IMG/VR virus record: IMGVR_UViG_3300037264_008235
Coordinates: 1 to 64,000 of that record
Source: a virus
Length of the DNA stretch: 64,000 nucleotides
Strand: one strand, 5' to 3'
Shown here: in pieces, positions 1 through 64,000 of the stretch
How positions within the stretch are numbered: the stretch's first letter is position 1
Layout of the letters: each line of letters starts with the position of its first letter
The notes under the pieces: model-generated
Told to the model about the DNA's origin: nothing
What the model saw: only the letters and a program-made list of their open reading frames with translations
Databases searched by the model: none
Program-made: the position numbers and the translations under genes

Positions 1-3000
1 GGCCGGCGCCGGCTCGGCGCCGGGACGCCGCTCGGGCGCGGCCGGCGGCGGCGCCGCCGCGGCCGGCCGCTCCTCCGGCTTCCCCTCGGCGCGCGGGAGC
101 GCGAAGCCGGCCGCCTTCAGGAGGTCGCGGATCTCCTTGAGGACCTTCGCCTGCTCCTCCGCCTCCCCGCTCCGCCCGCGGAGGACCCCGAGCTCATCGG
201 GCGCGGCGGCGCCGGACTCGGCCGCGCCCAGCACGCGCCGGAGGAGGTCGAACGTCGCCGGCTGGGCGGAGGTCCGCGCCTCGACCCCCTCGACCCGCTT
301 CGCCTCGACCGTCCCGCTCTTGAGCCCCGCGACCAGCCGCTCGACCAGCAGCTCGGACTTGTCCCCCTCCGGCGTCCGGAACTCGCCCTTCGCGACGAGG
401 TCCGTCCGCGGGAGCGTCCCCTCGAGCCGGAGCGTGGCCGCGTTGAGCGTCAGGTCGCGGACGTCGATCCCGGCCTGCTCGATCCGAGCCGTCAGCTCCC
501 GGAACTGCTTCGCCTGCGGCGACTCGAGGAACTGCCCGATCTGACCGAAGATCCCGCCAGGGAGACCCGGAGCGAGCCTGGAGAACCCCCCGACGCTCCC
601 GAACGGAGTGGTCCCGGGGACTCCGACCTGCGGCCCGCGGAACCCGACTGCCTGGTCGGTCCGGAGCCGCTCCAGCGCGCGCTCGAGACGCCGCTCGGAG
701 ACGTTCCCGCGGAGCCCGAGACGCTCCAGCGTCCCCGGCGCGAGGCCCTCCTGCCCCTCCCGGTCCGCGCGCGCGCGGTCGCGCCGTCCGGAGACGAACC
801 CGCCGCCGCCGCGGCCGTCCTCTCCGAAGACGCGGCCGCGCGTGAACTCGAGCGCCCCGCGGAGCGACTGGAACCCGCCGCCGGCGGCGCTCAGGCCGCG
901 CGTCGCCGCGGTCGTCAGCTCCGTGAGCTTGTCCAGGAGCGCCTGCTGCGCCTGCCGCTCCTCCGCCGTCGGCGCGGGCACCCCGCCGGCGCCGGCGCCG
1001 CCCTTATTCCCCTGGGGGAACAGGCGGTCGAGGACCTCCCGGAACGTCTCGCGCGGCGGCGCGGCCGCGGCGCCGAACGGCCGGACGCGCGGCTGGTCCC
1101 CGGGAGTGGTTCCGCCGTCCGCCGCAGCCTTGCCGGGCGCCGCCAGATCGAGCCCCCTGATCGCTGCCTCGATCCGCTTCCGCGCCTCGGCGGCCTCCGC
1201 CTCTCGCCGGTCCGCGTCCGCGAATCCGGCGGCCGTGACGGACCCGCTCTCGTCGACGATCTTCAAGAGCTTGTCGAAGGCGGAACCGACGACGAGGGCC
1301 GCCTTGTCGATCCCGAGGTCCGCCGTCTTGAGCCGCTCGATCCCCTTGATGGTGTCCTGGATGCCGGCGAACTCCTCCAGCGCCTTCAGGAGCCGCGGGC
1401 TGTCGCGCTGCTCCAGGACGTTGAGTGCCTGGGATCGGAGCTGGGTACCGGTCAACCCCTTGGTCTGGACACCCTCGCGGCCGAGCTCTTCCCTGAGCTG
1501 GTTCCCCTTCTTGATCAGGTCGAACCCGAGCGTGAGCTTGGCGATCGGCGCGATGACCTGCGCGAACCCGCGCGCGGATTCCTGGGCCGCGTTCAGTAGC
1601 CCCGTCGTGATACTGACGGCGACCTGACGGACTACCGGGAGGACGTCCCGGATCGCGACGCGGATCCGGTCGAAGGCCCGGATCCCGACCGCCTCGACGG
1701 ACGCGAACGCCTGCTGGGCCGCCGCGCGGAGCGCATCGAACACCAGATCCGGCCGGCCGGCCCGGAGCGCCTTGAAGACGTCCCCGAAGCTGAGCCCGGA
1801 GATCTCCTTGAAGACGGCCGAGGCCTTGTTCCCGAACTCGACCACGACGCCGCGGGCCCGGTCGACGAAGGCGACCACCTCGTCGAACTTCTCCCCGAAC
1901 GACGTCGCGAACTCCTTGGCGTCCTGGACGTACCCGGGCAGATTCTTGATGAAGTCGGCCACGAACGAGTCGATCCGGTCGAAGGTCCGGTCGACCAGAT
2001 CGACGAGCCCGCGCGCGGACGGCTCGACGTTCAGCGTCTCGAGGATCCGAGGGACGGCGCCCTGGATCGTCGCCGCCAGGCGCGTGAAGAGGCGCTCGAT
2101 CGGCGCGATCAGCGGCTCCCCGATCTGCTTGAACGAGCCGGTCACAGCCTTGACGAACGAGCCGAAGGCTTCAGAGAGGTTCCCCTCCCGGAACTCGCGG
2201 AACGCATCCCGGAGGCTCTTGCCCGTCTTCCCGAACCCCTCCTGGACGTCGTCCAGGATGCCGGGGAGGTTCTGGAGCGCCAGCGCGACGCCGATGAGCT
2301 CCTGCCGCTCCCCGAAGATCTCCTTGACGTTGGCCGGCGGGACGGAGGCGAGCTGCTTCAGGATGTCGAGCAGCGGCCGCGCGTTCCCCGCCGCGTCCTT
2401 CAGCTCGAGCCCGAGGGTCCGCGCCGCCTCCGCCTCCGCGCGCGTCGGTGAGAGCAGCGTGCCGATCGCCTGCTGGAGCGCGCGGAACGCGGTGTTCCGG
2501 TCCCCGCCGGCGGCGGAGACGAACACCTGCTGGAGGACCGCGAGCTCCCGGACCGACTGGCCCGCCGCGCGGCCGGAGGCCTCGAGCCGGCGGAACCCGT
2601 TGATCAGCTCGCTCGGCTGGAGGTCGCTGACCCCCTCCAGCGTCCGGAACAGGAAATCCGCGCCGTCCGCGGCGTCCTTGAACTCCTTGGGGAAGGTCCG
2701 GAGCGTACTCGAGAGGAGGCGAGTGCTCGCCCCGACGTCGATCCCGAGGACCTTCGAGAGCTTGACCGCCTCCTCGACGATCTGCCGGAAGATGTCGATC
2801 CCGACCTTCGCCGGCTGGAACCCGCTGTCCGCCGCCTGGCTGACCGCCCGGAACACCTCGTCCGTCGGGACGTTGAACCGGACGCTCACGTCCGCGACCA
2901 GGCCCGTGAGCTGCCGCCGGAGCTGCGGCGTCACGTTGTTCAGGGAGACCAGCGCGCGGCGGAACCCGGACTCGAAGTCCGCGGCGCCCTTGACCGCGAA

Positions 3001-3879
3001 GGCCAGGAACCCGCCGACCGCCGCCGTGGCCCCGAGCGCGAACTTCGTCGCGAACCCGAGCGCCGCGCCGAACGCGCGGGACGCGACGTCCACCAGACCG
3101 AAGAGGGCGCGGGAGATCAGGTTCACCGCGCCGACCGCGATCGACACGACCGCCTCGAAGGCGGCCGCGGCCGCGCGCACGATCCCCTCGAAGACGCCCG
3201 CCGCGATCCGCGTGAGACCCTGGAGGACCTCCGCGACCGCTCCGACGGCCGTCTTCGCGATCTCGGCCAGCGCGGTCAGCCCGCCCCCGACGACGCGCCC
3301 GAGCCCCTGCCCGATCAGGCCGAGCGCCGGGGTGAAGACGCTCCCGATGATCCCGCCCAGGAGCGGCGCGATCGCGGAGAGCAGGCGCGCCGCCAGCGGG
3401 ACGATCCCTCCGACGAGGCGGAGGAGGCCGGAGGCGACGTCCCCGCCCGCCCGGATGACGTTGCCCCCGAGGTTGGCGACCAGCCTCGTCGCGATGGCGA
3501 CCGCGGACGCGGCGCCGTTGACCAGCGCGCCGAACGGGCCGCCGGAGGTGTTCAGCCCCCCGAGGTTCCGCCCGAGGCCCTGGAACGCCTCCTCGAGCCC
3601 GCGCGTTATGTCCCGGACCGCCGGGGCGACCGACTCCCGCGCCGCGAGCGAGAGCGCCCGAAACCCTCCCTGGGCCGCGCGCCCCGCGGCGCCGGCCAGG
3701 TTCGGGAACTCGGGGATCCTCGACTGCGCCTTGAGCGCGTCCTGGGTCGCCCGCTGGATGGCGGCCGCCGTCGACCGGGCCTGGGCCTCGACGCCGCCGA
3801 AGAAGGCGCGGAGCGTCCGCCCAGCCTCCTCCGGCTTGTCGACGAGGACCCGGACCAGGACGTCGAACGGCTCAGCCAT
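1..3879 (-). CDS. tail tape measure protein (C-terminus beyond window)
   Basis: The minus-strand frame is open from an ATG at 3879 to the window edge (1293 codons, no stop). Early residues form long hydrophobic, Gly/Ala-rich helices. They are followed by a TP901-type tape-measure core with sequences such as FESGFRRALVSLNN and NVKEIFGERQELIG, then charged coiled-coil and Pro/Ala-rich stretches. Tape measure proteins span the tail lumen and set tail length. The gene starts 3 nt after the tail-chaperone fusion stop, the canonical order. The C-terminal part is missing because the window ends, not because the gene is broken. Confidence 0.93.
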   Translation of the reverse strand, partial: MAEPFDVLVRVLVDKPEEAGRTLRAFFGGVEAQARSTAAAIQRATQDALKAQSRIPEFPNLAGAAGRAAQGGFRALSLAARESVAPAVRDITRGLEEAFQGLGRNLGGLNTSGGPFGALVNGAASAVAIATRLVANLGGNVIRAGGDVASGLLRLVGGIVPLAARLLSAIAPLLGGIIGSVFTPALGLIGQGLGRVVGGGLTALAEIAKTAVGAVAEVLQGLTRIAAGVFEGIVRAAAAAFEAVVSIAVGAVNLISRALFGLVDVASRAFGAALGFATKFALGATAAVGGFLAFAVKGAADFESGFRRALVSLNNVTPQLRRQLTGLVADVSVRFNVPTDEVFRAVSQAADSGFQPAKVGIDIFRQIVEEAVKLSKVLGIDVGASTRLLSSTLRTFPKEFKDAADGADFLFRTLEGVSDLQPSELINGFRRLEASGRAAGQSVRELAVLQQVFVSAAGGDRNTAFRALQQAIGTLLSPTRAEAEAARTLGLELKDAAGNARPLLDILKQLASVPPANVKEIFGERQELIGVALALQNLPGILDDVQEGFGKTGKSLRDAFREFREGNLSEAFGSFVKAVTGSFKQIGEPLIAPIERLFTRLAATIQGAVPRILETLNVEPSARGLVDLVDRTFDRIDSFVADFIKNLPGYVQDAKEFATSFGEKFDEVVAFVDRARGVVVEFGNKASAVFKEISGLSFGDVFKALRAGRPDLVFDALRAAAQQAFASVEAVGIRAFDRIRVAIRDVLPVVRQVAVSITTGLLNAAQESARGFAQVIAPIAKLTLGFDLIKKGNQLREELGREGVQTKGLTGTQLRSQALNVLEQRDSPRLLKALEEFAGIQDTIKGIERLKTADLGIDKAALVVGSAFDKLLKIVDESGSVTAAGFADADRREAEAAEARKRIEAAIRGLDLAAPGKAAADGGTTPGDQPRVRPFGAAAAPPRETFREVLDRLFPQGNKGGAGAGGVPAPTAEERQAQQALLDKLTELTTAATRGLSAAGGGFQSLRGALEFTRGRVFGEDGRGGGGFVSGRRDRARADREGQEGLAPGTLERLGLRGNVSERRLERALERLRTDQAVGFRGPQVGVPGTTPFGSVGGFSRLAPGLPGGIFGQIGQFLESPQAKQFRELTARIEQAGIDVRDLTLNAATLRLEGTLPRTDLVAKGEFRTPEGDKSELLVERLVAGLKSGTVEAKRVEGVEARTSAQPATFDLLRRVLGAAESGAAAPDELGVLRGRSGEAEEQAKVLKEIRDLLKAAGFALPRAEGKPEERPAAAAPPPAAPERRPGAEPAPA

Positions 3880-3882
3880 CGG

Positions 3883-4586
3883 TCAGTACCCCAGCGCCTC
3901 CGCGATCAGCATAAGCAGCGCCACGATCCGCGTACCCGTGACGTCCGCCCGGTCCCCGTAGGCCGCCTTCGACGCGGCCACGGCCCGCTCGACCGTCTCG
4001 GCGACGTGCCTCCGGTACGCGTCCTGCCAGCGGAGCCAGTCGAGCAGCTCCCGACCCGGCCGGTTCCCGGCCGCCTCGGACGAGATCCCGAGGCGCCGGG
4101 CGAACATGACGAGCAGAAGCCCCGCCGGCGCGCCGGAGGCGATCCCCGCGTCGAGCCAGGACCTCCACTCGTCTTTCCTCAGTTTGGGCGCTGCCCTCCG
4201 GGCGCGTCGCCCAGAGGAAGCACGTCCGCCGATCCGGCGTCGGGAACGACCGGGTCCGGAGCCGGGTTGAGGACCGCCGCGACCGCGCCGGCGAGCTGCT
4301 GAAGGACCTGGAGCGGGAGGACGTCGACGTTCTCTCTCGAGAACTCGATCGCCTTCCCGTTGTGGTCGAGGACCCCGTCCCAGCCGACCAGGAGCCGGTG
4401 CACGAGCTCGAGCCCGGGCCGGACGAGGTCCGCTCCTTCGGTCGACGCCTGGTCACGGAAGTCCAGCAGCTCCGTCGCCGTCCAGGAGCGGAACCGGAAA
4501 ACAGCCTGGTCCTCCGGCTTCGCCCCCTCCGGGAACCTGATCTCGATCGGGGACTCGCGCGTCCCCACGGGGACTCTGAACGCCAT
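3883..4586 (-). CDS. tail assembly chaperone, frameshifted long form (gpGT-like)
   Basis: A -1 slip at 4182-4188 carries ribosomes past the stop at 4179-4181 into a second frame that stays open to a TGA at 3883-3885. The product is about 234 residues: the first 135 from the short form plus 99 new ones. The new part begins KLRKDEWRSWLDAG and contains FARRLGISSEAAGN and the tail LLMLIAEALGY. Reading the second frame as a separate gene from its internal ATG at 4107 would lose its well-formed first part. Production of G and GT by -1 frameshift is conserved in long-tailed phages. Confidence 0.82.
4179..4586 (-). CDS. tail assembly chaperone, short form (gpG-like)
   Basis: 135 residues. The ATG is preceded by a GGAGGCGAG Shine-Dalgarno. 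It lies between the tail tube gene and the tape measure gene, where lambda-like phages place the chaperone that coats the tape measure during tail assembly. The reading frame ends in codons CGC CCA AAC TGA, so the stop directly follows a CCCAAAC slippery heptamer. Sequence similarity to gpG is not obvious by eye; the role comes from position, size and the frameshift site. Confidence 0.8.
   Translation of the reverse strand: MAFRVPVGTRESPIEIRFPEGAKPEDQAVFRFRSWTATELLDFRDQASTEGADLVRPGLELVHRLLVGWDGVLDHNGKAIEFSRENVDVLPLQVLQQLAGAVAAVLNPAPDPVVPDAGSADVLPLGDAPGGQRPN
4182..4188 (-). promoter_or_regulatory. -1 programmed frameshift heptamer CCCAAAC
   Basis: The minus-strand heptamer has the canonical X XXY YYZ form, read in the zero frame as C CCA AAC, with TGA directly after it. 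Slipping back one base pairs both tRNAs with CCC and AAA. The downstream sequence starts CTGAGGAAAGACGAG; no strong pseudoknot was worked out. Confidence 0.8.
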
Positions 4587-4627
4587 CTTTCTCGCCTCCG
4601 AATTAAGGGAAGAAGGTCAGGACCGGG

Positions 4628-6583
4628 TCAAGAGTAGAGAGAGGACTGGGGCACGGCCCAGAGGATCGGCTGCACGCCGGTCGTGGCCTCCGCCTCCCAG
4701 GCGACCTCCTGGCTGGTGATGTCTCCCGGCCCGCCGGCGAAGGGCGCCGTCGTGACCTGGAAGGACGGGACGAAGAGCTCGATCGCGACGCTGTAGATCT
4801 GCGTGGACGCCGCCGTCCACGCGTAGAGCGTCCCGTTACCCGCGCCGCGCCCCTGGATCGTGAGGGCGACCGAGAGCGTGGTGACCGTGATCCCGCTGCC
4901 GTCCGCGGTGACCGCGACCGCGCTCCCGCCAACGGTCAGCGAGAGCTGGAAGTCATTCGCCGTGGCCGCGATCACGTAGTAGGTCGTGTTCGCGGTGAAC
5001 CCGGCCGGGGGCGCCGCGAGGACCACGGCCTGCCCGTTCACCAGCCCGTGAGCCGTCTTCGTGAACAGGTCTCCCACGTCCGTGGCGCTCACGGCCGTCA
5101 GGACGAGCTCGGCCGCGATCGCGGCGACGGTGATGACCTCCGCCTTCGCCGGCGTCCCGGACGCGCGGAGGAGGAGCGTGTCCCCGGCCATCATCCCGCC
5201 CGCCCCGCCGACGGACTGGACCCAGGTCTGGGTCCCGGTCCCGTCGCTGGTGATGTCGATCGCGGCGCCGCCCTTGGTCAGCGCGAGCTTGAACTTGTCG
5301 ACCGTCCGGTCGCGAACGTAGTAGGTCAGACCCGCGATCAGCGGCGCGGGGAGCGTCGTCGTGGTCTGGACGGTGACGGCCTGGTCGTTCTGCAGCCCGT
5401 GGCTGGTCGACGTCAGGAAGTCGTCCGTCGCGAACGCCGTGGTGAACACGCCCGACCCGGCGGTCTGCCGGAGCGGGAGGAACATCGTCGTCGCGCCGGC
5501 GGCGAGGTTGTTCACGGTGCTCAGAAGCCGGCTGGTCCGGTGGAACCCGCAGACGCGGAGCCGGCCAACCGTCTGGTTCCGGATCATCGAGAGGTAGCGG
5601 GTGTTCGTCGGGTTGATCCGGAACGTCCCGCTGACCCGCTGGATCCCCGCGGCGAGACCGGTGACCAGCGACTTCATGCGGCCGGCGTCGGTCGGGCTCC
5701 CGTCGACGTCGACCTCCCGGCCCTGCTGCTGGAGCGCCTGGTCGACCACGATCGTGAACGCGAGCGCGGAGCTCACGAGCGAGTCCGCCGGCGCCGGCGC
5801 CGTGTCGTCCCGCGCCTCGAAATAGGCGGTCAGGAACGTGAACCCCTTCGCGGCCGGGAGGACCGGAGCAGCCGGCGTCGCGGGGTTCGCGACCTCGCTG
5901 TCCTTCTGCGCGCGCCAGTCGACCGCGCAGAGGATGTCCGGGTTCCCGCCCCCCCGCTCCGCGCTGAAGGTTACCCGGCCCGCCTTCGCTCCCACGTTGA
6001 GGAGCGTCGTGTCCGTTCCCATCCCCGAGAAGTGCTTGATCGCGAACGAGTCCGTCTCGGAGTTGGTCCGGCGGAGGATCGCGTCGATCACCGGCGCCGA
6101 GTTGTCCGGGTAGAGGATCACCCGGATCGTCCCCTGTACGTTGTACTCGGTCGCGAGCCGCTCCGGCGCCTCGAGGCTCCCGACCTGGCGAACGACCTCG
6201 GTGAACGACGGCTGAGGGTAGAGCCCGAACCCGTCGTTCTCGACGCAGAGGACGATCGGGTCCGGCGTGACCGTGTTGGGCGGCGTCCCGACCGACGCCA
6301 TCGCGATCGCGGTCCCGCCCTTCGTCGCCGCGACCGTGAACGTGTCCGCGTCCACGACGGAGACGACGTAGTAGCGGGTCCCGCCCGTCAGGGCCGCGGG
6401 GAGCCCGCCGCCGGCGGTGAAGATCACGCCGCGCCCGGCCCGGAGCCCGTGCCCGACGACGACCACGTTCGGGCTGCCGCCGCCCGTGAACGTGACCGAG
6501 ATCGGGTCGAAACCGCGCCCGTCCCCGTAGAGCGACTCCTTCGTCCCGCCCATGGTGGTGAAACGTCCGAAACCGGAAGGCAT
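4628..6583 (-). CDS. major tail tube protein with three inserted modules
   Basis: 651 residues. The ATG follows an AGGAGG ribosome site. The core, about residues 125-350 (EYNVQGTIRVILYPDNSAP, then SGTFRINPTNTRYLSM), resembles siphophage tail tube proteins, and the gene sits directly before the tail chaperones. It is far longer than a usual tail tube protein. Three copies of a module with signature HGL..G..V...LP..L..GT.YYV....FT.A.T.GG lie at about residues 28-100, 384-455 and 500-570. The same module occurs in four other virion genes of this phage. The modules may decorate the tail surface. Confidence 0.75.
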   Translation of the reverse strand: MPSGFGRFTTMGGTKESLYGDGRGFDPISVTFTGGGSPNVVVVGHGLRAGRGVIFTAGGGLPAALTGGTRYYVVSVVDADTFTVAATKGGTAIAMASVGTPPNTVTPDPIVLCVENDGFGLYPQPSFTEVVRQVGSLEAPERLATEYNVQGTIRVILYPDNSAPVIDAILRRTNSETDSFAIKHFSGMGTDTTLLNVGAKAGRVTFSAERGGGNPDILCAVDWRAQKDSEVANPATPAAPVLPAAKGFTFLTAYFEARDDTAPAPADSLVSSALAFTIVVDQALQQQGREVDVDGSPTDAGRMKSLVTGLAAGIQRVSGTFRINPTNTRYLSMIRNQTVGRLRVCGFHRTSRLLSTVNNLAAGATTMFLPLRQTAGSGVFTTAFATDDFLTSTSHGLQNDQAVTVQTTTTLPAPLIAGLTYYVRDRTVDKFKLALTKGGAAIDITSDGTGTQTWVQSVGGAGGMMAGDTLLLRASGTPAKAEVITVAAIAAELVLTAVSATDVGDLFTKTAHGLVNGQAVVLAAPPAGFTANTTYYVIAATANDFQLSLTVGGSAVAVTADGSGITVTTLSVALTIQGRGAGNGTLYAWTAASTQIYSVAIELFVPSFQVTTAPFAGGPGDITSQEVAWEAEATTGVQPILWAVPQSSLYS

Positions 6584-6595
6584 CTCGTCTTCCTC

Positions 6596-7078
6596 CTACG
6601 TGTTCTGCTCGAAAGTGATCTCGAGGAGGAGCTGGAACTCGGGCCAGTCGTCCTCTTTTCCCTGCGTCCCGGTATTCAGTTCCATCGACGGGATCGCCTT
6701 GATGGTGGGCGAGGGCCCAGACTCGAAACTCCGGATCGCCCGCGCGACCGCCTCCGCGTACTGGTGGAGCAGGTCGTCGCTGAAGTCGTCGAGGGAGGGC
6801 GAGATCGAGCCGACGACCAGGATCCGCATCGGGCGCCAGAGCGTCCCGCCCACGATCCCGCCCTCGGCCATCCGGCTCCCCGCGTGCCGGAGCTCGATCC
6901 GGATGTCCGGCGCCGCCTGGTCGTCCTCCGGGGTCGGCTTGTCCGTCGGCCGCCGGATCGAGAGCCCGTCCGGCCAGGCGGTCAGCCCGAACTCGTCCAC
7001 GAACGCCTTGACCGGCCCGGTCGAGGAGAGGATCAGATCGACCAGCTCGTTGATGACGGTCGTCAGCGTACTAGCCAC
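6596..7078 (-). CDS. tail terminator / tail completion protein candidate
   Basis: 160 residues, GTG start overlapping the previous gene by 8 nt. It has the size and features of minor tail proteins placed between head-tail joining genes and the tail tube gene: an N-terminal helix, a central RIELRHAGSRMAEGGIVGGTLWRPMR-type strand-rich part and an acidic C-terminal end (WPEFQLLLEITFEQN). The lambda gpU or SPP1 gp17 role is inferred from position. No specific family was recognised. Confidence 0.55.
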   Translation of the reverse strand: MASTLTTVINELVDLILSSTGPVKAFVDEFGLTAWPDGLSIRRPTDKPTPEDDQAAPDIRIELRHAGSRMAEGGIVGGTLWRPMRILVVGSISPSLDDFSDDLLHQYAEAVARAIRSFESGPSPTIKAIPSMELNTGTQGKEDDWPEFQLLLEITFEQNT

Positions 7079-7568
7079 GACGGAGCTTTCCCTTCGCGTG
7101 GCGCGCGTACGTCTGGGCCAGCTCGCGCTCGAGCCGCGGGCCGTCGAAGACAGGACGCGCCGGCTGGCTCCCGTCCTTCCGCCCCCCGTGGAAGACCAGC
7201 AGCGGGACGTAGCGCGTGGTCAGCCGGATACCGTTCTTCGTGTCCTCGTCGCGCGTGAGCGGCCCGCGCCCGGTCGCGTTCTCCAGCAACTCTCCCGTCC
7301 AGACCCCGATGAGGCTGGTCGTGATGGGCGGGAGCGCGTAGCGCCCGCTCCGGCGCCTCCGCGCGTCGCGCGTGGACTTCGCGAGCGGCGCGTACCCGCC
7401 GCCGCCCTGCGTGACGAATACCTGCCGCCGGATGTGGGTGTTCCTCGTCTTCCGGAGCGCGTCCCGCAACTCCTGCGTCGCGGCGAGCGCGTCGCGGAAC
7501 TTCTCTCCGGCGCGCGCGATCTGGGCGCGGGACGGGAGCTTGACCTCGAGACGGAGCAGGCCCGGCAC
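7071..7568 (-). CDS. HK97 gp10 / Mu virion-morphogenesis-like protein
   Basis: 165 residues from a GTG at 7568 that follows GGAGGTCTGAC. A longer reading from 7607 is possible but has no ribosome site and overlaps the upstream gene. The protein has a basic helix (ARAGEKFRDALAATQELRDALRKTR), a central TQGGGGYAPLAKSTRDARRR segment and a conserved-looking end with RPVFDG. This layout is typical of head-tail joining proteins that act as tail-completion factors. Identification is by architecture and position. Confidence 0.6.
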   Translation of the reverse strand: MPGLLRLEVKLPSRAQIARAGEKFRDALAATQELRDALRKTRNTHIRRQVFVTQGGGGYAPLAKSTRDARRRRSGRYALPPITTSLIGVWTGELLENATGRGPLTRDEDTKNGIRLTTRYVPLLVFHGGRKDGSQPARPVFDGPRLERELAQTYARHAKGKLRRG

Positions 7569-7569
7569 G

Positions 7570-8241
7570 TCAGACCTCCGACGCGCACGTCGGCGCGCCC
7601 GTCCCAAGCTTCATCTGCGCGGACCCGTCGTCCAGGACCAGGAACGGCGCCGCCTCGCACTCCTCGATCCGCGCCTCGCCGGACTCCTCGAACTTCTTGG
7701 CCGCCTCCGCGACGCCCTTCTCCTTCTTCGCCGCGCGCGAGTAGCTGATCTGGAGCACGGCCGCGGACGCGAGCAGCTCAGCCGCGTCCCGGACTGTCGT
7801 CGGCGTCTCCGCCGCGGTCGTCCAGAGCGCGCGCTCGATCACCAGATCGCCCTCCCCTTCCGCCGTGAGGTCGATCGCGCCGCCGTTGGCGGTCGCCGCG
7901 AGCCGGATCGTGTCCTTGTCCACCGGGATCGCGTAGTAGACGGTCCCGGCGACCAGCGGCGCCGGCATGGTCACGTTCGAGCGGAGGCGGACCTTGTCGT
8001 TGAGCGCGAGCCCGTGACCGCGGACGTCCAGCTCGTCCAGGAGCGCGTCGACGTCCAGTTCCGCGTCGATCTCGAAGACGCGGCTGTAGAGCCCCGCGAG
8101 CCGCTGCCGGACGCGGGACTCCGCCTTGGTCTCCTCGACGTCCACCTCGGCCTGCGTGACCCCGTCCTGGACGGTCGCGTGGAACTTCCCCACGCTCTTG
8201 AGGTACCCGGTCGCGGCGACGAGGTCGATGAACTGGCCCAC
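7570..8241 (-). CDS. head-tail adaptor (Mu gp36 / DUF1320-like) carrying one inserted module
   Basis: 223 residues, GTG start after GGGAG. The N-terminal part (FIDLVAATGYLKSV, RVRQRLAGLYSRVFEID) and C-terminal part (TTVRDAAELLASAAVLQISYSR) read like the two halves of a gp36-type connector. Between them, at about residues 70-140, lies one copy of the HGL/YYV module (GHGLALNDKVRLRS, LVAGTVYYAIPVDKDTIRLA). The gene lies in the connector cluster between capsid and tail tube genes. Confidence 0.65.
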   Translation of the reverse strand: MGQFIDLVAATGYLKSVGKFHATVQDGVTQAEVDVEETKAESRVRQRLAGLYSRVFEIDAELDVDALLDELDVRGHGLALNDKVRLRSNVTMPAPLVAGTVYYAIPVDKDTIRLAATANGGAIDLTAEGEGDLVIERALWTTAAETPTTVRDAAELLASAAVLQISYSRAAKKEKGVAEAAKKFEESGEARIEECEAAPFLVLDDGSAQMKLGTGAPTCASEV

Positions 8242-8285
8242 TTACTCCCGCTCCGTCTCCGTCTTCGTTCCGCCCTCACGGGGCG

Positions 8286-8309
8286 TCCCGCCCTGCGGTC
8301 AGGGCGGGA
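8286..8309. terminator. GC-rich hairpin between connector and decoration-protein genes
   Basis: A perfect 10-bp stem, TCCCGCCCTG paired with CAGGGCGGGA around a CGGT loop. It lies in the 181-nt gap between the 162-residue virion gene and the head-tail adaptor. No U-tract follows on the minus strand, so it may be an attenuator, RNA-stability element or weak terminator. Confidence 0.4.
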
Positions 8310-8412
8310 GCCCTTTCGCTCTCCGTTCCTCGCACGTGAGGCGCCGGATCACCCGGTAGCGCCGGAGGAGGTCCTCCCCCGCCAGCTCCGCCCGGAGATC
8401 CGGCGCCGCCAC
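8299..8412 (-). CDS. possible 37-residue small protein
   Basis: The GTG at 8412 lies 10 nt after the previous stop and the frame ends inside the hairpin at 8286-8309. The peptide (RAELAGEDLLRRYRVIRRLT, then CEERRAKGLPP) is plausibly helical. There is no good ribosome binding site and the stop lies in a structured element, so this may be an untranslated gap. Confidence 0.28.
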   Translation of the reverse strand: MAAPDLRAELAGEDLLRRYRVIRRLTCEERRAKGLPP

Positions 8413-8422
8413 GCGCGGCCGC

Positions 8423-8911
8423 CTACTGGGCGACTCCGACGCGGGCGAGCCCGTAGAGCTCGTCCGCCTGCCCGCTCGGGTGCTGGATCAGGTCGGAGAT
8501 GATCCAGGTGCCCGATACGAGGTAGTCCTGGACCGCCGCCACGAACACGATGCGGATGGCCTTGTAGGTCTCCGCGTTGACGTCCGCGAGGTTGATCGAC
8601 CCGATCAGCGCCCCGTTCTCGATCGCGCCCCCCGAATCGGCCAGCCGGGCGACCGGGAACTGGAGGTCGTTCGTGCCGCCTCCGTCCTTGAGCGCCTCCC
8701 AGTTCCCGTCGGACCTCTTCTGGCCCTCCACCTTGCAGGTCGCCGTCGCGGAGGCCCCGACGGCTCCGCCCTGGAGGAGCACCGACGCCTGGCGCCCGAT
8801 GTCCCAGGGCTCGCTGAGCGTCGCTCCGGTCCCGGTACCCGCGGCCGCGACCGTCTGGGTCGCCAGCGCGGTCGCGACCACGACGTGCTGACTGAGGACG
8901 TTGCCCTTCAT
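8423..8911 (-). CDS. capsid-associated virion protein (decoration candidate)
   Basis: 162 residues in the operon directly after the capsid gene, separated from it by a strong hairpin. It is Gly/Ala/Val-rich and strand-rich (VVVATALATQTVAAAGTGTG, ATATCKVEGQKRSDGNWEAL). A small beta-rich gene next to the major capsid gene is often a decoration or stabilisation protein. No sequence family was recognised. Confidence 0.5.
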   Translation of the reverse strand: MKGNVLSQHVVVATALATQTVAAAGTGTGATLSEPWDIGRQASVLLQGGAVGASATATCKVEGQKRSDGNWEALKDGGGTNDLQFPVARLADSGGAIENGALIGSINLADVNAETYKAIRIVFVAAVQDYLVSGTWIISDLIQHPSGQADELYGLARVGVAQ

Positions 8912-8964
8912 CTTCTGAACTCCGTTCGTGCTCTCTCGAGCGGTTTCTTTTCTCTTTCCCGATC

Positions 8965-8994
8965 GCCCGGCCGGGGACCGTTCCCCGGCCGGGC
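8965..8994. terminator. strong hairpin after the major capsid gene
   Basis: A perfect 13-bp inverted repeat, GCCCGGCCGGGGA and its complement, around a CCGT loop. It lies 30 nt past the capsid stop in the minus direction. The sequence beyond it is A-rich rather than U-rich. It may protect the 3' end of an abundant capsid transcript or cause partial termination, lowering expression of the following genes. Confidence 0.5.
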
Positions 8995-9024
8995 CTATGA
9001 CGTTCCGAGCGGCCCGCCAGCCGC

Positions 9025-10455
9025 CTACGGGGTGATCTGGATGTCCGGGCAGACGACGACCCCGCGGGGCTGACGCACGCCGACGTCGCAGAACATCTGC
9101 GCCTTGACGTAGGTCTGGCCCTTCGCGAAACCGACGCCCATCCCGCCGTCGTCGCTGATCCCGATCCCGGCCCAGATGCCGAGGAGGACCTCCGACCAGT
9201 TCCCGAAGAACAGGTCGCCGAACTTGGACGCGCCGGCCGACTGCGGAGCGCCGACCGAGGCGCCCGGGACGTTCGCCCGCGGGATCTGGTTCGACGCGCC
9301 GAAGGGCCCGATCACCGACGCGAGCCCCTCGTCCGTGATGATCGGAGGGCCGGTCACGAAGGCGCGCCCGTCGCCGGCCGGCTGGGACCCGTAGGCCTCG
9401 ACCTTGAGCTGCCGGAGCTGGGTGAAGGTCCGCCCCGCGCCGATGAACGCGGAGCCCGCCTCGATGTCGACGTCGTTCTCCTCGAGCACGAGCCTCATGT
9501 CGGAGAGGACGTCGAACGTGACCGACGCCCCGTTCCAGTCCGCCTGGAACGGCGCCGACCCGAGCGCGGCCACGCCGAGCTCGCCGGAGCCGCGGGACTG
9601 CGCCGAGTAGACGTGGATCCCCTGCCCGGTCTGCCCGCCGCCGCCGCGCGTGTGCACGACGCCGCGCGGCTGCCCGCCCCCGCCGGTCCCGTAGAGGACC
9701 GCGTAGTCGAGCTTCTTCGCGATCGCCCGGGCCATGTCGGTCCGGAGGAGCGCGTCGATGCCCGGCATCGCGAGCAGCTTGAGCGCGTCGGTCATCCGGA
9801 ACAGGACGCCGATCTTGTGCGGCATCAGGGAGACGTCGCCGAACTTCGCGACGCTCTCCGTGATCGCGTCCTCCTCGCCCGGCCAGTAGGCGAGCAGCCC
9901 GCCGTAGAAGCGCGGGATCTTCACCTCGGCGCCGGCCAGGTTCGGGATGACCCGGACCCGCTGCTGCCCCTCCCCAACCAGGTTGATCATCACCGACCGC
10001 GTGTAGATCGCGGGCACGATGTCGGAGAGGACCTGGATCGGGATCATGAACCCGCCGTACTTGTCGTCCCCGGCGGACTGCGCGGCCGCGCGCATGACCT
10101 CGTACTCGTGGGAGCAGTCGGCCTTGCCGTTGGTCTCGCGCTTGATGAAGTCCACGCCGTACTTCGACACGAGGAAGGCCTTGTGCAGGGAGAACGGCGC
10201 GTCTTCCATCCCCGGCAAGAAGCCGGGACCCGAGCTCCGCTTCACGAGTTTCTGGATCGCCTCCTGCTGCGCGCGGATCTTCTCCAGTTCCTCGATCGTC
10301 TTCTTCCCGTCGACGGCCCGCCCCTCCTCGAGCTTCGCGAGGCGGTCGAGCGTCTTGTCGAACGCGCCTCCCGCGCCGAGGAACCCTTCCAGCCGCGTCA
10401 GGAACTGCGCGGTCTGGACGGGATCGAGCACCGCCGATCCGTTGGTTTCGCCCAT
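9025..10455 (-). CDS. major capsid protein (HK97 fold)
   Basis: 476 residues. The first 90 or so form a coiled coil (LDRLAKLEEG, EELEKIRAQQEAIQKLVKR) like the delta/scaffold domain removed by the prohead protease encoded just upstream. The rest has HK97-type sequence: GDDKYGGFMIPIQVLSDIVP, RVIPNLAGAEVKIPRFYGG, DYAVLYGTGGGGQPRGVV, then a C-terminal beta-rich part ending in CPDIQITP. It lies between protease and connector genes, as expected. Confidence 0.92.
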   Translation of the reverse strand: MGETNGSAVLDPVQTAQFLTRLEGFLGAGGAFDKTLDRLAKLEEGRAVDGKKTIEELEKIRAQQEAIQKLVKRSSGPGFLPGMEDAPFSLHKAFLVSKYGVDFIKRETNGKADCSHEYEVMRAAAQSAGDDKYGGFMIPIQVLSDIVPAIYTRSVMINLVGEGQQRVRVIPNLAGAEVKIPRFYGGLLAYWPGEEDAITESVAKFGDVSLMPHKIGVLFRMTDALKLLAMPGIDALLRTDMARAIAKKLDYAVLYGTGGGGQPRGVVHTRGGGGQTGQGIHVYSAQSRGSGELGVAALGSAPFQADWNGASVTFDVLSDMRLVLEENDVDIEAGSAFIGAGRTFTQLRQLKVEAYGSQPAGDGRAFVTGPPIITDEGLASVIGPFGASNQIPRANVPGASVGAPQSAGASKFGDLFFGNWSEVLLGIWAGIGISDDGGMGVGFAKGQTYVKAQMFCDVGVRQPRGVVVCPDIQITP

Positions 10456-10469
10456 CTGATCCTCCTGGC

Positions 10470-11750
10470 CTACTGCTTTCCCGAACCCGCCGCGGCGCTA
10501 TCGAGGGCCGCGAGCCTGGACAAGAGACCCGCGACCCGGGGGTCCGGGGAAACTGATCCCCGGGCCGGCTCGCGACGCGCTTCCGTTCCCTCGACGCCGC
10601 GGGCGACCTCCGCCCGCTCGAGCAGCTCCCTCGCGTCCTCGAGCTGCTGCCCCAGACCGATCAGTCCCTCGACCACGAGCGACTCGACCCGGTCCGCCCG
10701 TTCCGCCACCAGCTTCTCGACCGCGCGGAGGAGCCCCGGGAAGTCCCGGACCTCCGGCGCCGGCGCGGGAGCCGACCCGACGACGACCACGCGGTTCCCG
10801 GAGACCGGCGCCGCCGCCGGCGCCGAGTCCTCGACGATCGGACGCCCGACATCCGTCGCCTTCTCCCACCGCTCCGCCGGCCAGAGCGTCCGCGCCATCA
10901 CGAACAGGCGCAGGTCCTGCTCCGCCCACCCGTCCCGCGCGCCCGCGTCCCGGACCGCCGCGCGGCGGAGCAGCTCGCGCCAGAGGTTCACGTCCGGCGG
11001 CCGGACCCGGCCCTCGGACTTCCGCTGGGCCAGGAGCGCGTAGGCGCCCTGGTTGCACGGGATCAGGCAGGGGGAGAACTCGATCAGCTCGTTCTTCTGG
11101 AAGACGATCCCGTGCTTCCCGAGTCCGAGATGCTCACGCTCCTTCGGATCCTTGACGTGGAGCGGCTCGTGGGACCGGAACCCGACCGAGCCGCCCCGCA
11201 TGAATCCGGCGCGGACCAGCCGGAGCGCCTCGTCCGCCCGTGCGGAGACGTCCGCAGGCGCGAACATCGAGAAGAGACGGAGCGCCGGACCCTGGTAGTC
11301 GGCCCCCTCGCGGACGATGACTTGCCAGTCGAGGTGCTTCCCGATCGGGAGCCCGCCCCAGTCGTGGGAAAGCGGCATCGCGGGGTTGCCCGCGAACCGC
11401 TCGAAGGCCCAGTCCTGACGGACGATGTCCCCTTCCCCGTCGACGCGCTCATCGCTCGCCAGGTAGGGGACCACGCGGCCCGTCTCCGGGTGGGCCCACT
11501 CGTCTTTCCAATCCTGGACGCCGCGCGCCGTCGCCAGCGCGCGGAGCTCCGCGGCGCCTGGCAGCTGGACCGGGTCCTTGAGGACGAGCGCCGACTTTCC
11601 GAGCACCGGGAACCCTTCGCCGCCGGGCCCGTCCGTCCGGAGGACGGAGCGGCCGCCGGCGCGCGCCTCCTCGACCTGGAAAGTCGCGACCGGCTCGACC
11701 GACTTGAACCCGGCGAGCAGCTCCGCGACCCGGCTCTTGATCCCGTCCAT
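10470..11750 (-). CDS. prohead protease (HK97 / S78-like) with C-terminal extension
   Basis: 426 residues. Likely catalytic residues are His129 in PLSHDWGG, Ser188 in FMRGGSVGF and Glu224 in ELIEFSPCLIP, in the herpesvirus-assemblin-like order of HK97 proteases. The enzyme matures the capsid by cutting the scaffold domain. The catalytic core ends near residue 240. The extra 180 residues (charged, Ala/Pro-rich, with a coiled-coil LEDARELLERAEVARG) may serve as a fused scaffold. Confidence 0.87.
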   Translation of the reverse strand: MDGIKSRVAELLAGFKSVEPVATFQVEEARAGGRSVLRTDGPGGEGFPVLGKSALVLKDPVQLPGAAELRALATARGVQDWKDEWAHPETGRVVPYLASDERVDGEGDIVRQDWAFERFAGNPAMPLSHDWGGLPIGKHLDWQVIVREGADYQGPALRLFSMFAPADVSARADEALRLVRAGFMRGGSVGFRSHEPLHVKDPKEREHLGLGKHGIVFQKNELIEFSPCLIPCNQGAYALLAQRKSEGRVRPPDVNLWRELLRRAAVRDAGARDGWAEQDLRLFVMARTLWPAERWEKATDVGRPIVEDSAPAAAPVSGNRVVVVGSAPAPAPEVRDFPGLLRAVEKLVAERADRVESLVVEGLIGLGQQLEDARELLERAEVARGVEGTEARREPARGSVSPDPRVAGLLSRLAALDSAAAGSGKQ

Positions 11751-11772
11751 ACGCTTTCTTTCCCTCCGCCGG

Positions 11773-12351
11773 TCAGTCCGGCAGCTCCTCGAGGACCGCC
11801 TCGCCGATCACTCGCGTCCCGGCCGTGACCGCCCCGTCCGCGCAGATCGCCACGCCCCCGGCAGGCGGGATGTCCATCACGCGGGAGAGGTCCGACTCGC
11901 TGGATCCGCGCGCGAGGTCGAACTCCCTCGGCCCGGCCGGCGCGTACCCGTCTCCCGCGACGTAGCCGACGTCGGCCCCGACCAGCCGCGCGAGCGGGGA
12001 CTTCGTGCTGAGGACCGCCGTCCCCGCCGCGAGCCCCTCTTTCCGCATGAGGACGTCCGAGATCGTCGCCTCCGCGTAGCGGGAGTTGAGCGACTCCGGA
12101 ACGATCGCCACGGCCGCGGGCGTCCCGGTCGCCGCGAAGGCCCCGACGAAGCGCCGGAGCGCGAAGACGGAGAACGTGATCGCGGTCGTCCCGCCGAACC
12201 GGAGGAGCGCGCGGAGCCCGCGCAGCAGGACGCGCCGGTTCGTGCTCGTGTTCCGGATCGCGAGGTACGGGGTCAGGTCGTCCAGGTCCGTGGTCGGGAT
12301 GAAGTCGAACGAGACCACGTAGATTCCCTTCGGCGTCCCGCGAGTCACCAT
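11773..12351 (-). CDS. head-region structural protein of unknown function
   Basis: 192 residues between the portal-MuF fusion and the protease. It is mixed alpha/beta (GIYVVSFDFIPTTDLDDLT, RVLLRGLRALLRFGG, EATISDVLMRKEGLAAGT), with no signal peptide and no recognised motif. Position suggests a head or portal-associated role. Proline-, glycine- and alanine-rich composition matches its neighbours, so it does not look recently acquired. Confidence 0.5.
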   Translation of the reverse strand: MVTRGTPKGIYVVSFDFIPTTDLDDLTPYLAIRNTSTNRRVLLRGLRALLRFGGTTAITFSVFALRRFVGAFAATGTPAAVAIVPESLNSRYAEATISDVLMRKEGLAAGTAVLSTKSPLARLVGADVGYVAGDGYAPAGPREFDLARGSSESDLSRVMDIPPAGGVAICADGAVTAGTRVIGEAVLEELPD

Positions 12352-12364
12352 CTCGATCCTCCCG

Positions 12365-14578
12365 TCACGTCGGCGTCGCGAAGCAGCGGCAGCCGATCAC
12401 CTCTGAGGCCGGCGCGCGCGGGTCTCCCGGGTACTCCAGGACCCCGCCGCCCCCGACCAGTTCCATGAAGTTGAAGCCCAGGTCGACCTCGCCCGCGTCT
12501 CCGTAGATCCGGTGCGTGTCCCGGACGGCCTCGTCTCCGGCCGTCCCCCACTCGTGCTTGACGAAACCCTGGATCCGGAACAGCTCGTCCCGCGCCCCGT
12601 TGACGAACCCGGTCGCCTCCGTCCGCGCGACCGAAAGGGACTTGGAGCTCGAGGACGCGAGCGAGAACTCCCGCGCCAGCCGGGCCCGGAGCTGGGGAAC
12701 CGTCTCCCCCTGACGCTGCCCCTCGTCCATCGCGGACCGGAGCCGGCGCTCGAGGTTGGCCGGAACCGTGTCCAGGAGTCGGCGCTCCCGGAACTCGAAG
12801 AAGCGCGTCAGGCGCGGGTCGTCGACCTCGACCGTCTGCGTCCCGATCTCCCCGGAGACGAAGTCGAACGTCTCGACCAGCGCGGCGCCATAGACCGGCC
12901 GCGCGTACGTCTTCAGGCGCGCCCGGAGGGCGGCCAGCGGCGGGAGCGCGACGCGCGGGTCGAGCGCGCGCGTCACCTTGTCGAAGGCCCGGAGGACCTC
13001 CTCCTGAGCCTCCGCCACCCACTTCCGGTAGGCGCGCCGCATCCGCGCCTCGACGGGCGAGTGGAGCGACAGGTACTCTCCCCAGGTCCTCCGCCGCGCC
13101 CGCCGCCGGGCGACCGTCGCCGGCGCCGGCGCGTCGTCCTCCTCCTCGACCGGAGGCTCGTCCTCGACCGACTCCGGAGGCTCGAGCGCGACGTCGGTCG
13201 GGACGAGACCCTGCCCGACGAGCGCGACGTCGTCTCCCGGGTAGCGGTTGACGTCGACGCCCGCGAAGTCGTAGGCGACCCGCGGCGGCGCGCGGAGCGG
13301 CTCCTCCGCCAGCTTCCGCGCGAGGTCGATCTTCTCCGAGACGCCGACCCGGAGCGCCTCGACGTTGGTCAGGTCGAACGCGCCGAAGAGGCGGTCCGTC
13401 TCGAACCCGAAGAGCGGGGAGAACTCGAGCGTCGTTTCCAGACGCTTGAGCAGCGGGAGGACCGTGTTCTCCCAGAAGATCTTGAGCTGGGCCATCGCCG
13501 TCGCGTAGTTGACGACGTCCGTGACCCCGAGCAGGCTGGGCGGGACCCCGAGGACGGCGAGGATCTCCTCCCGGTCCCAGCGCCGCGTATTCAGGTGTTC
13601 CATGTCCCGCGGCGAGAGCCCGACCTGGTGGTACTTGATCCCGCCGATGAGAACCCCGACTCGGCCGGCGTTCTCCGGTCCCCGGTGCCGGTTCTCCCAC
13701 CGCTGGCGGAGCGTATCCGGATCGACCCCGACTCCCTCGTACTCGAGGATGCCCTCCGGGACCGCGCGGTTCGACAACATCCGGTCCTCGTGCGTCCGGA
13801 GCTTGAGGTCCGTCGTGACCGCCTCGGCAGCCGCGCTGATCTTTGATTTCCCGCGCGTCGGGTCGGCCGGGTTCGGCAGCTTGAACTGCACGACCTCCTC
13901 GAGATCGAGGAACGTCTCGACCCGCCGCTCCGCGCCGGGCAGGTAGGGCGGGAACCGGAGACGCCAACCGCCCAGCTCGCCGCGCTTCCCGCCGCCGACG
14001 TGGACGGGCTCGAGACTCTCTGGGCCGAGCGGCCAGACCCGCTCCGGGATCTCGCCGACACGCGGCCCGCCGCCGATCTCTCCCCAGTCGAGGACCCAGA
14101 ACACCTCGCCGCAAACGACCAGCCAGAGGAAGGTCAGCGCCCAGAGGTCGTCCCCGTGCTGGTACGGGTTCGGGTTGCTGAGCAGGACCGCGACCGGGTG
14201 GTCGTCGATCGCCTGGGCGGACGTGGCGCGGAGGAGCGTCGCCCGCGCGTGGAGTCGCGCGATCGCGGCGCGCTTCCTCCCGGCGCGCGGCTGCGGGCCT
14301 GGCTCGCGCGGGTCCTCCGCGTAGACGCGGAAGGGCGCGTTCATCGCGGCGGTCGCGATCGCCTGCGCGCCCGCGAACACCCACGCGTGGTTCGAGTAGG
14401 GATCCCGCGCCTTGAGCTCGGGCGGGAGCGCGGCGCCGGCGGCGCCTCCGAACAGCCCGCCGAACCAGTCGTCCAGGAGCGACCCGAACCACTTCAGGCG
14501 ATTGCCGCCCTCGCCGGCGCGCCGGCGACCCTTTCCGGCTCCGCCGTTCTGGCGGTGCCCGTTCTTCTCGAGGATCAC
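12365..14578 (-). CDS. portal protein fused to MuF-type head morphogenesis domain
   Basis: 737 residues, GTG start overlapping the preceding ORF stop as GTGA. Residues about 30-470 match HK97-type portals: YSNHAWVFAGAQAIATAAMN, HPVAVLLSNPNPYQHGDDLW, VPPSLLGVTDVVNYATAMAQ, LKRLETTLEFSPLFGFE. The last 120 residues carry the SPP1 gp7/Mu gpF signature: LSVARTEATGFVNGARDELF, a TAGDEAVRDTHRIYGD segment and a final EVIGCRCFATPT. In most phages portal and MuF are separate consecutive genes; here they form one chain through an acidic linker. The portal ring is the DNA entry channel at one capsid vertex. Confidence 0.88.
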   Translation of the reverse strand: MILEKNGHRQNGGAGKGRRRAGEGGNRLKWFGSLLDDWFGGLFGGAAGAALPPELKARDPYSNHAWVFAGAQAIATAAMNAPFRVYAEDPREPGPQPRAGRKRAAIARLHARATLLRATSAQAIDDHPVAVLLSNPNPYQHGDDLWALTFLWLVVCGEVFWVLDWGEIGGGPRVGEIPERVWPLGPESLEPVHVGGGKRGELGGWRLRFPPYLPGAERRVETFLDLEEVVQFKLPNPADPTRGKSKISAAAEAVTTDLKLRTHEDRMLSNRAVPEGILEYEGVGVDPDTLRQRWENRHRGPENAGRVGVLIGGIKYHQVGLSPRDMEHLNTRRWDREEILAVLGVPPSLLGVTDVVNYATAMAQLKIFWENTVLPLLKRLETTLEFSPLFGFETDRLFGAFDLTNVEALRVGVSEKIDLARKLAEEPLRAPPRVAYDFAGVDVNRYPGDDVALVGQGLVPTDVALEPPESVEDEPPVEEEDDAPAPATVARRRARRRTWGEYLSLHSPVEARMRRAYRKWVAEAQEEVLRAFDKVTRALDPRVALPPLAALRARLKTYARPVYGAALVETFDFVSGEIGTQTVEVDDPRLTRFFEFRERRLLDTVPANLERRLRSAMDEGQRQGETVPQLRARLAREFSLASSSSKSLSVARTEATGFVNGARDELFRIQGFVKHEWGTAGDEAVRDTHRIYGDAGEVDLGFNFMELVGGGGVLEYPGDPRAPASEVIGCRCFATPT

Positions 14579-15006
14579 GGCGCGCGCCTCGACGCGCCCG
14601 GGGCACGGGGTCGCTCGGAGGGGCGGCTCGTCCCCAACGATCGGGTACGGGCCGCGAGATGGGCCGCGACCCCACGACCCCGGCCGACGTTCCCCCGGGA
14701 CGGACTACGATTCTTCTGCTCGGGCGGCGCGCGGCGCGGCGGTTCCGACGACGCTTCGGATCCGGCGCGCGCCCCGAACATCTCCCGCCGCCCGGACGCC
14801 AGGACTGCGAGCGCGTCGAGGCGCGCGGCGGGCGGCCGGTCGGTCCGGGCTCGAGGCCCGGTCTCCGGAGACGGGAACCTGACCGCGCAGCGCGGCGGCT
14901 GGTTGTGGAAGGCGCGCCCCGCGCTCTGCCGCGGGGTCACGCACCGCTCCGGAAACGAGCGGGTCGACGGGGTGCGGCGGCCAGGAGCGGGGAAGGCACG
15001 AGGCAC
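14575..15006 (-). CDS. hypothetical protein between terminase and portal
   Basis: A 143-codon frame starting at a GTG at 15006 next to a GGGAG stretch and ending in a GTGA overlap with the portal start. The predicted protein is Arg/Pro/Ser-rich and low-complexity, with no hydrophobic core apart from RLDALAVLASGRREMFG. Third codon positions are GC-rich but no more than chance would give here. The neat overlap is the main argument for a gene; it may instead be an untranslated leader. Confidence 0.35.
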   Translation of the reverse strand: MPRAFPAPGRRTPSTRSFPERCVTPRQSAGRAFHNQPPRCAVRFPSPETGPRARTDRPPAARLDALAVLASGRREMFGARAGSEASSEPPRRAPPEQKNRSPSRGNVGRGRGVAAHLAARTRSLGTSRPSERPRAPGASRRAP

Positions 15007-15169
15007 CTCCCAGCTCGACTGTCGAGGTCCTCTCTCCCGCGGAGATCGAGGAAACCGCCCAAGGACACCCCACGACCGCGAACCCGGAACCGGAGTGGTT
15101 GACTTTCTCAGTTACGAGGACTTCGAGATTCCGACGGACATTGGATAGCCCCGGGGACCCGGCGTCAAG
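15007..15169 (-). other. short intergenic region between terminase and the next ORF
   Basis: 163 nt without a convincing gene, somewhat richer in A and T than its surroundings (TTGACTTTCTCAGTTACGAG on the plus strand at 15109-15128). It could hold a promoter for the head genes, but no clear -35/-10 pair or operator copy was found. Confidence 0.3.
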
Positions 15170-17461
15170 TCAAACGCGCGCGCCGCCGGTGAAAAACGGC
15201 ACGTCCATCATCAGCACGTCCGGGCGGAGCCGGACCTGCTTCCGCATCTGCCAGGCGATGGCCCACTTCACCACGGCGTCGTCGTGGGCTCCCCCGTCCC
15301 CCCGGTACTTCCCGTCCGACTGGAGGCGGAACGAGAGGCACTCCCCGAGAAACTCCCGGTCCCGGACCGGGAAGACGCCGAGCCGGATCGCCTCGGCCAT
15401 CTCGACCAGCATGGTCGGGCGCGTCGCGCTGTTCGTGTCCCAGCCGGGACGGGCCAGCTTCATCGCGTCGAGGTCCGGCCGCTTCCAGCTCGCGGTCTCC
15501 GCCGCGCGCGGGAGGAAATAGAACAGCGGCCCACCGAGGAAGTGCGGGTCCCCGTAGCCGAGTTGCATGATCTTCAGGAGCACCGCGTGGCCGTGGTTCT
15601 CCCGCTCGACCCCGAGGAGCGCGTCGTTGTAGCGCCGGCAGAGCCGGACCGCGTGCTCCGCGAGGTCCGTGATGTTGAACGTCCCGTGGATCGCCGCGAC
15701 CTGCGCGCCCGTGTCCCGCCGGAGGATCCCGACCCCGTTCGGGTCCCCGCCGAGGAGTCCCTCGCTCGTGTCGCAGCCGGCCACGTACTCGACCCCGATC
15801 TCCGGCGGCGCCCACTCGACCTCGTAGCCGCCCGCCAGGTGCCGGACCGCGTACTCCGGGAGGACGCGGAGCAGCCTCGAGACCACCTCGACGTCGAAGA
15901 AGCAGCGCCCGGACGTCAGGAAGCAGAGCTCCGGGTCCTCCGGGTGCTCCTGACCCGCGAGCCGGCCGAAGTCCTTCCTGATCTTCCGCCGGAACGCGAT
16001 CTGCGGGAGCGAGAGCTGGTGTTTCTGGACGAGCGCCCGCTCCTCATCGTCCAGCGTGTCCCTGATCTCCTCCTCGGAGAACGTCCCGCTCGGGAGGATG
16101 TTGGTCGGATCCTCGAACCAGGGGAGGAAGATCGGGTACCAGCCGGACAAGGCGGGGTTCTTCTTCGCCTCCGTCCACTTGTTATAGAACCACTCGCGAC
16201 CGTTCGGCGTCGTCTCGAGCACGACCTCCCCGCGCGCGGCCGCTCCCAGCACACCCGCCATGAGCTGGTCGACATCGTCTTGCTGGTGCGGGCCGGGACA
16301 AAACCACGCCGCCTCGCTCCCGTGGAATCGCTGGAGCGTGTCCCCGCGGGAGAACCCCTCCGCGCGCGCCGTCCCGATGAAGAACAGGGACTTGTTCTCG
16401 AACTGGAGCGCGCCCCTCGATTCCGAGAGCAGGTTAACCGGCTCCGCGTCCGTCTCCTGGAACGTCTTCGCGATGCGGAAGATCTGCTCCGTGTCCTTCG
16501 CCGTCTGGGCCAGCGTGACCGCGTAGGTCCGCGGCCGGGAGACGCAGAGCCGGTAGGACAGCGCCTGCTCCAGCGTCGAGAACCCCCCCTTGCGGTACTT
16601 CAGCAGGAGGAACTTGCGGAACCCCTTCCGGCGCGCGAACCGCTTGAGCGCGAGGTACCGCTTCTGGACCTGCGTCAGGTCGAACGGGACGATCCTCGAG
16701 ACGCTCCCTCCGCTGTCCGTATCCGCCGGGCCCTCGACCGCGCCCTCCCGCTGGAGCGGGGTCAGCGTCTCGAGCGGGCGGTCCGTCCTGATCCTGAGCC
16801 GGCTCCTCGCGAACCCGACGAAGGGCAGCTCCCGGACCTTGACGTCCTCGAGGTCCATCAGCCGCCGGTAGCGCGGGTCTCCCGCCTTGAGGACGTGCGG
16901 CTCCTGGTCCGGGAACGCGGCCGCGACCGTCCTCGCGTCCAGCCGTATCCGCCTCGTCCCCTCCGCGCGGGCGAGCTTGTAGAACCAGTGCCCGCGCGGC
17001 GCGATCTGGCCGGAGACGAGCACGTCCGCGCCCGCGAGCCGCGGCCCGAAGCGCGTCAGAGGATCCTCGTCGAACAGGTGCGCGTCCGCGACCGCCACGA
17101 GCGAGAACTCCTGCCCCTGGATCCGGCCCGGCTCGTCCGAGAGCCAGAGGGCCAGGCCCGGGAGGTCGACCCGCGCCGTGTGCAGGTTCCGGTTCTTGCG
17201 CTGCGCGTCGCACCACTCCTGGATCAGGATCAGGGCACGCGGGACGTCGACGGTGACGAACGCGGCGCGCCCCTTCCGGCACAGCGCCAGACCGAGGAGC
17301 GCCTCGAAGGCGCGCGCGTTCAGCGCCGCGTGCTCGAGCGCGACCGTCCCCGCCGCCCCGACCAGGTCGGCGAAGACGCGCGGGAGCTTGATCCGGAACT
17401 TCTCCGGAGCGCGGCGGAAGTCCGAGAGGCGAGCCCGCCTCTGCTGATGGATCGCCGCCAC
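15170..17461 (-). CDS. terL: large terminase subunit with an extra N-terminal domain
   Basis: 763 residues, about 200 more than a usual TerL. The intact packaging motor begins near residue 260: Walker-A-like KYRKGGFST (288-296), HGSEAAWF, ETTPNGREWFYNKW, then the RNase-H-like nuclease with VAGCDTSEG, GVERENHGHA and GAHDDAVVKWAIA. The motor pumps DNA into the prohead and cuts it. Residues about 55-185 look like a second, degenerate ATPase half: FVTVDVPRALILIQEW, FSLVAVADAHLFDED (Walker-B position) and LVSGQIAPRGHWFYKLA, without a P-loop lysine. The gene follows the small-gene cluster and precedes the portal. Confidence 0.9.
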   Translation of the reverse strand: MAAIHQQRRARLSDFRRAPEKFRIKLPRVFADLVGAAGTVALEHAALNARAFEALLGLALCRKGRAAFVTVDVPRALILIQEWCDAQRKNRNLHTARVDLPGLALWLSDEPGRIQGQEFSLVAVADAHLFDEDPLTRFGPRLAGADVLVSGQIAPRGHWFYKLARAEGTRRIRLDARTVAAAFPDQEPHVLKAGDPRYRRLMDLEDVKVRELPFVGFARSRLRIRTDRPLETLTPLQREGAVEGPADTDSGGSVSRIVPFDLTQVQKRYLALKRFARRKGFRKFLLLKYRKGGFSTLEQALSYRLCVSRPRTYAVTLAQTAKDTEQIFRIAKTFQETDAEPVNLLSESRGALQFENKSLFFIGTARAEGFSRGDTLQRFHGSEAAWFCPGPHQQDDVDQLMAGVLGAAARGEVVLETTPNGREWFYNKWTEAKKNPALSGWYPIFLPWFEDPTNILPSGTFSEEEIRDTLDDEERALVQKHQLSLPQIAFRRKIRKDFGRLAGQEHPEDPELCFLTSGRCFFDVEVVSRLLRVLPEYAVRHLAGGYEVEWAPPEIGVEYVAGCDTSEGLLGGDPNGVGILRRDTGAQVAAIHGTFNITDLAEHAVRLCRRYNDALLGVERENHGHAVLLKIMQLGYGDPHFLGGPLFYFLPRAAETASWKRPDLDAMKLARPGWDTNSATRPTMLVEMAEAIRLGVFPVRDREFLGECLSFRLQSDGKYRGDGGAHDDAVVKWAIAWQMRKQVRLRPDVLMMDVPFFTGGARV

Positions 17462-17474
17462 GGAGAGGACCTCC

Positions 17475-18029
17475 CTACTGCCGGTCGAGCAGCTCGGCGC
17501 CGTTCAGTCGGGACTCTTCGAGCTTCCGTTCCAGTTCCGTCCGCTCCGCTTTCAGGCGCTCGCACCAGCCGCGCGCCTCGTCCCGCTCCGCGATCACGCG
17601 ATTGACCGTGTCCTCCGCTATCCGGAGAATCTCCACGGGCATCGCCACGCCCTCGGACTTCGGATCGAACCCGAGCGACGCGAGCGTCGTCCCGAGGTCT
17701 CCAGGCTCCGCGTAGTGAACGGGCATCCGGCAGCGGACCGCCTCCGCGATCTCCTCCCGCACACCGACGCTCTCCTCCCACCCGTCGAGCTTCAGGACGA
17801 CCAGCGCCTCGGCCGCGCGGAGGAACTCGAAGTCGACCCGGCGCCAGAACGGCCAGTCTTTCTCGAGATCGTGGAGCCGCGCTCGGCAGATCGTGAAGCT
17901 GTAGACGATCGGAGAGAACACGACGTGGCCGGCGCGCAGCTCCCGCTCCAGGAAGTCCAGCGCGCGGTGGTACCGCTTCTCGCGGATGACCGGGTCCGCA
18001 TGCGTGAACGGGCTCGCGAGGTAGATCAC
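17475..18029 (-). CDS. DUF1937 / nucleoside 2-deoxyribosyltransferase-like protein
   Basis: 184 residues. The start MIYLASPFTHADPVIREKRY with AGHVVFSPIVYS and later EALVVLKLDGWEESVGVREE matches the DUF1937 family, Rossmann-like proteins related to nucleoside 2-deoxyribosyltransferases. The C-terminal 50 residues form a predicted coiled coil (NRVIAERDEARGWCERLK). A role in nucleotide salvage or base exchange is possible but unproved. It overlaps the next gene start by 4 nt and precedes terminase. Confidence 0.7.
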   Translation of the reverse strand: MIYLASPFTHADPVIREKRYHRALDFLERELRAGHVVFSPIVYSFTICRARLHDLEKDWPFWRRVDFEFLRAAEALVVLKLDGWEESVGVREEIAEAVRCRMPVHYAEPGDLGTTLASLGFDPKSEGVAMPVEILRIAEDTVNRVIAERDEARGWCERLKAERTELERKLEESRLNGAELLDRQ

Positions 18030-18211
18030 GCAGACCTCCTCCTCTCTCTCTGCTCGTGCACGAGCTCCCGGTGGCGGGCCCTCGTCACCATCCCGCTACA
18101 CAGGCAGACGGGACACGGTTGCCCGGAACCGTCTCCGCGGCGACGGTTCCCGGTCCCGTCACAGTTAAGGCACCTGTACGGGAACCCCTCTCTCGGCCGG
18201 AATAGCCTCAC
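18026..18211 (-). CDS. small DnaJ-type zinc-finger protein
   Basis: 61 residues from a GTG overlapping the upstream stop as GTGA. It holds two CxxC pairs in CLNCDGTGN and PCPVCLCSGMV, the central zinc-cluster pattern of DnaJ, followed by a basic helix. There is no J domain. It probably binds one zinc ion and acts as an adaptor, but the partner is unknown. Confidence 0.7.
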   Translation of the reverse strand: MRLFRPREGFPYRCLNCDGTGNRRRGDGSGQPCPVCLCSGMVTRARHRELVHEQRERRRSA

Positions 18212-18471
18212 TTGAGTAGGCGCTCCGCTCTCCGCGCGCGCCGTTCCTGCTCCAGCTTGCCGCCGCAGTAGATGAGCGCGCCCCGATCCTTTAGCCGGCG
18301 GAAAAGCAACTCACGCCGGATCGCGCTGATCTGCCGCGCGTCCGGCGAGTCGATCCCGTTCCGCCCGCGCTCGATCGAGAGGACGAGATCGACGAAGCGC
18401 GGGTCCCCGAGGGACCGGCGTTCCAGCCACGTCTGCCGCTGCGGTTTCTTGAACAGGCTCCCGTCCTTCAC
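18208..18471 (-). CDS. hypothetical protein, 87 residues
   Basis: Starts at a GTG at 18471 (GTGA overlap, GAGGAA ribosome site), not at the upstream position of the longer open frame, whose translated beginning is an Arg/Ala-rich shadow of the neighbouring gene. The protein is basic and helical (RQTWLERRSLGDPRFVDLV, QISAIRRELLFRRLKDRG). No family recognised. Confidence 0.65.
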   Translation of the reverse strand: MKDGSLFKKPQRQTWLERRSLGDPRFVDLVLSIERGRNGIDSPDARQISAIRRELLFRRLKDRGALIYCGGKLEQERRARRAERLLK

Positions 18472-18776
18472 GTCTTCCTCCGCGCCCGCCGGTGCCGCGT
18501 CGCGTCGAGAAGCCGGTAACCGGACCCCGGCGCGTTCCGCTGCGGCGGGAACCGCTCTCCCTTGCTCAGCGTGATCTCGTACTCCGTCTTGAGCCCGGTC
18601 GGGTCCACGATCGCGTACTGCCCGGATACCGGGCACTTGTTCCCCGGGTTGAAGTTCCTTCCCTCGAGCCGCGCGAGGTCGTGCTTGCGAGCCGGCTTCC
18701 GAGCGGGCATGTCTGATGCTCCTCTCAAGTTCTTCGGGTCGAACCGTTTCCAGAACCACTCCGCCCAGCGGCTCAC
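18468..18776 (-). CDS. YjzC-like small protein
   Basis: 102 residues from a GTG at 18776 (GTGA overlap). An internal ATG at 18710 with a GAGAGGAG ribosome site would give 80 residues and may be the true start. The central part, NPGNKCPVSGQYAIVDPTG followed by EITLSKGERFPP, matches the YjzC family pattern of a conserved GxKxPxSGxY turn and a late GExFPP. Function of the family is unknown. The upstream segment WAEWFWKRFDPKNL is aromatic-rich. Confidence 0.6.
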   Translation of the reverse strand: MSRWAEWFWKRFDPKNLRGASDMPARKPARKHDLARLEGRNFNPGNKCPVSGQYAIVDPTGLKTEYEITLSKGERFPPQRNAPGSGYRLLDATRHRRARRKT

Positions 18777-19045
18777 CGGACCTTCTTCCCGCGCGCCGAC
18801 GGCGACTCCCGATCCTCGTCCTCGACCAGCTCCTCCGCGCGCCGCCTCAGCCGGTCGGCGCAGGCGAGGTAGGCATCCCGCTGCTTCCCGTCCGGAGCGA
18901 ACGCGAAGTCCGACTCAATCCCCAACGCGATGTCATTCAGGATCGCGGAGACGAGGCGCGGCCCGTCGTTCAGCAACCCGCGGTACACGTGGGCGCGCGG
19001 GTCCTCCGGAGCCGGAACCGGCGCGGCGGCCGCCGACGCGCTCAC
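18773..19045 (-). CDS. hypothetical protein, 90 residues
   Basis: GTG start overlapping the stop of the exported protein gene as GTGA. It has an Ala/Pro-rich N-terminus, then helices (VYRGLLNDGPRLVSAILNDI, QRDAYLACADRLRRRAEELV). It probably forms a small helical cytoplasmic protein. No family recognised. Confidence 0.6.
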   Translation of the reverse strand: MSASAAAAPVPAPEDPRAHVYRGLLNDGPRLVSAILNDIALGIESDFAFAPDGKQRDAYLACADRLRRRAEELVEDEDRESPSARGKKVR

Positions 19046-20121
19046 CGCGACGCCTGAACGTTGTCCAGCCTCCAGCCGTCGAACCTCGTCGGAGTTTCCT
19101 GAGACGAGAAGTCCGCGGCGAACGACGCGAGGTAGGAATGACGCTCCCCGTTCCCTCCCGGCGTGAACGACGCGAGGAAGCGGTCCGACGCGGGAAGGTG
19201 TTCCAGGTCTATCGCCCCAGACCAGGCGTAGTGAACCGGGAACCCGAGATTGATCTGGGCGAGCAGCCCCCCGGATCTCGAGAACCGCTTGATGAGGAAC
19301 GGCCCCCAGCGAACCAAGACGTCACCCGTCTGAGGGTGAAACGTCATCGCGTCGCCCACGACCTGATAACCGCGCGGGTCGATCAGCGGCCCGAGCCACT
19401 CGAGCTCGTCGGCCGTGTACCGCTGGACGTCCGGCTGGCCCGGATCATTCCCGCTCCAGGCGCAGCCGAGCCAGATCTCGCGCCGGACTCTCAAGACCGA
19501 ACGGCCTCCATGGACCGGAGGCCCAACGCCGCCCAACTCTACGGGAAACGCGCCACCGGACCGGAGATCCAGCGACCACAACGGCGGTTCCCCGAAACGC
19601 GCGTCGAGCAGGTACAGGCTCGGCGCCTCCGGGTGAAGCGTCCCGGCCACGAGCGCCGGACCTGGGACCTTCCACGAGAGAACGAACGGGAGCCCAGGAA
19701 CCCAAGCGCAAACCGTCGAGACGTACGGCTGCGTCTGAGACCCGGAGAGGAAGCAGAGCAGCAGCCCGCCGTCGGCCTCCTTCCAGCCGCCTCCGAACGA
19801 CTCCCGCCCGCCGGCGAATTGCCCGAGGAGCGGGACCTCCCCCGTCCGCTCGAACGGCGGCGCCGACCGGTGAGAGCAGAACGTCCCGCGAGACCAGCGC
19901 GGATGAATGAGGAACCCGCCCGGGACCGTCCAGGCGTTCGCCTCGAGTTCGAACTCGTCTCCGGGCGGGAGGACCAGGACCGTCCCGCCAGGAATCTCCT
20001 GTACTCGATCGGCGAACGGAGGCGAGGACCGCGTCACGTCGAACAGCGCCAGGAGCGCCGACTGGGCGAACGCCGGCGTCACGGCCGCGAACAGAAGAAC
20101 GAGAGCCCGAAGAGTCTTCAC
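19042..20121 (-). CDS. exported beta-rich protein of unknown function
   Basis: 359 residues. GTG start with a GGAGGG ribosome site 8 nt upstream. Residues 1-20 (MKTLRALVLLFAAVTPAFAQ) are a clear Sec signal peptide with AxA cleavage. The mature protein is rich in Trp, Gly and Pro with repeated strand-turn segments (CAWVPGLPFVLSWKVPG, SLYLLDARFGEPPLWSLDLR), suggesting a beta-propeller. An exported protein amid cytoplasmic phage genes is unusual. A role at the host periplasm or surface, such as superinfection exclusion, is only a guess. Confidence 0.7.
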   Translation of the reverse strand: MKTLRALVLLFAAVTPAFAQSALLALFDVTRSSPPFADRVQEIPGGTVLVLPPGDEFELEANAWTVPGGFLIHPRWSRGTFCSHRSAPPFERTGEVPLLGQFAGGRESFGGGWKEADGGLLLCFLSGSQTQPYVSTVCAWVPGLPFVLSWKVPGPALVAGTLHPEAPSLYLLDARFGEPPLWSLDLRSGGAFPVELGGVGPPVHGGRSVLRVRREIWLGCAWSGNDPGQPDVQRYTADELEWLGPLIDPRGYQVVGDAMTFHPQTGDVLVRWGPFLIKRFSRSGGLLAQINLGFPVHYAWSGAIDLEHLPASDRFLASFTPGGNGERHSYLASFAADFSSQETPTRFDGWRLDNVQASR

Positions 20122-20198
20122 GACCCGTCCCTCCGTACTTCCTGCAATCGCTCATGGTCGCCCAGACGCTTCAGGTCGAGGCCCCGCCGCGACTTTCC

Positions 20199-20369
20199 TC
20201 ACTCGCGTTTCTCTTTCGCCGGCGCGCGCGTCCTCGGATCCGGGTGGCACACGACGCAGCACCAGCCGCCGTCCGGCCGCCGCCACCATATCGTCGAGCC
20301 GCAGAACTTGCACGCGCCCTCCGGCTGCTCCTCTCCGGAGTGGAAGCAGTCCTCGATCTTCTTCTTCAC
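20199..20369 (-). CDS. small zinc-ribbon protein
   Basis: 56 residues from a GTG overlapping the upstream stop (GTGA). The pair CKFCGS and CCVVCHPD, spaced by a Trp-rich turn, forms a four-cysteine zinc ribbon with charged ends. Longer upstream reading is a shadow. Function unknown. Confidence 0.65.
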   Translation of the reverse strand: MKKKIEDCFHSGEEQPEGACKFCGSTIWWRRPDGGWCCVVCHPDPRTRAPAKEKRE

Positions 20370-20548
20370 CGCCGCGCGGTCCGGAACTTCAGCTCGACGT
20401 CCTCCTCCGCGTCCTCCGGCAGGACAATTACGACACGCGCGCCGAGGGCGACCTCTATCTCCCGGTCGAGGTCCCGCGCCACGCGGAGTGCGTCCGCCGA
20501 CGTCTCCTCCTCGGACGGGAAGACGCGGAACACGATCTCGATCTTCAC
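20366..20548 (-). CDS. hypothetical protein, 60 residues
   Basis: GTG start, GTGA overlap with the membrane-protein gene. An alternating strand-helix pattern (MKIEIVFRVFPSEEETSADA, LDREIEVALGARVVIVLPED) suggests a small ferredoxin-like fold. No family recognised. Confidence 0.6.
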   Translation of the reverse strand: MKIEIVFRVFPSEEETSADALRVARDLDREIEVALGARVVIVLPEDAEEDVELKFRTARR

Positions 20549-20763
20549 AGGACCTCCAGCAGCCAGACCACCAGGCGTCCGGCTCCGACGAAGAATAGGA
20601 CCCCGAGCACGAACGCGGCGACCACGACCTCCCGCGTGACCTCGATCCGCGTCGGCGGCCGGCCGTCCGGCGGCCAGCCGCCGGGCATCCGATCCTCCTC
20701 CTCCCGGCGCCTCCAGTCAAACGGACGCGGGCGGGAAGGAGGCGGCGGCGGCGTGTAGCCCAC
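20545..20763 (-). CDS. single-span membrane protein
   Basis: 72 residues from GTG at 20763, or 47 from an internal ATG at 20688 that has a better GGAGGAGGA ribosome site. One membrane helix near the C-terminus (VVAAFVLGVLFFVGAGRLVV). The N-terminal extension is Pro/Arg-rich. Role unknown. Confidence 0.6.
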   Translation of the reverse strand: MGYTPPPPPSRPRPFDWRRREEEDRMPGGWPPDGRPPTRIEVTREVVVAAFVLGVLFFVGAGRLVVWLLEVL

Positions 20764-20769
20764 AGGAGG

Positions 20770-21159
20770 TCAGCTCCCGCGCTCCGGCGTCACGGAACCG
20801 TCCGGGTGAAGTAGTCGGCCGGGAGGAGGTTCCGGCTTCGCGAACATCACCGCCATCGGCTTCTTCCGGACGAGGTCGACTCCGAGTAGTTGGACGTCGA
20901 TCTCCGCGTCCCCGCCCTCGAGGACGCGCATCGGGAGCGCGGCCCTCCTCGCCGCGTCGAACCCGGCTTTCCAGGCGGCGCGGAACACCTTGTCGACCGT
21001 CTCTCCGACGACGCGCTCCGCCTCGTGCCCGCGGATATGCGAGACCTCGATCCCGAGCGCGCGGATGAGCTCCGCCGCGGCGGCCTCCCGGAACTCGCGC
21101 TCGGCGCGGATCAGGTCCGCGTTCCGGTCGAGGACGGAGCGGATCGGGCGCTCGGTCAC
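20770..21159 (-). CDS. hypothetical protein, 129 residues
   Basis: Begins with a long charged helix (SVLDRNADLIRAEREFREAA) and continues through GIEVSHIRGHEAERVVGETV and GFDAARRAALPMRVLEGGD. Probably a soluble alpha-helical protein. It overlaps the upstream gene by 4 nt. No recognised family. Confidence 0.6.
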   Translation of the reverse strand: MTERPIRSVLDRNADLIRAEREFREAAAAELIRALGIEVSHIRGHEAERVVGETVDKVFRAAWKAGFDAARRAALPMRVLEGGDAEIDVQLLGVDLVRKKPMAVMFAKPEPPPGRLLHPDGSVTPERGS

Positions 21160-21461
21160 TTGGAAATCGTCGTCCTCTCGAGCGTCGGGACCGGGCGGTT
21201 CCGGTCGACCGGCGCCAGGCCGAAGTCCGCGCGGTAGGCGTCGACCAGCCGCGCGCGCTCCTCCGGCGTCATGGACCCGCAGAGGACTTCGAGCTCCATC
21301 AGCCTGCGGATGCCGTTGAGCTCGGCCACCAGCGCGCGCCGGTCCGCGCGGTCATCCGCCGCGCACTTCTCGCAGATCTCCCCGCCGCGCGCGGGCTGCG
21401 GGCAGCCCGGCGTCGGGCAGGGCCGCGCGTCCGCGTCCGGCATCTCCAGGTCGAGGCTCAC
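21156..21461 (-). CDS. zinc-binding hypothetical protein, 101 residues
   Basis: GTG at 21461 (GTGA overlap); a longer frame upstream is a shadow. Cysteines in RPCPTPGCPQ and ICEKCAADD form a four-cysteine site, followed by helices (RRALVAELNGIRRLMELEVL, MTPEERARLVDAYRADFG). Role unknown. Confidence 0.65.
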   Translation of the reverse strand: MSLDLEMPDADARPCPTPGCPQPARGGEICEKCAADDRADRRALVAELNGIRRLMELEVLCGSMTPEERARLVDAYRADFGLAPVDRNRPVPTLERTTISK

Positions 21462-21637
21462 TTCTTCACCGGCTTCCCGCGGAGCGCGTTCGCCGCGCGG
21501 TCGAGCCGCTCCCCGCAATCCAGGCAGACCACGTCGTTCTCGCCCCACAGGCGCCAGAACTGGCCGGGCGGTTTCCCGCACTCCTTGCACAGGCGCGGCC
21601 CGGTTGGTTTGCCTACGTCGAACCCGCGGCGCGTCAT
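21458..21637 (-). CDS. small zinc-ribbon protein, 59 residues
   Basis: ATG at 21637 overlaps the upstream TGA (ATGA); the longer upstream reading is less likely. CKECGKPPG and VCLDCGERLDRAANAL make a treble-clef-like four-cysteine ribbon with a terminal helix, resembling DksA/TraR-type zinc fingers in outline. Role unknown. Confidence 0.65.
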   Translation of the reverse strand: MTRRGFDVGKPTGPRLCKECGKPPGQFWRLWGENDVVCLDCGERLDRAANALRGKPVKK

Positions 21638-21816
21638 GACTTGCTGAGCCTCCGAACGTCCGACCTCCAGCACTTCCAGATCATGAAAAGCCCCGCGACC
21701 GCGCCAACGACGACGAGGATCGGAAGCGAGACGTGCGTGAACTCGTGCCAGCGCATCGCGCGGTAGAACTCGACGGCCTCATCGTGCGAGAGCCCGATCT
21801 TCTCCCACGGCGTCAC
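21634..21816 (-). CDS. single-span membrane protein, 60 residues
   Basis: An amphipathic N-terminus (MTPWEKIGLSHDEAVEFYRA) is followed by one membrane helix (LPILVVVGAVAGLFMIWKCW) and a short basic tail. Overlaps both neighbours by 4 nt. Role unknown. Confidence 0.65.
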   Translation of the reverse strand: MTPWEKIGLSHDEAVEFYRAMRWHEFTHVSLPILVVVGAVAGLFMIWKCWRSDVRRLSKS

Positions 21817-22085
21817 TCCCGGAACCTCGACAACGCGGCCGCGGCGCGAGTCATCAGAGGGTGCGGCTCGACGCCGGTCGTGGAGATCAGCGCCTGGTAG
21901 GACGCGCAGGCTTCCCGCGCCGCCCGCAGCGCCACGCTCACCGCCGGCCAGGCCGAGATCGCGGCCGCCTCGAACGACCGGCGACGGATCGAGAACGGAA
22001 TCGCGTTCAGCTCCGGCACCGTCTCCGCGTGAAGCCGGTCGAGCTCCGCGAGGCTGGGACGCGCGTCTTCTCTCTGGCCGCTCAC
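21813..22085 (-). CDS. hypothetical protein, 90 residues
   Basis: GTG at 22085 (GTGA overlap). All-helical (RPSLAELDRLHAETVPELNA, ISAWPAVSVALRAAREACAS). No motif recognised. The open frame extends further upstream but only as a shadow of the next gene. Confidence 0.6.
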   Translation of the reverse strand: MSGQREDARPSLAELDRLHAETVPELNAIPFSIRRRSFEAAAISAWPAVSVALRAAREACASYQALISTTGVEPHPLMTRAAAALSRFRE

Positions 22086-22612
22086 GTGATCTCCACGGTG
22101 CGTTCCGCGTTGGCGACGTTCGGCCCGCGCATGAGGACCAGCGCGTGAAGCAGCTCCGCCTCGAGCCGGCACAGCTCGCCGAGCAGCCGCGCGTCCGCCG
22201 TCGGCTTCCGCCGCTTCGTCATCTTCCGCGCGCTCACGATCGTCTTCGAGTTCGGCGCCTCCGGCCCGGTCCGCGTGACCTCCTCCTCCTCCTCGACCGC
22301 CTCCGGCTTCGCGTCCTTGTCGAGCTGCTCCTCGATCCGCGCCAGGAACTTGTTCTTGGCCTTCGCGATCGCGTCCGCCGCGTCGAGCACCCGCCCGCGC
22401 AGCTTGACGTCCATATCCTCAGCAGATCTGCGGATCGACTCCATCATCCGGCCCGCCTCGTAGGCGTCACGGAGCTCGATCCAGAGCTCCCGCTCCGCGC
22501 GGACCTCGATCGTCTGATGGTCGACCTCAAACTCCCGCTCGAGCGCCCGCACCTCGATCCGCTTCTCGACGAACATCCGCTTGATCTGGTCCCAGGGAAT
22601 CCCCTTCGCCAC
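22082..22612 (-). CDS. HTH protein, candidate small terminase subunit
   Basis: 176 residues from a GTG at 22612, two bases after the XRE gene stop. The start, AKGIPWDQIKRMFVEKRIEV and ALEREFEVDHQTIEVRAERE, reads like the DNA-binding domain of many small terminase subunits (W..IK..YV, then a helix-turn-helix). The middle is helical and charged with an EEEEE stretch, the C-terminus helical, fitting an oligomerising ring subunit. It is 4.6 kb from terL on the same strand. A transcription factor role is the alternative. Confidence 0.55.
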   Translation of the reverse strand: MAKGIPWDQIKRMFVEKRIEVRALEREFEVDHQTIEVRAERELWIELRDAYEAGRMMESIRRSAEDMDVKLRGRVLDAADAIAKAKNKFLARIEEQLDKDAKPEAVEEEEEVTRTGPEAPNSKTIVSARKMTKRRKPTADARLLGELCRLEAELLHALVLMRGPNVANAERTVEIT

Positions 22613-22614
22613 GG

Positions 22615-22914
22615 TCAGCGCGCCGCCGCGCGGCGGCAGTCCTTCGGCGCGGGACGGAAGAGGTCCGCCGTCGTGACCGGCGCGCCCCCGAGCGCGGACA
22701 TCGCGGCCGCGATCCGGTCCGCCGTCGCGCGCTCGACCCGCCCGTTCTCGTTCTCGACCGCCCAGTAGCGCGCGTGCGTCCACCCGCACGCCTCGGCGAC
22801 CGCCTCCTGAGTCAGGCCGAGCTCGACCCGCTTCGTCTCCAGTCTCCCGGAAACACAGATCACGTACGCGGCGCCGCAGCGCCCCTCCGGACCCTCTCGA
22901 TCTTCTCGACTCAT
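22615..22914 (-). CDS. XRE-family helix-turn-helix regulator
   Basis: 99 residues. The helix-turn-helix is in RVELGLTQEAVAEACGWTHA and the recognition helix leads into RYWAVENENGRVERATADRI, the HTH_3 pattern of Cro/CI-like repressors. The ATG lies only 4 nt from a near-palindromic site (22919-22935) that recurs at other operon starts. It may therefore bind that site, repress its own gene and control the others. The C-terminus has no obvious protease or dimerisation domain, so it is Cro-like in size. Confidence 0.75.
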   Translation of the reverse strand: MSREDREGPEGRCGAAYVICVSGRLETKRVELGLTQEAVAEACGWTHARYWAVENENGRVERATADRIAAAMSALGGAPVTTADLFRPAPKDCRRAAAR

Positions 22915-22918
22915 GACC

Positions 22919-22935
22919 CGAATATAACACCTGCG
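22919..22935 (+). promoter_or_regulatory. operator/promoter-like site A before the XRE gene
   Basis: CGAATATAACACCTGCG, identical over 17 nt to site B at 30290-30306 and related to the GGTATAAYACC core at 32153, 34999, 45999 and 46057. On the minus strand it places TATATT at a -10 distance from the XRE ATG, which would give a nearly leaderless transcript. Confidence 0.6.
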
Positions 22936-22957
22936 AGCCGACGTACGAATGCCGCGC

Positions 22958-23860
22958 TCACGTCTTCTCCCTCCTGTGCTCCTCGACCAGGGCGCGGATC
23001 GCGGGGTGCTTCGGCGTCTTCCGCTCGACCAGCTCCGCGCCGTACTCGTCGACCGCCGGCAGCTTCGAGAGGTCGACGCCCGGCTTCAGGATCAGCGGCG
23101 TCCGGAACCCCTTCCACGCGTCGCGAATCACGTGCTGCGGACGCCCGTAGCGGCGGGACGTCTTCACGACTCCCGGCCAGGCGCGCTCGAGGCTCCGGGC
23201 CATCTTCAGGCGCCCGTCCCCGGAGTAGAGCGCCTCCGTGTTCCCTCCCTTCACGGTCATAGTCGTCATCTTCCAGGCGAGGAACACGTTGACTAGGATC
23301 GTGCACCACCCGCCGGCGAGGACCTGGAGGCAGAGGTCCGCATCGTCGTTGTACTCGAACCGCCAGCGGAACGGAGCCGCGTGGTTGACGAGCGTACAAG
23401 AGTAGACGTGAGCGTTCACGAAGAAGGGCGGGACCCTCGACCGGTTCGGCGCGAACATGTAGTAGTTCAGGCCCGAGATCCCGACGTTCTCGTAGCGGTC
23501 CGTGAGGTCCTCCGCCACGCGGAGCGCGAGCCCGGCCTCACACGGGACCTTCCTCGCCTTCCAGCGCCGCCAGAAACCGGAGATGTTGTCGTCGAGCTGC
23601 CAGTGCTTCGCGGCGCCGGACGCTTCCGCGTGGTCACGGATCCAGTTCCGCGCGCGGAGGAGCCCGTCCTTCGCTCCCGGATCGTTGTCCCGAGGGAGGC
23701 AGACCACGCGCTCCGCCCCGAACCTGCGCGCGTAGTCTTCCCGCTCGCGCGGCTGGACGACGAGCAGGAAAGGCACCGCATCCCTGAGGAGCGCCTTGGC
23801 CGTCAAGCAGACGTCCGCTCTCCCCGCGGACGGGATGTAGACCGGGTAGCGCGGGTTCAC
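22958..23860 (-). CDS. GREB/TAGT-like glycosyltransferase (DNA base modification candidate)
   Basis: 300 residues from GTG at 23860 (GTGA overlap with the preceding gene). Residues 5-14 (YPVYIPSAGR), KHWQLDDNISGFWRRW (85-100), GISGLNYYMFAP, PFFVNAHVYSC, WRFEYNDDADLCLQVL (166-181) and GGNTEALYSGDGRL match the GREB/TAGT family, relatives of the base J glucosyltransferase. LDD (89-91) and NDDAD (171-175) are likely metal/sugar-nucleotide sites. Known relatives in phages sit with enzymes that modify cytosine or thymine in DNA. Here the partner is the methyltransferase-ParB fusion next door. The sugar and the base are not known. Confidence 0.75.
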   Translation of the reverse strand: MNPRYPVYIPSAGRADVCLTAKALLRDAVPFLLVVQPREREDYARRFGAERVVCLPRDNDPGAKDGLLRARNWIRDHAEASGAAKHWQLDDNISGFWRRWKARKVPCEAGLALRVAEDLTDRYENVGISGLNYYMFAPNRSRVPPFFVNAHVYSCTLVNHAAPFRWRFEYNDDADLCLQVLAGGWCTILVNVFLAWKMTTMTVKGGNTEALYSGDGRLKMARSLERAWPGVVKTSRRYGRPQHVIRDAWKGFRTPLILKPGVDLSKLPAVDEYGAELVERKTPKHPAIRALVEEHRREKT

Positions 23861-25392
23861 GTCTTCGGCGCCTCCTCGAACCGGAGACCCGCCACGTCCT
23901 CCCGCTCGGAGAGCGGCCAGCGGACCGACCACGTCTTCTTCTTCCGGTAGATATTGGTCGCACCGATCTTCTCGACGAACGCCGCGCGCCCGGCCTCGTC
24001 CTCGAAGAGGACCACGAGCTTGAGCTGGTCCTCCCCCTCCTCGTAGCCGGGAAGCCCGACCCAGGCGGCGGCGGCGTCGAGGTCCGGCAGCTCGTCCGCT
24101 CCGCGCGTCACCATCGCGAGCGCGGCGAGTTGCGCCTCGTCGAAGCCGGTCCCCTCGAGGCCGGCCGGCAGCTTGGCGAGCTCGCGGAGCATCTCGGTCA
24201 GCGTCCGGTCGTCGATCTCCGCCAGACGCGCGACCTCATTGTCGCCGGCGAGGATCCGGAGCGCGCGCGAGTCGTCCGGCTCGAGGTCGAGGCGGACGGC
24301 GGGCCCGCGCTCGATCCCCATCGCGAGGGCCGCCTTCACGACCCCGTGACCGGCGAGGACCGTCCCGTCCCGGGCGATCACCACCGGGCGGTAGAACCCG
24401 TTCGCCCGGAGGCTCGCCTGCAGGTGGGCGATCTGGTCCGGCGGATGCTCCCGGTAGTTTCGAGGGTGCGGGCGGAGAGAGGAGAGCGGGACGACCTCGA
24501 TCGGGAGGTCGGCGCGCGGGGCGGACGGGAGCGGGGCGGGTTCGGTCAAGGACGTCTCCTGTCTTGCGGGCCTCTCGGCCTCTCCGGCGAGGACCCAGAC
24601 GCCGGGTCGGTTGTTCCAGAAACCGGAGCTCACGCTCCGGTAGCCCTGGGCCCTCATCTCCTTGGCGAACACGCGGCCGAAAGAGCCGCCGTCGACCGGC
24701 CCGTCGTCGGACTGGTACCAGCGGAAGTGCCCGATCGACCGAGCTCCGAACGCGTTGGCGACCAGCCAGGCTCTCGGCCGGACGTTCCGGAGTATCTCCC
24801 TCAGGTGGTCGATCGGTCTCTCGAAGTGCTCGAAGTACTCGCTCGCGAGAGCGAGGTCGCACTCCCAGCCGCGGAGCGCCGCCGCGCTCTCCTCGAGGCG
24901 GAACCCGGTCCTGCGCGCGAGGACGGAGGCGACCCTCCACTGGAGGGACTCGGGCAGTTGCGTCCCGACGACGTCGGAGCCCGGGAACATCTCGGCCAGC
25001 GCCGCGGTCGTGACGCCGATCCCGCAGCCGAGGTCGAGGACGCCGCGCCCGGGCCCGACCTCGAACAGGCGCTTCTTCCTCACCTCGCGCAGGTACCGCC
25101 TCGAGTAGACGGCCCAGCACGTCCAGGCCTCGGAAACGTACTCGGCGTCGTCGTAGACGCCGAAGTCCGGCAGCTCCGCGTCGAGCGACCGGTACCAGCG
25201 TTCCGTGAGCGGGTTCGGGTAGCCGTCGGAAGCCCTGGAACCGAAGTGGGAGACGCAGTCGCGGGAGAGGCGGACGATCTCCTCCGCTCCCTCGATCCCG
25301 GCCTCGGTCAGCAGGGAGAGGAAGAATCGGAACCCGGCGTCGCCGGCCATGTCCAGGAACGAGCCGGTCAACGGTCCTCCTCCTGGTGTCAT
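23857..25392 (-). CDS. SAM methyltransferase fused to a ParB-like domain
   Basis: 511 residues, ATG overlapping the nuclease-gene stop (ATGA). Residues 118-126 (VLDLGCGIG) are the SAM-binding motif of a class I methyltransferase, continuing to about residue 265 with SEYFEHFERPIDHLREIL. A Pro-rich linker leads to a ParB/Srx-like domain at 297-410: VPLSSLRPHPRNYREHPPDQ, SLRANGFYRPVVIARDGTVL, AGHGVVKAALAMG. The ParB part has the R-P-H-P-N-Y and GH turn of phage ParB-like enzymes rather than a partition protein, and there is no ParA. With the adjacent glycosyltransferase it suggests DNA modification. Confidence 0.72.
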   Translation of the reverse strand: MTPGGGPLTGSFLDMAGDAGFRFFLSLLTEAGIEGAEEIVRLSRDCVSHFGSRASDGYPNPLTERWYRSLDAELPDFGVYDDAEYVSEAWTCWAVYSRRYLREVRKKRLFEVGPGRGVLDLGCGIGVTTAALAEMFPGSDVVGTQLPESLQWRVASVLARRTGFRLEESAAALRGWECDLALASEYFEHFERPIDHLREILRNVRPRAWLVANAFGARSIGHFRWYQSDDGPVDGGSFGRVFAKEMRAQGYRSVSSGFWNNRPGVWVLAGEAERPARQETSLTEPAPLPSAPRADLPIEVVPLSSLRPHPRNYREHPPDQIAHLQASLRANGFYRPVVIARDGTVLAGHGVVKAALAMGIERGPAVRLDLEPDDSRALRILAGDNEVARLAEIDDRTLTEMLRELAKLPAGLEGTGFDEAQLAALAMVTRGADELPDLDAAAAWVGLPGYEEGEDQLKLVVLFEDEAGRAAFVEKIGATNIYRKKKTWSVRWPLSEREDVAGLRFEEAPKT

Positions 25393-25838
25393 CCGGGTGT
25401 CCTCCAGGCGCCTCCAGGTGCCAGGAACGGGAGCGGTCCGCCCTCGCGGTAGGCGCGGGCGGCGCGGAAGCGGGTCACCACGACCCGGAAAGCGGCCGGG
25501 AACGCGTCCAGAGAGAGCTCGACCCCCTCCGGGTCCTCCAGGCGGACCAAGTCCCTGAGGACGAACGCGCAGAGGCCTTGCGCGCGGAGCCGGCGGAGGC
25601 GCTCGACCTGGGCGGGGCGGAGCGGCCCGTCCCCGGACTTGAGCTCCGGGAGGAGGACGGCGCCGCCGGGCCCGAAGACGATCAGGTCCGGCCAGCCCGG
25701 AGGGGTCATGGCGTCCTGGCGCTCGACGCGGGCGAGCCAGCCGCGGGAGCGGAGGGCGGCGACCAGGGAGGCGCGGTCGTCATTCTCACGGCGGGCGCGG
25801 GAGCCTTTGGACGGGCGGCTTGGGGCGCGGTTGGTCAC
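25389..25838 (-). CDS. VRR-NUC-type nuclease
   Basis: 149 residues, GTG preceded by GGAGGTTCC. Asp51 in GWPDLIVFG and Glu65/Lys67 in LLPELKSGDG followed by PAQVERLRRLRAQG form the PD-(D/E)xK core of VRR-NUC endonucleases, single-domain nucleases common in phages and thought to act on branched DNA. It lies next to the presumed origin, so a replication or recombination role fits. Confidence 0.82.
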   Translation of the reverse strand: MTNRAPSRPSKGSRARRENDDRASLVAALRSRGWLARVERQDAMTPPGWPDLIVFGPGGAVLLPELKSGDGPLRPAQVERLRRLRAQGLCAFVLRDLVRLEDPEGVELSLDAFPAAFRVVVTRFRAARAYREGGPLPFLAPGGAWRTPG

Positions 25839-26016
25839 TGGAACCTCCGTAGACAGATCACGCGCGACCCCAAGTGTCCGGACGCGCGTAAGTCATCAAG
25901 TGAGCGGGCCTCCTGAAACGCCGTAAGTCTTCCGGAGTAGGGGGGAGGGTTCGGAAAACAGACCCTCCCCCCACTTAAGCTGTTTACTGGTAGCCAGTTG
26001 CCGAAATGTGCCTTGA

Positions 26017-26038
26017 GGGGGGAGGGTTTGGGGAGGGT
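26017..26038 (+). repeat. G-tract cluster, G-quadruplex-prone
   Basis: Four runs of at least three G, separated by one to three bases (G6, A, G3, T3, G4, A, G3), formed by one iteron plus a partial copy. It could fold into a G-quadruplex on the plus strand at the edge of the AT-rich core. Confidence 0.5.
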
Positions 26039-26223
26039 TAACCGGGTATATATGTAAAACTAAGTCTGTATAATTGTACGTTATACTGGCGTACAAAACA
26101 GAGATCCCAGGATTAACCCCCCAGAAACCCTCCCCCCTGAGGTCCGTTTCGCGCAAAGCGTTATCTGGTAACGGCCGCAGAGGGGGGAGGGTTGAAAAAA
26201 CAAACCCTCCCCCCCTATCGAGG

Positions 26224-26243
26224 TTTTCCACACGTTTTCCACA
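26224..26243 (+). promoter_or_regulatory. two DnaA-box-like repeats
   Basis: TTTTCCACA at 26224-26232 and 26235-26243, in direct orientation 11 nt apart. Each differs from the E. coli consensus TTATCCACA at one position. Host DnaA may open the adjacent origin. Confidence 0.55.
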
Positions 26244-26254
26244 AGCGGGTGGGG

Positions 26255-29200
26255 TCATTCCTCACCCGGCTCTCGGTTACGTTCGCCGGGACCCTCCGAC
26301 CAGTGAGCGTCTTGCGTCGCGAGCGCGATACCGCGGTACTCGATCTTCCGGCCCGAGTGGCGGGAGGATTTCCGCTTCTCGAGCCCGCGCTCGGAGAGGC
26401 GGAGGCTGAACGCGGTCTGGGTCAGCGGGTCCTCTCCGCGCTTGAGAGCCCAGTTCCTGTAGTCGCCGTACAGGTCTGAGGCGAAGGCGGCGGCGTGGGG
26501 GGAGAGGGCGCAGCGGTCGGTGATCCACTCCCCGACGACGTCCTGTTCCGAGCGGTACTCGGCGGTGGCCTCCCGGACGGCCTCCGGATCCCGGAGCCCG
26601 CCGGCGAACCAGGCGACCGCGCCGCGGACGATCCAGGCGAGGATGCCGGGCGCCTCGGCGCGGAGCTTCTCGGGCAGCTCCGGGTCGCGCTCGGCCTCCG
26701 GGACGACGACGGAGAACGGGATCAGGCGGATGCGGCGCCAGATCCCGACGTCGGTGCCGCGGACGTCCGGTTTATGGTTGGCGGCGAGCCAGACCTTGTG
26801 GGTCGGCTCGAAGGACCAGAAGTCCTCCCGCATCCGCCTCGCCTTGATCAGGTCCCCGCCGGTGATCTCCTTGACGATGGCCTCGGCCATCGCGCGGCCC
26901 TCCCCGACCTCGATGGTGGAGACGAGGCGCTTGCCGTGCAGGTCGGCGAGCTCGGTCGGGTGGTGCTCGCCGCGCTTGGCCAGGAGGAGTTCCGGGGGGG
27001 CCTTGTCGGCGTAGTCGGTTCCGAGGACGTGCTGGAGCGCGCCGAGCCAGGTGGAGTTGTGGGTCGGGACCATTCCCTCCCCGACGAGGTAGAGGTGGGA
27101 AGGGGAGTCGACCTCGACGCAGCGGACGGGGACGGGAGCGACGGGGTAACAGGCGACGACTGACCGGAAGAGCGGGAGCGAGCGCGGGCGGCAGGCGCCG
27201 AGTTTGCGGGGCGAGGAGAAGACGTCCAGTCCGGGGACGGTCGTGAAGATCACGCGGAACTTCGGGCCGTGGTCGACGCCGTTCAGGCGCGCACGGCCTT
27301 CGGAGAGCGTCGGGCGGAGGCCGAGGGAGCGGGCCAGCTCGAGGACGCCGTTGGCCAGCGCGCGGGAGGTCGAGCAGTACTCGCATTGCGCCTGCCGCTT
27401 GAGCGCGTGGCCGTCGGAGTCCATCAGTCCCTGAAGGAGCGCGAGTCGCTGTCGGGCGGAGGCGCGCAGGTAGGCGGGCGGGACGTGTTTGTTGTCGAGG
27501 ACTTCCGCGCGGGCGAGCTTGGCGCGCGCGGAACCTCCGCGCATTCCGCAGCCGTAGCGGCGTTCCGTGGTGCGGAACGTAAGTGTCCGGCCTCGGCCCT
27601 TCACTCTCCCGAATGAGCAGAAGTACCCGGCGTTGGAGAACCGGCCGGCGACGTGGCCGGAATCGTCCTCGTGAGTAGCGATCTGCGGTCCTCCGGTCGA
27701 GCCGTTGCCGAGCCAGTAGCCGAGGACGTACGGGTCGAGCGGGAGGTCCGCGTCCGGCAGCGTTAGGGCGCCGGCCATCGCGACGCGCCAGCGGTACTCG
27801 GTCCCGCCGCGGCAGGCTCCGGTTGTGGGCCGGACGCGGACGACGACGTTGTCGGCGATCTCTCGAGTCATCCGGGTCGATTCCCGGCCGACGTAGTCGG
27901 AGACGCGCCACTCGTGCTCGGCGTCGGCGACGACGGAAGTACCGTCGGAGAATCGGACGCGGAAGCAGGGTCGGTCCGTCCACGTATCGGAGAGCGCCAG
28001 GACTCGGCAAGGCACGCCGCGTTCATCGAATACGAGATCTCCTGGCCGGAGCGCGCCCTGCGTCGTCCACCCCGTAGGAGTCGGAATGTAAGTGTTCAAG
28101 CAGCACGCTTTTCCGTTGGCGCCCGTCCCGTAGCAGAAGAAGAGGGCGTGGTCGCGGACGGAGCCGGTGGCGGAGTACCCGGCGGCGCGCTGTAGGTACT
28201 CGATCAGGAGGCGGTTCGGTTCCCAGGAGGTCCCCTCGGTCGTGACCAGCTCGCGGCCGAAGATCCGGTCGAGGAACCGTTCCCAGATCGGCGCGGGCGC
28301 GGCGGGGTCGAAGGGAGTCGGGCAGAGCTTGGTGATCATGTCCGCCTTGGCGTGCGGGCGGAGGGCGCCGGAGCGGAGGTCGACGACGCCGTTGGGGCAG
28401 CAGAGGGCCCAGGGGTCGCGGTCGAGGAGGTCGGGGAGGACGGCGACGCGGGAGCGGGCCATCTCGGCGGCGTTGCTCGATCCGGCGCGGGAGAGGGACT
28501 TGACCGCCCAGCGGGCGAGGGCCTTGGCCTCGGCGGGAGTCGCGGCGTCCAGGGCCTCACGGAAGATGCCGCGGACGGAGCGGAGGGCGCGGCGCTCGAT
28601 CTCCCCGGTCCGGTCGGGGCACCAGCGGGCGCCGTCCCAGGCGAGCCACTTGTTCCACGGGTAGCAGAAGCGGAGGTCCTCTCCGTGGTCGCGCACGAGG
28701 CGGGCGGCGTTGCCGGAGTCGGAGAACCGCTCGCTGTCCGGGCCGGGGAGGGGGGCGGGGGTCGCGGCCGTCGCCGGGGCGGTCCCGTTCCCGCCGGCGT
28801 CGCCGGAGCCGGCGGTCGCGTGCGGGCGCGGAGCGCCGAACCCCTCTCCGGCGAGGGCGCGGGCGGCGGCGCGGAAGTCGCCGCCGTGCTCGAGCAGGGA
28901 GAGGACCTGGAACGGGCTGTAGGCGTGGCGCGGCTCGAACGGTTTCCAGGAGGGGGAGAAGACGTAGAGGAGCGGGACGCCGTCGATCTCCCGGACGGTG
29001 GCGTCGATGCCGCGGGTGCGGGCGCCCGGGCGGCGCCAGTGCTCGATCCCGCCGGCGGCGGAGCGGGCGAGGACGGCGCCGCGGCGCTCGAGGAGGGCGC
29101 GGACGTTCCCGCGGCGGTTGTAGTCGTCCCCGGGGCGGTCGGTCCGGTCCGAGCGGGCGGAGCCGGACTCGACCTGCCGCTCGCTGGAGCCGGCCCGGCC

Positions 29201-29818
29201 GGCGACGCCGGCGGCGACGAGGCGGGCGGTCCGGGTGGGTTCGGGGAGGAGGACGCGGAACGCGCCGGTCCGGGCGACTCCCTGGACGGTGGCGCGGGGC
29301 GAGTAGAAGAGGCGGGCGCGGTCGAGGACGGGGGTCTGGTCGACGGAGAGGCCGCCGGAGTCGCCGAAGGGGAGGAGCTCGTGCACGGCGGTCTCTACGA
29401 GGAGCGCGGCGCCGCGGGCGGCGTCGTCCTGGAGGTCGCCGTCGGGCTCGGGCTCGTCGAGGACGAAGACGGCGCGGAGCCCGCGCGGGGTGCGGTGGGA
29501 GAGGTTGAGGAGCGGGGCCAGGAGGCGCTCGGCGGCGGCGGCGACGTTCTCCGGGACGGCGGAGTGGACCCACTCGGACTCGCCGGCGGGGGGCGGGGTC
29601 AGGTAGTCGAGGTCGACCACGACGGCGGAGGAGGAGCGCCAGGCGTCGCGGGAGCGGCGGTCGCCCTCGAACTCGAAGGGGGCCCACCAGGCCTCGTCGC
29701 CGGCGTGGGCGCCGACGAGGGAGGCGAGCGAGCGGACGGGGTCGGCGGGGTCGAGCGGGACGCGGCGGCCGTCGGGGCGGCGGAGGCCGAGGCCGAGGGT
29801 GACCGCGCGGGGTTTCAA
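26255..29818 (-). CDS. primase/SF3 helicase interrupted by an intein
   Basis: 1187-residue precursor from a TTG start (TTGA overlap, GAGGAGGAA ribosome site); about 836 residues after splicing. The N-terminal 200 residues look like an archaeo-eukaryotic primase (VVVDLDYLTPP, HRTPRGLRAVFVLDE). A D5-type domain follows (FCYPWNKWLAWDGARWCPD), then an SF3 helicase with the P-loop GTGANGK-ST, Walker B LVSTIEVGEG and motif C VWLAANHKPDVRGTDVGIWR. A 351-residue intein separates Lys and Ser of the P-loop, so splicing is required for activity. Function: primer synthesis and strand unwinding at the adjacent origin. Confidence 0.88.
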   Translation of the reverse strand: MKPRAVTLGLGLRRPDGRRVPLDPADPVRSLASLVGAHAGDEAWWAPFEFEGDRRSRDAWRSSSAVVVDLDYLTPPPAGESEWVHSAVPENVAAAAERLLAPLLNLSHRTPRGLRAVFVLDEPEPDGDLQDDAARGAALLVETAVHELLPFGDSGGLSVDQTPVLDRARLFYSPRATVQGVARTGAFRVLLPEPTRTARLVAAGVAGRAGSSERQVESGSARSDRTDRPGDDYNRRGNVRALLERRGAVLARSAAGGIEHWRRPGARTRGIDATVREIDGVPLLYVFSPSWKPFEPRHAYSPFQVLSLLEHGGDFRAAARALAGEGFGAPRPHATAGSGDAGGNGTAPATAATPAPLPGPDSERFSDSGNAARLVRDHGEDLRFCYPWNKWLAWDGARWCPDRTGEIERRALRSVRGIFREALDAATPAEAKALARWAVKSLSRAGSSNAAEMARSRVAVLPDLLDRDPWALCCPNGVVDLRSGALRPHAKADMITKLCPTPFDPAAPAPIWERFLDRIFGRELVTTEGTSWEPNRLLIEYLQRAAGYSATGSVRDHALFFCYGTGANGKACCLNTYIPTPTGWTTQGALRPGDLVFDERGVPCRVLALSDTWTDRPCFRVRFSDGTSVVADAEHEWRVSDYVGRESTRMTREIADNVVVRVRPTTGACRGGTEYRWRVAMAGALTLPDADLPLDPYVLGYWLGNGSTGGPQIATHEDDSGHVAGRFSNAGYFCSFGRVKGRGRTLTFRTTERRYGCGMRGGSARAKLARAEVLDNKHVPPAYLRASARQRLALLQGLMDSDGHALKRQAQCEYCSTSRALANGVLELARSLGLRPTLSEGRARLNGVDHGPKFRVIFTTVPGLDVFSSPRKLGACRPRSLPLFRSVVACYPVAPVPVRCVEVDSPSHLYLVGEGMVPTHNSTWLGALQHVLGTDYADKAPPELLLAKRGEHHPTELADLHGKRLVSTIEVGEGRAMAEAIVKEITGGDLIKARRMREDFWSFEPTHKVWLAANHKPDVRGTDVGIWRRIRLIPFSVVVPEAERDPELPEKLRAEAPGILAWIVRGAVAWFAGGLRDPEAVREATAEYRSEQDVVGEWITDRCALSPHAAAFASDLYGDYRNWALKRGEDPLTQTAFSLRLSERGLEKRKSSRHSGRKIEYRGIALATQDAHWSEGPGERNREPGEE
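27056..28108 (-). mobile_element. class 3-type intein with LAGLIDADG homing endonuclease
   Basis: Precursor residues 571-921. It begins with Ala, not Cys or Ser (ACCLNTYIPTPTGW), and ends in VPTHN before a Ser. Block B is VVADAEHEWRV, block F is VPVRCVEVDSPSHLYLVG and block G is MVPTHN. The Trp of HEW, Cys of RCVEV and Thr of PTHN form the WCT triad that defines class 3 inteins, which splice through the block F cysteine. The homing part has two LAGLIDADG helices, VLGYWLGNGSTGGP and ALLQGLMDSDGHA, so it may still spread. Confidence 0.82.
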
Positions 29819-30189
29819 TCTTCCTCCTCGTCGTCGCGGAAGTCGGTCTCGCCGCGCTTCTCGATGATCTCTACGCACTTGGCGCGCTGCTTCTCGGAGA
29901 GGGAGCGCCCGGAGCCGACCTGGCGGGTGATCGAGTCGGCGAACTCGGATTCCCAGTCGGAGAGGCCGCCGTAGTCGGCGAGCTGGTCGGAGAGGTCGCG
30001 GTCGGGCCAGCCGGCGGGCCCGGCTGGCGCGCCGGGGCGCGGGCCGGCGCTGGCGAGGTTGTCCGGGTCCTGGCGGGCCCAGGAGAGGAAGCGGCCGCAG
30101 GCGCGGCACTCCTCGCGGAGGTGGGCCGTCCCGTCCGCGAAGGCTTCCCAGCGGACGCGCGTCCGCTCGTGAGCGCAAGATCCCGACAA
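29815..30189 (-). CDS. zinc-binding hypothetical protein before the primase
   Basis: About 124 residues from a TTG at 30189; the open frame runs further upstream but across the operator at 30290. Cysteines and histidines in SGSCAHERTRVRW and REECRACGRFLSW suggest a small zinc site. The rest is acidic and helical (YGGLSDWESEFADSITRQV, SEKQRAKCVEIIEKRGETDF). Directly upstream of and coupled to the primase, so it may be a replication accessory factor. Start uncertain. Confidence 0.55.
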   Translation of the reverse strand: MSGSCAHERTRVRWEAFADGTAHLREECRACGRFLSWARQDPDNLASAGPRPGAPAGPAGWPDRDLSDQLADYGGLSDWESEFADSITRQVGSGRSLSEKQRAKCVEIIEKRGETDFRDDEEED

Positions 30190-30289
30190 GCTGACCGCCC
30201 TCGACCGCCGCCGCCGTTTCGATCTGCCGGGTCGCCCCGACCCCGCCGCCGCGCCTCCTCCGGACCGCCCGGACCGGGGGGAGCGCCGC

Positions 30290-30306
30290 CGAATATAACA
30301 CCTGCG
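30290..30306 (+). promoter_or_regulatory. operator/promoter-like site B before the primase operon
   Basis: CGAATATAACACCTGCG, a 17-nt exact copy of site A (22919-22935). It lies upstream of the primase operon, in the same orientation relative to the minus-strand gene as site A. Two identical copies 7 kb apart in GC-rich DNA are unlikely by chance. Confidence 0.6.
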
Positions 30307-30353
30307 CGGGAGAGAAGTGGTAACCGGAGGCGGGCGGGGGCGCGCGCGGAGCG

Positions 30354-30593
30354 TCACGGCGACTCCGTCCGCGGAGTGGCGACGGGTGCCTCATCGCCGT
30401 AGGGATACGTCTGGTAGCGGGAGAACTCGTAGACGTCCTCGTTCCCGCGCCGGCGCCGCTCGTAGAAGTGCCAGACGTCCGGCCCGTAGCAGGAGGCGGG
30501 GAAGACGACGAAGGGCGTGGCCGGACGGCCGGCCCGGAACTCGATCCAGCAGCCGTCGTGCGGCCCGCCGAAGACGCGCCGGGAGCGGGTCAC
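30354..30593 (-). CDS. hypothetical protein, 79 residues (GGPxDG family)
   Basis: GTG at 30593, GTGA overlap with the exonuclease gene. Features GGPHDGCWIEFRAGRPA, then ASCYGPDVWHFYERRRRGNE. A second phage gene at 42162-42392 shares the GGPxDG start and the C-terminal Tyr/Arg-rich strand. The two may be distant paralogues. Function unknown. Confidence 0.6.
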   Translation of the reverse strand: MTRSRRVFGGPHDGCWIEFRAGRPATPFVVFPASCYGPDVWHFYERRRRGNEDVYEFSRYQTYPYGDEAPVATPRTESP

Positions 30594-31279
30594 GGCCGGC
30601 GCGCGGCCTCTCTCAGTTCGCGCGCGCGGCGGAGGAGGGACGCCACGGCCGCGCACTCGGACGCCGGGTCGTGGAGCTCGATCCTGAGCCCGGCGCGCTC
30701 CGCGCAGGTCCTCAGCGACGGCGGCTCGGCGTCCCCGTCCTCGAGGAACGCGGTGGTCGGGTCGAGCGCGCGGCGATGGAACAGGCCGCGGCACCAGTCC
30801 TCGGCCGGGAGCGCGCGGAGGAACGAGAGGTCGAACGACGGGTTCTTCGCCGCGACGACCCACGGACCCCAGGCGGTCCCGTGCTGGTAGGCGTGGCGGG
30901 CCAGGATCGAGACGACGTCCTCCGGTCTGGTCGGGCGGTAGTCCCGCCCGCGCCACCGGACGGTCTCCGCCGGGCCGACGACCTCGGACCGGTGGTCCGC
31001 GCCGCGCTGGACGCGGACGGGCGGATCGCGGACCAGGACCGCGCGCGCGGCCGCGAGCGCCGCCCACAGGCCGGTCCCGTCGTGCAGCGCAACGGCTCCG
31101 TCCTCGCACGAGTAGTTGCCGTCCCAGGTCGGCACGAGGAGGCGGAGCGTCGCGGCGTCCGTCTGCTCAGCGGTCCGCGGCGGGTTCCGGTCGTCGTCCA
31201 GCAGCGCCGCGAGCGCGACGAGCTGGTGGCGGGTCGGGTCGAGGCCGGTGGTCTCCACGTCGATCGACAGGAACCTCAC
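30590..31279 (-). CDS. DnaQ-like 3'-5' exonuclease
   Basis: 229 residues. Asp7 and Glu9 are in SIDVETTGLDP (Exo I), Asp150 in AAKNPSFDLSFL (Exo II) and His203 in ELHDPASECAAVASLL (Exo III). The last metal ligand expected five residues after the histidine is Glu208 instead of Asp. It lies with replication genes, so proofreading or end processing is likely. A 50-residue insert (WDGNYSCEDGAVALHD) follows Exo I. Confidence 0.82.
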   Translation of the reverse strand: MRFLSIDVETTGLDPTRHQLVALAALLDDDRNPPRTAEQTDAATLRLLVPTWDGNYSCEDGAVALHDGTGLWAALAAARAVLVRDPPVRVQRGADHRSEVVGPAETVRWRGRDYRPTRPEDVVSILARHAYQHGTAWGPWVVAAKNPSFDLSFLRALPAEDWCRGLFHRRALDPTTAFLEDGDAEPPSLRTCAERAGLRIELHDPASECAAVASLLRRARELREAARRP

Positions 31280-31596
31280 TCCCCGCCTCCCTTCTCCGTC
31301 GCGGGAGCGGGACGCGGCGGCGAGCAGGTTCCGGCCCCCGGGTCACGACTCGGAGTCGATCGCTCCGGGCCGGTCGGAGCGCCCGCCGCCGGTCCCGCGT
31401 TCTGGAGGTCGTCGAGGTAGCGCGCGAGGGCGCGGAGGCAGTCGGGGGAGAAGACGGTCCCGTCCCGCGGAGCGAAGACGTGGCAGCGCCACTCCGGGTA
31501 CCGCTCGACGACGCCGAGGACGGCGCCGCTTTTCCGGTTCACGACCTGCCGGCCGAAGGTCAGCATGTATCGGCTGCGGAGAACCGGCGCGCTCAC
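31276..31596 (-). CDS. hypothetical protein, 106 residues
   Basis: A beta-rich N-terminus (YMLTFGRQVVNRKSGAVLGV, ERYPEWRCHVFAPRDG) is followed by a helix and a disordered Pro/Gly-rich tail. It overlaps the exonuclease start by 4 nt and the upstream gene likewise, so the four genes form one operon. No family recognised. Confidence 0.6.
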   Translation of the reverse strand: MSAPVLRSRYMLTFGRQVVNRKSGAVLGVVERYPEWRCHVFAPRDGTVFSPDCLRALARYLDDLQNAGPAAGAPTGPERSTPSRDPGAGTCSPPRPAPATEKGGGE

Positions 31597-31931
31597 GTCC
31601 GCGCCTCCGCGTCGAGCGACGGCGGTTGCTGGCCCTCGCGAAGAACCTCGTCGGGCGGTCCCTGCGGTTTCGGCGGTGCCGGCTCTGCCGGCTTCGGCGG
31701 TGCCGGCTCTGCCGGCTTCGGCGCGAGCGCGCGGGCGAGCAACTGCTCCTCGACCGCCTCGATCGCCTTAATCGGGGACTCCGCGGTCGCCTCGACGCCG
31801 CCGCAGCACGCCGTCCAGAAGATCATGTCCTTGCCGCGGAGGAGCGGTCTGATGGAGACGTGCGTCCCCTTGAAGTACGCGGACAGCGCGTCCCCGTTTC
31901 CGGGCGCGAACCTGAGCGACTCGAAAGCCAT
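31593..31931 (-). CDS. hypothetical protein with a KPAEPAPP repeat tail
   Basis: 112 residues from ATG at 31931 with GGAGGG 7 nt upstream; a start five codons earlier is possible. The folded N-terminus (MAFESLRFAPGNGDALSAYF, KGKDMIFWTACCGGVEATAE) is followed by a tandem Pro/Ala/Lys/Glu repeat with three copies of KP(A/Q) units. First gene of the operon that ends with the primase-region exonuclease. Confidence 0.6.
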   Translation of the reverse strand: MAFESLRFAPGNGDALSAYFKGTHVSIRPLLRGKDMIFWTACCGGVEATAESPIKAIEAVEEQLLARALAPKPAEPAPPKPAEPAPPKPQGPPDEVLREGQQPPSLDAEART

Positions 31932-32016
31932 TCCGGAACCCTCCAAAGCGGCGCGCCGCCCGCGCGCCTCCGGGACCTCCGCCAGCCGCCGCCTCTTCCC
32001 GCCCGCCGCGCCGGCT

Positions 32017-32022
32017 ATTATA
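32017..32022 (-). promoter_or_regulatory. leftward -10 box TATAAT
   Basis: Exact TATAAT on the minus strand, about 85 nt before the ATG at 31931. A good -35 at 17 nt is not evident, so this may need a non-standard sigma factor. Confidence 0.4.
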
Positions 32023-32100
32023 AGAGGAAGCGGTTCAAGAGGAAGGGTCCGCGGCGTCCCAAGCGGAGCACGCGCGTAAGTGTAGAGGTGGCGGATTGAT

Positions 32101-32122
32101 AACGCTCAGGCGTTTTTCTTTT
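32101..32122 (+). terminator. short hairpin with T-tract
   Basis: AACGC and GCGTT around a TCAG loop, followed by TTTCTTTT. The stem is only 5 bp, but a T-rich run is striking in this GC-rich genome. It would end transcripts going right from 32.02 kb and shield the rightward operon. Confidence 0.38.
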
Positions 32123-32152
32123 CCGTTTTCCGGTAACGCGCGGCCGGCTTCA

Positions 32153-32182
32153 GGGTATAACACCTACGTAAAGAAAGGACGG
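32153..32182 (+). promoter_or_regulatory. rightward early operon promoter/operator (site C) and leader
   Basis: GGGTATAACACCTACG followed by a 16-nt leader CGTAAAGAAAGGACGG (32167-32182) that is identical to the leader at 46072-46087. TATAAC is a plausible -10. The AAAGGA in the leader is the ribosome site for the gene at 32189, with the same 9-nt spacing as in the second operon. Confidence 0.65.
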
Positions 32183-32188
32183 TGACCG

Positions 32189-32620
32189 GTGAGTTCGATC
32201 AACATGATCAAGGTGGCGGCGCTGGACCGCCCGGTCCTGGCCGCGATCCGGAAGCGGATGGACGAGGCGCTCTCCGCGGTCGGGGTCGAGTTCGGGCTCC
32301 GGATCGTGACCGGGAGGGCGACCTACTCCCCGACGCTGGCGACCTTCAAGGTCGAGGTCGCGACGGTCGGAGCGGACGGGGTCGCGGAGACGCGGGAGGC
32401 GCGGGACTACCGCGAGATGGCCTACGCGTTTGGGCTCGACCCGGCGTGGCTCGGGAAGTCGTTCACCTACGGCGGGAAGCCGGCCGAGATCGTCGGGCTC
32501 AAGCCGAACGCGCGCCGCTTCCCGGTCCTCGTGCGGCAGGGGGAACGGACGTTCAAGTTCACCGCGGACACGATCCGGAACGCGCTGGGCGGGAACGGAG
32601 AGAAGGGAGGCGCGCGGTGA
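32189..32620 (+). CDS. hypothetical phage protein, 143 residues
   Basis: First gene of the rightward operon, GTG start with AAAGGA. The segment EARDYREMAYAFGLDPAWLG and KSFTYGGKPAEIVGLKPNAR then RFPVLV look like a phage protein type common in early regions (Gly-Lys-x-Tyr-x-Ile-x-Gly-Leu turn). Function unknown. Confidence 0.65.
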   Translation: MSSINMIKVAALDRPVLAAIRKRMDEALSAVGVEFGLRIVTGRATYSPTLATFKVEVATVGADGVAETREARDYREMAYAFGLDPAWLGKSFTYGGKPAEIVGLKPNARRFPVLVRQGERTFKFTADTIRNALGGNGEKGGAR

Positions 32621-32931
32621 CTCACGTCAGCCTGACCGACGCCCGCTTCGCGGAGATCGAGGCCCGGGCGCGGGAGGGGGACCGGGCCGCGACCGCGACG
32701 CTGGTCTGCCTCTCGGGCCTGATCCGGAGCGCGGAGCGGGAGATCGAACAGTCGACCGCCTCGATCCGCGACCGGCTCTCCGACGACCTCTACGACGAGA
32801 TGGAGCGGTACCGGATCGAGGAGCGGAAGCGGGCGGAGGACGCGGCGAAGATGCCGCCCTGCGGGCATCCGGAGTGCCTCGGCGGTCCCTGCGCGCGCGG
32901 CGGATCGAGAGAGGCGGTGCGCCGTGGGTAG
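32617..32931 (+). CDS. coiled-coil hypothetical protein, 104 residues
   Basis: GTG with GGGAGG ribosome site, GTGA overlap. Mostly helical and highly charged (RIRDRLSDDLYDEMERYRIE), ending in a PPCGHPECLGGPC segment that could bind zinc. Function unknown. Confidence 0.6.
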   Translation: MTHVSLTDARFAEIEARAREGDRAATATLVCLSGLIRSAEREIEQSTASIRDRLSDDLYDEMERYRIEERKRAEDAAKMPPCGHPECLGGPCARGGSREAVRRG

Positions 32932-33286
32932 CCGGAGGGAGATGCCGCTCGAGGCGGTCAACGACGCGATCGGGAACGCGGAGCGCGCGCTTGGCAGCAC
33001 GAGCGAGGCGCGCCGGCAGGAGGCCGGGAAGTCGGTCGTCGAGCTGGTCGACGAGGCGGAGGGCGGCGCCGACCACGGCGCGCTCCGCTCGGAGCTGATG
33101 TCCGACTTGGTCAACGAGGTCGGGAGCGCGCGGGCGGACGCGCTCCTGATCGCCGCGCTCGGGCGCGCGTTCGCGGAGTCGGAGACCTGGAAGCGGTGGT
33201 CGGACCGGATCGCGGAGGCGGTCGCGGAGCGGCGGATGGAGGACGAGGAGGACCGGCTCGCGAACCGGGAGCACGACGATGGGTAG
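32924..33286 (+). CDS. acidic helical hypothetical protein, 120 residues
   Basis: Overlaps the previous stop. Helical and acidic throughout (AVNDAIGNAERALGSTSEAR, WSDRIAEAVAERRMEDEEDR). No motif recognised. Confidence 0.6.
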   Translation: MGSRREMPLEAVNDAIGNAERALGSTSEARRQEAGKSVVELVDEAEGGADHGALRSELMSDLVNEVGSARADALLIAALGRAFAESETWKRWSDRIAEAVAERRMEDEEDRLANREHDDG

Positions 33287-33566
33287 CGGCGTCGAGAAGA
33301 GGCGCGGGCCCGGACTCGGCGACCTGGACTACGAGGCGGTCCGCGACGAGCGGGCGCCGGAGCGCCCCTGCCCGGACTGCGGCCGGCCGACGCGCGGCCT
33401 CGCGTGGGAGGACGGCGGGACGTTCTCCGGGTGCGAGGACTGCTGGCTGGCGCGGGTCGACGAGCGCGACCGGCCGCCCCCGCCGGGGACGTGGCCGGTC
33501 TCGGCGGAGGACAACGAGGTCCGGGGAGACGATCGAGACTACCTGCGTTTCGGAGGAGACTGGTGA
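33279..33566 (+). CDS. small zinc-ribbon protein, 95 residues
   Basis: RPCPDCGRPTRG and SGCEDCWLARVDERDR form a four-cysteine ribbon. The rest is acidic and Pro-rich. Overlaps both neighbours. Confidence 0.6.
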   Translation: MGSGVEKRRGPGLGDLDYEAVRDERAPERPCPDCGRPTRGLAWEDGGTFSGCEDCWLARVDERDRPPPPGTWPVSAEDNEVRGDDRDYLRFGGDW

Positions 33567-33853
33567 TGGGAGACTGCGTCGCGCTGGAATCGAGGCTGGA
33601 GCGCCTCTGCTTCGGCCTCGAGACGGAAGGGCGCGGGACGGCGCCGAACGGGGACGAGTACGTGATCCGGCCGACGATGTTCGGGTCCTGCGTCAACTGG
33701 GCGCGGCTCCGCCCGACGTCGGACCCGGCCGCGCCGGAGGTCCACGTGGACCCGACGTTCCACGTGACGGTGAACAACGACGGGCGCCGGGCCGCGATCG
33801 CGGCGGCCGTAGAGGACGCCCGCGCGATCGCGAGAGGAGGAGTCGAGAAGTGA
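33563..33853 (+). CDS. hypothetical protein, 96 residues
   Basis: Starts GTG or the adjoining ATG, with GGAGG upstream. Alternating strands and helices (YVIRPTMFGSCVNWARLRPT, PEVHVDPTFHVTVNNDGRRA). No motif recognised. Confidence 0.55.
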   Translation: MMGDCVALESRLERLCFGLETEGRGTAPNGDEYVIRPTMFGSCVNWARLRPTSDPAAPEVHVDPTFHVTVNNDGRRAAIAAAVEDARAIARGGVEK

Positions 33854-34407
33854 ACGACAAGACGAACATGCTGGCGAGGAGTCAGGACGCTCAGCCTGGA
33901 GGCGGTCGGGGCGCTGCTGCCCGACCCGGTGCCGGAGAGGAGGGCCGCGCGGTGATCAGGACGGTGTTCTACTCGGCGATAACCAGCCGGAGTCCGGAGG
34001 GCGATCGGGCCGACCTCTCGTTTCGCGCCGAGCGTCCGGAGGGGCGGGAGGCGGCGAGCCGCGCGTTCCTGGCCGAGATCGCCTCGGAGGCGGAGCGGGC
34101 CGGCGCGGTCCTCTTCCACGTCGAGCCGGGAGACGGGACGCGCTACTTCGGGTCCGTCGTCCGGCAGGGCGGGACCGCGCGCGTGGTCCTGGCGCTCGCG
34201 GGGATGCTCGCGGCCGAGATCGACGGGCGATTCGAGGTCGAGCCGGAGGGGCTGGAGGACCTCGCCCGATCGCGCGCGGACGGCGGGCGCGGCCTGAACC
34301 CCTGTACGGCCGCGCTCGCGTGCGACGTCTGCAACTCGTTCACGGGCGCGCGGGACCGCGGCGCGGATTCCTACTACGACTGGGAGGCCGCGCAGCCGCG
34401 GATGTGA
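33850..34407 (+). CDS. hypothetical protein, up to 185 residues
   Basis: GTG at 33850 (GTGA overlap) or an internal GTG at 33952 that has a GAGGAGGG site and would give 151 residues. The first 34 residues are low-complexity, so the later start may be right. The core (IRTVFYSAITSRSPEGDRAD, GAVLFHVEPGDGTRYFGSVV) is mixed alpha/beta. Ends with CDVCNSFTG, a possible zinc site. Confidence 0.5.
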   Translation: MNDKTNMLARSQDAQPGGGRGAAARPGAGEEGRAVIRTVFYSAITSRSPEGDRADLSFRAERPEGREAASRAFLAEIASEAERAGAVLFHVEPGDGTRYFGSVVRQGGTARVVLALAGMLAAEIDGRFEVEPEGLEDLARSRADGGRGLNPCTAALACDVCNSFTGARDRGADSYYDWEAAQPRM

Positions 34408-34417
34408 GGAGGCGACG

Positions 34418-34762
34418 GTGAAGACGTATCACGGCCACAGAGAGAACGGGTGTCTGAACGTGTTCGTGACCGCGGCCGGCCTGAAGCGGCCGCTCAAGCA
34501 TCATGTCCACCACTCGCCGGACGGTTTCGAGTGCGGGTACGGCGGGTCCGGCCCGGCGGACCTCGCGCTCGCGCTCGCGGCCGACGCGATCGGGGCGGAG
34601 CGGGAGCGGGTGAGAATCTTTCAGGGAGAAGTCGGGCGCCGAGCCTGGGACGCGCACATGCGGGTCAAGGCGGAACTGGTCACGACGCTGCCCAGGGACG
34701 GCGACTGGACGATCTTCGAGAGTGAGGTCCTGGCCTCGATCGCGCGCGTGGAGCAGAAATGA
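34418..34762 (+). CDS. DUF6166-like protein
   Basis: 114 residues. HHSPDGFECGYGGSGPADLA followed by LALAADAIGAERERVRIFQG matches DUF6166 proteins, which share a GYxGSGPADLAL segment. Function unknown; widespread in phages and conjugative elements. Confidence 0.65.
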   Translation: MKTYHGHRENGCLNVFVTAAGLKRPLKHHVHHSPDGFECGYGGSGPADLALALAADAIGAERERVRIFQGEVGRRAWDAHMRVKAELVTTLPRDGDWTIFESEVLASIARVEQK

Positions 34763-35036
34763 GGACCGGCGGCGGGGCCGACTCGGGATCCGGTCTGCTC
34801 GGAGTAACGCCCCGTCAGGCTTCTCGGGACCTCTGGCGTCCCCGCCGCCGCTTCCTTTCCGGTATTCCCGGAGGTCCGCGCGCCGTCCCCGGCGCTCGGT
34901 CTGTCCCACGGCCCGGTCTCTCCGGGCGGTCGCGGGCCTCCTCTCTGTTCCTCCAGTCGCGCCGCGTTCCGGCTTCCTCTTCCGTCCGGAGCGCGAGTCG
35001 GTACAATACCTACCAGGCGGCGGCGGCTGGTTCGAC
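34763..35036 (+). other. intergenic stretch before the SNF2 helicase
   Basis: 274 nt with no convincing gene. A 93-codon frame (34759-35040) touches both neighbours by ATGA overlaps, but its codons use T in the third position unusually often and the product is Ser/Arg/Pro-rich. Site F is the only clear signal. Confidence 0.4.
34999..35014 (+). promoter_or_regulatory. operator/promoter-like site F before the SNF2 gene
   Basis: CGGTACAATACCTACC, matching the GGTATAAYACC core at 9 of 11 positions. TACAAT is a plausible -10 about 30 nt before the ATG at 35037. Confidence 0.5.
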
Positions 35037-37076
35037 ATGACGTCCACGACTGCGGCGGCGTCCCACTTGCTCGACACCTGCGGGCGGTTCCTCTCGCTCG
35101 GCCTGACCAAGGAGGGCCGGCGCTTCGACGCGTCGGTCCGCCTCCTCGCCACGGGGGAGCAGGACCCGTCTCCGCCGCTCCACCTCGTCCGCTCCCTCTC
35201 CGACCTCGACGAGTCCCGCTCCTACGTGAAGGGCCGGCACCCGAAACCACGCTGGGCCGTCGCCGGGACCTGGGTCGCCGCCGCCGCGCTCCGCTCGGCC
35301 TGGGGCGAGCTGGCCCGGTTCCGCGGCGTCCGGTTCAAGGACGGGACCGAGCGGCCGGCCGCGGAGGCGGAGGCGCTCTGGCGCGCCTGCCTCGCCCGCG
35401 TCGACGCGTGGGAGGACCGCCCGCTGATCGTCGCCGAGTTCAAGGGCGCCGGCGTGGTCCCGGAGGTCCCCGGCTTCGAGCAGCCGGAGGGCGCGGTCCT
35501 CGGCGCCCACCAGATCGCGTCGCTCGCGTTCCTGGACGGCCGCTCCGCGCTCCTCTTCCAGGACAAAGGGACCGGCAAGACGGCCGTCGCCGCCGCGCTC
35601 GCGTCCCTGATCGCGCGGCGCCGCGCCGGGAAGAGTTCGCGCCTGCCGGGCGACGCGCGCGAGATCGGGACCCGCGTCCTGGTCCTCTGCCCGCCCCAGG
35701 TCCGGACCAACTGGGTCGCCGAGATCCCGCGGTTCTGCTCCGTCCCGTCGCTCGCGCGCGTGCTCCGCGGGGACCGACTCGCGCGCGCCCGCCAGCTCGC
35801 CTCCTCCGTCTTCTGGTCCGACCTCTTCCCGGCGGCGCTCGCCTCGTTCTTGATCTGCTCCTACGAGACGGCCGGGACCTCGACCCTCGAGGACCTCCTC
35901 CGCGTCGAGTGGGACCTCCTGGTCTGCGACGAGTCCCACGCGTTCAAGGACCCGTCCACGCGGCGGTGGCGGACGGTCCGCGCGCTCCGCGACCGGAGCC
36001 GGCAGGCGCTCGGCCTGACCGGGTCCCCGATCGGGAACAGCTTCGCGGACCTCTGGACGCAGTTCGAGCTCTGCGGCTCCGGCGAGTCCGGGTTCATGAG
36101 CTCGCGCCACTTCCGGAAGCGGTACGGGAAGTACCTGCCGGTCGCGGGGGTCCCCGGCGTCGAGCGCCTCGTCGGCATGAAGAACGTCCCCGAGCTGCAG
36201 AAGACGGTCGCGCGCCTGGCGTTCGTCCTGACGAAGCCGGAGGCCGGCCTGTCCCTGCCGGAGAAGATCCGCGACCAGTGGGAGGTCGGGCTCGGCCCGC
36301 GCGCGCGCGCCGCCTACGAGTCGATGCGCGAGTTCCTGGTCGTCCGGCTCGCCGAGGACGAGGCCGACGCGCGCGCCGCCGGCCGCGTGCTCACCGTCGA
36401 GTCCTCCCTGGTCAAGCTGCTCCGCCTCGCGCAGATCACGTCCGGGCACGTCGCCTGGGATCCCGAGTTTCCCGCCGGAGAGGACGGCGAGCTCGAGGAG
36501 CGGACGGTCGAGCAGCTCGACGACCCGAACCCGAAGGTCGAGGCGGTCCTCGAGATACTGGGCGCCGAGGACCGGGACCCGCAGGGGAAGACGATCGTCT
36601 GGGCCTGCTGGCGCGAGGACCTCCGCGCGCTCTCCGCGCGCCTGGACGCGGCCGGGATCGACCACGTCTCCTACCACGGCGGCGTGGACTTCGACGACCG
36701 GGAGGAGGCCGTCCGGCGCTTCAACGAGGACCGGCTCTGCCGCGTCTTCGTGGCGAACCAGCAGACCGCCGGCGAGGGCCTGAACCTCGTCGGCTACGAC
36801 CTCAAGAACCCGCGGGGGTCCCGGACCTACGCGGACCATGAGATCTTCTTCTCGCAGGGATGGAGCTCGATCATGCGTTCCCAGGCGGAGGACCGGGCCC
36901 ACCGGCGCGGGACGCGCGTCCAGCTCCGGATCACCGACCTCGTCGCGCCCGGGACGATCGACGAGGAGATCCGCGAGCGCGTGACGGAGAAGCTGGAGAC
37001 CGCCGAGCGGCTGACCGACCTCCGCGGTCTGCTCGACAGCGTCCTCCGGAAGTCGCTGGGAGGGCCCGACGAGTGA
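35037..37076 (+). CDS. SNF2-family DNA helicase/translocase
   Basis: 679 residues. Walker A FQDKGTGKTAVA, DESH box in LLVCDESHAFKDPSTRRW, motif III LTGSPIGN, motif V ANQQTAGEGLNLVG and motif VI QAEDRAHRRGT form a complete SF2/SNF2 motor; the N-terminal 150 residues are less conserved. Phage SNF2-like proteins are linked to replication, recombination or countering host defences. ATG chosen because upstream sequence is non-coding. It has the high-GC codon usage of its neighbours, unlike the second helicase at 39326. Confidence 0.82.
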   Translation: MTSTTAAASHLLDTCGRFLSLGLTKEGRRFDASVRLLATGEQDPSPPLHLVRSLSDLDESRSYVKGRHPKPRWAVAGTWVAAAALRSAWGELARFRGVRFKDGTERPAAEAEALWRACLARVDAWEDRPLIVAEFKGAGVVPEVPGFEQPEGAVLGAHQIASLAFLDGRSALLFQDKGTGKTAVAAALASLIARRRAGKSSRLPGDAREIGTRVLVLCPPQVRTNWVAEIPRFCSVPSLARVLRGDRLARARQLASSVFWSDLFPAALASFLICSYETAGTSTLEDLLRVEWDLLVCDESHAFKDPSTRRWRTVRALRDRSRQALGLTGSPIGNSFADLWTQFELCGSGESGFMSSRHFRKRYGKYLPVAGVPGVERLVGMKNVPELQKTVARLAFVLTKPEAGLSLPEKIRDQWEVGLGPRARAAYESMREFLVVRLAEDEADARAAGRVLTVESSLVKLLRLAQITSGHVAWDPEFPAGEDGELEERTVEQLDDPNPKVEAVLEILGAEDRDPQGKTIVWACWREDLRALSARLDAAGIDHVSYHGGVDFDDREEAVRRFNEDRLCRVFVANQQTAGEGLNLVGYDLKNPRGSRTYADHEIFFSQGWSSIMRSQAEDRAHRRGTRVQLRITDLVAPGTIDEEIRERVTEKLETAERLTDLRGLLDSVLRKSLGGPDE

Positions 37077-37672
37077 GCGTCGACAGGGGCGCGATCGCGG
37101 AGCGCGCGGCGCTTCTCGCCCGGATCGAGGACCTCTACCGGGAGGTCGTCCGGGTCCTCGCCGGGGACCACGACGGGCTCGTCCCGTCCGGGTCGCCGGA
37201 GCTGGTCGACCTCGGCTACCTCGCGCGCCGGGCGGAGCGGACCCTGAAGGCGGCCGGCGTCGCCGCCGGCGCGCTGGCGCTCGCGGCCGGCAAGGTCCTC
37301 TACTCCCGCCACGCGGGCGAGGCCGCGATGGACCCGGTCCGGAAACTCCGCGTGGACGGCGAGCTGGCCTACGCCTACCCGGACTCGGACGTCAAGCCGG
37401 CGATCCCGCGGCTCGGGTCGATGGACCACGAGGACCTCCTGGTCCGGCTCGGGGTCCCGCCGCGGGTCGCGCGGACCGGGCTCCTGACCTTCCACTTCCG
37501 GAACCTCGGGACCTACTGTACGCGGCTGGCGGAGCGCGGCGAGGCGCCGCCGCTACCGACCTTCAGCGACTACTCGTGCACCTACCGCGGCCGCTCCTCG
37601 AAGGAGAAGGCCGCGGACGATTTCGACCGACCGATCGAGGAACCCGTAGAAGACGGAGGCGACGCGCGATGA
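37073..37672 (+). CDS. hypothetical protein, 199 residues
   Basis: GTG overlapping the SNF2 stop (GTGA). An N-terminal coiled coil (AERAALLARIEDLYREVVRV) is followed by a beta-rich part (KVLYSRHAGEAAMDP, LGTYCTRLAERGEA) and a charged tail. No family recognised. Co-transcribed with the SNF2 gene and the next one. Confidence 0.6.
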   Translation: MSVDRGAIAERAALLARIEDLYREVVRVLAGDHDGLVPSGSPELVDLGYLARRAERTLKAAGVAAGALALAAGKVLYSRHAGEAAMDPVRKLRVDGELAYAYPDSDVKPAIPRLGSMDHEDLLVRLGVPPRVARTGLLTFHFRNLGTYCTRLAERGEAPPLPTFSDYSCTYRGRSSKEKAADDFDRPIEEPVEDGGDAR

Positions 37673-38475
37673 CGGACAAGGACAAGCAGATGACGACGAT
37701 CGGGGACTCGAGCTTCCTGGCGGAGCTCGCGGAGGGGGACAAGAGTCTGGAGAACCTCGAGCGGGACCGGGTCCTCCCGCGGCTGGTGCAGATCCAGTCG
37801 ACCAGCAAGGAGGAGTTCAAGGAGCTCTACGGCGAGGGGACGCTGGTCCTGATGCCGGGCGGGATGGACGTCTGCCAGCGGCAGGAGCGGCTCCCGGTGA
37901 TCCCCATCTTCTACTGGAAGAGCTGGGAGACGTTCGCGGATAACCGGGACAAGAACAGCCCGAAGTCGCTCGCCAAGAGCCAGGACCCGCGCGGGACGAT
38001 CGCGCGGAAGGCGGCGAACCCGGAGACGCGCTTCGAGCAGTACGAGGGCGGGCCGCCGAAGGAGCCGTTCAAGATGGCCCACGTCGAGCAGCTCAACTTC
38101 GTCGTGCAGGTCGACCGGGAGAACGCGATCACCGGCGAGACGCTGAGCGTCCGGTGGCAGAAAGGGGACTGGTACGGCGGTCAGGACTTCCTGAACGGCA
38201 TCCTCCAGAAGAAGGCGGACGGGAAGAAGATCCCGATGTGGGCCCAGCGGTGGGTCCTCCAGCCGAAGTGGATCGAGCGCGGGCAGAACAAGTTCTGGGG
38301 CGTCGGCGCGACGCCGAACGTCCCGCTCCTGCTCGACCGGGAGACGGCGGTCAAGGCGCGGGCGGCCTACCTCGCGATCGAGGCGGCCCACAACCGAGGC
38401 GCGCTGAGCGTGGTCGACGGAGACGAGCCGCCGCCGCCGGAGGCGGAGCCGGAGTCGTTCGACTTCAAGGTGTGA
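37669..38475 (+). CDS. hypothetical protein, 268 residues (possible ssDNA-binding)
   Basis: ATGA overlap. Contains RVLPRLVQIQSTSKEEFKEL, LMPGGMDVCQRQERLPVIPI, HVEQLNFVVQVDRENAITGE and a basic, Trp-rich C-terminal part (RWVLQPKWIERGQNKFWGVG), ending in an acidic tail FDFKV. A basic core with an acidic C-terminal tail is a layout seen in single-stranded-DNA-binding proteins, but no OB-fold signature was identified. Its position next to SNF2 fits a replication role. Confidence 0.5.
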   Translation: MTDKDKQMTTIGDSSFLAELAEGDKSLENLERDRVLPRLVQIQSTSKEEFKELYGEGTLVLMPGGMDVCQRQERLPVIPIFYWKSWETFADNRDKNSPKSLAKSQDPRGTIARKAANPETRFEQYEGGPPKEPFKMAHVEQLNFVVQVDRENAITGETLSVRWQKGDWYGGQDFLNGILQKKADGKKIPMWAQRWVLQPKWIERGQNKFWGVGATPNVPLLLDRETAVKARAAYLAIEAAHNRGALSVVDGDEPPPPEAEPESFDFKV

Positions 38476-38592
38476 TGATCTGATGAAACTGCGGGACGGG
38501 TCCGGGAACCTTTCTTTACACACGCCGAAGCGCCCGCTCGGGGCGCGCGCCGTCGCCCTTCCCGGGCCCGCCCCCTTTCCCGGAGGCGGAAC

Positions 38593-38715
38593 GTGAGCGG
38601 AGGCCACGTGAAGCCCACGCCGCTGCAACTGTCGTGTCTCTCTGGCTTCTGGAACTACGCAACGATGTACTGCAAGCGGTGCCGGAGGATCTCCCGGCTG
38701 AGTTCCCGTGGCTGA
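38593..38715 (+). CDS. tiny 40-residue protein with a zinc-knuckle-like motif
   Basis: GTG with a GGAGG site 6 nt upstream; overlaps the next gene start. The sequence MYCKRCRRISRLSSRG follows LSCLSGFWNYAT, giving three cysteines that could bind zinc. Too short for standard gene calling but well-spaced. Confidence 0.5.
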   Translation: MSGGHVKPTPLQLSCLSGFWNYATMYCKRCRRISRLSSRG

Positions 38716-39025
38716 CGCGCGCCGCCTGGTCGCCGAGCTGGCGGGCCGGCTCGAGCCGCTCGGCGGGCCGGACGCGGGCCTGATCGCTCGCGCGCGGAAG
38801 TTCGCCGCGGCGCCGGACCGCTCCGCCGATCTCGCGCTCTCGGCCGCCGCGCTGGCCCGCGGTGTGAGGCGGAAGCAGAACTACCTGACCATGCTGTTCC
38901 GGGAGGTCCTCGAGGTCGAGCGGGCCGCGCTCCGGGTCCTGAACGAGACGCGCCCCGCCGGGACGCCGTTCCGGACCCACCTGCTCGACGCGGTCCGGGA
39001 CCGGGAGGAGCGGAGCCGTGCCTGA
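38708..39025 (+). CDS. helical hypothetical protein, 105 residues
   Basis: GTG start. Entirely helical (RLVAELAGRLEPLGGPDAGL, QNYLTMLFREVLEVERAALR). No family recognised. Overlaps the next gene by 8 nt. Confidence 0.6.
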   Translation: MADARRLVAELAGRLEPLGGPDAGLIARARKFAAAPDRSADLALSAAALARGVRRKQNYLTMLFREVLEVERAALRVLNETRPAGTPFRTHLLDAVRDREERSRA

Positions 39026-39329
39026 CGACCCGGTCGTGGTCGGGTTCGACACGTGCCGTCCCGGCGCCGCGCTCGTGGCGACGCGGTTCCGGATCGGGGA
39101 CCTCTCCGGGTACGGGCTCTGGAACGACAAGCTGCTGATCTTCGACGGGTACCTGCTGGACGGGTCCGCCGAGGGCCGGGTCGACGTGGCCGTCTCCGTC
39201 CCCCTGAACGGCGCGCTGGTGGCCCTGGGCTGCGTGGTGGGCGCGGCGTGCGTGGGGCTGTTCGTCTACTGCGTCGGGTCGAAACTGATGGACGAGTGGA
39301 AGTGGCGGCAGCGCGGGAGGCGGGGGTGA
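39018..39329 (+). CDS. single-span membrane protein, 103 residues
   Basis: Beta-rich N-terminus (VVVGFDTCRPGAALVATRFR), then one membrane helix (VALGCVVGAACVGLFVYCVG) and a short basic tail. Probably N-out with the tail inside. Role unknown. Confidence 0.65.
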   Translation: MPDDPVVVGFDTCRPGAALVATRFRIGDLSGYGLWNDKLLIFDGYLLDGSAEGRVDVAVSVPLNGALVALGCVVGAACVGLFVYCVGSKLMDEWKWRQRGRRG

Positions 39330-40690
39330 GCTACGCGACCTTCCTGGAGCGAAAGTCGAACGTCGGGGCACGCGAGGGCTTCGATCCGATCTGGATGCCC
39401 GACTTCCTCTTCCCGTTCCAGGTCGCACTTGCTGAGTGGGCGATCCAGCGCGGACGTGCCGCGATCTTCGCGGACTGCGGCCTGGGCAAAACGGCGATAC
39501 AACTCGTGTGGGCCGAGAACGTCGCCCGGAAGACCGACGGCCGCGTGCTCCTCCTGACCCCGCTCGCGGTCGCGCAACAGACCATCCGCGAGGCGGAGAA
39601 GTTCGGGATCGAGGCGCACCGCTCGGTTGCCGGGGAGTTGCGGGGGCGCATCGTGGTCACGAACTACGAGCGCCTCCACCACTTCAACCCGGAGGACTTC
39701 TCCGGAGTCGTCTGCGACGAGAGCAGCATTCTCAAGTCGTACGACGGGGTCCGACGCGCCGCCATTACCGGGTTCATGCGGAAGACGCACTACCGCCTCC
39801 TTTGCACTGCGACAGCGGCACCAAACGACTACGTTGAGCTGGGCACGTCCAGCGAAGCGCTCGGGCATCTCGGGCACGTGGACATGCTCAATCGGTTCTT
39901 CGTGAACAACCGGAACAACTCGGCTGTGGGTGGGCGCCACCACCGCGAGACGATCCAATGGCGCTTCAAGGGACATGCGGAGGCTCCATTCTGGCGCTGG
40001 GTCTGCTCTTGGGCGCGCGCGTGCCGAAGCCCCTCCGACCTCGGATTCGAGGACGGGTCGTTCATGCTGCCACCGCTCAAGGAGCGCGAGCACGTGGTCG
40101 AAGCGCGGACGCTGCGCCGCGGCGCCCTCTTCGCGCTTCCAGCGGAGAACATGCAGGAGGAGCGCGAGGAGAGGCGACGAACCATCATCGAGCGGTGCGA
40201 GAAGGTTGCAGAGCTGGTGCGCGGGAACGCGCCCGCTCTGATCTGGTGCGGTCTCAACGACGAGGGGGACTTACTCGAATCCATGATCCCGGACGCCCTC
40301 CAGGTGGCTGGCGGAGACTCCGACGAGGCCAAAGAGGAACGCCTAACCGCGTTCGCTGAGGGTCGCGTCCGCGTGCTCGTCACGAAGCCCAAGATTGGAG
40401 CCTGGGGGCTGAACCTTCAGCGGTGCGCGCACGTCGTCTTCTTCGCCACGCACAGCTTCGAGTCCTACTACCAAGGGGTCCGTCGGTGCTGGCGATTTGG
40501 GCAGACGCGCCCGGTTCTCGTGGAGACGGTGGCGACCGAGGGGGAGGCGCACATCTTGGACAACATGCGACGGAAGTCCGCTCAGGCTGACCAGATGTTC
40601 TCGCAACTGGTCGCGCTCATGGGCGAGCAGCTTTCGATTGGGAGGCGACTCGTGGGAACCATCGCAACGGAGACACCGGCGTGGCTGTAG
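39326..40690 (+). CDS. second SNF2-like helicase, foreign-looking codon usage
   Basis: 454 residues, GTG overlapping the previous stop. Walker A FADCGLGKTAIQ, DESS box VVCDESSILKSY, motif III CTATAAPND and motif VI QGVRRCWRFGQTRP are present; the motor is more compact than the first. Codons use T and A in third position much more than neighbours (TTG, GCA, ACT, CGA). With the following methyltransferase it seems a unit acquired from elsewhere. Possible role in modification or in defeating host defence. Confidence 0.78.
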   Translation: MSYATFLERKSNVGAREGFDPIWMPDFLFPFQVALAEWAIQRGRAAIFADCGLGKTAIQLVWAENVARKTDGRVLLLTPLAVAQQTIREAEKFGIEAHRSVAGELRGRIVVTNYERLHHFNPEDFSGVVCDESSILKSYDGVRRAAITGFMRKTHYRLLCTATAAPNDYVELGTSSEALGHLGHVDMLNRFFVNNRNNSAVGGRHHRETIQWRFKGHAEAPFWRWVCSWARACRSPSDLGFEDGSFMLPPLKEREHVVEARTLRRGALFALPAENMQEEREERRRTIIERCEKVAELVRGNAPALIWCGLNDEGDLLESMIPDALQVAGGDSDEAKEERLTAFAEGRVRVLVTKPKIGAWGLNLQRCAHVVFFATHSFESYYQGVRRCWRFGQTRPVLVETVATEGEAHILDNMRRKSAQADQMFSQLVALMGEQLSIGRRLVGTIATETPAWL

Positions 40691-41649
40691 CCGAGCAGAT
40701 CGTGACCGACCGCTTCGCACTCTACCTGGGCGATTCGATCGAGGTCCTGGCGGACTTGCCCGAGGAATCCGTCCACCTCAGCGTCTACAGCCCGCCGTTC
40801 GGTGGCCTCTACCACTACAGCTCCGACGATCGCGACCTGTCCAATTCGAGCGACTATGCGACCTTCTTCGAGCACTACGGCTTCCTGGTGCGTGAGAAGA
40901 CGCGGGTGACAATGCCCGGACGGATGAGCGCGGTCCACGCGATGGACATCCCGTCTGGGAACACGGGCAACGACCACCTGCGCGACTTTCCGGGGGACCT
41001 GATCCGGCTCCACGAGCGCGAAGGCTGGCACTACGTCGCGCGCTACCACGTCTGGAAAGAACCGCTAGGTGTCAGGAACCGGACGTTGGCGAAGAACCTC
41101 GCGCACAAGGCGATTGTGGAAGACTCCTCGCGCTGCTCGTGTGCCAGCGCGGACTACCTCCTGATCTTCCGGAAGCACGGGACGAACCCGGTGCCGATCG
41201 CGCACCCGCACGGGCTGATGGACTACGCGGGCGAGCGGAAGGTGCCGCAGTACCTTCTACGCTACCGGGGCTGGCGCGGCAGCCAGATCGAGAACCGCTA
41301 CTCGCACTGGATATGGCGGCAGTACGCGTCGGCCTTCTGGGACGACGTGCGCCTGGATCGCGTGCTCCCGTTCCGGCCCGCCAAGGACGAGCAGGACGAG
41401 AAGCACGTCCACCCGCTCCAGCTCGACGTGATCGAGCGCGCCATCGTCCTCTGGAGCAATCCGGGAGAGACCGTGCTCACCCCGTTCATGGGTGTCGGGA
41501 GCGAAGTCTTCGGCGCCGTGAGCCTCGGGCGCCGCGGCATCGGCGTGGAACTGAAGTCGAGCTACTTCCGGCAGTCGGTGCGGAACCTGGAGCTCGTGGG
41601 CGTCGCAAAGGATCAACAAGCGAGTCTGTTTCATGACACAGCCGAGTAG
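40681..41649 (+). CDS. beta-class DNA methyltransferase (N4C or N6A)
   Basis: 322 residues, GTG overlapping the helicase stop by 10 nt. Catalytic motif IV SPPFGGLYHYSS (37-48) comes before SAM motif I TPFMGVGSEVFG near the C-terminus, the beta order. SPP[FY] is found in N4-cytosine and N6-adenine enzymes, so the base is uncertain. The middle has SRCSCASADYLLIFRKHGTN. Codon usage resembles the upstream helicase, not the phage average. No restriction enzyme is adjacent. Confidence 0.82.
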   Translation: MAVAEQIVTDRFALYLGDSIEVLADLPEESVHLSVYSPPFGGLYHYSSDDRDLSNSSDYATFFEHYGFLVREKTRVTMPGRMSAVHAMDIPSGNTGNDHLRDFPGDLIRLHEREGWHYVARYHVWKEPLGVRNRTLAKNLAHKAIVEDSSRCSCASADYLLIFRKHGTNPVPIAHPHGLMDYAGERKVPQYLLRYRGWRGSQIENRYSHWIWRQYASAFWDDVRLDRVLPFRPAKDEQDEKHVHPLQLDVIERAIVLWSNPGETVLTPFMGVGSEVFGAVSLGRRGIGVELKSSYFRQSVRNLELVGVAKDQQASLFHDTAE

Positions 41650-41670
41650 AAAGGCCCGGGCGGGCCAATT

Positions 41671-42165
41671 GTGAGTGACAAGCATGTGGCTCCTCCCGCC
41701 TCCCGTTGCCTCCGGCTCGGGACGTCGGAGGGCGGCGCGTTCCTCTCCAAGCGCGCCGGCCGCGCATTCCTCGGCTACCTGACCGCCCAGCGCGAGAGGC
41801 TCCTCGGGCTCCGCGGCCAGCGGGACGTCCGGCGCGAGCACCTCGCCTCCGAGCACGGCTACGACACGAAGTACGCCATGCACGCGCTCCGCCTCGGGTT
41901 CCAGGGAGTCGAGTTCCTGACCGGGCGCGGGCGCCTGACGCTCCCGATGAGGGAGAGCACGCGCGCCCTGCTGATGAGCGTCCGCCGCGGGGAGCTGGAG
42001 CTCGCGGACGCGACGGGCCGGATCCTCGCCCTCGAGCTCGCGATCGAGGCGCTCCTCTGCTCGAGCCCCGCCTGCATCCCCGACGAGCCGGACCGGGCGC
42101 GGATCGACCGGCTCCTGGTCGGGTGCTACGCGGACCACTGGCGCGCGCGGGGACTCCTCCCGTGA
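41671..42165 (+). CDS. C-terminal half of a nucleotidyltransferase-like protein, chimeric start
   Basis: 164 residues, GTG start. HGYDTKYAMHALRLGFQGVE and RLTLPMRESTRALLMSVRRG match the C-terminal helical domain of phage nucleotidyltransferases (the DTKYA..RL..G and IRRGE signature). The N-terminal catalytic GS...D.D part is absent. Instead the first residues (HVAPPASRCLRL) mirror the start of the C5 methyltransferase 2.6 kb away (VAPPAVRCLSL), including 17 identical bases from ATGTGGCTCC. The gene is probably a recombination remnant. Confidence 0.6.
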   Translation: MSDKHVAPPASRCLRLGTSEGGAFLSKRAGRAFLGYLTAQRERLLGLRGQRDVRREHLASEHGYDTKYAMHALRLGFQGVEFLTGRGRLTLPMRESTRALLMSVRRGELELADATGRILALELAIEALLCSSPACIPDEPDRARIDRLLVGCYADHWRARGLLP

Positions 42166-42392
42166 CCGCCGTGCTCGTCGGCGGGCCGCTCGACGGGATC
42201 CGCCTCGAGGTCGAGGACGGAGCGGAGACCGTCCGGCAGTACGCGCTGGTCCCGAACCCGGATGAGGCCTCGATCCTGAAGATGGTCGGCCGCTGGTTCG
42301 TCTACCGCCGCGTCCTTTTCTCCTCCGCCGACGCCGGCGTTTCTCCTGATCCTGGCGCGACGTTCCTCTGGAGCTCCGGAGGGATTGGGTGA
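42162..42392 (+). CDS. GGPxDG-family hypothetical protein, 76 residues
   Basis: GTG (GTGA overlap). AVLVGGPLDGIRLEVEDGAE then GRWFVYRRVLFSS resembles the 79-residue protein at 30354-30593. Family found in many phages without a known function. Confidence 0.6.
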   Translation: MTAVLVGGPLDGIRLEVEDGAETVRQYALVPNPDEASILKMVGRWFVYRRVLFSSADAGVSPDPGATFLWSSGGIG

Positions 42393-42421
42393 TCCGTCAA
42401 ACCCTTTTACAGGAGGTTCCC

Positions 42422-43192
42422 ATGCGTGCTCTCCTCAGTCTTCTACTGCTCGCCGCCGCCGCCCTCGCGCAGCCGCTCCCGGACCGGGACCGAGACTGCT
42501 TGCCCGACCTCTTCGAGACCGCGCACTTCCGTACCGACCCGGACCGCGCCGACACCGACGGCGACGGGGTCCCGGACGGCGCGGAGGTGGCGCGGTTCTC
42601 GCTGCCCGGCAACCCGAAGATCTCCGGCCAGGGCGCGGGCGCCCGCTGGCTCGCGTCCGCTGACGACCGGACGCTGCTCGTCGGCCTGCTGCTTCACGCG
42701 CCGGAGGGGTTCGAAGGCGTCCGGTTGCGGGCGCGCCTCGTGATCGGAGACTCGCCGTCGCCCGCGTCGACCTACGACCTGACGCTCGCGCTGCCGGCCG
42801 CGCGCGTCCTGGTCTCCGGAGACCTGAAGACGGCGCTCGTCTGCTGGGAGTTGCCGGCCGGCGTCCTCTCGGCGAGTTGGGCTTTCGGAGGAGGTTTCGA
42901 GATCGGAGCGCGGCGCGTTTCCGGCGCGGCGACGCTGTCTCCGGGCGCCGACGGGCCGCGCCTGCTCGAGCCGCGCGGCGAGCGGTGGCAGATCCGGAGG
43001 GTCCACCGAATCCGCCCTTTCGCGGGGGGCGCTGACCGGATCTGCGTCCAGACGCTGGAGAACGTAGGGAGCGAGCCCGGGCCGGTGAAGATCGTCGTCG
43101 ACGAGGGCTGTGAGGAGGAGCCGAGCGAGTGCGTCTCGGACTGCGGCCTCATGATCGGCCGGATAGTGATCCTGCTCGACCAGATCTGGTGA
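42422..43192 (+). CDS. exported protein with thrombospondin-3-type calcium repeat
   Basis: 256 residues from ATG at 42422 with a perfect AGGAGGT ribosome site (an earlier in-frame start at 42389 would add 11 residues). Signal peptide MRALLSLLLLAAAALAQ. The next 40 residues, DRDRDCLPDLFETAHFRTD and PDRADTDGDGVPDGAEV, have DxDxDG and DxDGD calcium-binding pairs as in thrombospondin-3 repeats. The remainder is beta-rich. Exported to the periplasm or surface of the infected cell. Role unknown. Confidence 0.7.
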   Translation: MRALLSLLLLAAAALAQPLPDRDRDCLPDLFETAHFRTDPDRADTDGDGVPDGAEVARFSLPGNPKISGQGAGARWLASADDRTLLVGLLLHAPEGFEGVRLRARLVIGDSPSPASTYDLTLALPAARVLVSGDLKTALVCWELPAGVLSASWAFGGGFEIGARRVSGAATLSPGADGPRLLEPRGERWQIRRVHRIRPFAGGADRICVQTLENVGSEPGPVKIVVDEGCEEEPSECVSDCGLMIGRIVILLDQIW

Positions 43193-43446
43193 CGTCGCGG
43201 GACGCTCCTCCCGAACGCTGCCGCTTCTGCGGCAAAGGGCTCTACTGGTGCGTCCAGGAAGTCGGCGAGCGCGCGGGGCAGCTCCGCGTCCACTGCGAGG
43301 ACGCGCAGCACTGCGGCGTCCTGATCGGGTTCGTCCCGGACACGCCGGAGAACCGCGCGCGCGCCGGCGCCTGGCTGACCGATTCCAGAGCGAACAGGGC
43401 GCCCCGGCTCGACGGGCGCCCGCTGAAGAAAGGACCGAGACCGTGA
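43189..43446 (+). CDS. small zinc-ribbon protein, 85 residues
   Basis: GTG (GTGA overlap). RCRFCGKGLYWCVQE and HCEDAQHCGVLIG supply the cysteines. Function unknown. Confidence 0.55.
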   Translation: MTSRDAPPERCRFCGKGLYWCVQEVGERAGQLRVHCEDAQHCGVLIGFVPDTPENRARAGAWLTDSRANRAPRLDGRPLKKGPRP

Positions 43447-43973
43447 AGACGCTCGCCCGCTGCCTCACCTCTCCGCTCCTCCTCCCGACGGCGCTCGCCG
43501 CGCTGCTCCTCCTCTCCCGCCCGGCGGGCGCCCAGCTCGAGGCGCGGCACCTCGTCCGGCGGGACGGGCCGGCGTCCGCGCTCGCGTCGCTCGACCTGGC
43601 GAACCGCGGGCCGGACCCGTTCCGGATCCTCGTCGTCTCCTTCGTCGGCCCGCCGGCGGAGCTCGTCGCCGTCCTCCCGCCACCGCTCAACCAGCAGCGG
43701 GTCGGGGACGGTACGGTCTCCGTCGTCGACCTCGGGACGCTCGCGCCGGGCGCCGAGGCGACCGTCCTCGTCCGCGTCGCCCTCTCCTCCGCCCGCGAGT
43801 GGGCCCACGCCGTCCTCCTGGACGCGGAGAACGTCCGCACGGGCGCGCGGGTCTGCGAGCGCCGCGACGCGCCGGTCACGGAGACCGCCGTCCCGTTCGC
43901 GGACGCGCGGACGCTGGTCGTGCTCGCGCTCGCGCTCGGCGCCGCGCTCTGGTGGAAGACGAGGCGGCCGTGA
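43443..43973 (+). CDS. exported type I membrane protein, 176 residues
   Basis: GTG start. Signal peptide ending AGAQ after LLLPTALAALLLLSRP. A beta-rich periplasmic domain follows (SLDLANRGPDPFRILVVSFV, GTLAPGAEATVLVRVALSS), then a C-terminal membrane helix (TLVVLALALGAALWW) with basic stop-transfer residues. Resembles small surface-anchored adhesin-like proteins. Role unknown. Confidence 0.65.
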   Translation: MKTLARCLTSPLLLPTALAALLLLSRPAGAQLEARHLVRRDGPASALASLDLANRGPDPFRILVVSFVGPPAELVAVLPPPLNQQRVGDGTVSVVDLGTLAPGAEATVLVRVALSSAREWAHAVLLDAENVRTGARVCERRDAPVTETAVPFADARTLVVLALALGAALWWKTRRP

Positions 43974-44281
43974 GGCTGAACCTGACCGTCCAGGCCCGGA
44001 CCGCCGCGGTCGTCGAGGAGCTGAAGAACGGAGACCCCTCGGTCGTCGTCCTCCGCCACCTCCAGCTCTGCGCGGCCGACGCGCTCCGCTCCCTGGCGCG
44101 CGCGTTCGACGACGCCGCGCAGACGGAGAGCGAGGCCGCGTTCGCCACCTACGGGGACGACCCGGAGACGCCGTGGCCGGAGTGTGTCGTCGCGTCCGTC
44201 CGGCGCGCGAACTCCTGCGCCTCGGCCGCGCGCGCGACGGCCGACGCCCTCGACCGCGCGGCGGCGCGGGACGGTTTCTGA
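43970..44281 (+). CDS. helical hypothetical protein, 103 residues
   Basis: GTG (GTGA overlap). Helical (LNLTVQARTAAVVEELKNGD, LCAADALRSLARAFDDAAQT). No family recognised. Confidence 0.55.
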   Translation: MRLNLTVQARTAAVVEELKNGDPSVVVLRHLQLCAADALRSLARAFDDAAQTESEAAFATYGDDPETPWPECVVASVRRANSCASAARATADALDRAAARDGF

Positions 44282-44282
44282 T

Positions 44283-45417
44283 GTGGCTCCTCCCGCCGTC
44301 CGCTGCCTCTCTCTGTTCTCCGGGCTCGACGGTCTCTTTGCTGGACTCCGCCGCGCGCTTCCCGGAGCGCGTCTTGTGGCTTGCGCGGAACGGGAAGCCT
44401 TCCCCGCGGCCGCTCTCCTGGCCCGGATGGAAGACGCGTCCCTGGAGCCGTGTCCTGTTTTCTGCGGCGACGTCCGGGAGGTGGACTGGCGCGGCTGGGC
44501 CGGAGCCGTGGACCTCGTCCTCGCCGGCTGGCCCTGCCCGCCGGTCTCCCTCGCCGGCAAGCGGCTCGGCCGGAAGGACGAGCGGTGGCTCTGGCCGGAG
44601 GTCACGCGCGCCCTTCGCGAGACTGGCGCCGGATGGCTCCTGGCAGAGAACGTGCGCGGCCTCCTATCTGCCGACGATGGAGCCGCCTTCGGAGAGGTTC
44701 TCGGGGACCTGGCCGGTCTCGGGTTCGATGCGGAGTGGGACGTGTTCAGCGCGGCTGAGGTCGGATCGTCCCAGCGGCGCGAGCGAGTGTTCCTCCTGGC
44801 CCGCTCCCGACGCGTCGGAGGCGGGCTCGAACCGGAGCGCCTCCTCCGGAGCTGCCGAGCGGCCCGCGATCGCGACGGCCGCGCGGAGCTGGGCCAGCCC
44901 GCGGACGGTGGACGGGAAGTACCGGGACGGGAAGGGCGGGCGCTTCCTGACGCTCGAGGGGCAGGCGACGGCGCTCTGGCCGAGCCCGATCGCGTCGGAC
45001 GCGGAGAAGGGGGTCGACCGGCGCTTCGACCGCAACCCGACGCTCCTCGGCGCGGCGCGGGACTGGCCGACGCCGGGCGTCCCGAACGGGGGGCGCACGC
45101 TGCCTCCGGGGACGAGCCGGACGGGAGTCGTCCCGGACGGGCGGCAGCGGCAGGTGGACCTCCGGCGCGAGGCCGCGCTCTGGCCGGCGCCGGTCGCGAG
45201 CGACGCGCGGAGCGGGGAGGCGTCGGAGGCGACGGCGCGGAAGAACAGCCGGCCGCTCCGCGAGACGGCGCTCCGCGCGCTGCCTTCCCTCCTGGACCGA
45301 ACGAGCACGAGAAATGGAGCAGAATCTGCGCCCTCCGTTACGACCTCGCGCCAGCGCTTGAATCCCCGCTTCGTGTCCGTGCTGATGGGACTCCCTTACT
45401 GGTGGACGGAGATCTGA
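44283..45417 (+). pseudogene. C5-cytosine DNA methyltransferase, frameshifted
   Basis: From a GTG at 44283 the first frame carries motifs I (CLSLFSGLDGLFAG), IV with catalytic Cys85 (AGWPCPPVSLAGKRLG), VI (LLAENVRG) and VIII (SSQRRERVFLL). At about 44793-44800 the matching continuation moves by +1 base to another frame, with WPAPDASEAGSNRSASSG, LWPSPIASDAEKG and RLNPRFVSVLMGLPYWWTEI, then a TGA. The first frame stays open but stops looking like a methyltransferase. It could be a true mutation, an assembly error or a programmed +1 shift. Motif X is not reached; it lies beyond the HNH gene. This enzyme would put a methyl on cytosine. Confidence 0.75.
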
Positions 45418-45420
45418 ACC

Positions 45421-45879
45421 GTGAAGAGGTGCCGGTCCTGCGGAGCGGAGTTGGCTCAGAAGAGGTTCCGCAGCGGAGTGCTCGAGGCTCCGTGCATGAT
45501 GAAGCGGCGGGTCTACTGCGACCGGACCTGCATGGCGGCAGGGATGATGAAGCCGGTCTCCGCGTTGACGCGCTCTGGGCTCTTGGTTCGGGCTCGCCGG
45601 CATTTGAAGTCGCGCTGCGAGCGTTGCGGGACGTCTCAGCGTCTTGGAATCCACCACGCCGACGGCGACTGGAGGAACAACTCACCGCACAACCTGATCA
45701 CGTTCTGCGCTTCTTGTCATACGCGGCACCACCACGAGCGTGGGGACATCGTTCCGCGGAGGATTCCGAGGTCCTGTCCGGTGTGCGGGCGGCGTTTCTG
45801 GCCGAGCGGTTTCAAACCCCGGACGTGCTCTCGCTTCTGCGGGCAGGCTCTCAGACACAGGCGCGCCTCCGGGCGATGA
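45421..45879 (+). CDS. HNH endonuclease, inserted inside the methyltransferase
   Basis: 152 residues, GTG three nt after the frameshifted methyltransferase stop. HNH core GIHHADGDWRNNSPHNLITF and CASCHTRHHHE, with zinc-binding cysteines in KRCRSCGAEL and SCPVCGRRFW. Such genes are often homing endonucleases. Its stop overlaps the next ATG (ATGA). Confidence 0.8.
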   Translation: MKRCRSCGAELAQKRFRSGVLEAPCMMKRRVYCDRTCMAAGMMKPVSALTRSGLLVRARRHLKSRCERCGTSQRLGIHHADGDWRNNSPHNLITFCASCHTRHHHERGDIVPRRIPRSCPVCGRRFWPSGFKPRTCSRFCGQALRHRRASGR

Positions 45880-45986
45880 GCCGAGATGACCGCCTGCTCC
45901 GACTACGCGCGCTGGGCAACGCGGTCGTCCCTGACTGCGCGGCCCGGGCCTTCCTGACGCTCCTCCCCCGCCTCCTGGAGCCGTAA
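45876..45986 (+). CDS. C-terminal fragment of the C5 methyltransferase (motif X)
   Basis: 36 residues, ATG overlapping the HNH stop. RDDRLLRLRALGNAVVPDCA is the motif X segment that closes C5 methyltransferases. It is the missing end of the enzyme that begins at 44283, left behind after the HNH insertion, though it could be translated and assemble with the N-terminal chain. Confidence 0.65.
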   Translation: MSRDDRLLRLRALGNAVVPDCAARAFLTLLPRLLEP

Positions 45987-45998
45987 GTCGCGCCGGCG

Positions 45999-46015
45999 CG
46001 TAGGTGTTATACCGC
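45999..46015 (-). promoter_or_regulatory. operator-like site D
   Basis: On the minus strand GCGGTATAACACCTACG, a copy of site C with reversed direction, 59 nt from site E. Confidence 0.5.
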
Positions 46016-46056
46016 TTCGCGGATTCCGGCTTTTCCCGTAACGGGAACCTGCCGTG

Positions 46057-46087
46057 GCGGTATAATACCCGCGTAAAGAAAGGACGG
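46057..46087 (+). promoter_or_regulatory. second rightward promoter/operator (site E) and leader
   Basis: GCGGTATAATACCCGCG, the most symmetric copy of the core, with an exact TATAAT. Followed by the 16-nt leader CGTAAAGAAAGGACGG shared with 32167-32182, and then a GTG at 46094. Confidence 0.65.
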
Positions 46088-46093
46088 CGAAAC

Positions 46094-46363
46094 GTGACTA
46101 CGAATCAGAGAACGCTGGCGGCCGAGGCCGGGCGGTTCCGCGTCTTCCACGACGGGACGGTCGAGGGACCGGCCGACTACATGCGGAGCGCGCGGGCGGC
46201 GGAGACCTGGGCGCGGATCGAGAACGGGACCCACGTCCTGATCGCGGCCGCGCCCGAGGGCCTCTCCCTCTTCTCCCTGATCGCGGTGGCGCTCCAGACC
46301 GACTACGCGGCGTGGGCCGGGCAGCGCGGGCTCGATACGTTCCGGGAGGTGTCCCGTGAGTAG
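46094..46363 (+). CDS. hypothetical protein, 89 residues
   Basis: First gene after the second rightward promoter. GTG at 46094, AAAGGA 9 nt upstream. FRVFHDGTVEGPADYMRSAR, then FSLIAVALQTDYAAWAGQRG. No family recognised. Confidence 0.6.
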   Translation: MTTNQRTLAAEAGRFRVFHDGTVEGPADYMRSARAAETWARIENGTHVLIAAAPEGLSLFSLIAVALQTDYAAWAGQRGLDTFREVSRE

Positions 46364-46889
46364 CGCGAAGCGGTTGGGTAGCCACTACCGAAGTCCCGGG
46401 CTCCGACTCCCGGTTCCCGTCCCAGCGCGCGTCGCGGAGGGGATCGCGCTGGTCCGCGCGCGGGGCGTCAACCTCCTCCGTTCCGGATCGGTCGCCTTCA
46501 TCGCCGGGAACCTCGGCTACCCGGAGGTCGGACCGTGGATCGAGGCAGACCCGCGCCGCTACGCGCGCCTGCTCGCCGCGGACGGCGCCGCGCTCCCGCT
46601 CCCGCCCCCGACCACGCTGGCGCTCGCGGCCGCGGTCGCCGCGTTCCTCGAAGCGCTGGACTTCTGGGGCCCCTCCGACAACGACGGGCCGGCGGACCGC
46701 GTCCGCGTCCTCCTCCTGGTCGCGCCGGACTCGCCGCTCCGGACGGCGGCGGCGGAGGCGCTGGACGTCTTCGACGACCCGGACGGCGCGCCCGACTCGA
46801 CGTGGAGCGGGCGCTGGTGGCACGCGCAGGAAAAGCTGAGGGCGGTCCTCGCCGAGACGCCGCTCTCGACGAAGGGAGGCGGGAAATGA
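46356..46889 (+). CDS. hypothetical protein, 177 residues
   Basis: GTG start, overlap with the previous stop. Starts RLGSHYRSPGLRLPVPVPAR and goes on through alanine-rich helices (TTLALAAAVAAFLEALDFWG) to a Trp-rich end (STWSGRWWHAQEKLRAVLAE). No family recognised. Confidence 0.55.
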   Translation: MSSAKRLGSHYRSPGLRLPVPVPARVAEGIALVRARGVNLLRSGSVAFIAGNLGYPEVGPWIEADPRRYARLLAADGAALPLPPPTTLALAAAVAAFLEALDFWGPSDNDGPADRVRVLLLVAPDSPLRTAAAEALDVFDDPDGAPDSTWSGRWWHAQEKLRAVLAETPLSTKGGGK

Positions 46890-47122
46890 TCGCCCCGGAC
46901 ATCCTCGCGCGGGATGCGCGCGGGGAGGACGTGCTCCTCCGAACGCCGTGCTGCGCGCGGCTCGTCCGGCGCGCGCTCCCGGCCGTCGCGACGGAACAGA
47001 TCTCCGTCCGCTGCCGGAAGTGCGGCGCGCGCTGGCGCGTGATCTCCCGGCCGGTCTCCGCGAGCCGCCGCGCGGTCGTACGAGTGATCGAGTGGTCGAG
47101 GAAGAAAGGAGCGTCGAGATGA
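46886..47122 (+). CDS. zinc-ribbon protein, 78 residues
   Basis: ATGA overlap. TPCCARLVRRALP and SVRCRKCGARWRVI form a classical four-cysteine zinc ribbon, followed by a basic helix. Function unknown. Confidence 0.65.
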   Translation: MIAPDILARDARGEDVLLRTPCCARLVRRALPAVATEQISVRCRKCGARWRVISRPVSASRRAVVRVIEWSRKKGASR

Positions 47123-47517
47123 ACCGCGGCATCCGGATCTCCGAGAAGCACGGGGTCAACCCGTCCGTGGGCGTCTGCTTCTTCTGCGGGGAGGAGGACG
47201 GGACGGTGATTCTGGCCGGCCGGCTTACGGGCGACGCGGAGGCGCCGCGCCGCGCCGTCTGGTCGCACGATCCGTGCCCGAAGTGCAAGGAGCACATGAA
47301 GGCCGGCATCGTCCTGATCTCCGTCGACCCGGCGAGGAGTCCGGATCACGCGAACCCGTGGAGGACCGGAGGCTGGTGCGTCGTCAAGGAGGAGGCCTTC
47401 CGGCGCCTCTTCTCCGGACCTCCGGTCGAGACCAGCCTGAAGCTGAGGTTCGCGTTCGTGGAGGACGCGGTCTGGGACCGCGTCGGTCTACCGCGCGCGG
47501 GCGCGGAGAAGGCTTGA
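47119..47517 (+). CDS. zinc-binding hypothetical phage protein, 132 residues
   Basis: ATG overlapping the previous stop. HGVNPSVGVCFFCGEEDGTV then HDPCPKCKEHMKAGIVLISV fits a phage protein type with a CFFCG...CxxC zinc site. Function unknown. Confidence 0.65.
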   Translation: MNRGIRISEKHGVNPSVGVCFFCGEEDGTVILAGRLTGDAEAPRRAVWSHDPCPKCKEHMKAGIVLISVDPARSPDHANPWRTGGWCVVKEEAFRRLFSGPPVETSLKLRFAFVEDAVWDRVGLPRAGAEKA

Positions 47518-47519
47518 CG

Positions 47520-47723
47520 GTGCCGCTCGACGCCGAACGGATGAGGCGGGAGCTGGAGCTCACGGGGTTCTCCCGCGGGTACCGGGTCGCCCGCTACTCG
47601 TGGGACCAGACGCTCTGGGCCGTGACCACGACCGCCGGGACGGTCCTCGACCTCGCGCCGACGCTCGCGGCCGGGATCGCCCGGGCGGTCGAGATCGAGC
47701 TGGAATGCGAGGAGGTAAAGTGA
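47520..47723 (+). CDS. hypothetical protein, 67 residues
   Basis: GTG at 47520 with AGAAGG 7 nt upstream; a TTG at 47514 is an alternative. Two helices and a small sheet (RRELELTGFSRGYRVARYSW). Role unknown. Confidence 0.5.
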   Translation: MPLDAERMRRELELTGFSRGYRVARYSWDQTLWAVTTTAGTVLDLAPTLAAGIARAVEIELECEEVK

Positions 47724-47965
47724 CGACCGAGAAGAAGAAGCCGGAGCCGGAAGACCTGTGGGCGGAACTGACCCGGCACGCGTGCCCGCACGCCGGAGCG
47801 CCGAAGGGCGGGCCGGCGCCGGCGCGGATCACGTGCGAGAAGTGCGTGAACGATGCGGGAGCCGCGCGCGCGGCCGTCCCCGCCGCTCCGGCGGCGCTCG
47901 TCGCCCTCCTGTCGTTCTTCTGCCTCGTCGGGGCGCTGGCGACGCTGTCGTGGGTGCTCGGGTGA
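47720..47965 (+). CDS. membrane-anchored zinc protein, 81 residues
   Basis: GTG (GTGA overlap). RHACPHAGAPKG and ITCEKCVNDAG supply zinc ligands; the C-terminal half is one membrane helix (AALVALLSFFCLVGALATLS). Role unknown. Confidence 0.6.
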   Translation: MTTEKKKPEPEDLWAELTRHACPHAGAPKGGPAPARITCEKCVNDAGAARAAVPAAPAALVALLSFFCLVGALATLSWVLG

Positions 47966-47969
47966 GCCC

Positions 47970-48389
47970 GTGACGTACGCCGAGTGGATCGCGGCGCGCT
48001 ACCCGGATACTGCCTCCGCGCGCGCGTGCTGTGCCGAGGCGACAAGGAAGCTGGTCGCCGCGTTCCCCGAACTGCGCCGCGTCCGCGGGCACTACGTCTG
48101 CCCGCTGTGGGGCCCTCGCGAGCACTGGTGGTGCGTCGCGCCAGACGGGTCGGTCGTGGACCCGACGCAGGCGCAGTTCCCCACGAGAGGAGGGTTCGAG
48201 TACGAGGAGCGCGATGAGACGCGGCCGGAGCCGACGGGACGCTGCCACAATTGCGGGGAGTACTGCTACGGCGGGCGAACCGACACGTGTTCCGCCGCGT
48301 GCCACGAGACGTACCGCGCCTATTTGATGGACCTCCTACGATTGAGGCAACTCCGGCGGCGCCTGCGGACCGCGAGGGCCGACGGGTGA
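47970..48389 (+). CDS. hypothetical protein, 139 residues
   Basis: GTG at 47970. AEWIAARYPDTASARACCAE, GHYVCPLWGPREHWWCVAPD and GSVVDPTQAQFPTRGGFEYE belong to a phage protein type with an HWWxxxxDGxxxDPTxxQF core. A C-terminal zinc-like part (CHNCGEYCYG, TCSAACHETY) follows. Function unknown. Confidence 0.6.
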   Translation: MTYAEWIAARYPDTASARACCAEATRKLVAAFPELRRVRGHYVCPLWGPREHWWCVAPDGSVVDPTQAQFPTRGGFEYEERDETRPEPTGRCHNCGEYCYGGRTDTCSAACHETYRAYLMDLLRLRQLRRRLRTARADG

Positions 48390-48631
48390 GCACGCCGTTC
48401 AAGTCGCTCCGCGTCCGGCGCGCGCTCCGGGCGCTCGGCTTCCGCGACTGCCACTCGAAGTCGGTCGAGGGCGCGCGCATGACGAACGGGGACGGAGTCC
48501 GCGTGGACGTCCACGTCCTCCGGCACCGGGAAGTCCAGCTCGCGGAGATCAAGCTGATCGGCCGGATGCTGGAGACTCAAGGAGTCGTGCGGAAACGGGA
48601 CGAGTTCCTCTCTCTGGTCCGGAGGTCCTGA
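48386..48631 (+). CDS. hypothetical protein, 81 residues (HicA-like?)
   Basis: GTG (GTGA overlap). RRALRALGFRDCHSKSVEGA, GVRVDVHVLRHREVQLAEIK then a final RDEFLSLVRR loosely resemble HicA toxins, with GF near the start and a strand pattern ending in a helix. The catalytic histidine context of HicA is not convincing and no HicB is adjacent. Confidence 0.4.
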   Translation: MSTPFKSLRVRRALRALGFRDCHSKSVEGARMTNGDGVRVDVHVLRHREVQLAEIKLIGRMLETQGVVRKRDEFLSLVRRS

Positions 48632-48798
48632 TGATCGAGAAGGTCGGCAAGGAGTCCCTGAAGATCGACGCGCCGTCGCGCGTGTTCGGTCTCGGTTTCG
48701 CGTGGCTGCTGGTCGTCCTGGTCCTCGGGAGTCTGGCGATCGTCGTCCTCGGCTGGTTCTTCCGGCTCGTACTCTACGTCTTCCCGAGGCTCGGGTGA
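48631..48798 (+). CDS. single-span membrane protein, 55 residues
   Basis: ATG at 48631 with a strong GGAGGT site 5 nt upstream. One long membrane segment (FAWLLVVLVLGSLAIVVLGW) with a charged N-terminus. Too short for standard gene calling. Confidence 0.6.
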   Translation: MIEKVGKESLKIDAPSRVFGLGFAWLLVVLVLGSLAIVVLGWFFRLVLYVFPRLG

Positions 48799-49010
48799 TC
48801 TTCACCGGCGACGAGGTCCCGTTCGGCCGCTCCGGCGCGCCGGAGCGGTACGCGGACGACGCGATCGTGCAGATCATCCGGCGCTCGCGGGAGGGCGCCG
48901 CGTTCATGGACGACCTGCTCCTCGGACTCGCGCGCTCGTTCGTCGGTTCTGTGGTATCGGACGGACCTCTGGCTCGGCGCCGCTTGCGCGAGGACCCGCA
49001 CCTCGTGTAA
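48795..49010 (+). CDS. hypothetical protein, 71 residues
   Basis: GTG (GTGA overlap), last gene of the rightward operon. FTGDEVPFGRSGAPERYADD and AIVQIIRRSREGAAFMDDLL are helical and partly conserved-looking. Role unknown. Confidence 0.55.
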   Translation: MIFTGDEVPFGRSGAPERYADDAIVQIIRRSREGAAFMDDLLLGLARSFVGSVVSDGPLARRRLREDPHLV

Positions 49011-49028
49011 TTTCCTTCCACCCGCTCC

Positions 49029-49064
49029 GGGCCGGCCGGGTTCCACGTGGAACATCGCCGGCCC
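49029..49064. terminator. bidirectional terminator between convergent operons
   Basis: GGGCCGGC pairs with GCCGGCCC, and the loop itself holds a second perfect palindrome, GTTCCACGTGGAAC. On the plus strand TGTTCTCTT follows. It lies in the 114-nt gap between the end of the rightward operon and the sigma factor gene. Confidence 0.6.
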
Positions 49065-49124
49065 TGTTCTCTTCGTACGCATCGAACGCATCTTACGTAC
49101 TTGCGTCTGATGCGTGCGGACGCG

Positions 49125-49673
49125 CTACCGGAGCCCGAGGCGCTCCGCCTCCCGCCTCATCCGCGCGAACGCCTTCGCGGTGATTCCGGAGACGTTCTGC
49201 TGGGACGTCCCGAGCGCGCGCGCGACCTCCGTCGCCGACCGGCCGCCGAGGAACCGCTCCTCGACCACCCGCCGCGGGCGCGGCGGGAGGACGGACAGGA
49301 GGCGGGCGACCAGTTCCCGGTCGTCGGCCGCGAGGTCCGGGCGCGCGCCCTCCGGCTCGGTCTCGAGCGAGAGGACGCGCGGCTTGTCCAGGTAGCGGCC
49401 GAGCCGGACCCGGCGTTCGGAGATCAGCGCGCCGCGGACGTGGAGCGCCGCCCACGACTTGAACGCGGCGCCGCCTGCCGGGTTCCAGGAACGCGCGGCG
49501 CGGACCAGCGCCAGGAGCGCGGCGCCGACCAGATCGTCGAGCTCCGGCGTTCCCGGGTCCGAGGCGAGGAATGCCCGCGCCGTCCCGCGCGCGAGGCCGA
49601 GGCAGGATTCGACCTGAGCGTCGGAGGCGCCTACCGGGCTCCGCCCGGACTCCAAGGGATCAGACTCCCGCAT
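49125..49673 (-). CDS. sigma-70-type RNA polymerase sigma factor
   Basis: 182 residues from ATG at 49673. Region 2-like residues 44-90: PELDDLVGAALLALVRAARS, WNPAGGAAFKSWAALHVRGA. Region 4 residues 125-175: LPPRPRRVVEERFLGGRSAT followed by an HTH, EVARALGTSQQNVSGITAKA. No region 1.1 or long region 3, as in compact sigma factors. Phages use such genes to switch host polymerase to late promoters. Last gene of the right-hand minus operon, overlapping the lipoprotein gene by 43 nt. Confidence 0.82.
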   Translation of the reverse strand: MRESDPLESGRSPVGASDAQVESCLGLARGTARAFLASDPGTPELDDLVGAALLALVRAARSWNPAGGAAFKSWAALHVRGALISERRVRLGRYLDKPRVLSLETEPEGARPDLAADDRELVARLLSVLPPRPRRVVEERFLGGRSATEVARALGTSQQNVSGITAKAFARMRREAERLGLR

Positions 49674-51208
49674 TCCGCCGCCCAGGCGAACGACCTCGTT
49701 CTGGACACGTTGCCCCCCCCGTAGGGCCAGCCGGTCCGGTCCTGGAGCTTGACGATCACCTTCGGGCCGGCGCCGGTCCGGTTCGCCCAGCAGAGCCGGT
49801 CCCGAAGGCAGACCAGCGCCCGGAGCCGGTCCTCCGCCTCCCCGGTGACCAGGAAGCGGGTCCAGAAGAGGTCCGCCCAGCCGAAGTTGCTGGTCGCGTC
49901 CGTCATCACCCCGAGGACGCCGGAGTAGCGGTACCGCTTCCGTCCGTCCTCGAGGACCGCGGAGTGGTAGTCGCCGTCGTGGACCCAGTTCGGGACCCCC
50001 GCCAGGACCTGGTAGGACGCGCCCGGCGCGATCCCGAGCGCCTCCCGGGGGTGGAGGAGGGCCCATGGCGCCGGATCGCCCTCCGCGGCGTTCCCGGCGA
50101 CCCCGGAGGGCCGGAGCTCGCCTCCACGGAGGATCGGGTTCCCGTCCCGGAGCGCCAGGTCCGTCTGGACGAGGACCCACCGCCGGATCAGCTCCCGGAC
50201 GTCGCCCCGCCGGGAGACCACGTACAGGGGGAGCGCCCTCCGGCCGGAGTCCCCCACGTGCCAGGCGGAGGCCGCCCGGTGGGCCGCGTTGGGGTTCCCG
50301 AGGGCCCGCCCGCACTCGATCGGGTCCGACCCGGCCCAGCACGGGTAGAGCGCCCTCAGGAACGTCCCCGGCGCCCGCTGGGAGGTCGCCAGGGACGCGG
50401 CGACGAGGTCCTCCGCGCGTTCCAGGAGCGGGCGGTGGCCGGTCGCCAGGTAGGCCCACGTCAGGTTGTCCGCGCTGAACCAGAGCCGGCTGTGGGCGCC
50501 CTCGTAGAAGACGTTGGTCACCGCCATCGGCACGACCGGCGTCCGGTGCAGGAGGTCCAGCCCCCAGCCGAGCACGAACTTCCGCGCCTCGTCCCGCTCG
50601 TCCTCGGAGAACGGGACCGCCGGCTCGAGGACCGCCCGGGCGAACGGTTCCAGACACCAGTGCCGGAGGAGGTCCGTGTCCCTCGGGATCGGATCCGCCG
50701 CCAGCGTGGTCGCGTGGGAGTAGGGCCCCGCCTCCCCGGAGACCCGCGGCAGGCCGTCGGCGGCGCCACAGAACGTCTCGTTCCTGGCGACGTGGAGCGA
50801 GTGGGTCCGGACCCACCCGAGCGCGCGGTCCCGCTCCGGCCCGGCCGGCAGTTCCAGAGCCCAGTCGAGGAACCGGCCGCCGACCCCGTAGGCGGTCGCG
50901 CCGGCGAAGGCCGACTTCCAGCCGCGGACGCAGCCGCGGAGCTCCGCGGCGCGGAAGTCCGGCCCGTCGACGTCGGCCAGGAACGCGCGCCACGCCTTGT
51001 CCCGCTCCGCCCGCAGCCAGGGCCAGTCGAGGTCCGCGTCGGCGCTCGCCGCCGGCGGCGGGATATCGAGCGCGGTCGCCAGGCGCCCCGCCGCGGCGCG
51101 GCCGTCCTCGATCTCCTCCGGAGAGAGGGAGACGGGCGGCGCCGCCGCCTGCATGGGGGTCGGGGACGAGCAGGAGAGGAGGAGGAGGAGGGCCGCCGCG
51201 CGCCGCAC
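49631..51208 (-). CDS. large lipoprotein, all-alpha fold
   Basis: 525 residues from a GTG at 51208 with GAGGTG upstream. N-terminus RRAAALLLLLSCSSPTPM has a hydrophobic stretch and an LLSC lipobox. The mature protein is helical and aromatic-rich (HSLHVARNETFCGAADGLPR, MAVTNVFYEGAHSRLWFSAD, GSDPIECGRALGNPNAAHRA), suggesting an alpha-toroid similar in outline to polysaccharide-acting enzymes, though no catalytic motif was recognised. It would be anchored in a membrane of the infected cell. Confidence 0.6.
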   Translation of the reverse strand: MRRAAALLLLLSCSSPTPMQAAAPPVSLSPEEIEDGRAAAGRLATALDIPPPAASADADLDWPWLRAERDKAWRAFLADVDGPDFRAAELRGCVRGWKSAFAGATAYGVGGRFLDWALELPAGPERDRALGWVRTHSLHVARNETFCGAADGLPRVSGEAGPYSHATTLAADPIPRDTDLLRHWCLEPFARAVLEPAVPFSEDERDEARKFVLGWGLDLLHRTPVVPMAVTNVFYEGAHSRLWFSADNLTWAYLATGHRPLLERAEDLVAASLATSQRAPGTFLRALYPCWAGSDPIECGRALGNPNAAHRAASAWHVGDSGRRALPLYVVSRRGDVRELIRRWVLVQTDLALRDGNPILRGGELRPSGVAGNAAEGDPAPWALLHPREALGIAPGASYQVLAGVPNWVHDGDYHSAVLEDGRKRYRYSGVLGVMTDATSNFGWADLFWTRFLVTGEAEDRLRALVCLRDRLCWANRTGAGPKVIVKLQDRTGWPYGGGNVSRTRSFAWAAECGSLIPWSPGGAR

Positions 51209-51209
51209 G

Positions 51210-51488
51210 TCAGGACACCTCGACGTGGACGTGCTTCCGCGCGCCGTTGTGCACGACGGACCCGACGAGGCGGGCGGCTTCCGGAACCAGGCCGGTCGGG
51301 AGCGCGACGTGGACGCGCGCGCTCACCACGCTCTGGGACTTCGTCGGGCTGCTCGTGACCAGCACGAGCTCCGGCCCGTCCGCGATCGCGGAGAAGTCCG
51401 TCCCGTACGGGACCTGGAGGACGACGGACCCGACGGGGGGCAGGATCGTTTCGGAGACGAGTCTTTCCACGCGGGCTTTCCTCCTCAC
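51210..51488 (-). CDS. beta-rich hypothetical protein, 92 residues
   Basis: A strand-rich sequence (ILPPVGSVVLQVPYGTDFSA, PELVLVTSSPTKSQSVVSAR). Overlaps the next gene start by 4 nt. No family recognised. Confidence 0.5.
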   Translation of the reverse strand: MRRKARVERLVSETILPPVGSVVLQVPYGTDFSAIADGPELVLVTSSPTKSQSVVSARVHVALPTGLVPEAARLVGSVVHNGARKHVHVEVS

Positions 51489-51715
51489 AGGGCGAGCTTG
51501 ACGCCCGCCTTCACCACGGCGCCGAGGACCGCCGCGAACACGGCTACCGCCTCGGCCCCGACCGTGCGCTGCGCGAGCGCCTGGGCCACGTCGCGGACCG
51601 CCGCGTCCACGACCTCCGGCTTCACGAGCGCGGTCGCCTTCTCGATCGCGACCACGTCCTCCGGCGTCAGCTCGCCGGAGAGTTTCGACAGGACCTCGTC
51701 CGGCAGCACTCCCAC
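51485..51715 (-). CDS. helical hypothetical protein, 76 residues
   Basis: GTG start. Helical with a hydrophobic C-terminus (VGAEAVAVFAAVLGAVVKAG) that could insert in membranes. In a membrane-protein cluster. Confidence 0.5.
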   Translation of the reverse strand: MGVLPDEVLSKLSGELTPEDVVAIEKATALVKPEVVDAAVRDVAQALAQRTVGAEAVAVFAAVLGAVVKAGVKLAL

Positions 51716-51716
51716 G

Positions 51717-51836
51717 TCAACCTCTCTTCCAGTTGACGACCCGCCAGGCCAGCGCCAGCGCGAGGCCGGCGACCAGCCAGAACACGAACGTGTTCCAGAC
51801 CGCTTCCAAGGACATCATGTTCGGAACCGCGAGCAC
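51717..51836 (-). CDS. 39-residue membrane protein
   Basis: GTG at 51836, or an internal ATG six codons later. One strong membrane helix (NTFVFWLVAGLALALAWRVV) with a basic end. Sits between two genes with no spare room. Confidence 0.5.
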   Translation of the reverse strand: MLAVPNMMSLEAVWNTFVFWLVAGLALALAWRVVNWKRG

Positions 51837-51837
51837 G

Positions 51838-52188
51838 TCACGGCCCTCCCTTCTTCTCAGCGAGCTTGGTCACGAGGTCCACGATCGACCCGATCTGCGC
51901 CTCCGTCACGACCGGCGGCGCGTCGATCGCGCGCGCCGTCGCCTCGTGGAGCCGCACGTAGTCGCCCCACCGCTCCCGGATGATCACGGCCGCCATGAGG
52001 ATCGCCTCTCCCGCGCCCGGCTTGGTCCGGTCCATCCGGCCGAGCAGCTCCTCGCAGATCAGCTTGAGCTCCTCCGCCTTCCGGGCCTCGAGCGCGTGGC
52101 TCTGCTTCGTGGCCGGCGCGACCGACTGGAACGCCGCGCAGGACGGGAGGAGGAGCGCGAGCAGCGCGAGGCGCGCCGCGGGCCTCAC
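51838..52188 (-). CDS. small lipoprotein, 116 residues (spanin candidate)
   Basis: GTG at 52188 (GTGA overlap with the holin-like gene). LALLALLLPSCAAFQS is a lipoprotein signal with Cys at the lipobox. The mature part is helical (ARKAEELKLICEELLGRMDR). Outer-membrane spanin subunits are lipoproteins beside holin genes, but they are usually Pro-rich and shorter. Confidence 0.5.
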   Translation of the reverse strand: MRPAARLALLALLLPSCAAFQSVAPATKQSHALEARKAEELKLICEELLGRMDRTKPGAGEAILMAAVIIRERWGDYVRLHEATARAIDAPPVVTEAQIGSIVDLVTKLAEKKGGP

Positions 52189-52568
52189 GGCTTCACCGCC
52201 GGCAGCGCGATCACGAGGCCGCCGTCCTGGCCGCGGACGAGCACTCGCCCGTCGGGCAGCGTAAGCGGCAGGTCCACGACGTCGCGCGGCGGCCGCGTCG
52301 GCGGCATGGGGATCCGGACCGTTGACGGCGGCAGGGAAGCCTCGGGGTCCGGATCTCTCGCGGCCCCGTTCCCGTTCCCGCTCCGGATCTCCGCCTTCTT
52401 CAGGCTCGTCCGGTTGAAGCTGTAGAGGCCGGCGAGTCCGACCGCCGCGGCCGCGCACACCGCCCCGAGCTTCTTGTCCGGGAACACGTCGCCCACGGCC
52501 GTGAGGACCACCACGATCATCGCCGCGACGACCCCGAAGAACTCCGACGTAACGAATCCCTTGGTCAC
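52185..52568 (-). CDS. holin-like membrane protein, 127 residues
   Basis: Two membrane helices in the first half (FFGVVAAMIVVVLTAVGDVF, LGAVCAAAAVGLAGLYSFNR) with a charged cytoplasmic tail. The fold and length fit class II holins, next to the lipoprotein and other membrane proteins. No endolysin recognised nearby. Confidence 0.5.
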   Translation of the reverse strand: MTKGFVTSEFFGVVAAMIVVVLTAVGDVFPDKKLGAVCAAAAVGLAGLYSFNRTSLKKAEIRSGNGNGAARDPDPEASLPPSTVRIPMPPTRPPRDVVDLPLTLPDGRVLVRGQDGGLVIALPAVKP

Positions 52569-52619
52569 GCTTCACCTCTTGATTGCTGTCCGCCGCCAGC
52601 TCGACCCCGCGCGCGTCGT

Positions 52620-52913
52620 TCACGGTTTCCGCGCGTCGCCTCCGTTCTTCCGCAAGTAGAGCATCCAGTAGCCGGTCAGGGCCAGAGCCGCGATGATCAA
52701 CGGATAGGCCGAGACCGCCGCCTCGAACTCGATGTGCGTGCCTCGCCAGATCGCCCGCGTAATCATGAGTTCGCGCAGCATGGCCACGCCGCAGGCGCAC
52801 CAGATCAGCCACCAGCCGGTCGCGCGCTCCCGACGCGCGATCAGGAAGACGACGTGAACCAGTGCGAGATACAGGATCGTCGCCGGAACGTGCTCGACCA
52901 GGCCGACCGCCAT
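52620..52913 (-). CDS. three-span membrane protein, 97 residues
   Basis: Three hydrophobic stretches: VPATILYLALVHVVFLIARR, WWLIWCACGVAMLRELMITR and YPLIIAALALTGYWMLYL. Could be a second holin or an antiholin. Role unproved. Confidence 0.55.
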   Translation of the reverse strand: MAVGLVEHVPATILYLALVHVVFLIARRERATGWWLIWCACGVAMLRELMITRAIWRGTHIEFEAAVSAYPLIIAALALTGYWMLYLRKNGGDARKP

Positions 52914-52914
52914 T

Positions 52915-53151
52915 TCACTTCCTCCTCATCTCTTCCAGGGCACGCTGCATCAGCTCGTTCGCCTTCGTCTGAATGCCGACCCACTGGAGGATTGTGTCGT
53001 TGACCCGCGCCTGACTGAACCAGAGCAGGACGAACAAGCCGGAGATGACGAGCATGCCGGCGACGAGAACCGGCCCGCCCCGGCCCACGGACCCGATGGC
53101 GTCGCGGGCGAGTCCCACGGGCCCAGTCTCTTTCGACCCGCCGTCCTTCAC
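52915..53151 (-). CDS. single-span membrane protein with coiled coil, 78 residues
   Basis: GTG at 53151 overlapping the preceding stop as TAGTG. One membrane helix (VLVAGMLVISGLFVLLWFSQ), then a helix that could oligomerise (TKANELMQRALEEMRR). Small inner-membrane spanin-like or holin-like. Confidence 0.5.
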   Translation of the reverse strand: MKDGGSKETGPVGLARDAIGSVGRGGPVLVAGMLVISGLFVLLWFSQARVNDTILQWVGIQTKANELMQRALEEMRRK

Positions 53152-53633
53152 TACGCGGCCTCCGCCGCCCAGAGCCGGAGCTCGAGGTCCACCAAGGGGA
53201 ACGGCTGGCCGGAAGAGACCACGCGCGCGGACCCGAGGTCCCACCAGGCCCAGACCTCCCGGCTCCCGACGGTCCCGTTCGCGTCGGTCATCACGACGTA
53301 GCGCGCCCCGACGGAGTCGAGCGGGATCGGGCCCCCGGACGCCGTCCAGACCACGTCGCGGATCATGATCCGGGCGCGGTCGAGCGCGTCGTCCTCCGTG
53401 AGCGTGTCGAACCCGGTCGCGTCGCGCGTGACCGTCCCCTCCGCCCCGCCGCCTGAGGTGTAGCCGTTCCCGGCCGTGACCTCGGTCAGGTCGCTCATCA
53501 GATTCGTGTCCGCCGAGGGGACGCTCGAGGCCCGGATCAGCGCCAGGCGGAAGGTCGCCGGGAACGCGACCCCGCGCGCCATCGCCTCCAGGAGCCGGTA
53601 GACGCCGCGGTTCGTCCAGCCAGTGACGTTCAA
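53151..53633 (-). CDS. virion structural protein, 160 residues
   Basis: Starts MNVTGWTNRGVYRLLEAMAR, then VTAGNGYTSGGGAEGTV, then a beta-rich end with ASGGPIPLDSVGARYVVMTD and GSREVWAWWDLGSARVVSSG. Resembles a type found in phage tail/fibre clusters, where the LTNRGxxRLL start and GNGYTxGG motif are shared. Exact role unknown. Confidence 0.55.
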   Translation of the reverse strand: MNVTGWTNRGVYRLLEAMARGVAFPATFRLALIRASSVPSADTNLMSDLTEVTAGNGYTSGGGAEGTVTRDATGFDTLTEDDALDRARIMIRDVVWTASGGPIPLDSVGARYVVMTDANGTVGSREVWAWWDLGSARVVSSGQPFPLVDLELRLWAAEAA

Positions 53634-53643
53634 GGTTTCCCTC

Positions 53644-54087
53644 CTACCCTCCAGCCTCCGGAGCCGGCGGCGGTTCCGCGGGCGGCTGACTCTCCGGCGC
53701 TCCGGCCGGCTGGTCGACTGCCGGCGGCGCCGGCGGTTCCGCGGCGGGAGCCGGCGCCGCCGGCGCCCCGTTCCTGCCCCGGCCGCCCATCAGCGCGCGC
53801 AGCGACGGCGCGCCCGGCTCCTCGAGCCGCTCGAACCGCATCACGCCGCGGTCCTCGTCGAACCCGGCGAACGCGACCGGCTCCGTGATCCCGAGCTCCG
53901 CGTAGAGGCCGAGCAGCTCCGCGCTCAGGCGCGACGCGCGGTCGAGGAGCGGCCGCGCCGCCTCGACCTGCGGGGAGATCCGGACCAACTCCTGCCCCTT
54001 CGCGTTCACCTTCCAGACCGTCAGCTCGTTCTCGTCGTTGATCTCGATCTCGATCAGCCGGGACCGCGCCTTCTCCGTCTTCGCCAT
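53644..54087 (-). CDS. hypothetical protein, 147 residues
   Basis: ATG at 54087 with an upstream GGAGGCGAGCGG. A small strand-rich N-terminus (RLIEIEINDENELTVWKVNA), a helix, then an Ala/Pro-rich disordered tail (RNGAPAAPAPAAEPPAPPAV). Position suggests a tail or fibre chaperone. Confidence 0.5.
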   Translation of the reverse strand: MAKTEKARSRLIEIEINDENELTVWKVNAKGQELVRISPQVEAARPLLDRASRLSAELLGLYAELGITEPVAFAGFDEDRGVMRFERLEEPGAPSLRALMGGRGRNGAPAAPAPAAEPPAPPAVDQPAGAPESQPPAEPPPAPEAGG

Positions 54088-54200
54088 AGGACCGCTCGCC
54101 TCCGTGTTTGCCGAGGACCTCCGCTCCGGAACGTCCGGAACTGACCGCCGATGATCGTCGCACCCGGCTCGCGCGGTCGCAAGGAGAACCAGGTCCAGAA

Positions 54201-54476
54201 TCACGGCTCGACGTAGATGTTAAACTTGTTCCGGCTCTTGAGCAGCGTCGGCGATTTCGCGTACTGCAGGTGGCAGAGGTATTGCCCAACCGCGAAGTTG
54301 TCGGCCAGGATGACCAGCGAGCACACCCCGTCCGCGCCGTTGGTCAGGACGAAGGAGGCGGTCGCGTTCCCCGGCACGAAGAGCGTGACGGTCGCTCCGC
54401 TGAGAGGCGCCGGCGCCCCGTCGATGTTGACGTTGAAGACGAGAGTCAGGTTGCGTTCGACGACGCTGAATCTCAT
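54201..54476 (-). CDS. baseplate/fibre-like small protein, 91 residues
   Basis: All-beta (RNLTLVFNVNIDGAPAPLSG, GATVTLFVPGNATASFVLTN), like the N-terminal domains of baseplate upper proteins in siphophages. Overlaps the fibre gene by 4 nt. Confidence 0.5.
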   Translation of the reverse strand: MRFSVVERNLTLVFNVNIDGAPAPLSGATVTLFVPGNATASFVLTNGADGVCSLVILADNFAVGQYLCHLQYAKSPTLLKSRNKFNIYVEP

Positions 54477-55957
54477 GCGAGCCTCTGAGTGGTTTGGATC
54501 GTGACCAGGAACGGGACGGTCTCATAGTGTCTGGACAGAAGACTCGCCTCGATGCTGACGGTCGACCGGAACGCCACTTCCTCGTAGAGGAAGACCGGCG
54601 CTCCGGTGCTGGAGGTGCCCTGCGCGCTCAGCGAGACCGCGCCCAGGGCGCGCTGGAGGACGCCGAGCACTGGGACGGCCCCCTGCGCCGCGCACTGAAG
54701 GGAACCCAGGACGGAGTCGGAGACGCCGGCGACGCGCGCCTGGGCGATCGAGGAGAGCGCGAGCCCCCCCAGAGTCCGAGCCAGATTCCCCGAAACGTCC
54801 ACCTTGGCCGAGGCCGCTCCCGCGAGCGCGCCGAGGGTCGCCGACAGTTGCCCGTTGACCCCGCCCCCTACGGTGCCGGCGGCGACCAGCGCCAGCGGGC
54901 CGAGCGTGCGCGACGAGCTGCCGGCGACGGCGACGGTTCCGGTCGCCTGAGCGGAGAGGACCCCGAGCGTCCTCGAGGCGGACCCGGTCACGTCCACCGC
55001 CGCGGAGGCGCTCGCGGTCAGCGCGCCGAGGGTCCGAGCTGCCGTCCCCTTGACCTCGACCGTCCCGGCCGCCGCGCTCGTCAGGACGCCCAGGGTCCGA
55101 GCGACCGCCCCCTCGACCTCGACCGTCCCGGCCGCCGAGCTCGTCAGGACGCCGAGGGTCCGAGCGACCGCCCCGGACACGTCCACCTTCCCGGTCGCGC
55201 TCGAGGTCAGGGTCCCGAGCGTCTTGTCCAGCGCGCCGTTGATCCCCCCGGACTCGACCGTCCCGTCCGCGTCCAGCGTCAGCGCACCGAGCGTCCTCGA
55301 GACCGTTCCCTGGACATCCGCCTTCGCGTCCGCGTCCAACGTCGTGGCGCCCAGCGTCCGCGCCGTCGAGCCCTGAACGTCCACCTTGCCCGTCGCCGCG
55401 CCGGTGAGGCTGCCCAGCGTCTTCGAGAGGGCTCCGTCGATCGGGGCGTCGTAGGTGGCCTGGACGATGATCGACGAGAACGTGGTCGACGGGTTCACGT
55501 CCGACCCGCGAACGCCGAAGGCGGTCAGCCCGTTCGTCCCGGTCCCGTTGACCTCGTCGACCGTCCAGGCCGCCGCCGACTTCGGGTTCGTCGCGTAGTT
55601 GTCCGTCCGGAGCGCGATGTTCGCGTTGCCGTTCCCCGGATTGTGCGTGGCCGCGTCGCGCCCGGTCGCGTCGTTGCAGCGGATGCGCGCGGAGACGGCG
55701 GCGCTCTGCGAGCCGTTCTTGAAGTCGTAGTAGATCACCTGGACCGAGAGGTTCGCGGAGCCGGCGGGGACCGTGAAGACGCTGAAGCCGAACAGCCCCT
55801 CGCCGGCCGTGGTCGTCCCGTGCGTCAGTCCGTCGGCGATCGGGTTCCCGCTGTCCGGGTGATCGTCGACGGACTGGAAGCGCACCCCGGCCGAGCCCGT
55901 CCACGTGCCCGTGAAGGACACGTCGCTGGTCGGGTTCCTCGTCTGGGTGCTCGCCAT
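54473..55957 (-). CDS. repeat-rich tail fibre protein
   Basis: 494 residues. The N-terminal 170 are beta-rich (SFTGTWTGSAGVRFQSVDDH, VQVIYYDFKNGSQSAAVSAR). Residues 174-452 consist of 13 copies of a 21-22-residue unit with core RTLGxLTxxAxGTVEVxG. The C-terminal 40 carry RSTVSIEASLLSRHYETVPF. Repeats of this type form long beta-helical or fibrous shafts, so the gene product is probably a receptor-reaching fibre. Minus-strand tail cluster. Confidence 0.75.
   Translation of the reverse strand: MASTQTRNPTSDVSFTGTWTGSAGVRFQSVDDHPDSGNPIADGLTHGTTTAGEGLFGFSVFTVPAGSANLSVQVIYYDFKNGSQSAAVSARIRCNDATGRDAATHNPGNGNANIALRTDNYATNPKSAAAWTVDEVNGTGTNGLTAFGVRGSDVNPSTTFSSIIVQATYDAPIDGALSKTLGSLTGAATGKVDVQGSTARTLGATTLDADAKADVQGTVSRTLGALTLDADGTVESGGINGALDKTLGTLTSSATGKVDVSGAVARTLGVLTSSAAGTVEVEGAVARTLGVLTSAAAGTVEVKGTAARTLGALTASASAAVDVTGSASRTLGVLSAQATGTVAVAGSSSRTLGPLALVAAGTVGGGVNGQLSATLGALAGAASAKVDVSGNLARTLGGLALSSIAQARVAGVSDSVLGSLQCAAQGAVPVLGVLQRALGAVSLSAQGTSSTGAPVFLYEEVAFRSTVSIEASLLSRHYETVPFLVTIQTTQRLA
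54601..55438 (-). repeat. 13 tandem repeats in the fibre gene
   Basis: About 65 nt per unit with sequence divergence, encoding TLGxLTxxAxG blocks. Copy number probably varies by slippage or recombination between strains. Confidence 0.7.
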
Positions 55958-55972
55958 CGGAAGAGCTCCGCG

Positions 55973-56380
55973 CTACGGGTTGGCGTCCGTGAGGGTGAAG
56001 GCGGTGACCGTGACCTGCTGGCCGGTCGCGATCGACGTGTTGTCCAGCTCCAAGTCGCCGCCGCCGCCGGTCGCCGTCACCGTCCCCTGGAGGTGGCACG
56101 TAGTGGCGGCGGTGTCGTAGAGCCGGAAGTGCGCCGCGGTGCCGGTCGCGTCCGCGGTCGCGTCCTGCCACGTTCCGGTCTTGGCCTTCGCGCCGCTCGC
56201 GGCCGCGGCCATGTAGTCCGACGGCAGGTTGAGCGTCGCGAGCACGGTCCCGGTGTCCGCCGCGGCGCAGTCGGCCGGCGCGGCGCCCGTGCGGATCTTC
56301 AGCACCGCGGACGTGCCGATCGTCGTTTCGATCTGGTCCAGCCGCGCGTTCCTTACCGAGGTGGAGAGTTGTAGGGCCAT
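55973..56380 (-). CDS. fibre-region structural protein, 135 residues
   Basis: LSTSVRNARLDQIETTIGTS and LKIRTGAAPADCAAADTGTV, with GTAAHFRLYDTAATTCHLQG and GGGGDLELDNTSIATGQQVT, match a phage structural protein type common beside tail fibres. It may be a fibre connector. Function not assigned. Confidence 0.6.
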   Translation of the reverse strand: MALQLSTSVRNARLDQIETTIGTSAVLKIRTGAAPADCAAADTGTVLATLNLPSDYMAAAASGAKAKTGTWQDATADATGTAAHFRLYDTAATTCHLQGTVTATGGGGDLELDNTSIATGQQVTVTAFTLTDANP

Positions 56381-56398
56381 TGGTCGTCGCGTCCCTTC

Positions 56399-57451
56399 TT
56401 AGACGATTGCCAGGAGGATCGAGTAGACCGACCCGCCAGAGTCCTTGTAGCTGAAGTAGTGGAAGCCGGTAGAGGTGTTGACGTACTGCGCGGCCTCTCC
56501 GGTCGCGAAGAGGGACGCCTGAGAGTTGGGCAGTCCGGCGGCCGAGATCGTACGCGGCAACAGAGCGCCGGGGGTGCTGGACGCCTGGCCCTTGACGACG
56601 ACGACCGTCCCGACCTGAACGTCCCCCGTGTCGAACCGGTGCCGCGCGCCGAGCTGGTCGTTGTTCCCGCCCGTGTAGACGGAGTACCCGGACACGCCGA
56701 ACCCCCAGGTCTCCGCCCCGATCGTCCCGACCATCAGCCCGGCCGCCGTCGCGAAGTAGCTGTCCGAGACCACGCTGTTCCCGGCGAGCACGTTGGCGGC
56801 CGAGTAGAGCTTCCGGACGCCGACCGGCAAGCCGGCGCCCGCGCTGGTCGCGCCGGAGAAGTCCGTGTCGACGACCAGCACCTTCGCGAACTCCAGCGCG
56901 CTCGACGCGTTGCGTTTGAGGACCGTGCTCGCGGTCGCCGCGACGATGTCCGCGTAGGCCGCGCCGGAGCTGCCGGCCACGCCCAGGACCGAGAGCGCCG
57001 TCCCGTTCGCGATCTTCGCCAGCGTCACGTTCGAGTTGAGTATCTTGTCCGTCGTGACCGCGTCGCTGGCGAGGCCGGCCGCGGCCACCGTCCCCCAGCC
57101 GATCACGCTCCCGCTCTCCCGGAACACCGCCCCGGAGTCCGCGGAGGCCGCCAGGTCCGCGAGCGCGCCGGGGCTGTTCGCGCTCCGGGCGACGACCGAG
57201 AGCGCGCTCCCGTCCGTCAGGCCCGCGCGCGGGATGCGGGCGCCCATGCCGGCGCCGCCCGTGTGGTCGTGGACGCTGACGTCGACGTTGTCGATCCGGA
57301 CCCCGGCCACGGCCGCGATCGGACCGGCGAGTATCATCTGCGTGTTGACCTGAACGACGTCCGCCACGAGCTGGTGGACGGTCAGGAGGTCGAGGTCCAC
57401 GTCGACGTTCCTCGGGTTCGGGAACCCCATCAGCCCGCGGTTGCCCGCCAC
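56399..57451 (-). CDS. tail fibre / receptor-binding protein, 350 residues
   Basis: N-terminus QLVADVVQVNTQMILAGPIA, then VDVSVHDHTGGAGMG, a small repeated segment typical of fibre stalks (ADSGAVFRESGSVIGWGTVA, ASDAVTTDKILNSNVTLAKI), and a beta-rich C-terminus (VRKLYSAANVLAGNSVVSDS). Fibre-like by composition and place. Confidence 0.6.
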   Translation of the reverse strand: MAGNRGLMGFPNPRNVDVDLDLLTVHQLVADVVQVNTQMILAGPIAAVAGVRIDNVDVSVHDHTGGAGMGARIPRAGLTDGSALSVVARSANSPGALADLAASADSGAVFRESGSVIGWGTVAAAGLASDAVTTDKILNSNVTLAKIANGTALSVLGVAGSSGAAYADIVAATASTVLKRNASSALEFAKVLVVDTDFSGATSAGAGLPVGVRKLYSAANVLAGNSVVSDSYFATAAGLMVGTIGAETWGFGVSGYSVYTGGNNDQLGARHRFDTGDVQVGTVVVVKGQASSTPGALLPRTISAAGLPNSQASLFATGEAAQYVNTSTGFHYFSYKDSGGSVYSILLAIV

Positions 57452-57453
57452 GG

Positions 57454-57843
57454 TCAGAAGTCCCCGCCGTGGACGAAGACGTTGAAGGTCTCCGCGTTGT
57501 GGGTCGAAGCCCGGAGCGAGTAGCCAGTCGGGAGTACCAGCGGCTCGGTCGGGACGAACTCGGTTGAGAAGGCAGCGACCGTCGTCGAGGGCGTGGTCGC
57601 CGCGACGAGCAGTTCTTTCCAGAGCCGCGCGTTGGTGCCGTTGTGGATGAAGAGCCGGACGACCCCGTCCGTCGTCGTCCCGGTCGCCTGGACGCGGACG
57701 TACTCGATCCGCCCGCCGTCGGAGCCCGGCGTGTAGATGGTCGCGATCGTGCCGGTCCCGTCCCGGTCCGGATTCGCGACTGAGACCTGGCCGACCGCGG
57801 CCACGGGCGTCAGGGTGAAGATCGGGGTCGTGTTAGGGGGCAT
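57454..57843 (-). CDS. fibre-region protein, 129 residues
   Basis: ATG at 57843 overlapping the previous stop as TGATG. All-beta (IFTLTPVAAVGQVSVANPDR, RIEYVRVQATGTTTDGVVRL), a type often found in fibre-tip assemblies. Role not assigned. Confidence 0.55.
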   Translation of the reverse strand: MPPNTTPIFTLTPVAAVGQVSVANPDRDGTGTIATIYTPGSDGGRIEYVRVQATGTTTDGVVRLFIHNGTNARLWKELLVAATTPSTTVAAFSTEFVPTEPLVLPTGYSLRASTHNAETFNVFVHGGDF

Positions 57844-60800
57844 CAGACGAACCTTTCCATGGAGAGGAGCCTCGTGGTCGGGGTGAGCGCGGCGACGCGC
57901 CCGAGGAGGGACGCGGGATTGCTCGCGGCGATCTCCTCCCGAAGCATGGTCTGCGTCCGGTCCGGGTCGAGCGTGATGAGCGGGAAGTCCGGATGGAGCC
58001 CCTCGCCCGAGTCGATCGCGGGGTAGAGGCCCACCGCGTTGGCGATCATCCAACCGACGACCGGGTGGAAGAAGACCGCGCCGAGGTTCCCGGTGACCAG
58101 GTTCTCGGGGTAGCCGACGCCGTTCCCGAGGCTCGCGCCGTTGATGCTGACCGTGTTCGCTGGGATGCCCAGGGGCGCGTAGGCGTCCGACGGCGTGGGC
58201 CAGTCGAGCGGGTCGATCGGCCCCCCGTGGATGCCCGGGTCCGCGAGGTACTGGAGCCAGGTCAGGTGCGTCGCGGGGTTGAAGCTGGGCGGCCAGAGGC
58301 GGTTGCCGGGGCCGCGGGTGAGGTCCCCGATGATCGCCCGGGGCCAATAGATGCACCCGGTAAGCTCGGTGTAGGACCCCTGCGCGAGAGGATCAGTGTT
58401 CCCGCTGATGTTGTCCGGGAAGACGGGTTGCTGCGGGTGCCGCCCGGTGAAGTTGGAGCCGTCACCGCTCAGGGGTGTCGCGGTGCCGTCCCTGGTCGTC
58501 GAGACCTTGAACTCCGTCGAGGAAAACCCGTCGGCGATGACGTAGTACTTCGCCCCGCTGGTGATCCCGCCAGGGATGGAACCGCTTCCGTCCGTGAATC
58601 GGACCGGCTCGCCGACGACGAGACCGTGCGCCCCGCCTCCGTCCTTGGTGAAAACCTCGGTGTCTGCCTCAGCGTCCAGCGTGATCGTGCCAGTTGCTGG
58701 CCGAATCGTGTTCGACTCCGGGTCGAGTTCGCCGCGGAGCTTGACCGCCTGCTTCTTGTTCCGCAGGAACTCAGCGACGTAGGGGTCCGGTGCGGGGCGT
58801 TCCTCGTCCCAGCGGACGATCGCCATGATCGAAGGGTGGCCCTGGATGTCGTAGGTGACAGCCGACACCCGAGCATCCACCCCCAGGACCACGTCTTCGA
58901 GCGCCTCGACGTCGATGATCGGCACGTCGGCGGTCGGCCCAGATCCCTCGTTGAGATTACTCAGAGCCGACTCGGCGGAGTCGGCAGGGGCGTCCGGACC
59001 CTTCTCCGCGTCCTGCTTGCCTTGGACCGCTTCGAGCTTGCTCCAGAGCGCTGCGAGGCCGGAGCCGATCGCCGATAGACCGTTCTGGACCTTGTTGTTG
59101 AGCGCGTCGATTTGCGCCTGCAACCCGCTTGGATCGAACTGGGTGGCGTTCTGGCTGCGTCCACCGAACGCCCCTCCACCATTCGGCCCGTTGAGCCCCC
59201 CGCCGAGCGCCCCGCCGCCGCCGACCGCGCCGCCGACCGCGCGCGCGCCCGCGAGGCACCGCTCGCGGTCGTTCATCTTCTTCACGACGCGCTCGAGCGC
59301 GGCCGCCTTCTGCCGCTGCCGGACGTCCGCCACCGCGCGGTCGAACGCGCCGCCCGTCCCGCTCCGGTCCGTGGACAGAGTCACGGACGTCTGGTTGGCG
59401 GCGAAGTCGTAGACCTCCCGCGTGTGCTGGGCGCGCTCGACGATCACCTTCCCGCCCGAGTGGAGGTCCACGCACGCCTGGACGCACGGCTCGGCCGCGT
59501 AGGCGGGCGCCGGCAACGGCGGCGGCGCGGTCAGGAAGACCAGCCAGTCGAAGCGGAGCCCGCGCAGGACCAGCTCGCCCGCGTAGCGGACGTCCTTGTA
59601 CTGCTCGAGGATCTCCTTCGCGTGGTTGCGCGCGGACGCCACGAACTCCGGGTGCTTGAATCCCTGCGGGTTCGCCGGAGTGGCCGGATCGCCCCGCTCC
59701 ATCGACTCCTCGTTGATCGCGTCCAGGTAGACGAGGAGCTCGCGCTCGATCCCGAGCCGGCTGTAGGCGGTCGAGGTCGCCTGGCCCGCGTACCCGAGGT
59801 GGACCTCCGCGGAGACGGAGACGGACGGGCTGGAGACGGTCAGGTTGACCGGGTTCCCGCCGCGCGCGAGCGCGATCTTGAACGCGGTCGCCGTGAAGCC
59901 GGAGCTCGCGACGTAGTAGCGGCTGCCCAGCGTCACGCCACCTGGGACGCTCCCGTAGAGCCGGACCGGCTGGCCCGCGAACAGTCCGTGGGCGCCGCCC
60001 CCGACCTTGACGAACGTGTCGGTCGACGCCAGCGCCGCGGCCGAGAACTCGACGTTCTCCGGGAAGCGGACGGAGAGCGTCCCGCCCGTCTTCGTGCAGA
60101 AGCGGAGCTCCTGGACGGGGTTCACGATCGCGGAGCCCGGCGTCGCGCAGCTCGCCCCGACGTAGGCGGGCGAGAGCAGCGAGACCAGGTCGAGCGTGAC
60201 GTTCTGGCCCCCGACGATCCGCGTCTCCCGCACGACGTCCCAGTCGGCCGGGATCATCTGCGCGGTCGGCGAGCCGCTCGGCCCGAGGAGCTGCTGGACG
60301 AGGTAGGCCGCGTCGCAGCACGAGTCGAAGACGTGGGAGAGGGAGACCGGCGGGTACTTCCACGGCGCCGCCGGGGAGACCGGCGGCAGCGACGTGTCGA
60401 CCACGAGGTAGGTCCGGAACACGTCCACCGCGGAGCCCCCGGCCGCGGGCGGCCGCGCGGTCACGGTGATCCGGTGAAGATTCCGGACCTGGAGCGCGGC
60501 CCAGCCGGTCGGCCCGCCGCCGTTGATGACGGCCGGCGGCGCCGGCGTGCCCGCCGCCAGGTTGAGCGTGTCCCGGAAGCTGGTCGCGACGTCCGCCTCC
60601 CAGACGGTCGGCGGGCCGACGATCGGGGGGGTCTTGAAGACGTTGAACTCGACCTTCACGCGCCCGCCGCTCCACCAGAGCGGCTGCCAGGCGAGGGAGC
60701 CGATCTGGATGAACGGCTGGTTCGGCCCGCCGCCGTTGACCGAAGTCCCCGTCCAGGTCGAGACCGGCGCCTGCGTGCAGGACCAGTACTGCTCGAGGTT

Positions 60801-62123
60801 CCGGTCCCAGGCGCGGACGATCGCGTAGCGGCGGTCGGCGAAGGCCGGGTCGTTCGGGTGCGGCGGGACGTAGGTCGAGATCTCCGCGACGAAGCGGGCG
60901 ACCGCCGGCTCCGTCTCGTCCCGCCGCCCGACCAGCCGGCAGGCGGTGTAGAGCTGGCCGGAGGACTCCTTGAACCCGTGCCGGAGGACCTGCTGCTGGT
61001 CGTCCACGTCCACGCGGAAGCGGTTCGGGAACCCGGACGCGAGCCCGTTCTCGCTGAGCTGGTCGAACGGGTCGATCTGGACCCGCATCTCGTCCACGAA
61101 CGGGGCGTCGAACGTGTGCTGCCAGAGCTGCATCGTCGGGCTCACGCTCTTCACGAGCACGACGACCGCTTCCTTGAACGGCCCGTCGAAGACGAGCTTG
61201 CCCGGCCGCGGCGCGCGGCCCGCGTACCAGTCGGTCGAGATCCGGAAGCTGGCCGGGAACAGGTCGTGCGTCCCGCCGGCCACGTAGAACGGGCCGAGGA
61301 TCGGCGTCAGCTCGTAGAGGTGGCTGAGCTCGAGGTCCTCCCCGATCGCGACCACGTCCGCGCGGTGGTCCGCGAGCGCCCGCTCGTCGAAGTCCGGGTC
61401 GTCCGGGTCCGGGTTGTAGACGCGCCGCGGGAACAGGCGGTTCGGGTCCGGGTTCGGCTCGAGGCGCGGGTTGTTCGTCACCTGGAAGTTGAGGTCGTCG
61501 AACAGGCTCCGGCAGAGGTACTCGACCGCCCTCCCGTCCGAGGTCCGGTTGATCTCCGCGATCCGGCCGGAGAACAGCGGCTGCCGGAAGTCGCTGGTAA
61601 CGGTGAACCCGGCGGTCCCGTCCGAGGTCAGGTCGAGGACGGCGCCGCCGCGCGTCTCCGAGATCTGGAACGTGGTCGCGGTCGCGGCGACGACGTAGTA
61701 GGCGCGGAGCGGCTCGATCCCGCCCGGGAGCGCGCCGGCCGCGGCGCGGAACACGACCGGCTCGCCGACGATGAACGCGTGGGCGACGGCCGGCGGGACG
61801 AGCGTCGTCGTGACGAGGTTCCCCGTCGCCGAGCCGGAACATGAGTAGGACGGCGGAAGCTCGCCCCGCGCGTGGAGCACGCGCGAGTACTCGGAATGGT
61901 AGTACGCGACGCGGCGCCCGTAGGCGAAGCTGGCCCGGTCGAACGGGACGTGCTCCCGGAAGACGAGGAGGTCCCCCTCATTCCGGTTCTTCTCGCACCG
62001 GACCATCGAGATCTCGCCGTTGAGCCCGTCGTCCCCGAAGAGGTCGACGACCCGGTCGGCGTCCGGGCCGGCCGGGGAGGAGATCGACGGCGTGACCCCG
62101 ACGCGCAGCCGGTGACCGCTCAC
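57843..62123 (-). CDS. large tail-tip / baseplate protein with three modules
   Basis: 1426 residues. The N-terminal 90 (RVGVTPSISSPAGPDADRVV, YGRRVAYYHSEYSRVLHARG) start the tip domain. HGL/YYV modules lie near residues 95-177, 700-785 and 1145-1235. Other parts: EYLCRSLFDDLNFQVTNNPR, LVRDETEPAVARF-type sheet, a Gly-rich linker before a coiled coil (QIDALNNKVQNGLSAIGSGL). Length and place after tape measure suggest a tip attachment protein (gpJ-type hub). No clear Pfam hit by eye. Confidence 0.65.
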   Translation of the reverse strand: MSGHRLRVGVTPSISSPAGPDADRVVDLFGDDGLNGEISMVRCEKNRNEGDLLVFREHVPFDRASFAYGRRVAYYHSEYSRVLHARGELPPSYSCSGSATGNLVTTTLVPPAVAHAFIVGEPVVFRAAAGALPGGIEPLRAYYVVAATATTFQISETRGGAVLDLTSDGTAGFTVTSDFRQPLFSGRIAEINRTSDGRAVEYLCRSLFDDLNFQVTNNPRLEPNPDPNRLFPRRVYNPDPDDPDFDERALADHRADVVAIGEDLELSHLYELTPILGPFYVAGGTHDLFPASFRISTDWYAGRAPRPGKLVFDGPFKEAVVVLVKSVSPTMQLWQHTFDAPFVDEMRVQIDPFDQLSENGLASGFPNRFRVDVDDQQQVLRHGFKESSGQLYTACRLVGRRDETEPAVARFVAEISTYVPPHPNDPAFADRRYAIVRAWDRNLEQYWSCTQAPVSTWTGTSVNGGGPNQPFIQIGSLAWQPLWWSGGRVKVEFNVFKTPPIVGPPTVWEADVATSFRDTLNLAAGTPAPPAVINGGGPTGWAALQVRNLHRITVTARPPAAGGSAVDVFRTYLVVDTSLPPVSPAAPWKYPPVSLSHVFDSCCDAAYLVQQLLGPSGSPTAQMIPADWDVVRETRIVGGQNVTLDLVSLLSPAYVGASCATPGSAIVNPVQELRFCTKTGGTLSVRFPENVEFSAAALASTDTFVKVGGGAHGLFAGQPVRLYGSVPGGVTLGSRYYVASSGFTATAFKIALARGGNPVNLTVSSPSVSVSAEVHLGYAGQATSTAYSRLGIERELLVYLDAINEESMERGDPATPANPQGFKHPEFVASARNHAKEILEQYKDVRYAGELVLRGLRFDWLVFLTAPPPLPAPAYAAEPCVQACVDLHSGGKVIVERAQHTREVYDFAANQTSVTLSTDRSGTGGAFDRAVADVRQRQKAAALERVVKKMNDRERCLAGARAVGGAVGGGGALGGGLNGPNGGGAFGGRSQNATQFDPSGLQAQIDALNNKVQNGLSAIGSGLAALWSKLEAVQGKQDAEKGPDAPADSAESALSNLNEGSGPTADVPIIDVEALEDVVLGVDARVSAVTYDIQGHPSIMAIVRWDEERPAPDPYVAEFLRNKKQAVKLRGELDPESNTIRPATGTITLDAEADTEVFTKDGGGAHGLVVGEPVRFTDGSGSIPGGITSGAKYYVIADGFSSTEFKVSTTRDGTATPLSGDGSNFTGRHPQQPVFPDNISGNTDPLAQGSYTELTGCIYWPRAIIGDLTRGPGNRLWPPSFNPATHLTWLQYLADPGIHGGPIDPLDWPTPSDAYAPLGIPANTVSINGASLGNGVGYPENLVTGNLGAVFFHPVVGWMIANAVGLYPAIDSGEGLHPDFPLITLDPDRTQTMLREEIAASNPASLLGRVAALTPTTRLLSMERFV

Positions 62124-63430
62124 GGGTTCGGCCCTCCGGTATCGGCGCCCGCCGCGGCCGCGGCGGGGACGATCCCGAGCGGGCCGGCGGAGTCGGCGGC
62201 CGCCTCCGCGGCGTCGGGCCGGATCGAGGTCGGCCAGGACTCAGCGACCGCGGCGGCCGGGAGCGCCGGCGTGATTCCCTTGGGACGGAAAGTCACGATG
62301 CCGGCGGGGACCAGGAACTGCGGGGGGAGGATCAGCCACCCGCGCCGCCGGTTCCGGAGGTACTGCTCGATCAGGAAGTACCACTGCCAGTTGATCTGGA
62401 CGAGCGGCTCGGTCGTCGTCTCCGCCGGCTGGACGAGCGACGGCTCGGTCAGCTCGACCGTGATCCGTTCCCAGATATCCGGGTCGAACACGCCGCGGGT
62501 CCGCTCGTCCTCGTTCAGTTTCACGAGAGAGAAGGCCCACTCGCCCTGCCCGTGCCGGCGCCGGTAGGCCCAGACCGGACTCGCGGGGGGGAGCAGCTCG
62601 AAATAGTCGAACTCCCGCCGGAACGGGCGCGCGTAGGAGGCGAACCCGTTGGCGGTCATGGTCGCGGGCGCGACCTCCCACCAGGGATCGGTCGGCGTCG
62701 AGACGAGCGCGACGGCGCTCAGAGCGAACGCCGCGTCCATCACGAGCACCGGATCCGGGGGGTTCGCTTCGAGTCCGGGGACCGGCGCGCCGTAGTGGAG
62801 CTGCACGAGAAGAGTGTGCGTCCCACTGCCCTGGGACGTAAGGTCCACGATCGGGAAGCAGATCATCCCCGTCGCGTCTCCGGTCAGGTCGAACTCCGAC
62901 CCGCCGAGAGTCGCGGAAAGCGTGAAGTTGTCCGCGTCCACGACGACCCGGACGTAGTAGGTCGTCCCCGCCGTGATCCCGGAGGCGCCGACGCTGCGGA
63001 ATACTACAGGCTGGTCGACCGCGAGTCCGTGCGCGACCTTGGTGATCCGGTTGTTGGAGGCGGTCGCCACGACCCCGGCGAGCGCGGTCGGGAACGTGGA
63101 TACCTTGAAGGTGTCGGCGTCCTTGTCCTGGACGAAGTACTGCGTGCCCTTGGCGGTCCCTCCGGGAAGCGTCCCGAGGAGGTTCCGGAGCTGGACCGCC
63201 TGACCGTCTGCGAGCCCGTGCGCCGCTTCCGTGATCGCGTTCGTGGTCGCGTTCACGTCCGCGGCGGGGAACGTCTTGGTCGTGACCAAAAAACCCTCGA
63301 AGGCCACGGCGACGCGCTCCCAGAGCTGGGGAGGGAAGAACGGTCGCGTGGCGGCGTCCTCCGTCAGCAGTTTCGTGGTGAGTGCCCACGGGTTCGCGCT
63401 GCACTCGCGGTTCCGGTAGACGTAGAGCAC
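62120..63430 (-). CDS. tail protein, 436 residues, with two modules
   Basis: Starts MLYVYRNRECSANPWALTTK. HGL/YYV modules lie at about residues 60-115 and 120-200 (AAHGLADGQAVQLRNLLGTL, VAHGLAVDQPVVFRSVG). The remainder (DYFELLPPASPVWAYRRRHG, INWQWYFLIEQYLRNRRRGW) looks like a minor tail protein. A C-terminal Ala-rich tail follows. Confidence 0.6.
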   Translation of the reverse strand: MLYVYRNRECSANPWALTTKLLTEDAATRPFFPPQLWERVAVAFEGFLVTTKTFPAADVNATTNAITEAAHGLADGQAVQLRNLLGTLPGGTAKGTQYFVQDKDADTFKVSTFPTALAGVVATASNNRITKVAHGLAVDQPVVFRSVGASGITAGTTYYVRVVVDADNFTLSATLGGSEFDLTGDATGMICFPIVDLTSQGSGTHTLLVQLHYGAPVPGLEANPPDPVLVMDAAFALSAVALVSTPTDPWWEVAPATMTANGFASYARPFRREFDYFELLPPASPVWAYRRRHGQGEWAFSLVKLNEDERTRGVFDPDIWERITVELTEPSLVQPAETTTEPLVQINWQWYFLIEQYLRNRRRGWLILPPQFLVPAGIVTFRPKGITPALPAAAVAESWPTSIRPDAAEAAADSAGPLGIVPAAAAAGADTGGPNP

Positions 63431-63431
63431 G

Positions 63432-64000
63432 CTACGGCCACCTCGCGCTCTTGAAGAGGTCCCCGGCGCCGCCCGGCTCCCCGATCCCGCCCGCCTCGAT
63501 CCTCACCCATCGCCTCGTCCCGGAGCCGGTCGAGGTCACGTCGACCGCGCCGCCGCCCAGCGTCGTCGAGACCTTGAACGTGTTCGCGCGCCCGAGCTTC
63601 ATCGTCCCGGTCCCGGTCGTTGTCAGGTCGATCTCAGTCCCGGGGCCGGCGACCGCGGAGAGCTTGACGGTGTTCCCGTCGACGACGATCACGTAGTAGT
63701 CGACCCCCTCGAGGAGCGGCGCCGGGAGATACATGCCGTAGAGCCGGACCGCTTCTCCGGACGAGAACCCGTGAGACGCGATCGCGATCGTGTTCGCGCC
63801 GGCGTTCACGTTCGCGTCCGTGAACGTCTTGCTCGTCAGGACTACGTAGTAGGCGCCCTTCGCGTTCAGGCCCCCCGGCATCGCCGCGCCCGGGTCCGCC
63901 CAGAGGACGACGCGGTCGTCGTTGACGAGCCCGTGGCCGGAGGACGTGAGCGTGTCGTCCGTCTCCGCCGTGAAGATCCCGGTCGTCGTCCCGAACGGGA
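63432..64000 (-). CDS. tail protein, 5' end beyond window, module-rich
   Basis: The frame is open across the window edge, so the start lies beyond 64000 and an ATG at 63881 is internal. At least two full modules (SSGHGLVNDDRVVLWADPGA, IASHGFSSGEAVRLYGMYLP) and the end of a third are visible. It ends RIEAGGIGEPGGAGDLFKSA. The product probably consists largely of these modules. Confidence 0.65.
   Translation of the reverse strand, partial: PFGTTTGIFTAETDDTLTSSGHGLVNDDRVVLWADPGAAMPGGLNAKGAYYVVLTSKTFTDANVNAGANTIAIASHGFSSGEAVRLYGMYLPAPLLEGVDYYVIVVDGNTVKLSAVAGPGTEIDLTTTGTGTMKLGRANTFKVSTTLGGGAVDVTSTGSGTRRWVRIEAGGIGEPGGAGDLFKSARWP

Follow-up and report, generated by a model that had tools for sequence, protein, structure and literature searches.

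Does the glycosyltransferase gene of this phage act, together with the methyltransferase-ParB gene in front of it, in DNA hypermodification, and if so by which route? The initial annotation described the two as a candidate hypermodification pair in which a methylated or oxidised base receives a sugar. The window, which is positions 1-64,000 of a 65,465-bp IMG/VR record from a virus of bacteria, was compared with about 170 related viral loci. The module most likely represents a variant form of DNA glycosylation in phages. The TAGT family of the enzyme and its recurrent pairing were confirmed and DNA is the likeliest target, but the proposed passage from 5mC through an oxidised base to a sugar did not hold as the route of the group.

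The two genes and their neighbourhood

Positions 22958-25392 hold two intact minus-strand genes within 2.4 kb, the TAGT gene downstream and a methyltransferase-ParB-WMPEF fusion gene upstream (Table 1). The overlap that had been reported between them is real and is 4 bp long; the longer overlap in the ORF list is an artefact of picking the most upstream start codon. The GTG at 23860, which has AGGAGG in front of it and is supported by the sequence and by relatives, is most likely the start of the TAGT gene.

Table 1. Positions of the module and of related features in the window.
Feature	Position	Strand	Remarks
TAGT-family glycosyltransferase gene	22958..23860	-	300 aa from GTG 23860; PF20691, phrog_842
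DDN (D90 D91 N92), where the GT-A fold probably binds metal/nucleotide sugar	23585..23593	-	alignment A1
Overlap of stop and start codons that couples the fusion and TAGT genes	23857..23860	-	4 bp, GTGA; upstream TGA and GTG
Methyltransferase-ParB-WMPEF fusion gene	23857..25392	-	511 aa; unfused order known in L119 and L123
WMPEF domain	23869..24063	-	small C-terminal domain of the ParB protein; in relatives it immediately precedes TAGT or is joined to it
ParB-like domain	24103..24510	-	residues 295-430; phrog_620 9e-30, phrog_498 3e-28; alignment A2
TAGT-associated class I SAM methyltransferase domain	24538..25392	-	residues 1-285; Methyltransf_23 2e-8
VRR-type nuclease	25389..25838	-	phrog_93 1.6e-12; Pfam VRR_NUC 0.0036, below cut-off; neighbour of the fusion gene, putative module member
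N4/N6 methyltransferase	40681-41649		absent from the initial annotation
C5 methyltransferase	44184-45986		PF00145 E=1.3e-28

The ORF at 22958-23932 on the minus strand matches the whole Pfam TAGT profile PF20691 (positions 1-205 of 205) at an E value of 2.2e-39, scoring 136 bits where 27.5 would suffice, and it matches phrog_842, "beta-glucosyl-HMC-alpha-glucosyltransferase", at 6e-34. D90 and D91 are invariant across 14 TAGTs, as are D173 and D175 (alignment A1), conserved acidic positions of the sort that a GT-A active site should have. The place of the window enzyme in the TAGT family is upheld by the full-length match and the intact conserved residues. The comparison of structures with TAGT enzymes that had been suggested as a check was run on the predicted model of L078, a 44%-identical relative, which has a pLDDT of mostly 90 or more across the TAGT region. 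Both GT-A enzymes and models of viral TAGTs are among the fold matches of this model, as are the protein and polymer glycosyltransferases COLGALT1 and TarP. A search of solved structures with the TAGT profile found no relative.

The gene upstream is a fusion of a SAM methyltransferase with a ParB-like protein, as had been described. The Methyltransf_23 match spans residues 99-217 of the protein and that of phrog_620 covers residues 295-427; Pfam ParB_N reaches merely 0.095. The two domains were analysed separately; a full-length alignment (A4) had laid methyltransferase rows on ParB. In the ParB-like domain the canonical GERRxRA-type CTP-binding motif is altered and reads GHGVVKAA (alignment A2, by eye), so that the working of an adaptor built on this domain is a guess. 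The C-terminal WMPEF domain, which the initial annotation did not list, has about 70 residues and the pattern W..MPEF ... F ... W-P.

At the position of motif IV the methyltransferase domain reads ASEYFEH, which is invariant in 40 relatives. Neither the amino-methyltransferase motif [DNS]PP[YFW] nor the C5 motifs PC and ENV are present in the fused domain, and a role as base methyltransferase was rejected on that ground. In a Foldseek comparison the AF2 model of the domain (pLDDT 91) has its best matches in DsyB, AtmM (second best), SgvM, TleD and UbiG, at modest TM-scores of 0.4-0.5; substrates of class I methyltransferases are hard to assign by fold. AtmM is a glucose-4'-O-methyltransferase (PMC10951976). 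The modelled domain resembles small-molecule and sugar methyltransferases, and its fold and neighbourhood suggest that it may O-methylate a sugar. In both motifs and fold it does not look like a base methyltransferase.

The VRR-type nuclease and the C5 methyltransferase named in the initial annotation were both recovered (Table 1), and the cumulative GC skew of the window turns near 24 kb. A D5 helicase-primase is also among the neighbours. Its gene (26255-30394) carries an apparent intein with a LAGLIDADG homing endonuclease (PF14528, PF05204), inserted at about 27046-28126. The C5 methyltransferase has an unusually long middle region, its Pfam match is confined to the first half, and a motif IX/X-like stretch (LRALGNAVVP) lies close to the C-terminus. 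An SNF2-type helicase gene followed by the N4/N6 DNA methyltransferase occupies 39053-41649; the same two genes immediately precede ParB-TAGT in L036 and are found near the TAGT in L077. A nucleoside 2-deoxyribosyltransferase-like gene (17475-18029; phrog_355, E=8e-18) adjoins the terminase.

Partners of TAGT in related viruses

TAGT relatives were taken from IMG/VR as the best 80 of at least 597 stretches, a sample that leans to relatives of the window enzyme. The WMPEF domain is the conserved partner of TAGTs of the ParB/WMPEF class. It was found adjacent on the same strand, or fused, in 129 of the 160 TAGT genes with sufficient upstream sequence, namely in 68 ParB-type proteins, 45 small genes and 16 TAGT fusions, the ParB-type and small forms being separated by length and profile. 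The remaining 31 genes are mostly second tandem copies or have a methyltransferase in between. The three contexts of the domain (ParB C-terminus, small separate gene and TAGT N-terminus) are homologous by hhalign (98.8-99.8%). Two stand-alone members had no credible match in Pfam. Among 50,697 phage records a WMPEF query gave 13 matches, each on the N-terminal side of a TAGT.

The methyltransferase too is specifically associated with TAGT. When its relatives are clustered at 85% identity, a same-strand TAGT lies within 1.2 kb in 34 of 44 clusters and within 60 bp in 23, so the pairing noted initially is real and recurrent. The TAGT-associated family, METHYLTRANSFERASE, is nearly confined to phages, with 261 viral relatives against 2 in the genomes of 84,980 species (one genome per species). 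A tblastn search of annotated phages with the domain returned none. Every order of the methyltransferase gene relative to TAGT and ParB is seen among relatives. Methyltransferase, ParB and TAGT follow one another unfused in L119, with short overlaps, and in L123, with gaps of about 10 bp, which identifies the window gene as a fusion of neighbours. In L003 and L004 the gene before TAGT encodes a stand-alone ParB protein without a methyltransferase.

Other genes accompany TAGT in some relatives. A UDG-fold protein, placed with family-4 UDG/TDG by profile and fold comparison, adjoins TAGT in L003 (10998-11612), L025 (7882-8445) and L028 (7180-7668), and in L078 and L085 the two are fused; the UDG-fold part possibly flips or reads bases. 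In 12 loci a nucleotide-sugar epimerase/dehydratase gene is found in the vicinity of TAGT, and 5 loci have radical SAM genes there. These genes fit a supply of sugar and a handling of bases; the window has neither the UDG-like protein nor any epimerase/dehydratase or radical SAM gene that could be found.

TAGT genes are also multiplied or rearranged in places. One ParB gene is followed by four tandem TAGT genes in L050 (5247-8382), and further tandems or fusions occur in L003, L023, L043 and L065. In L031 (3279-4946) the ParB protein carries at its N-terminus a domain that resembles DXD-type sugar transferases, with a Gly_transf_sug match (E=0.084) that does not reach the cut-off; this would be a second type of enzyme fused to ParB.

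Three cultured phages, c5 and phiLdb of Lactobacillus delbrueckii and Lilbeanie of Gordonia, have ParB followed by TAGT without TET or TS, the control for TET being Nonlabens phage P12024L from the other record searches. The TAGTs of these phages have diverged and the WMPEF profile has no match in their ParB proteins, and the three are therefore regarded as more distant examples of the pairing. The TAGT of phiLdb (L190, 848-1713) is annotated as two ORFs and corresponds to one full-length ORF in the related c5.

Handle-making enzymes and known TAGT systems

Profile searches of the whole 65,465-bp record found neither TET/JBP (PF12851), for which P12024L was positive in the same search, nor a TS-type hydroxymethylase (PF00303); their absence, noted earlier for the window, was thereby extended to the record. 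TET is likewise lacking in all 33 of the ParB-TAGT records tested. P12024L, the positive control, was the sole match in the first record set and alone above the cut-off in the second; a weak match in G043 fits a general 2OG oxygenase with a much better score. PF00303 was found in none of the 74 metagenomic records of both sets, the source records of loci with either TAGT or its associated methyltransferase, and was detected in seven large cultured phages, in control genomes and T4-like phages. Many records are fragmentary, which weakens any single absence but not the overall pattern. A C5 methyltransferase is present in 4 of the 33 ParB-TAGT records, once weakly, and is thus not part of the module. 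N4/N6 methyltransferases (PF01555, above cut-off in 8 of 47 records) were ruled out as a conserved part in the same way, and the 2OG-Fe oxygenase PF13640 as a general handle-maker (above cut-off in 6 of 47 records and absent from the window). With the usual DNA-preparing enzymes missing across it, the group may use a route of DNA decoration not yet described.

Two kinds of TAGT system invite comparison. The TAGT of T-even phages adds a second sugar to 5hmC that is already glucosylated, the 5hmC coming from a TS-family enzyme. The T2/T6 beta-glucosyl-HMC-alpha-glucosyltransferase belongs to the same Pfam and PHROG family as the window enzyme, but the record of the latter has no TS-family gene. 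The TET-TAGT cluster of P12024L shares with the window a TAGT beside a methyltransferase gene and a neighbourhood of replication genes. Unlike the window, such clusters have TET; 56 of 85 TET loci have a TAGT within 5 kb, and WMPEF/ParB is nearby in only one of the 85 (L262), where it is beside a WMPEF-type TAGT. In the TAGT tree the TET-coupled enzymes form one separate group (100/99) and the window enzyme falls among the ParB/WMPEF-coupled TAGTs; the former group sits on a long branch, so that its exact position is unsure, and the TET loci sampled are a narrow set of P12024L relatives.

Solitary TAGTs, among which the window enzyme would count, were reported (288 of 753 genomes, without alpha-/beta-GT), and their role is stated as open; the available part of that account makes no mention of ParB, WMPEF or methyltransferase partners (PMC13216743). 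ParB-like domains have been tied to phage DNA methyltransferases, and ParBc domains are neighbours of CmoX (PMC12783734). As in those phrog_498 fusions and CmoX loci, a ParB-like domain stands beside a candidate DNA-modifying enzyme in the window, but here the partner is a glycosyltransferase, the methyltransferase has no DNA-methyltransferase motifs and a WMPEF tail is present. A literature search found no paper on ParB and TAGT together, although earlier primary work on phage TET/TAGT and on computational discovery may mention such neighbours.

The probable substrate

DNA would by analogy be the likeliest substrate of the TAGT, because the characterised T2/T6-type TAGT acts on DNA (PMC13216743), because ParB-like domains of this type are elsewhere joined to DNA methyltransferases of phages (phrog_498; PMC12783734), and because UDG domains are fused to TAGT in relatives. 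On balance, the module probably carries out an adaptor-guided, TET-independent glycosylation of phage DNA, in which the sugar would probably be methylated afterwards. The ParB-like protein and its C-terminal WMPEF domain would act as an adaptor and guide the TAGT to the DNA of the phage, and the TAGT, as a GT-A enzyme, would move a sugar from a nucleotide-sugar donor onto a base. The fused methyltransferase would then most likely O-methylate the attached sugar as a cap, and the product may shield the DNA from host nucleases. Against this explanation count the lack, in the searches above, of an enzyme that makes a hydroxyl handle and the action of GT-A folds on proteins and polymers as well.

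The latter point leads to an alternative that seems unlikely but is the strongest of the rivals, in which the TAGT glycosylates a protein of the capsid, the tail or the host, with the ParB-like partner serving as protein adaptor. The fold matches to protein and polymer glycosyltransferases, the frequent position of TAGT beside terminase genes and the second GT-like domain fused to ParB in L031 agree with it; the DNA substrate of the characterised enzyme and the ParB-like and UDG-fold partners point instead to DNA. Proximity to terminase would also suit a local mark, with ParB confining modification to the region of packaging (cos/pac) or to some other short stretch. In favour are the site binding that a ParB-like domain suggests, the place of ParB-TAGT next to terminase in many metagenomic loci and, in c5, its position straight after the cos site and ahead of the terminase. 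Such nearness is by itself no sign of local action, and in the window the large terminase gene is about 5.5 kb from TAGT with other genes between; local marking seems improbable. Equally doubtful is the route initially proposed, in which the C5 methyltransferase makes 5mC, an unrecognised or host enzyme converts it to 5hmC and the TAGT adds the sugar as in TET-coupled phages: a C5 methyltransferase in the window and in the record of L003 and the TET-TAGT-methyltransferase cluster of P12024L are in its favour, but the rarity of that methyltransferase, the absence of TET and TS-type enzymes and the separate clade of TET-coupled TAGTs, which lack the WMPEF adaptor, mean that, even if it might apply to this one phage with its C5 methyltransferase, it cannot explain the group.

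Adaptor-guided glycosylation of DNA may extend beyond this phage. Hundreds of viral loci share a set of partners, namely an adaptor domain that no Pfam family covers and a methyltransferase specific to phages. It is plausible, though somewhat less likely than not, that phage DNA glycosylation without TET or dNMP hydroxymethylase is widespread, with delivery by ParB/WMPEF, a cap added by the methyltransferase and the sugar placed on a normal base or on a handle made by an unrecognised enzyme. The cultured ParB-TAGT phages, such as Lactobacillus phage c5 and Gordonia phage Lilbeanie, make the DNA-glycosylation reading directly testable. If the DNA is indeed modified, the module would add another chemical way of decorating DNA with sugars, which would bear on restriction, escape from CRISPR and modification-dependent defence.

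Follow-up and report, generated by a model that had tools for sequence, protein, structure and literature searches.

The window is a stretch of 64,000 nucleotides out of the 65,465 bases of IMG/VR virus record IMGVR_UViG_3300037264_008235, which, judged from its portal and terminase-like genes, is that of a tailed phage. The GC content of the genome lies mostly between 68 and 77% per kilobase. An intergenic island of 55% GC, which we propose to be an origin of replication, fills the 416 bp that separate the stop codon of a primase/helicase gene from the start of the gene that follows (positions 25,839–26,254). The primase/helicase reading frame, as listed, runs on the minus strand (26,255–30,394) and encodes 1379 residues, with matches to DNA primase PHROGs and the only D5_N match of the record (E = 1.2e-32). 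The island is located directly downstream of this gene for a D5_N/SF3 helicase. An earlier reading made from the sequence only had named the primase/helicase as the nearest gene, and the two indeed adjoin, with the stop codon of the gene bounding the island. On the other side there is a small nuclease gene, also on the minus strand (25,389–25,838), which matches endonuclease and Holliday junction resolvase PHROGs. The gene order primase, gap, VRR-NUC gene is the same in Lactobacillus phage JNU_P9. At 22,958–25,392, a gene for a glycosyltransferase of the TET-associated type is found beside a gene with a methyltransferase and a ParB-like domain, and from these domain matches the region is likely a DNA base hypermodification cluster. 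Two further genes of the window (4,628–6,583 and 57,843–62,123) have tail-fibre PHROGs 4711, 7765 and 9370 in common, possibly reflecting a duplicated fibre domain.

An open frame of 120 amino acids crosses most of the island on the minus strand (25,896–26,258). The GC content of its three codon positions is flat (0.58/0.50/0.53), compared with 0.71/0.49/0.93 for the C terminus of the primase, and the frame therefore looks non-coding. The possibility that the island is protein-coding was rejected for this lack of codon bias. A gene translated across the island would, according to the sequence-only reading, speak against an origin, and the crossing frame carries no coding signal. A search of Rfam with the island gave only a chance-level match, to mir-629, far under the gathering score.

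The island contains six exact copies of the 11-mer GGGGGGAGGGT, on the plus strand at 25,940, 26,017 and 26,182 and on the minus strand at 25,962, 26,127 and 26,204, spanning 25,940–26,214; no further exact copy is present in the window. The spacings between the centres of the copies are 22, 55, 110, 55 and 22 bp, and the three nested pairs are all centred exactly on position 26,077.0. When six sites were placed at random in 400 bp, the same spacing and centring occurred in 13 of 200,000 trials. Of the 199 pairs about 26,077, 101 show ungapped dyad symmetry, whereas the scanned centres have a mean of 50 (S.D. 6.4). The copies and their order had been described before as hairpin, single, core, inverted single and hairpin. 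This order stands, but the singles are really tandem pairs, as each half contains an extra degenerate iteron that is shifted inwards by 11 bp from the single copy. The left inner unit consists of an exact iteron (26,017–26,027, plus strand; match to GGGGGGAGGGT) and a degenerate one, GGAGGGT, 11 bp from the first (26,032–26,038, plus strand). The right inner unit consists of a degenerate iteron with one mismatch (26,116–26,122, minus strand) and an exact one that matches GGGGGGAGGGT (26,127–26,137, minus strand). The outer units are iteron pairs arranged head to head. The first (25,940–25,972) has arms at 25,940–25,950 (plus) and 25,962–25,972 (minus) and a loop with AAAAC, and the second (26,182–26,214) has arms at 26,182–26,192 (plus) and 26,204–26,214 (minus) and an A-tract loop. 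In both hairpins, the starts of the 11-mers are 22 bp apart. Folding of the island as single-stranded DNA gives a z score of -9.4 relative to 100 shuffles.

Stable hairpins in an island between two genes on the same strand could serve to control transcription, as terminators after the primase gene, with the core as promoter or operator of the downstream operon. No sigma-70-like promoter was found in the island, neither outer hairpin was called as a terminator, and a single weak site resembling a terminator is no more than expected from shuffles (0.8). A terminator, moreover, needs neither two-fold symmetry nor tandem pairs. Transcription control is decidedly unlikely as the explanation of the island, and it may be additional to a role as an origin.

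The AT-rich core (26,042–26,111) has a GC content of 39% and holds the 70-mer of lowest GC content in the record. This 70-mer starts at 26,047, inside the dyad, and has a GC fraction of 0.31, the next lowest being 0.49; as a record minimum, it bears out the previously noted contrast between the AT-rich core and the GC-rich genome. The global minimum of the cumulative GC skew, at 24,385, falls 1.7 kb to the left of the dyad. On the top strand, the skew at third positions is mostly negative between 15 and 23 kb, and the nuclease and primase genes have values of +0.35 to +0.39. This skew flips sign within a run of same-strand genes near the island, and the nuclease gene left of the island keeps the sign of the right side. 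The skew is consistent with an origin in the vicinity but does not place it to the base pair. With regard to the argument that a skew minimum elsewhere would contradict an origin, the minimum is close to the dyad, but it does not coincide with it.

An intein (27,056–28,108, minus strand; inferred borders), identified by LAGLIDADG/Hom_end matches, interrupts the primase/helicase gene at the lysine of the helicase Walker A motif. It splits this motif as GANGK/ST, and its sequence kin are inteins in many viral contigs as well as terminase inteins. The initial scan with the primase caught mostly the intein (residues about 760–1120). At the other end of the gene (29,800–30,394), the first ~190 residues of the 1379-residue frame are rich in arginine and do not look coding, and the primase probably begins further into the frame than listed. 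For the helicase part that follows the intein, an alignment with 68 relatives was made and a structure was predicted with AlphaFold (mean pLDDT 90.5). Structure comparison with the model reveals similarity to the PrimPol of African swine fever virus, with Z up to 15.1, and to poxvirus D5/E5 helicases. The SaPI5 primase-helicase (Protein Data Bank code 7ola) is among the nearest solved structures (Z of 12.2, 3.7 Å, 212 residues). Residues 174–247 of the model match the winged helix of RFX (code 1dp7) with a Z of 9.5 and an r.m.s.d. of 2.4 Å over 74 residues. This predicted C-terminal winged-helix domain (26,315–26,536, minus strand) is our candidate for the reader of the iterons. No Pfam match to the Toprim family was found in the 1379-residue frame, and the DNA polymerase families A, B and C-alpha gave no match in the record, which may be incomplete.

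Searches for close relatives of the phage with the small nuclease and with the N-terminal part of the primase gave none, and the portal gave seven distant loci. The DNA of the island has no match in the phage collection. Viral contigs with two inverted copies of GGGGGAGGGT were found at 37 loci, none of which has the arrangement. The alignment of the helicase C-terminal part, by comparison, yielded 251 relatives in viral contigs. The best 80 of these 251 were taken, and two were dropped for lack of a stop codon or of sufficient downstream DNA, leaving 78 loci. The geometry of inverted tandem pairs, as prompted by phage Reptar3000 and by listings of the loci, was defined as two 7-mers 8–13 bp apart, a gap of 50–130 bp and two reverse-complement copies 8–13 bp apart, with at most one mismatch overall, within the first 460 nt after the helicase stop codon. 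This geometry is present downstream of the helicase in 35 of the 78 loci, compared with 3 of 880 control windows taken from elsewhere in the same loci and none of 780 shuffles of the downstream windows, although the definition was shaped on the loci that it scored and some loci are near-duplicates, so that 35 overstates the number of independent cases. The remaining 43 loci lack the motif by this definition. A cruder count of islands in which an 8-mer occurs at least four times gives 34 of 78 against 31 of 880. The contigs with the motif have a GC content of 58% or more in 33 cases and below that in two. In the record studied here, the single scanned window with the geometry is the island.

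The iterons themselves vary widely among the relatives and include GTGACGC, AGGGACA, AGTACCC and CCGGTCAC, besides others. Their similarity correlates with the identity of the winged helix (rho 0.30; 0 of 1000 permutations) and equally with that of the ATPase (rho 0.31). Co-evolution of the iteron specifically with the winged helix is not supported, as it is inseparable from general relatedness. Spacings were surveyed in 41 islands (34 viral loci, six named phages and the window). The usual distance between neighbouring iterons of the same orientation is 9 bp (110 pairs), compared with 11 bp in the window. Among convergent neighbours, 22 bp is the commonest spacing (10 pairs) and no other spacing occurs more than five times; an inverted neighbour pair at 17–26 bp is found in 16 of the 41 islands. 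The convergent 22-bp iterons often enclose an A- or T-tract, of which GTAGTGAC-CTTTTTTTCGGAA-CTCACTAC of locus L093 is an example. The hairpins of the window were scored as 18 bp in this survey since the 7-mer used is off-centre. From their sequence, they resemble the recurrent head-to-head pair of 22 bp. Alternating purine-pyrimidine runs (CGCGCACGCACACGCG) were observed in the cores of some sister islands (downstream of the helicase in L101, L114, L119 and L130, and at L157:2300-2370), where they could favour Z-DNA; such runs are absent from the core of the window.

A short distance beyond the dyad, two exact copies of the DnaA-box-like sequence TTTTCCACA lie 11 bp apart on the plus strand (26,224–26,243, starting at 26,224 and 26,235). 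They are the only matches to TTNTCCACA in the 65,465-base record. An origin driven by the host, in which DnaA binds these boxes and opens the core with the G-rich repeats as accessories, would account for this, and one sister island (L101) likewise has two such boxes 11 bp apart, at offsets 301 and 312 counted from 10 nt before the stop. But there are only two boxes, which lie beside an outer hairpin and are 113 bp or more away from the core, and 33 of the 35 sister islands have none. Matches to TTNTCCACA occur in 2 of 35 islands with the motif, 3 of 43 islands without it and 4 of 399 control windows. We consider a DnaA-driven origin unlikely, and the helicase's own predicted winged helix is a likelier binder than host DnaA. 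The claim of two DnaA-like boxes thus holds for this record, where they are unique, and is not supported as a feature of the family. Much the same applies to the proposal that one flank can form a G-quadruplex. A single such motif is present, on the plus strand at 26,017, and accompanies the G-rich iteron of this phage; only 5 of the 35 sister islands contain one.

The comparison also bears on two other explanations. One gene, two genes away from the island (23,857–25,392), has a ParB-like domain by PHROGs, and the island could accordingly be the partition site, or centromere, of a plasmid-like prophage, bound by a ParB-type protein. This gene also has a methyltransferase domain and adjoins the gene for the base glycosyltransferase, and base modification is for that reason its likelier function. 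The geometry, furthermore, recurs next to helicase genes in phage stretches without an annotated ParB. A partition site is very improbable on these grounds. The other explanation is a repeat element with no function in replication, either a mobile hairpin element or an assembly artefact; the island is highly repetitive and one of a kind in its record. Three nested pairs with one centre, and the same geometry in other sequences beside homologous genes, make this scarcely credible.

Seventeen named phages were examined, namely three of the best matches and 14 that we chose ourselves among 60 listed of 945 records. The motif is present downstream in six of them: Peas, LastHope, Reptar3000, AcaML1, Angelica and JNU_P9. 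An annotated DNA polymerase I is found nearby in 6 of the 11 phages that lack the motif (DrManhattan, Nesbitt, TG1, BAjuniper, JasmineDragon and BabyGotBac), compared with none of the six that have it. This suggests, post hoc and for 17 chosen phages, that the phages bearing the motif are those relying on the host replisome. In bacterial genomes, 400 relatives were found, and the best 80 of the 400, mostly from Streptomyces and its kin, were used. The downstream position is not repeated there (4 of 78, compared with 53 of 885 other windows). Of the 80 loci, 50 have the motif upstream of the helicase frame and 12 downstream of it, and 18 lack it. Read after the fact, the link between motif and helicase gene holds in the bacterial genomes, but the side does not. 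Loci L185–L257 (e.g. L188:200-760) are integrated elements of the Streptomyces type with a dyad of the AAGCGAC/GTCGCTT type upstream of the primase-helicase gene.

Taken together, the geometry, the adjacency to an initiator-type helicase, the low-GC core and the nearby turn in skew support the earlier reading of the island as an iteron origin, which we uphold above all because the same inner geometry adjoins related helicases elsewhere. We estimate a probability of about 0.83 that the island is a replication origin read by the phage's own self-loading primase-helicase through its C-terminal winged helix. In the proposed mechanism, the D5_N/SF3 primase-helicase would recognize the iterons with this domain, and the inverted tandem pairs would position two helicase assemblies, presumably hexamers, in head-to-head orientation with the core between them. 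ATP hydrolysis would then melt the AT-rich core, the primase part would prime and the host polymerase would extend in both directions, so that replication would start at the island. The outer head-to-head pairs with their A-tract loops may provide extra binding sites or bend the DNA.

Several known systems resemble this arrangement. According to one source, the rep gene of SaPIs is followed directly by the origin, which is made of iterons and read by a C-terminal domain, and both SaPI5 Rep and SCC Cch2 are D5-type helicases; the D5-type proteins of SaPI and SCC use this domain to bind iterons that adjoin the downstream end of their own gene (PMC7581432). The Rep/PriRep proteins of SaPI5 and SaPIbov1 are alike to ours in that a self-loading helicase, of the D5_N/Primase_C-term type in SaPI5, has an iteron origin directly downstream (PMC7581432, in excerpt), and the SaPI5 fold matches our model. 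Here, in contrast to SaPI, the system belongs to a tailed phage genome, with a G6AG3T iteron, an exact dyad with outer head-to-head pairs, and an intein; the iteron layout of SaPI is outside this comparison. The putative origin of SCCmec Cch2, also a D5-type helicase, has direct repeats, which are required for binding, and a hairpin-forming inverted repeat just downstream; its three 5-nt iterons are direct repeats only, as far as the excerpt goes (PMC7581432), whereas here inverted tandem pairs flank a core. In plasmid pRN1, the origin is a stem-loop located 3' of the primase-helicase gene, and the same was proposed for Bordetella phage BIP-1; the likeness is an origin-like element 3' of a gene for an AEP primase, SF3 helicase and winged helix (PMC4234260, in part). 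The pRN1 origin is described there as one long stem-loop of about 100 nt without iterons (PMC4234260, in part), and the spaced iterons of the island are not of this type. The P4 alpha protein likewise combines the binding of origin repeats, through a winged helix, with unwinding and priming, but its primase is of the TOPRIM type by the same source (PMC4234260); the lack of a Toprim match in our frame indicates that the island is not of the P4 type. The features of the SaPI/SCC type that are found here are an adjacent D5_N/SF3 gene, a downstream origin, several iterons and a predicted C-terminal DNA-binding domain. Very probably, the island is a real origin that belongs to a known kind, and its G-rich iteron is unusual.

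The kind of origin is already known from SaPI and SCC, and the rule for its layout was not found in print. We found no description of the layout in the literature on phage origins, iterons and primases, actinobacteriophage iterons, G-quadruplex phage origins and Streptomyces replication loci, a survey that covered few subscription papers and neither SaPI origin paper. For mycobacterial prophages, RepA and RNA origins are treated in the available part of a further source, which calls mycobacteriophage DNA replication poorly characterised for lytic growth (PMC7157519).

With a confidence little better than even, we suggest that phages and integrated elements with D5-type primase-helicases share an origin grammar, in which a core of 50–130 bp is flanked by inverted tandem pairs of iterons, usually at a distance of 9 bp, and accompanied by a 22-bp head-to-head pair with an A-tract loop. 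The whole would be linked to the helicase gene on either side, and the iteron sequence would be free to change between phages. The wider interest is in this shared geometry with changing iterons, which can be tested in laboratory phages, as the rule yields candidate origins in the Mycobacterium smegmatis phages Angelica, LastHope and Reptar3000 and in Arthrobacter phage Peas. If true, it would offer small cassettes of initiator plus origin for use in high-GC bacteria, together with a means of finding origins in metagenomic phages. If the grammar is indeed shared, origins, and perhaps incompatibility between phages, would be readable from sequence.
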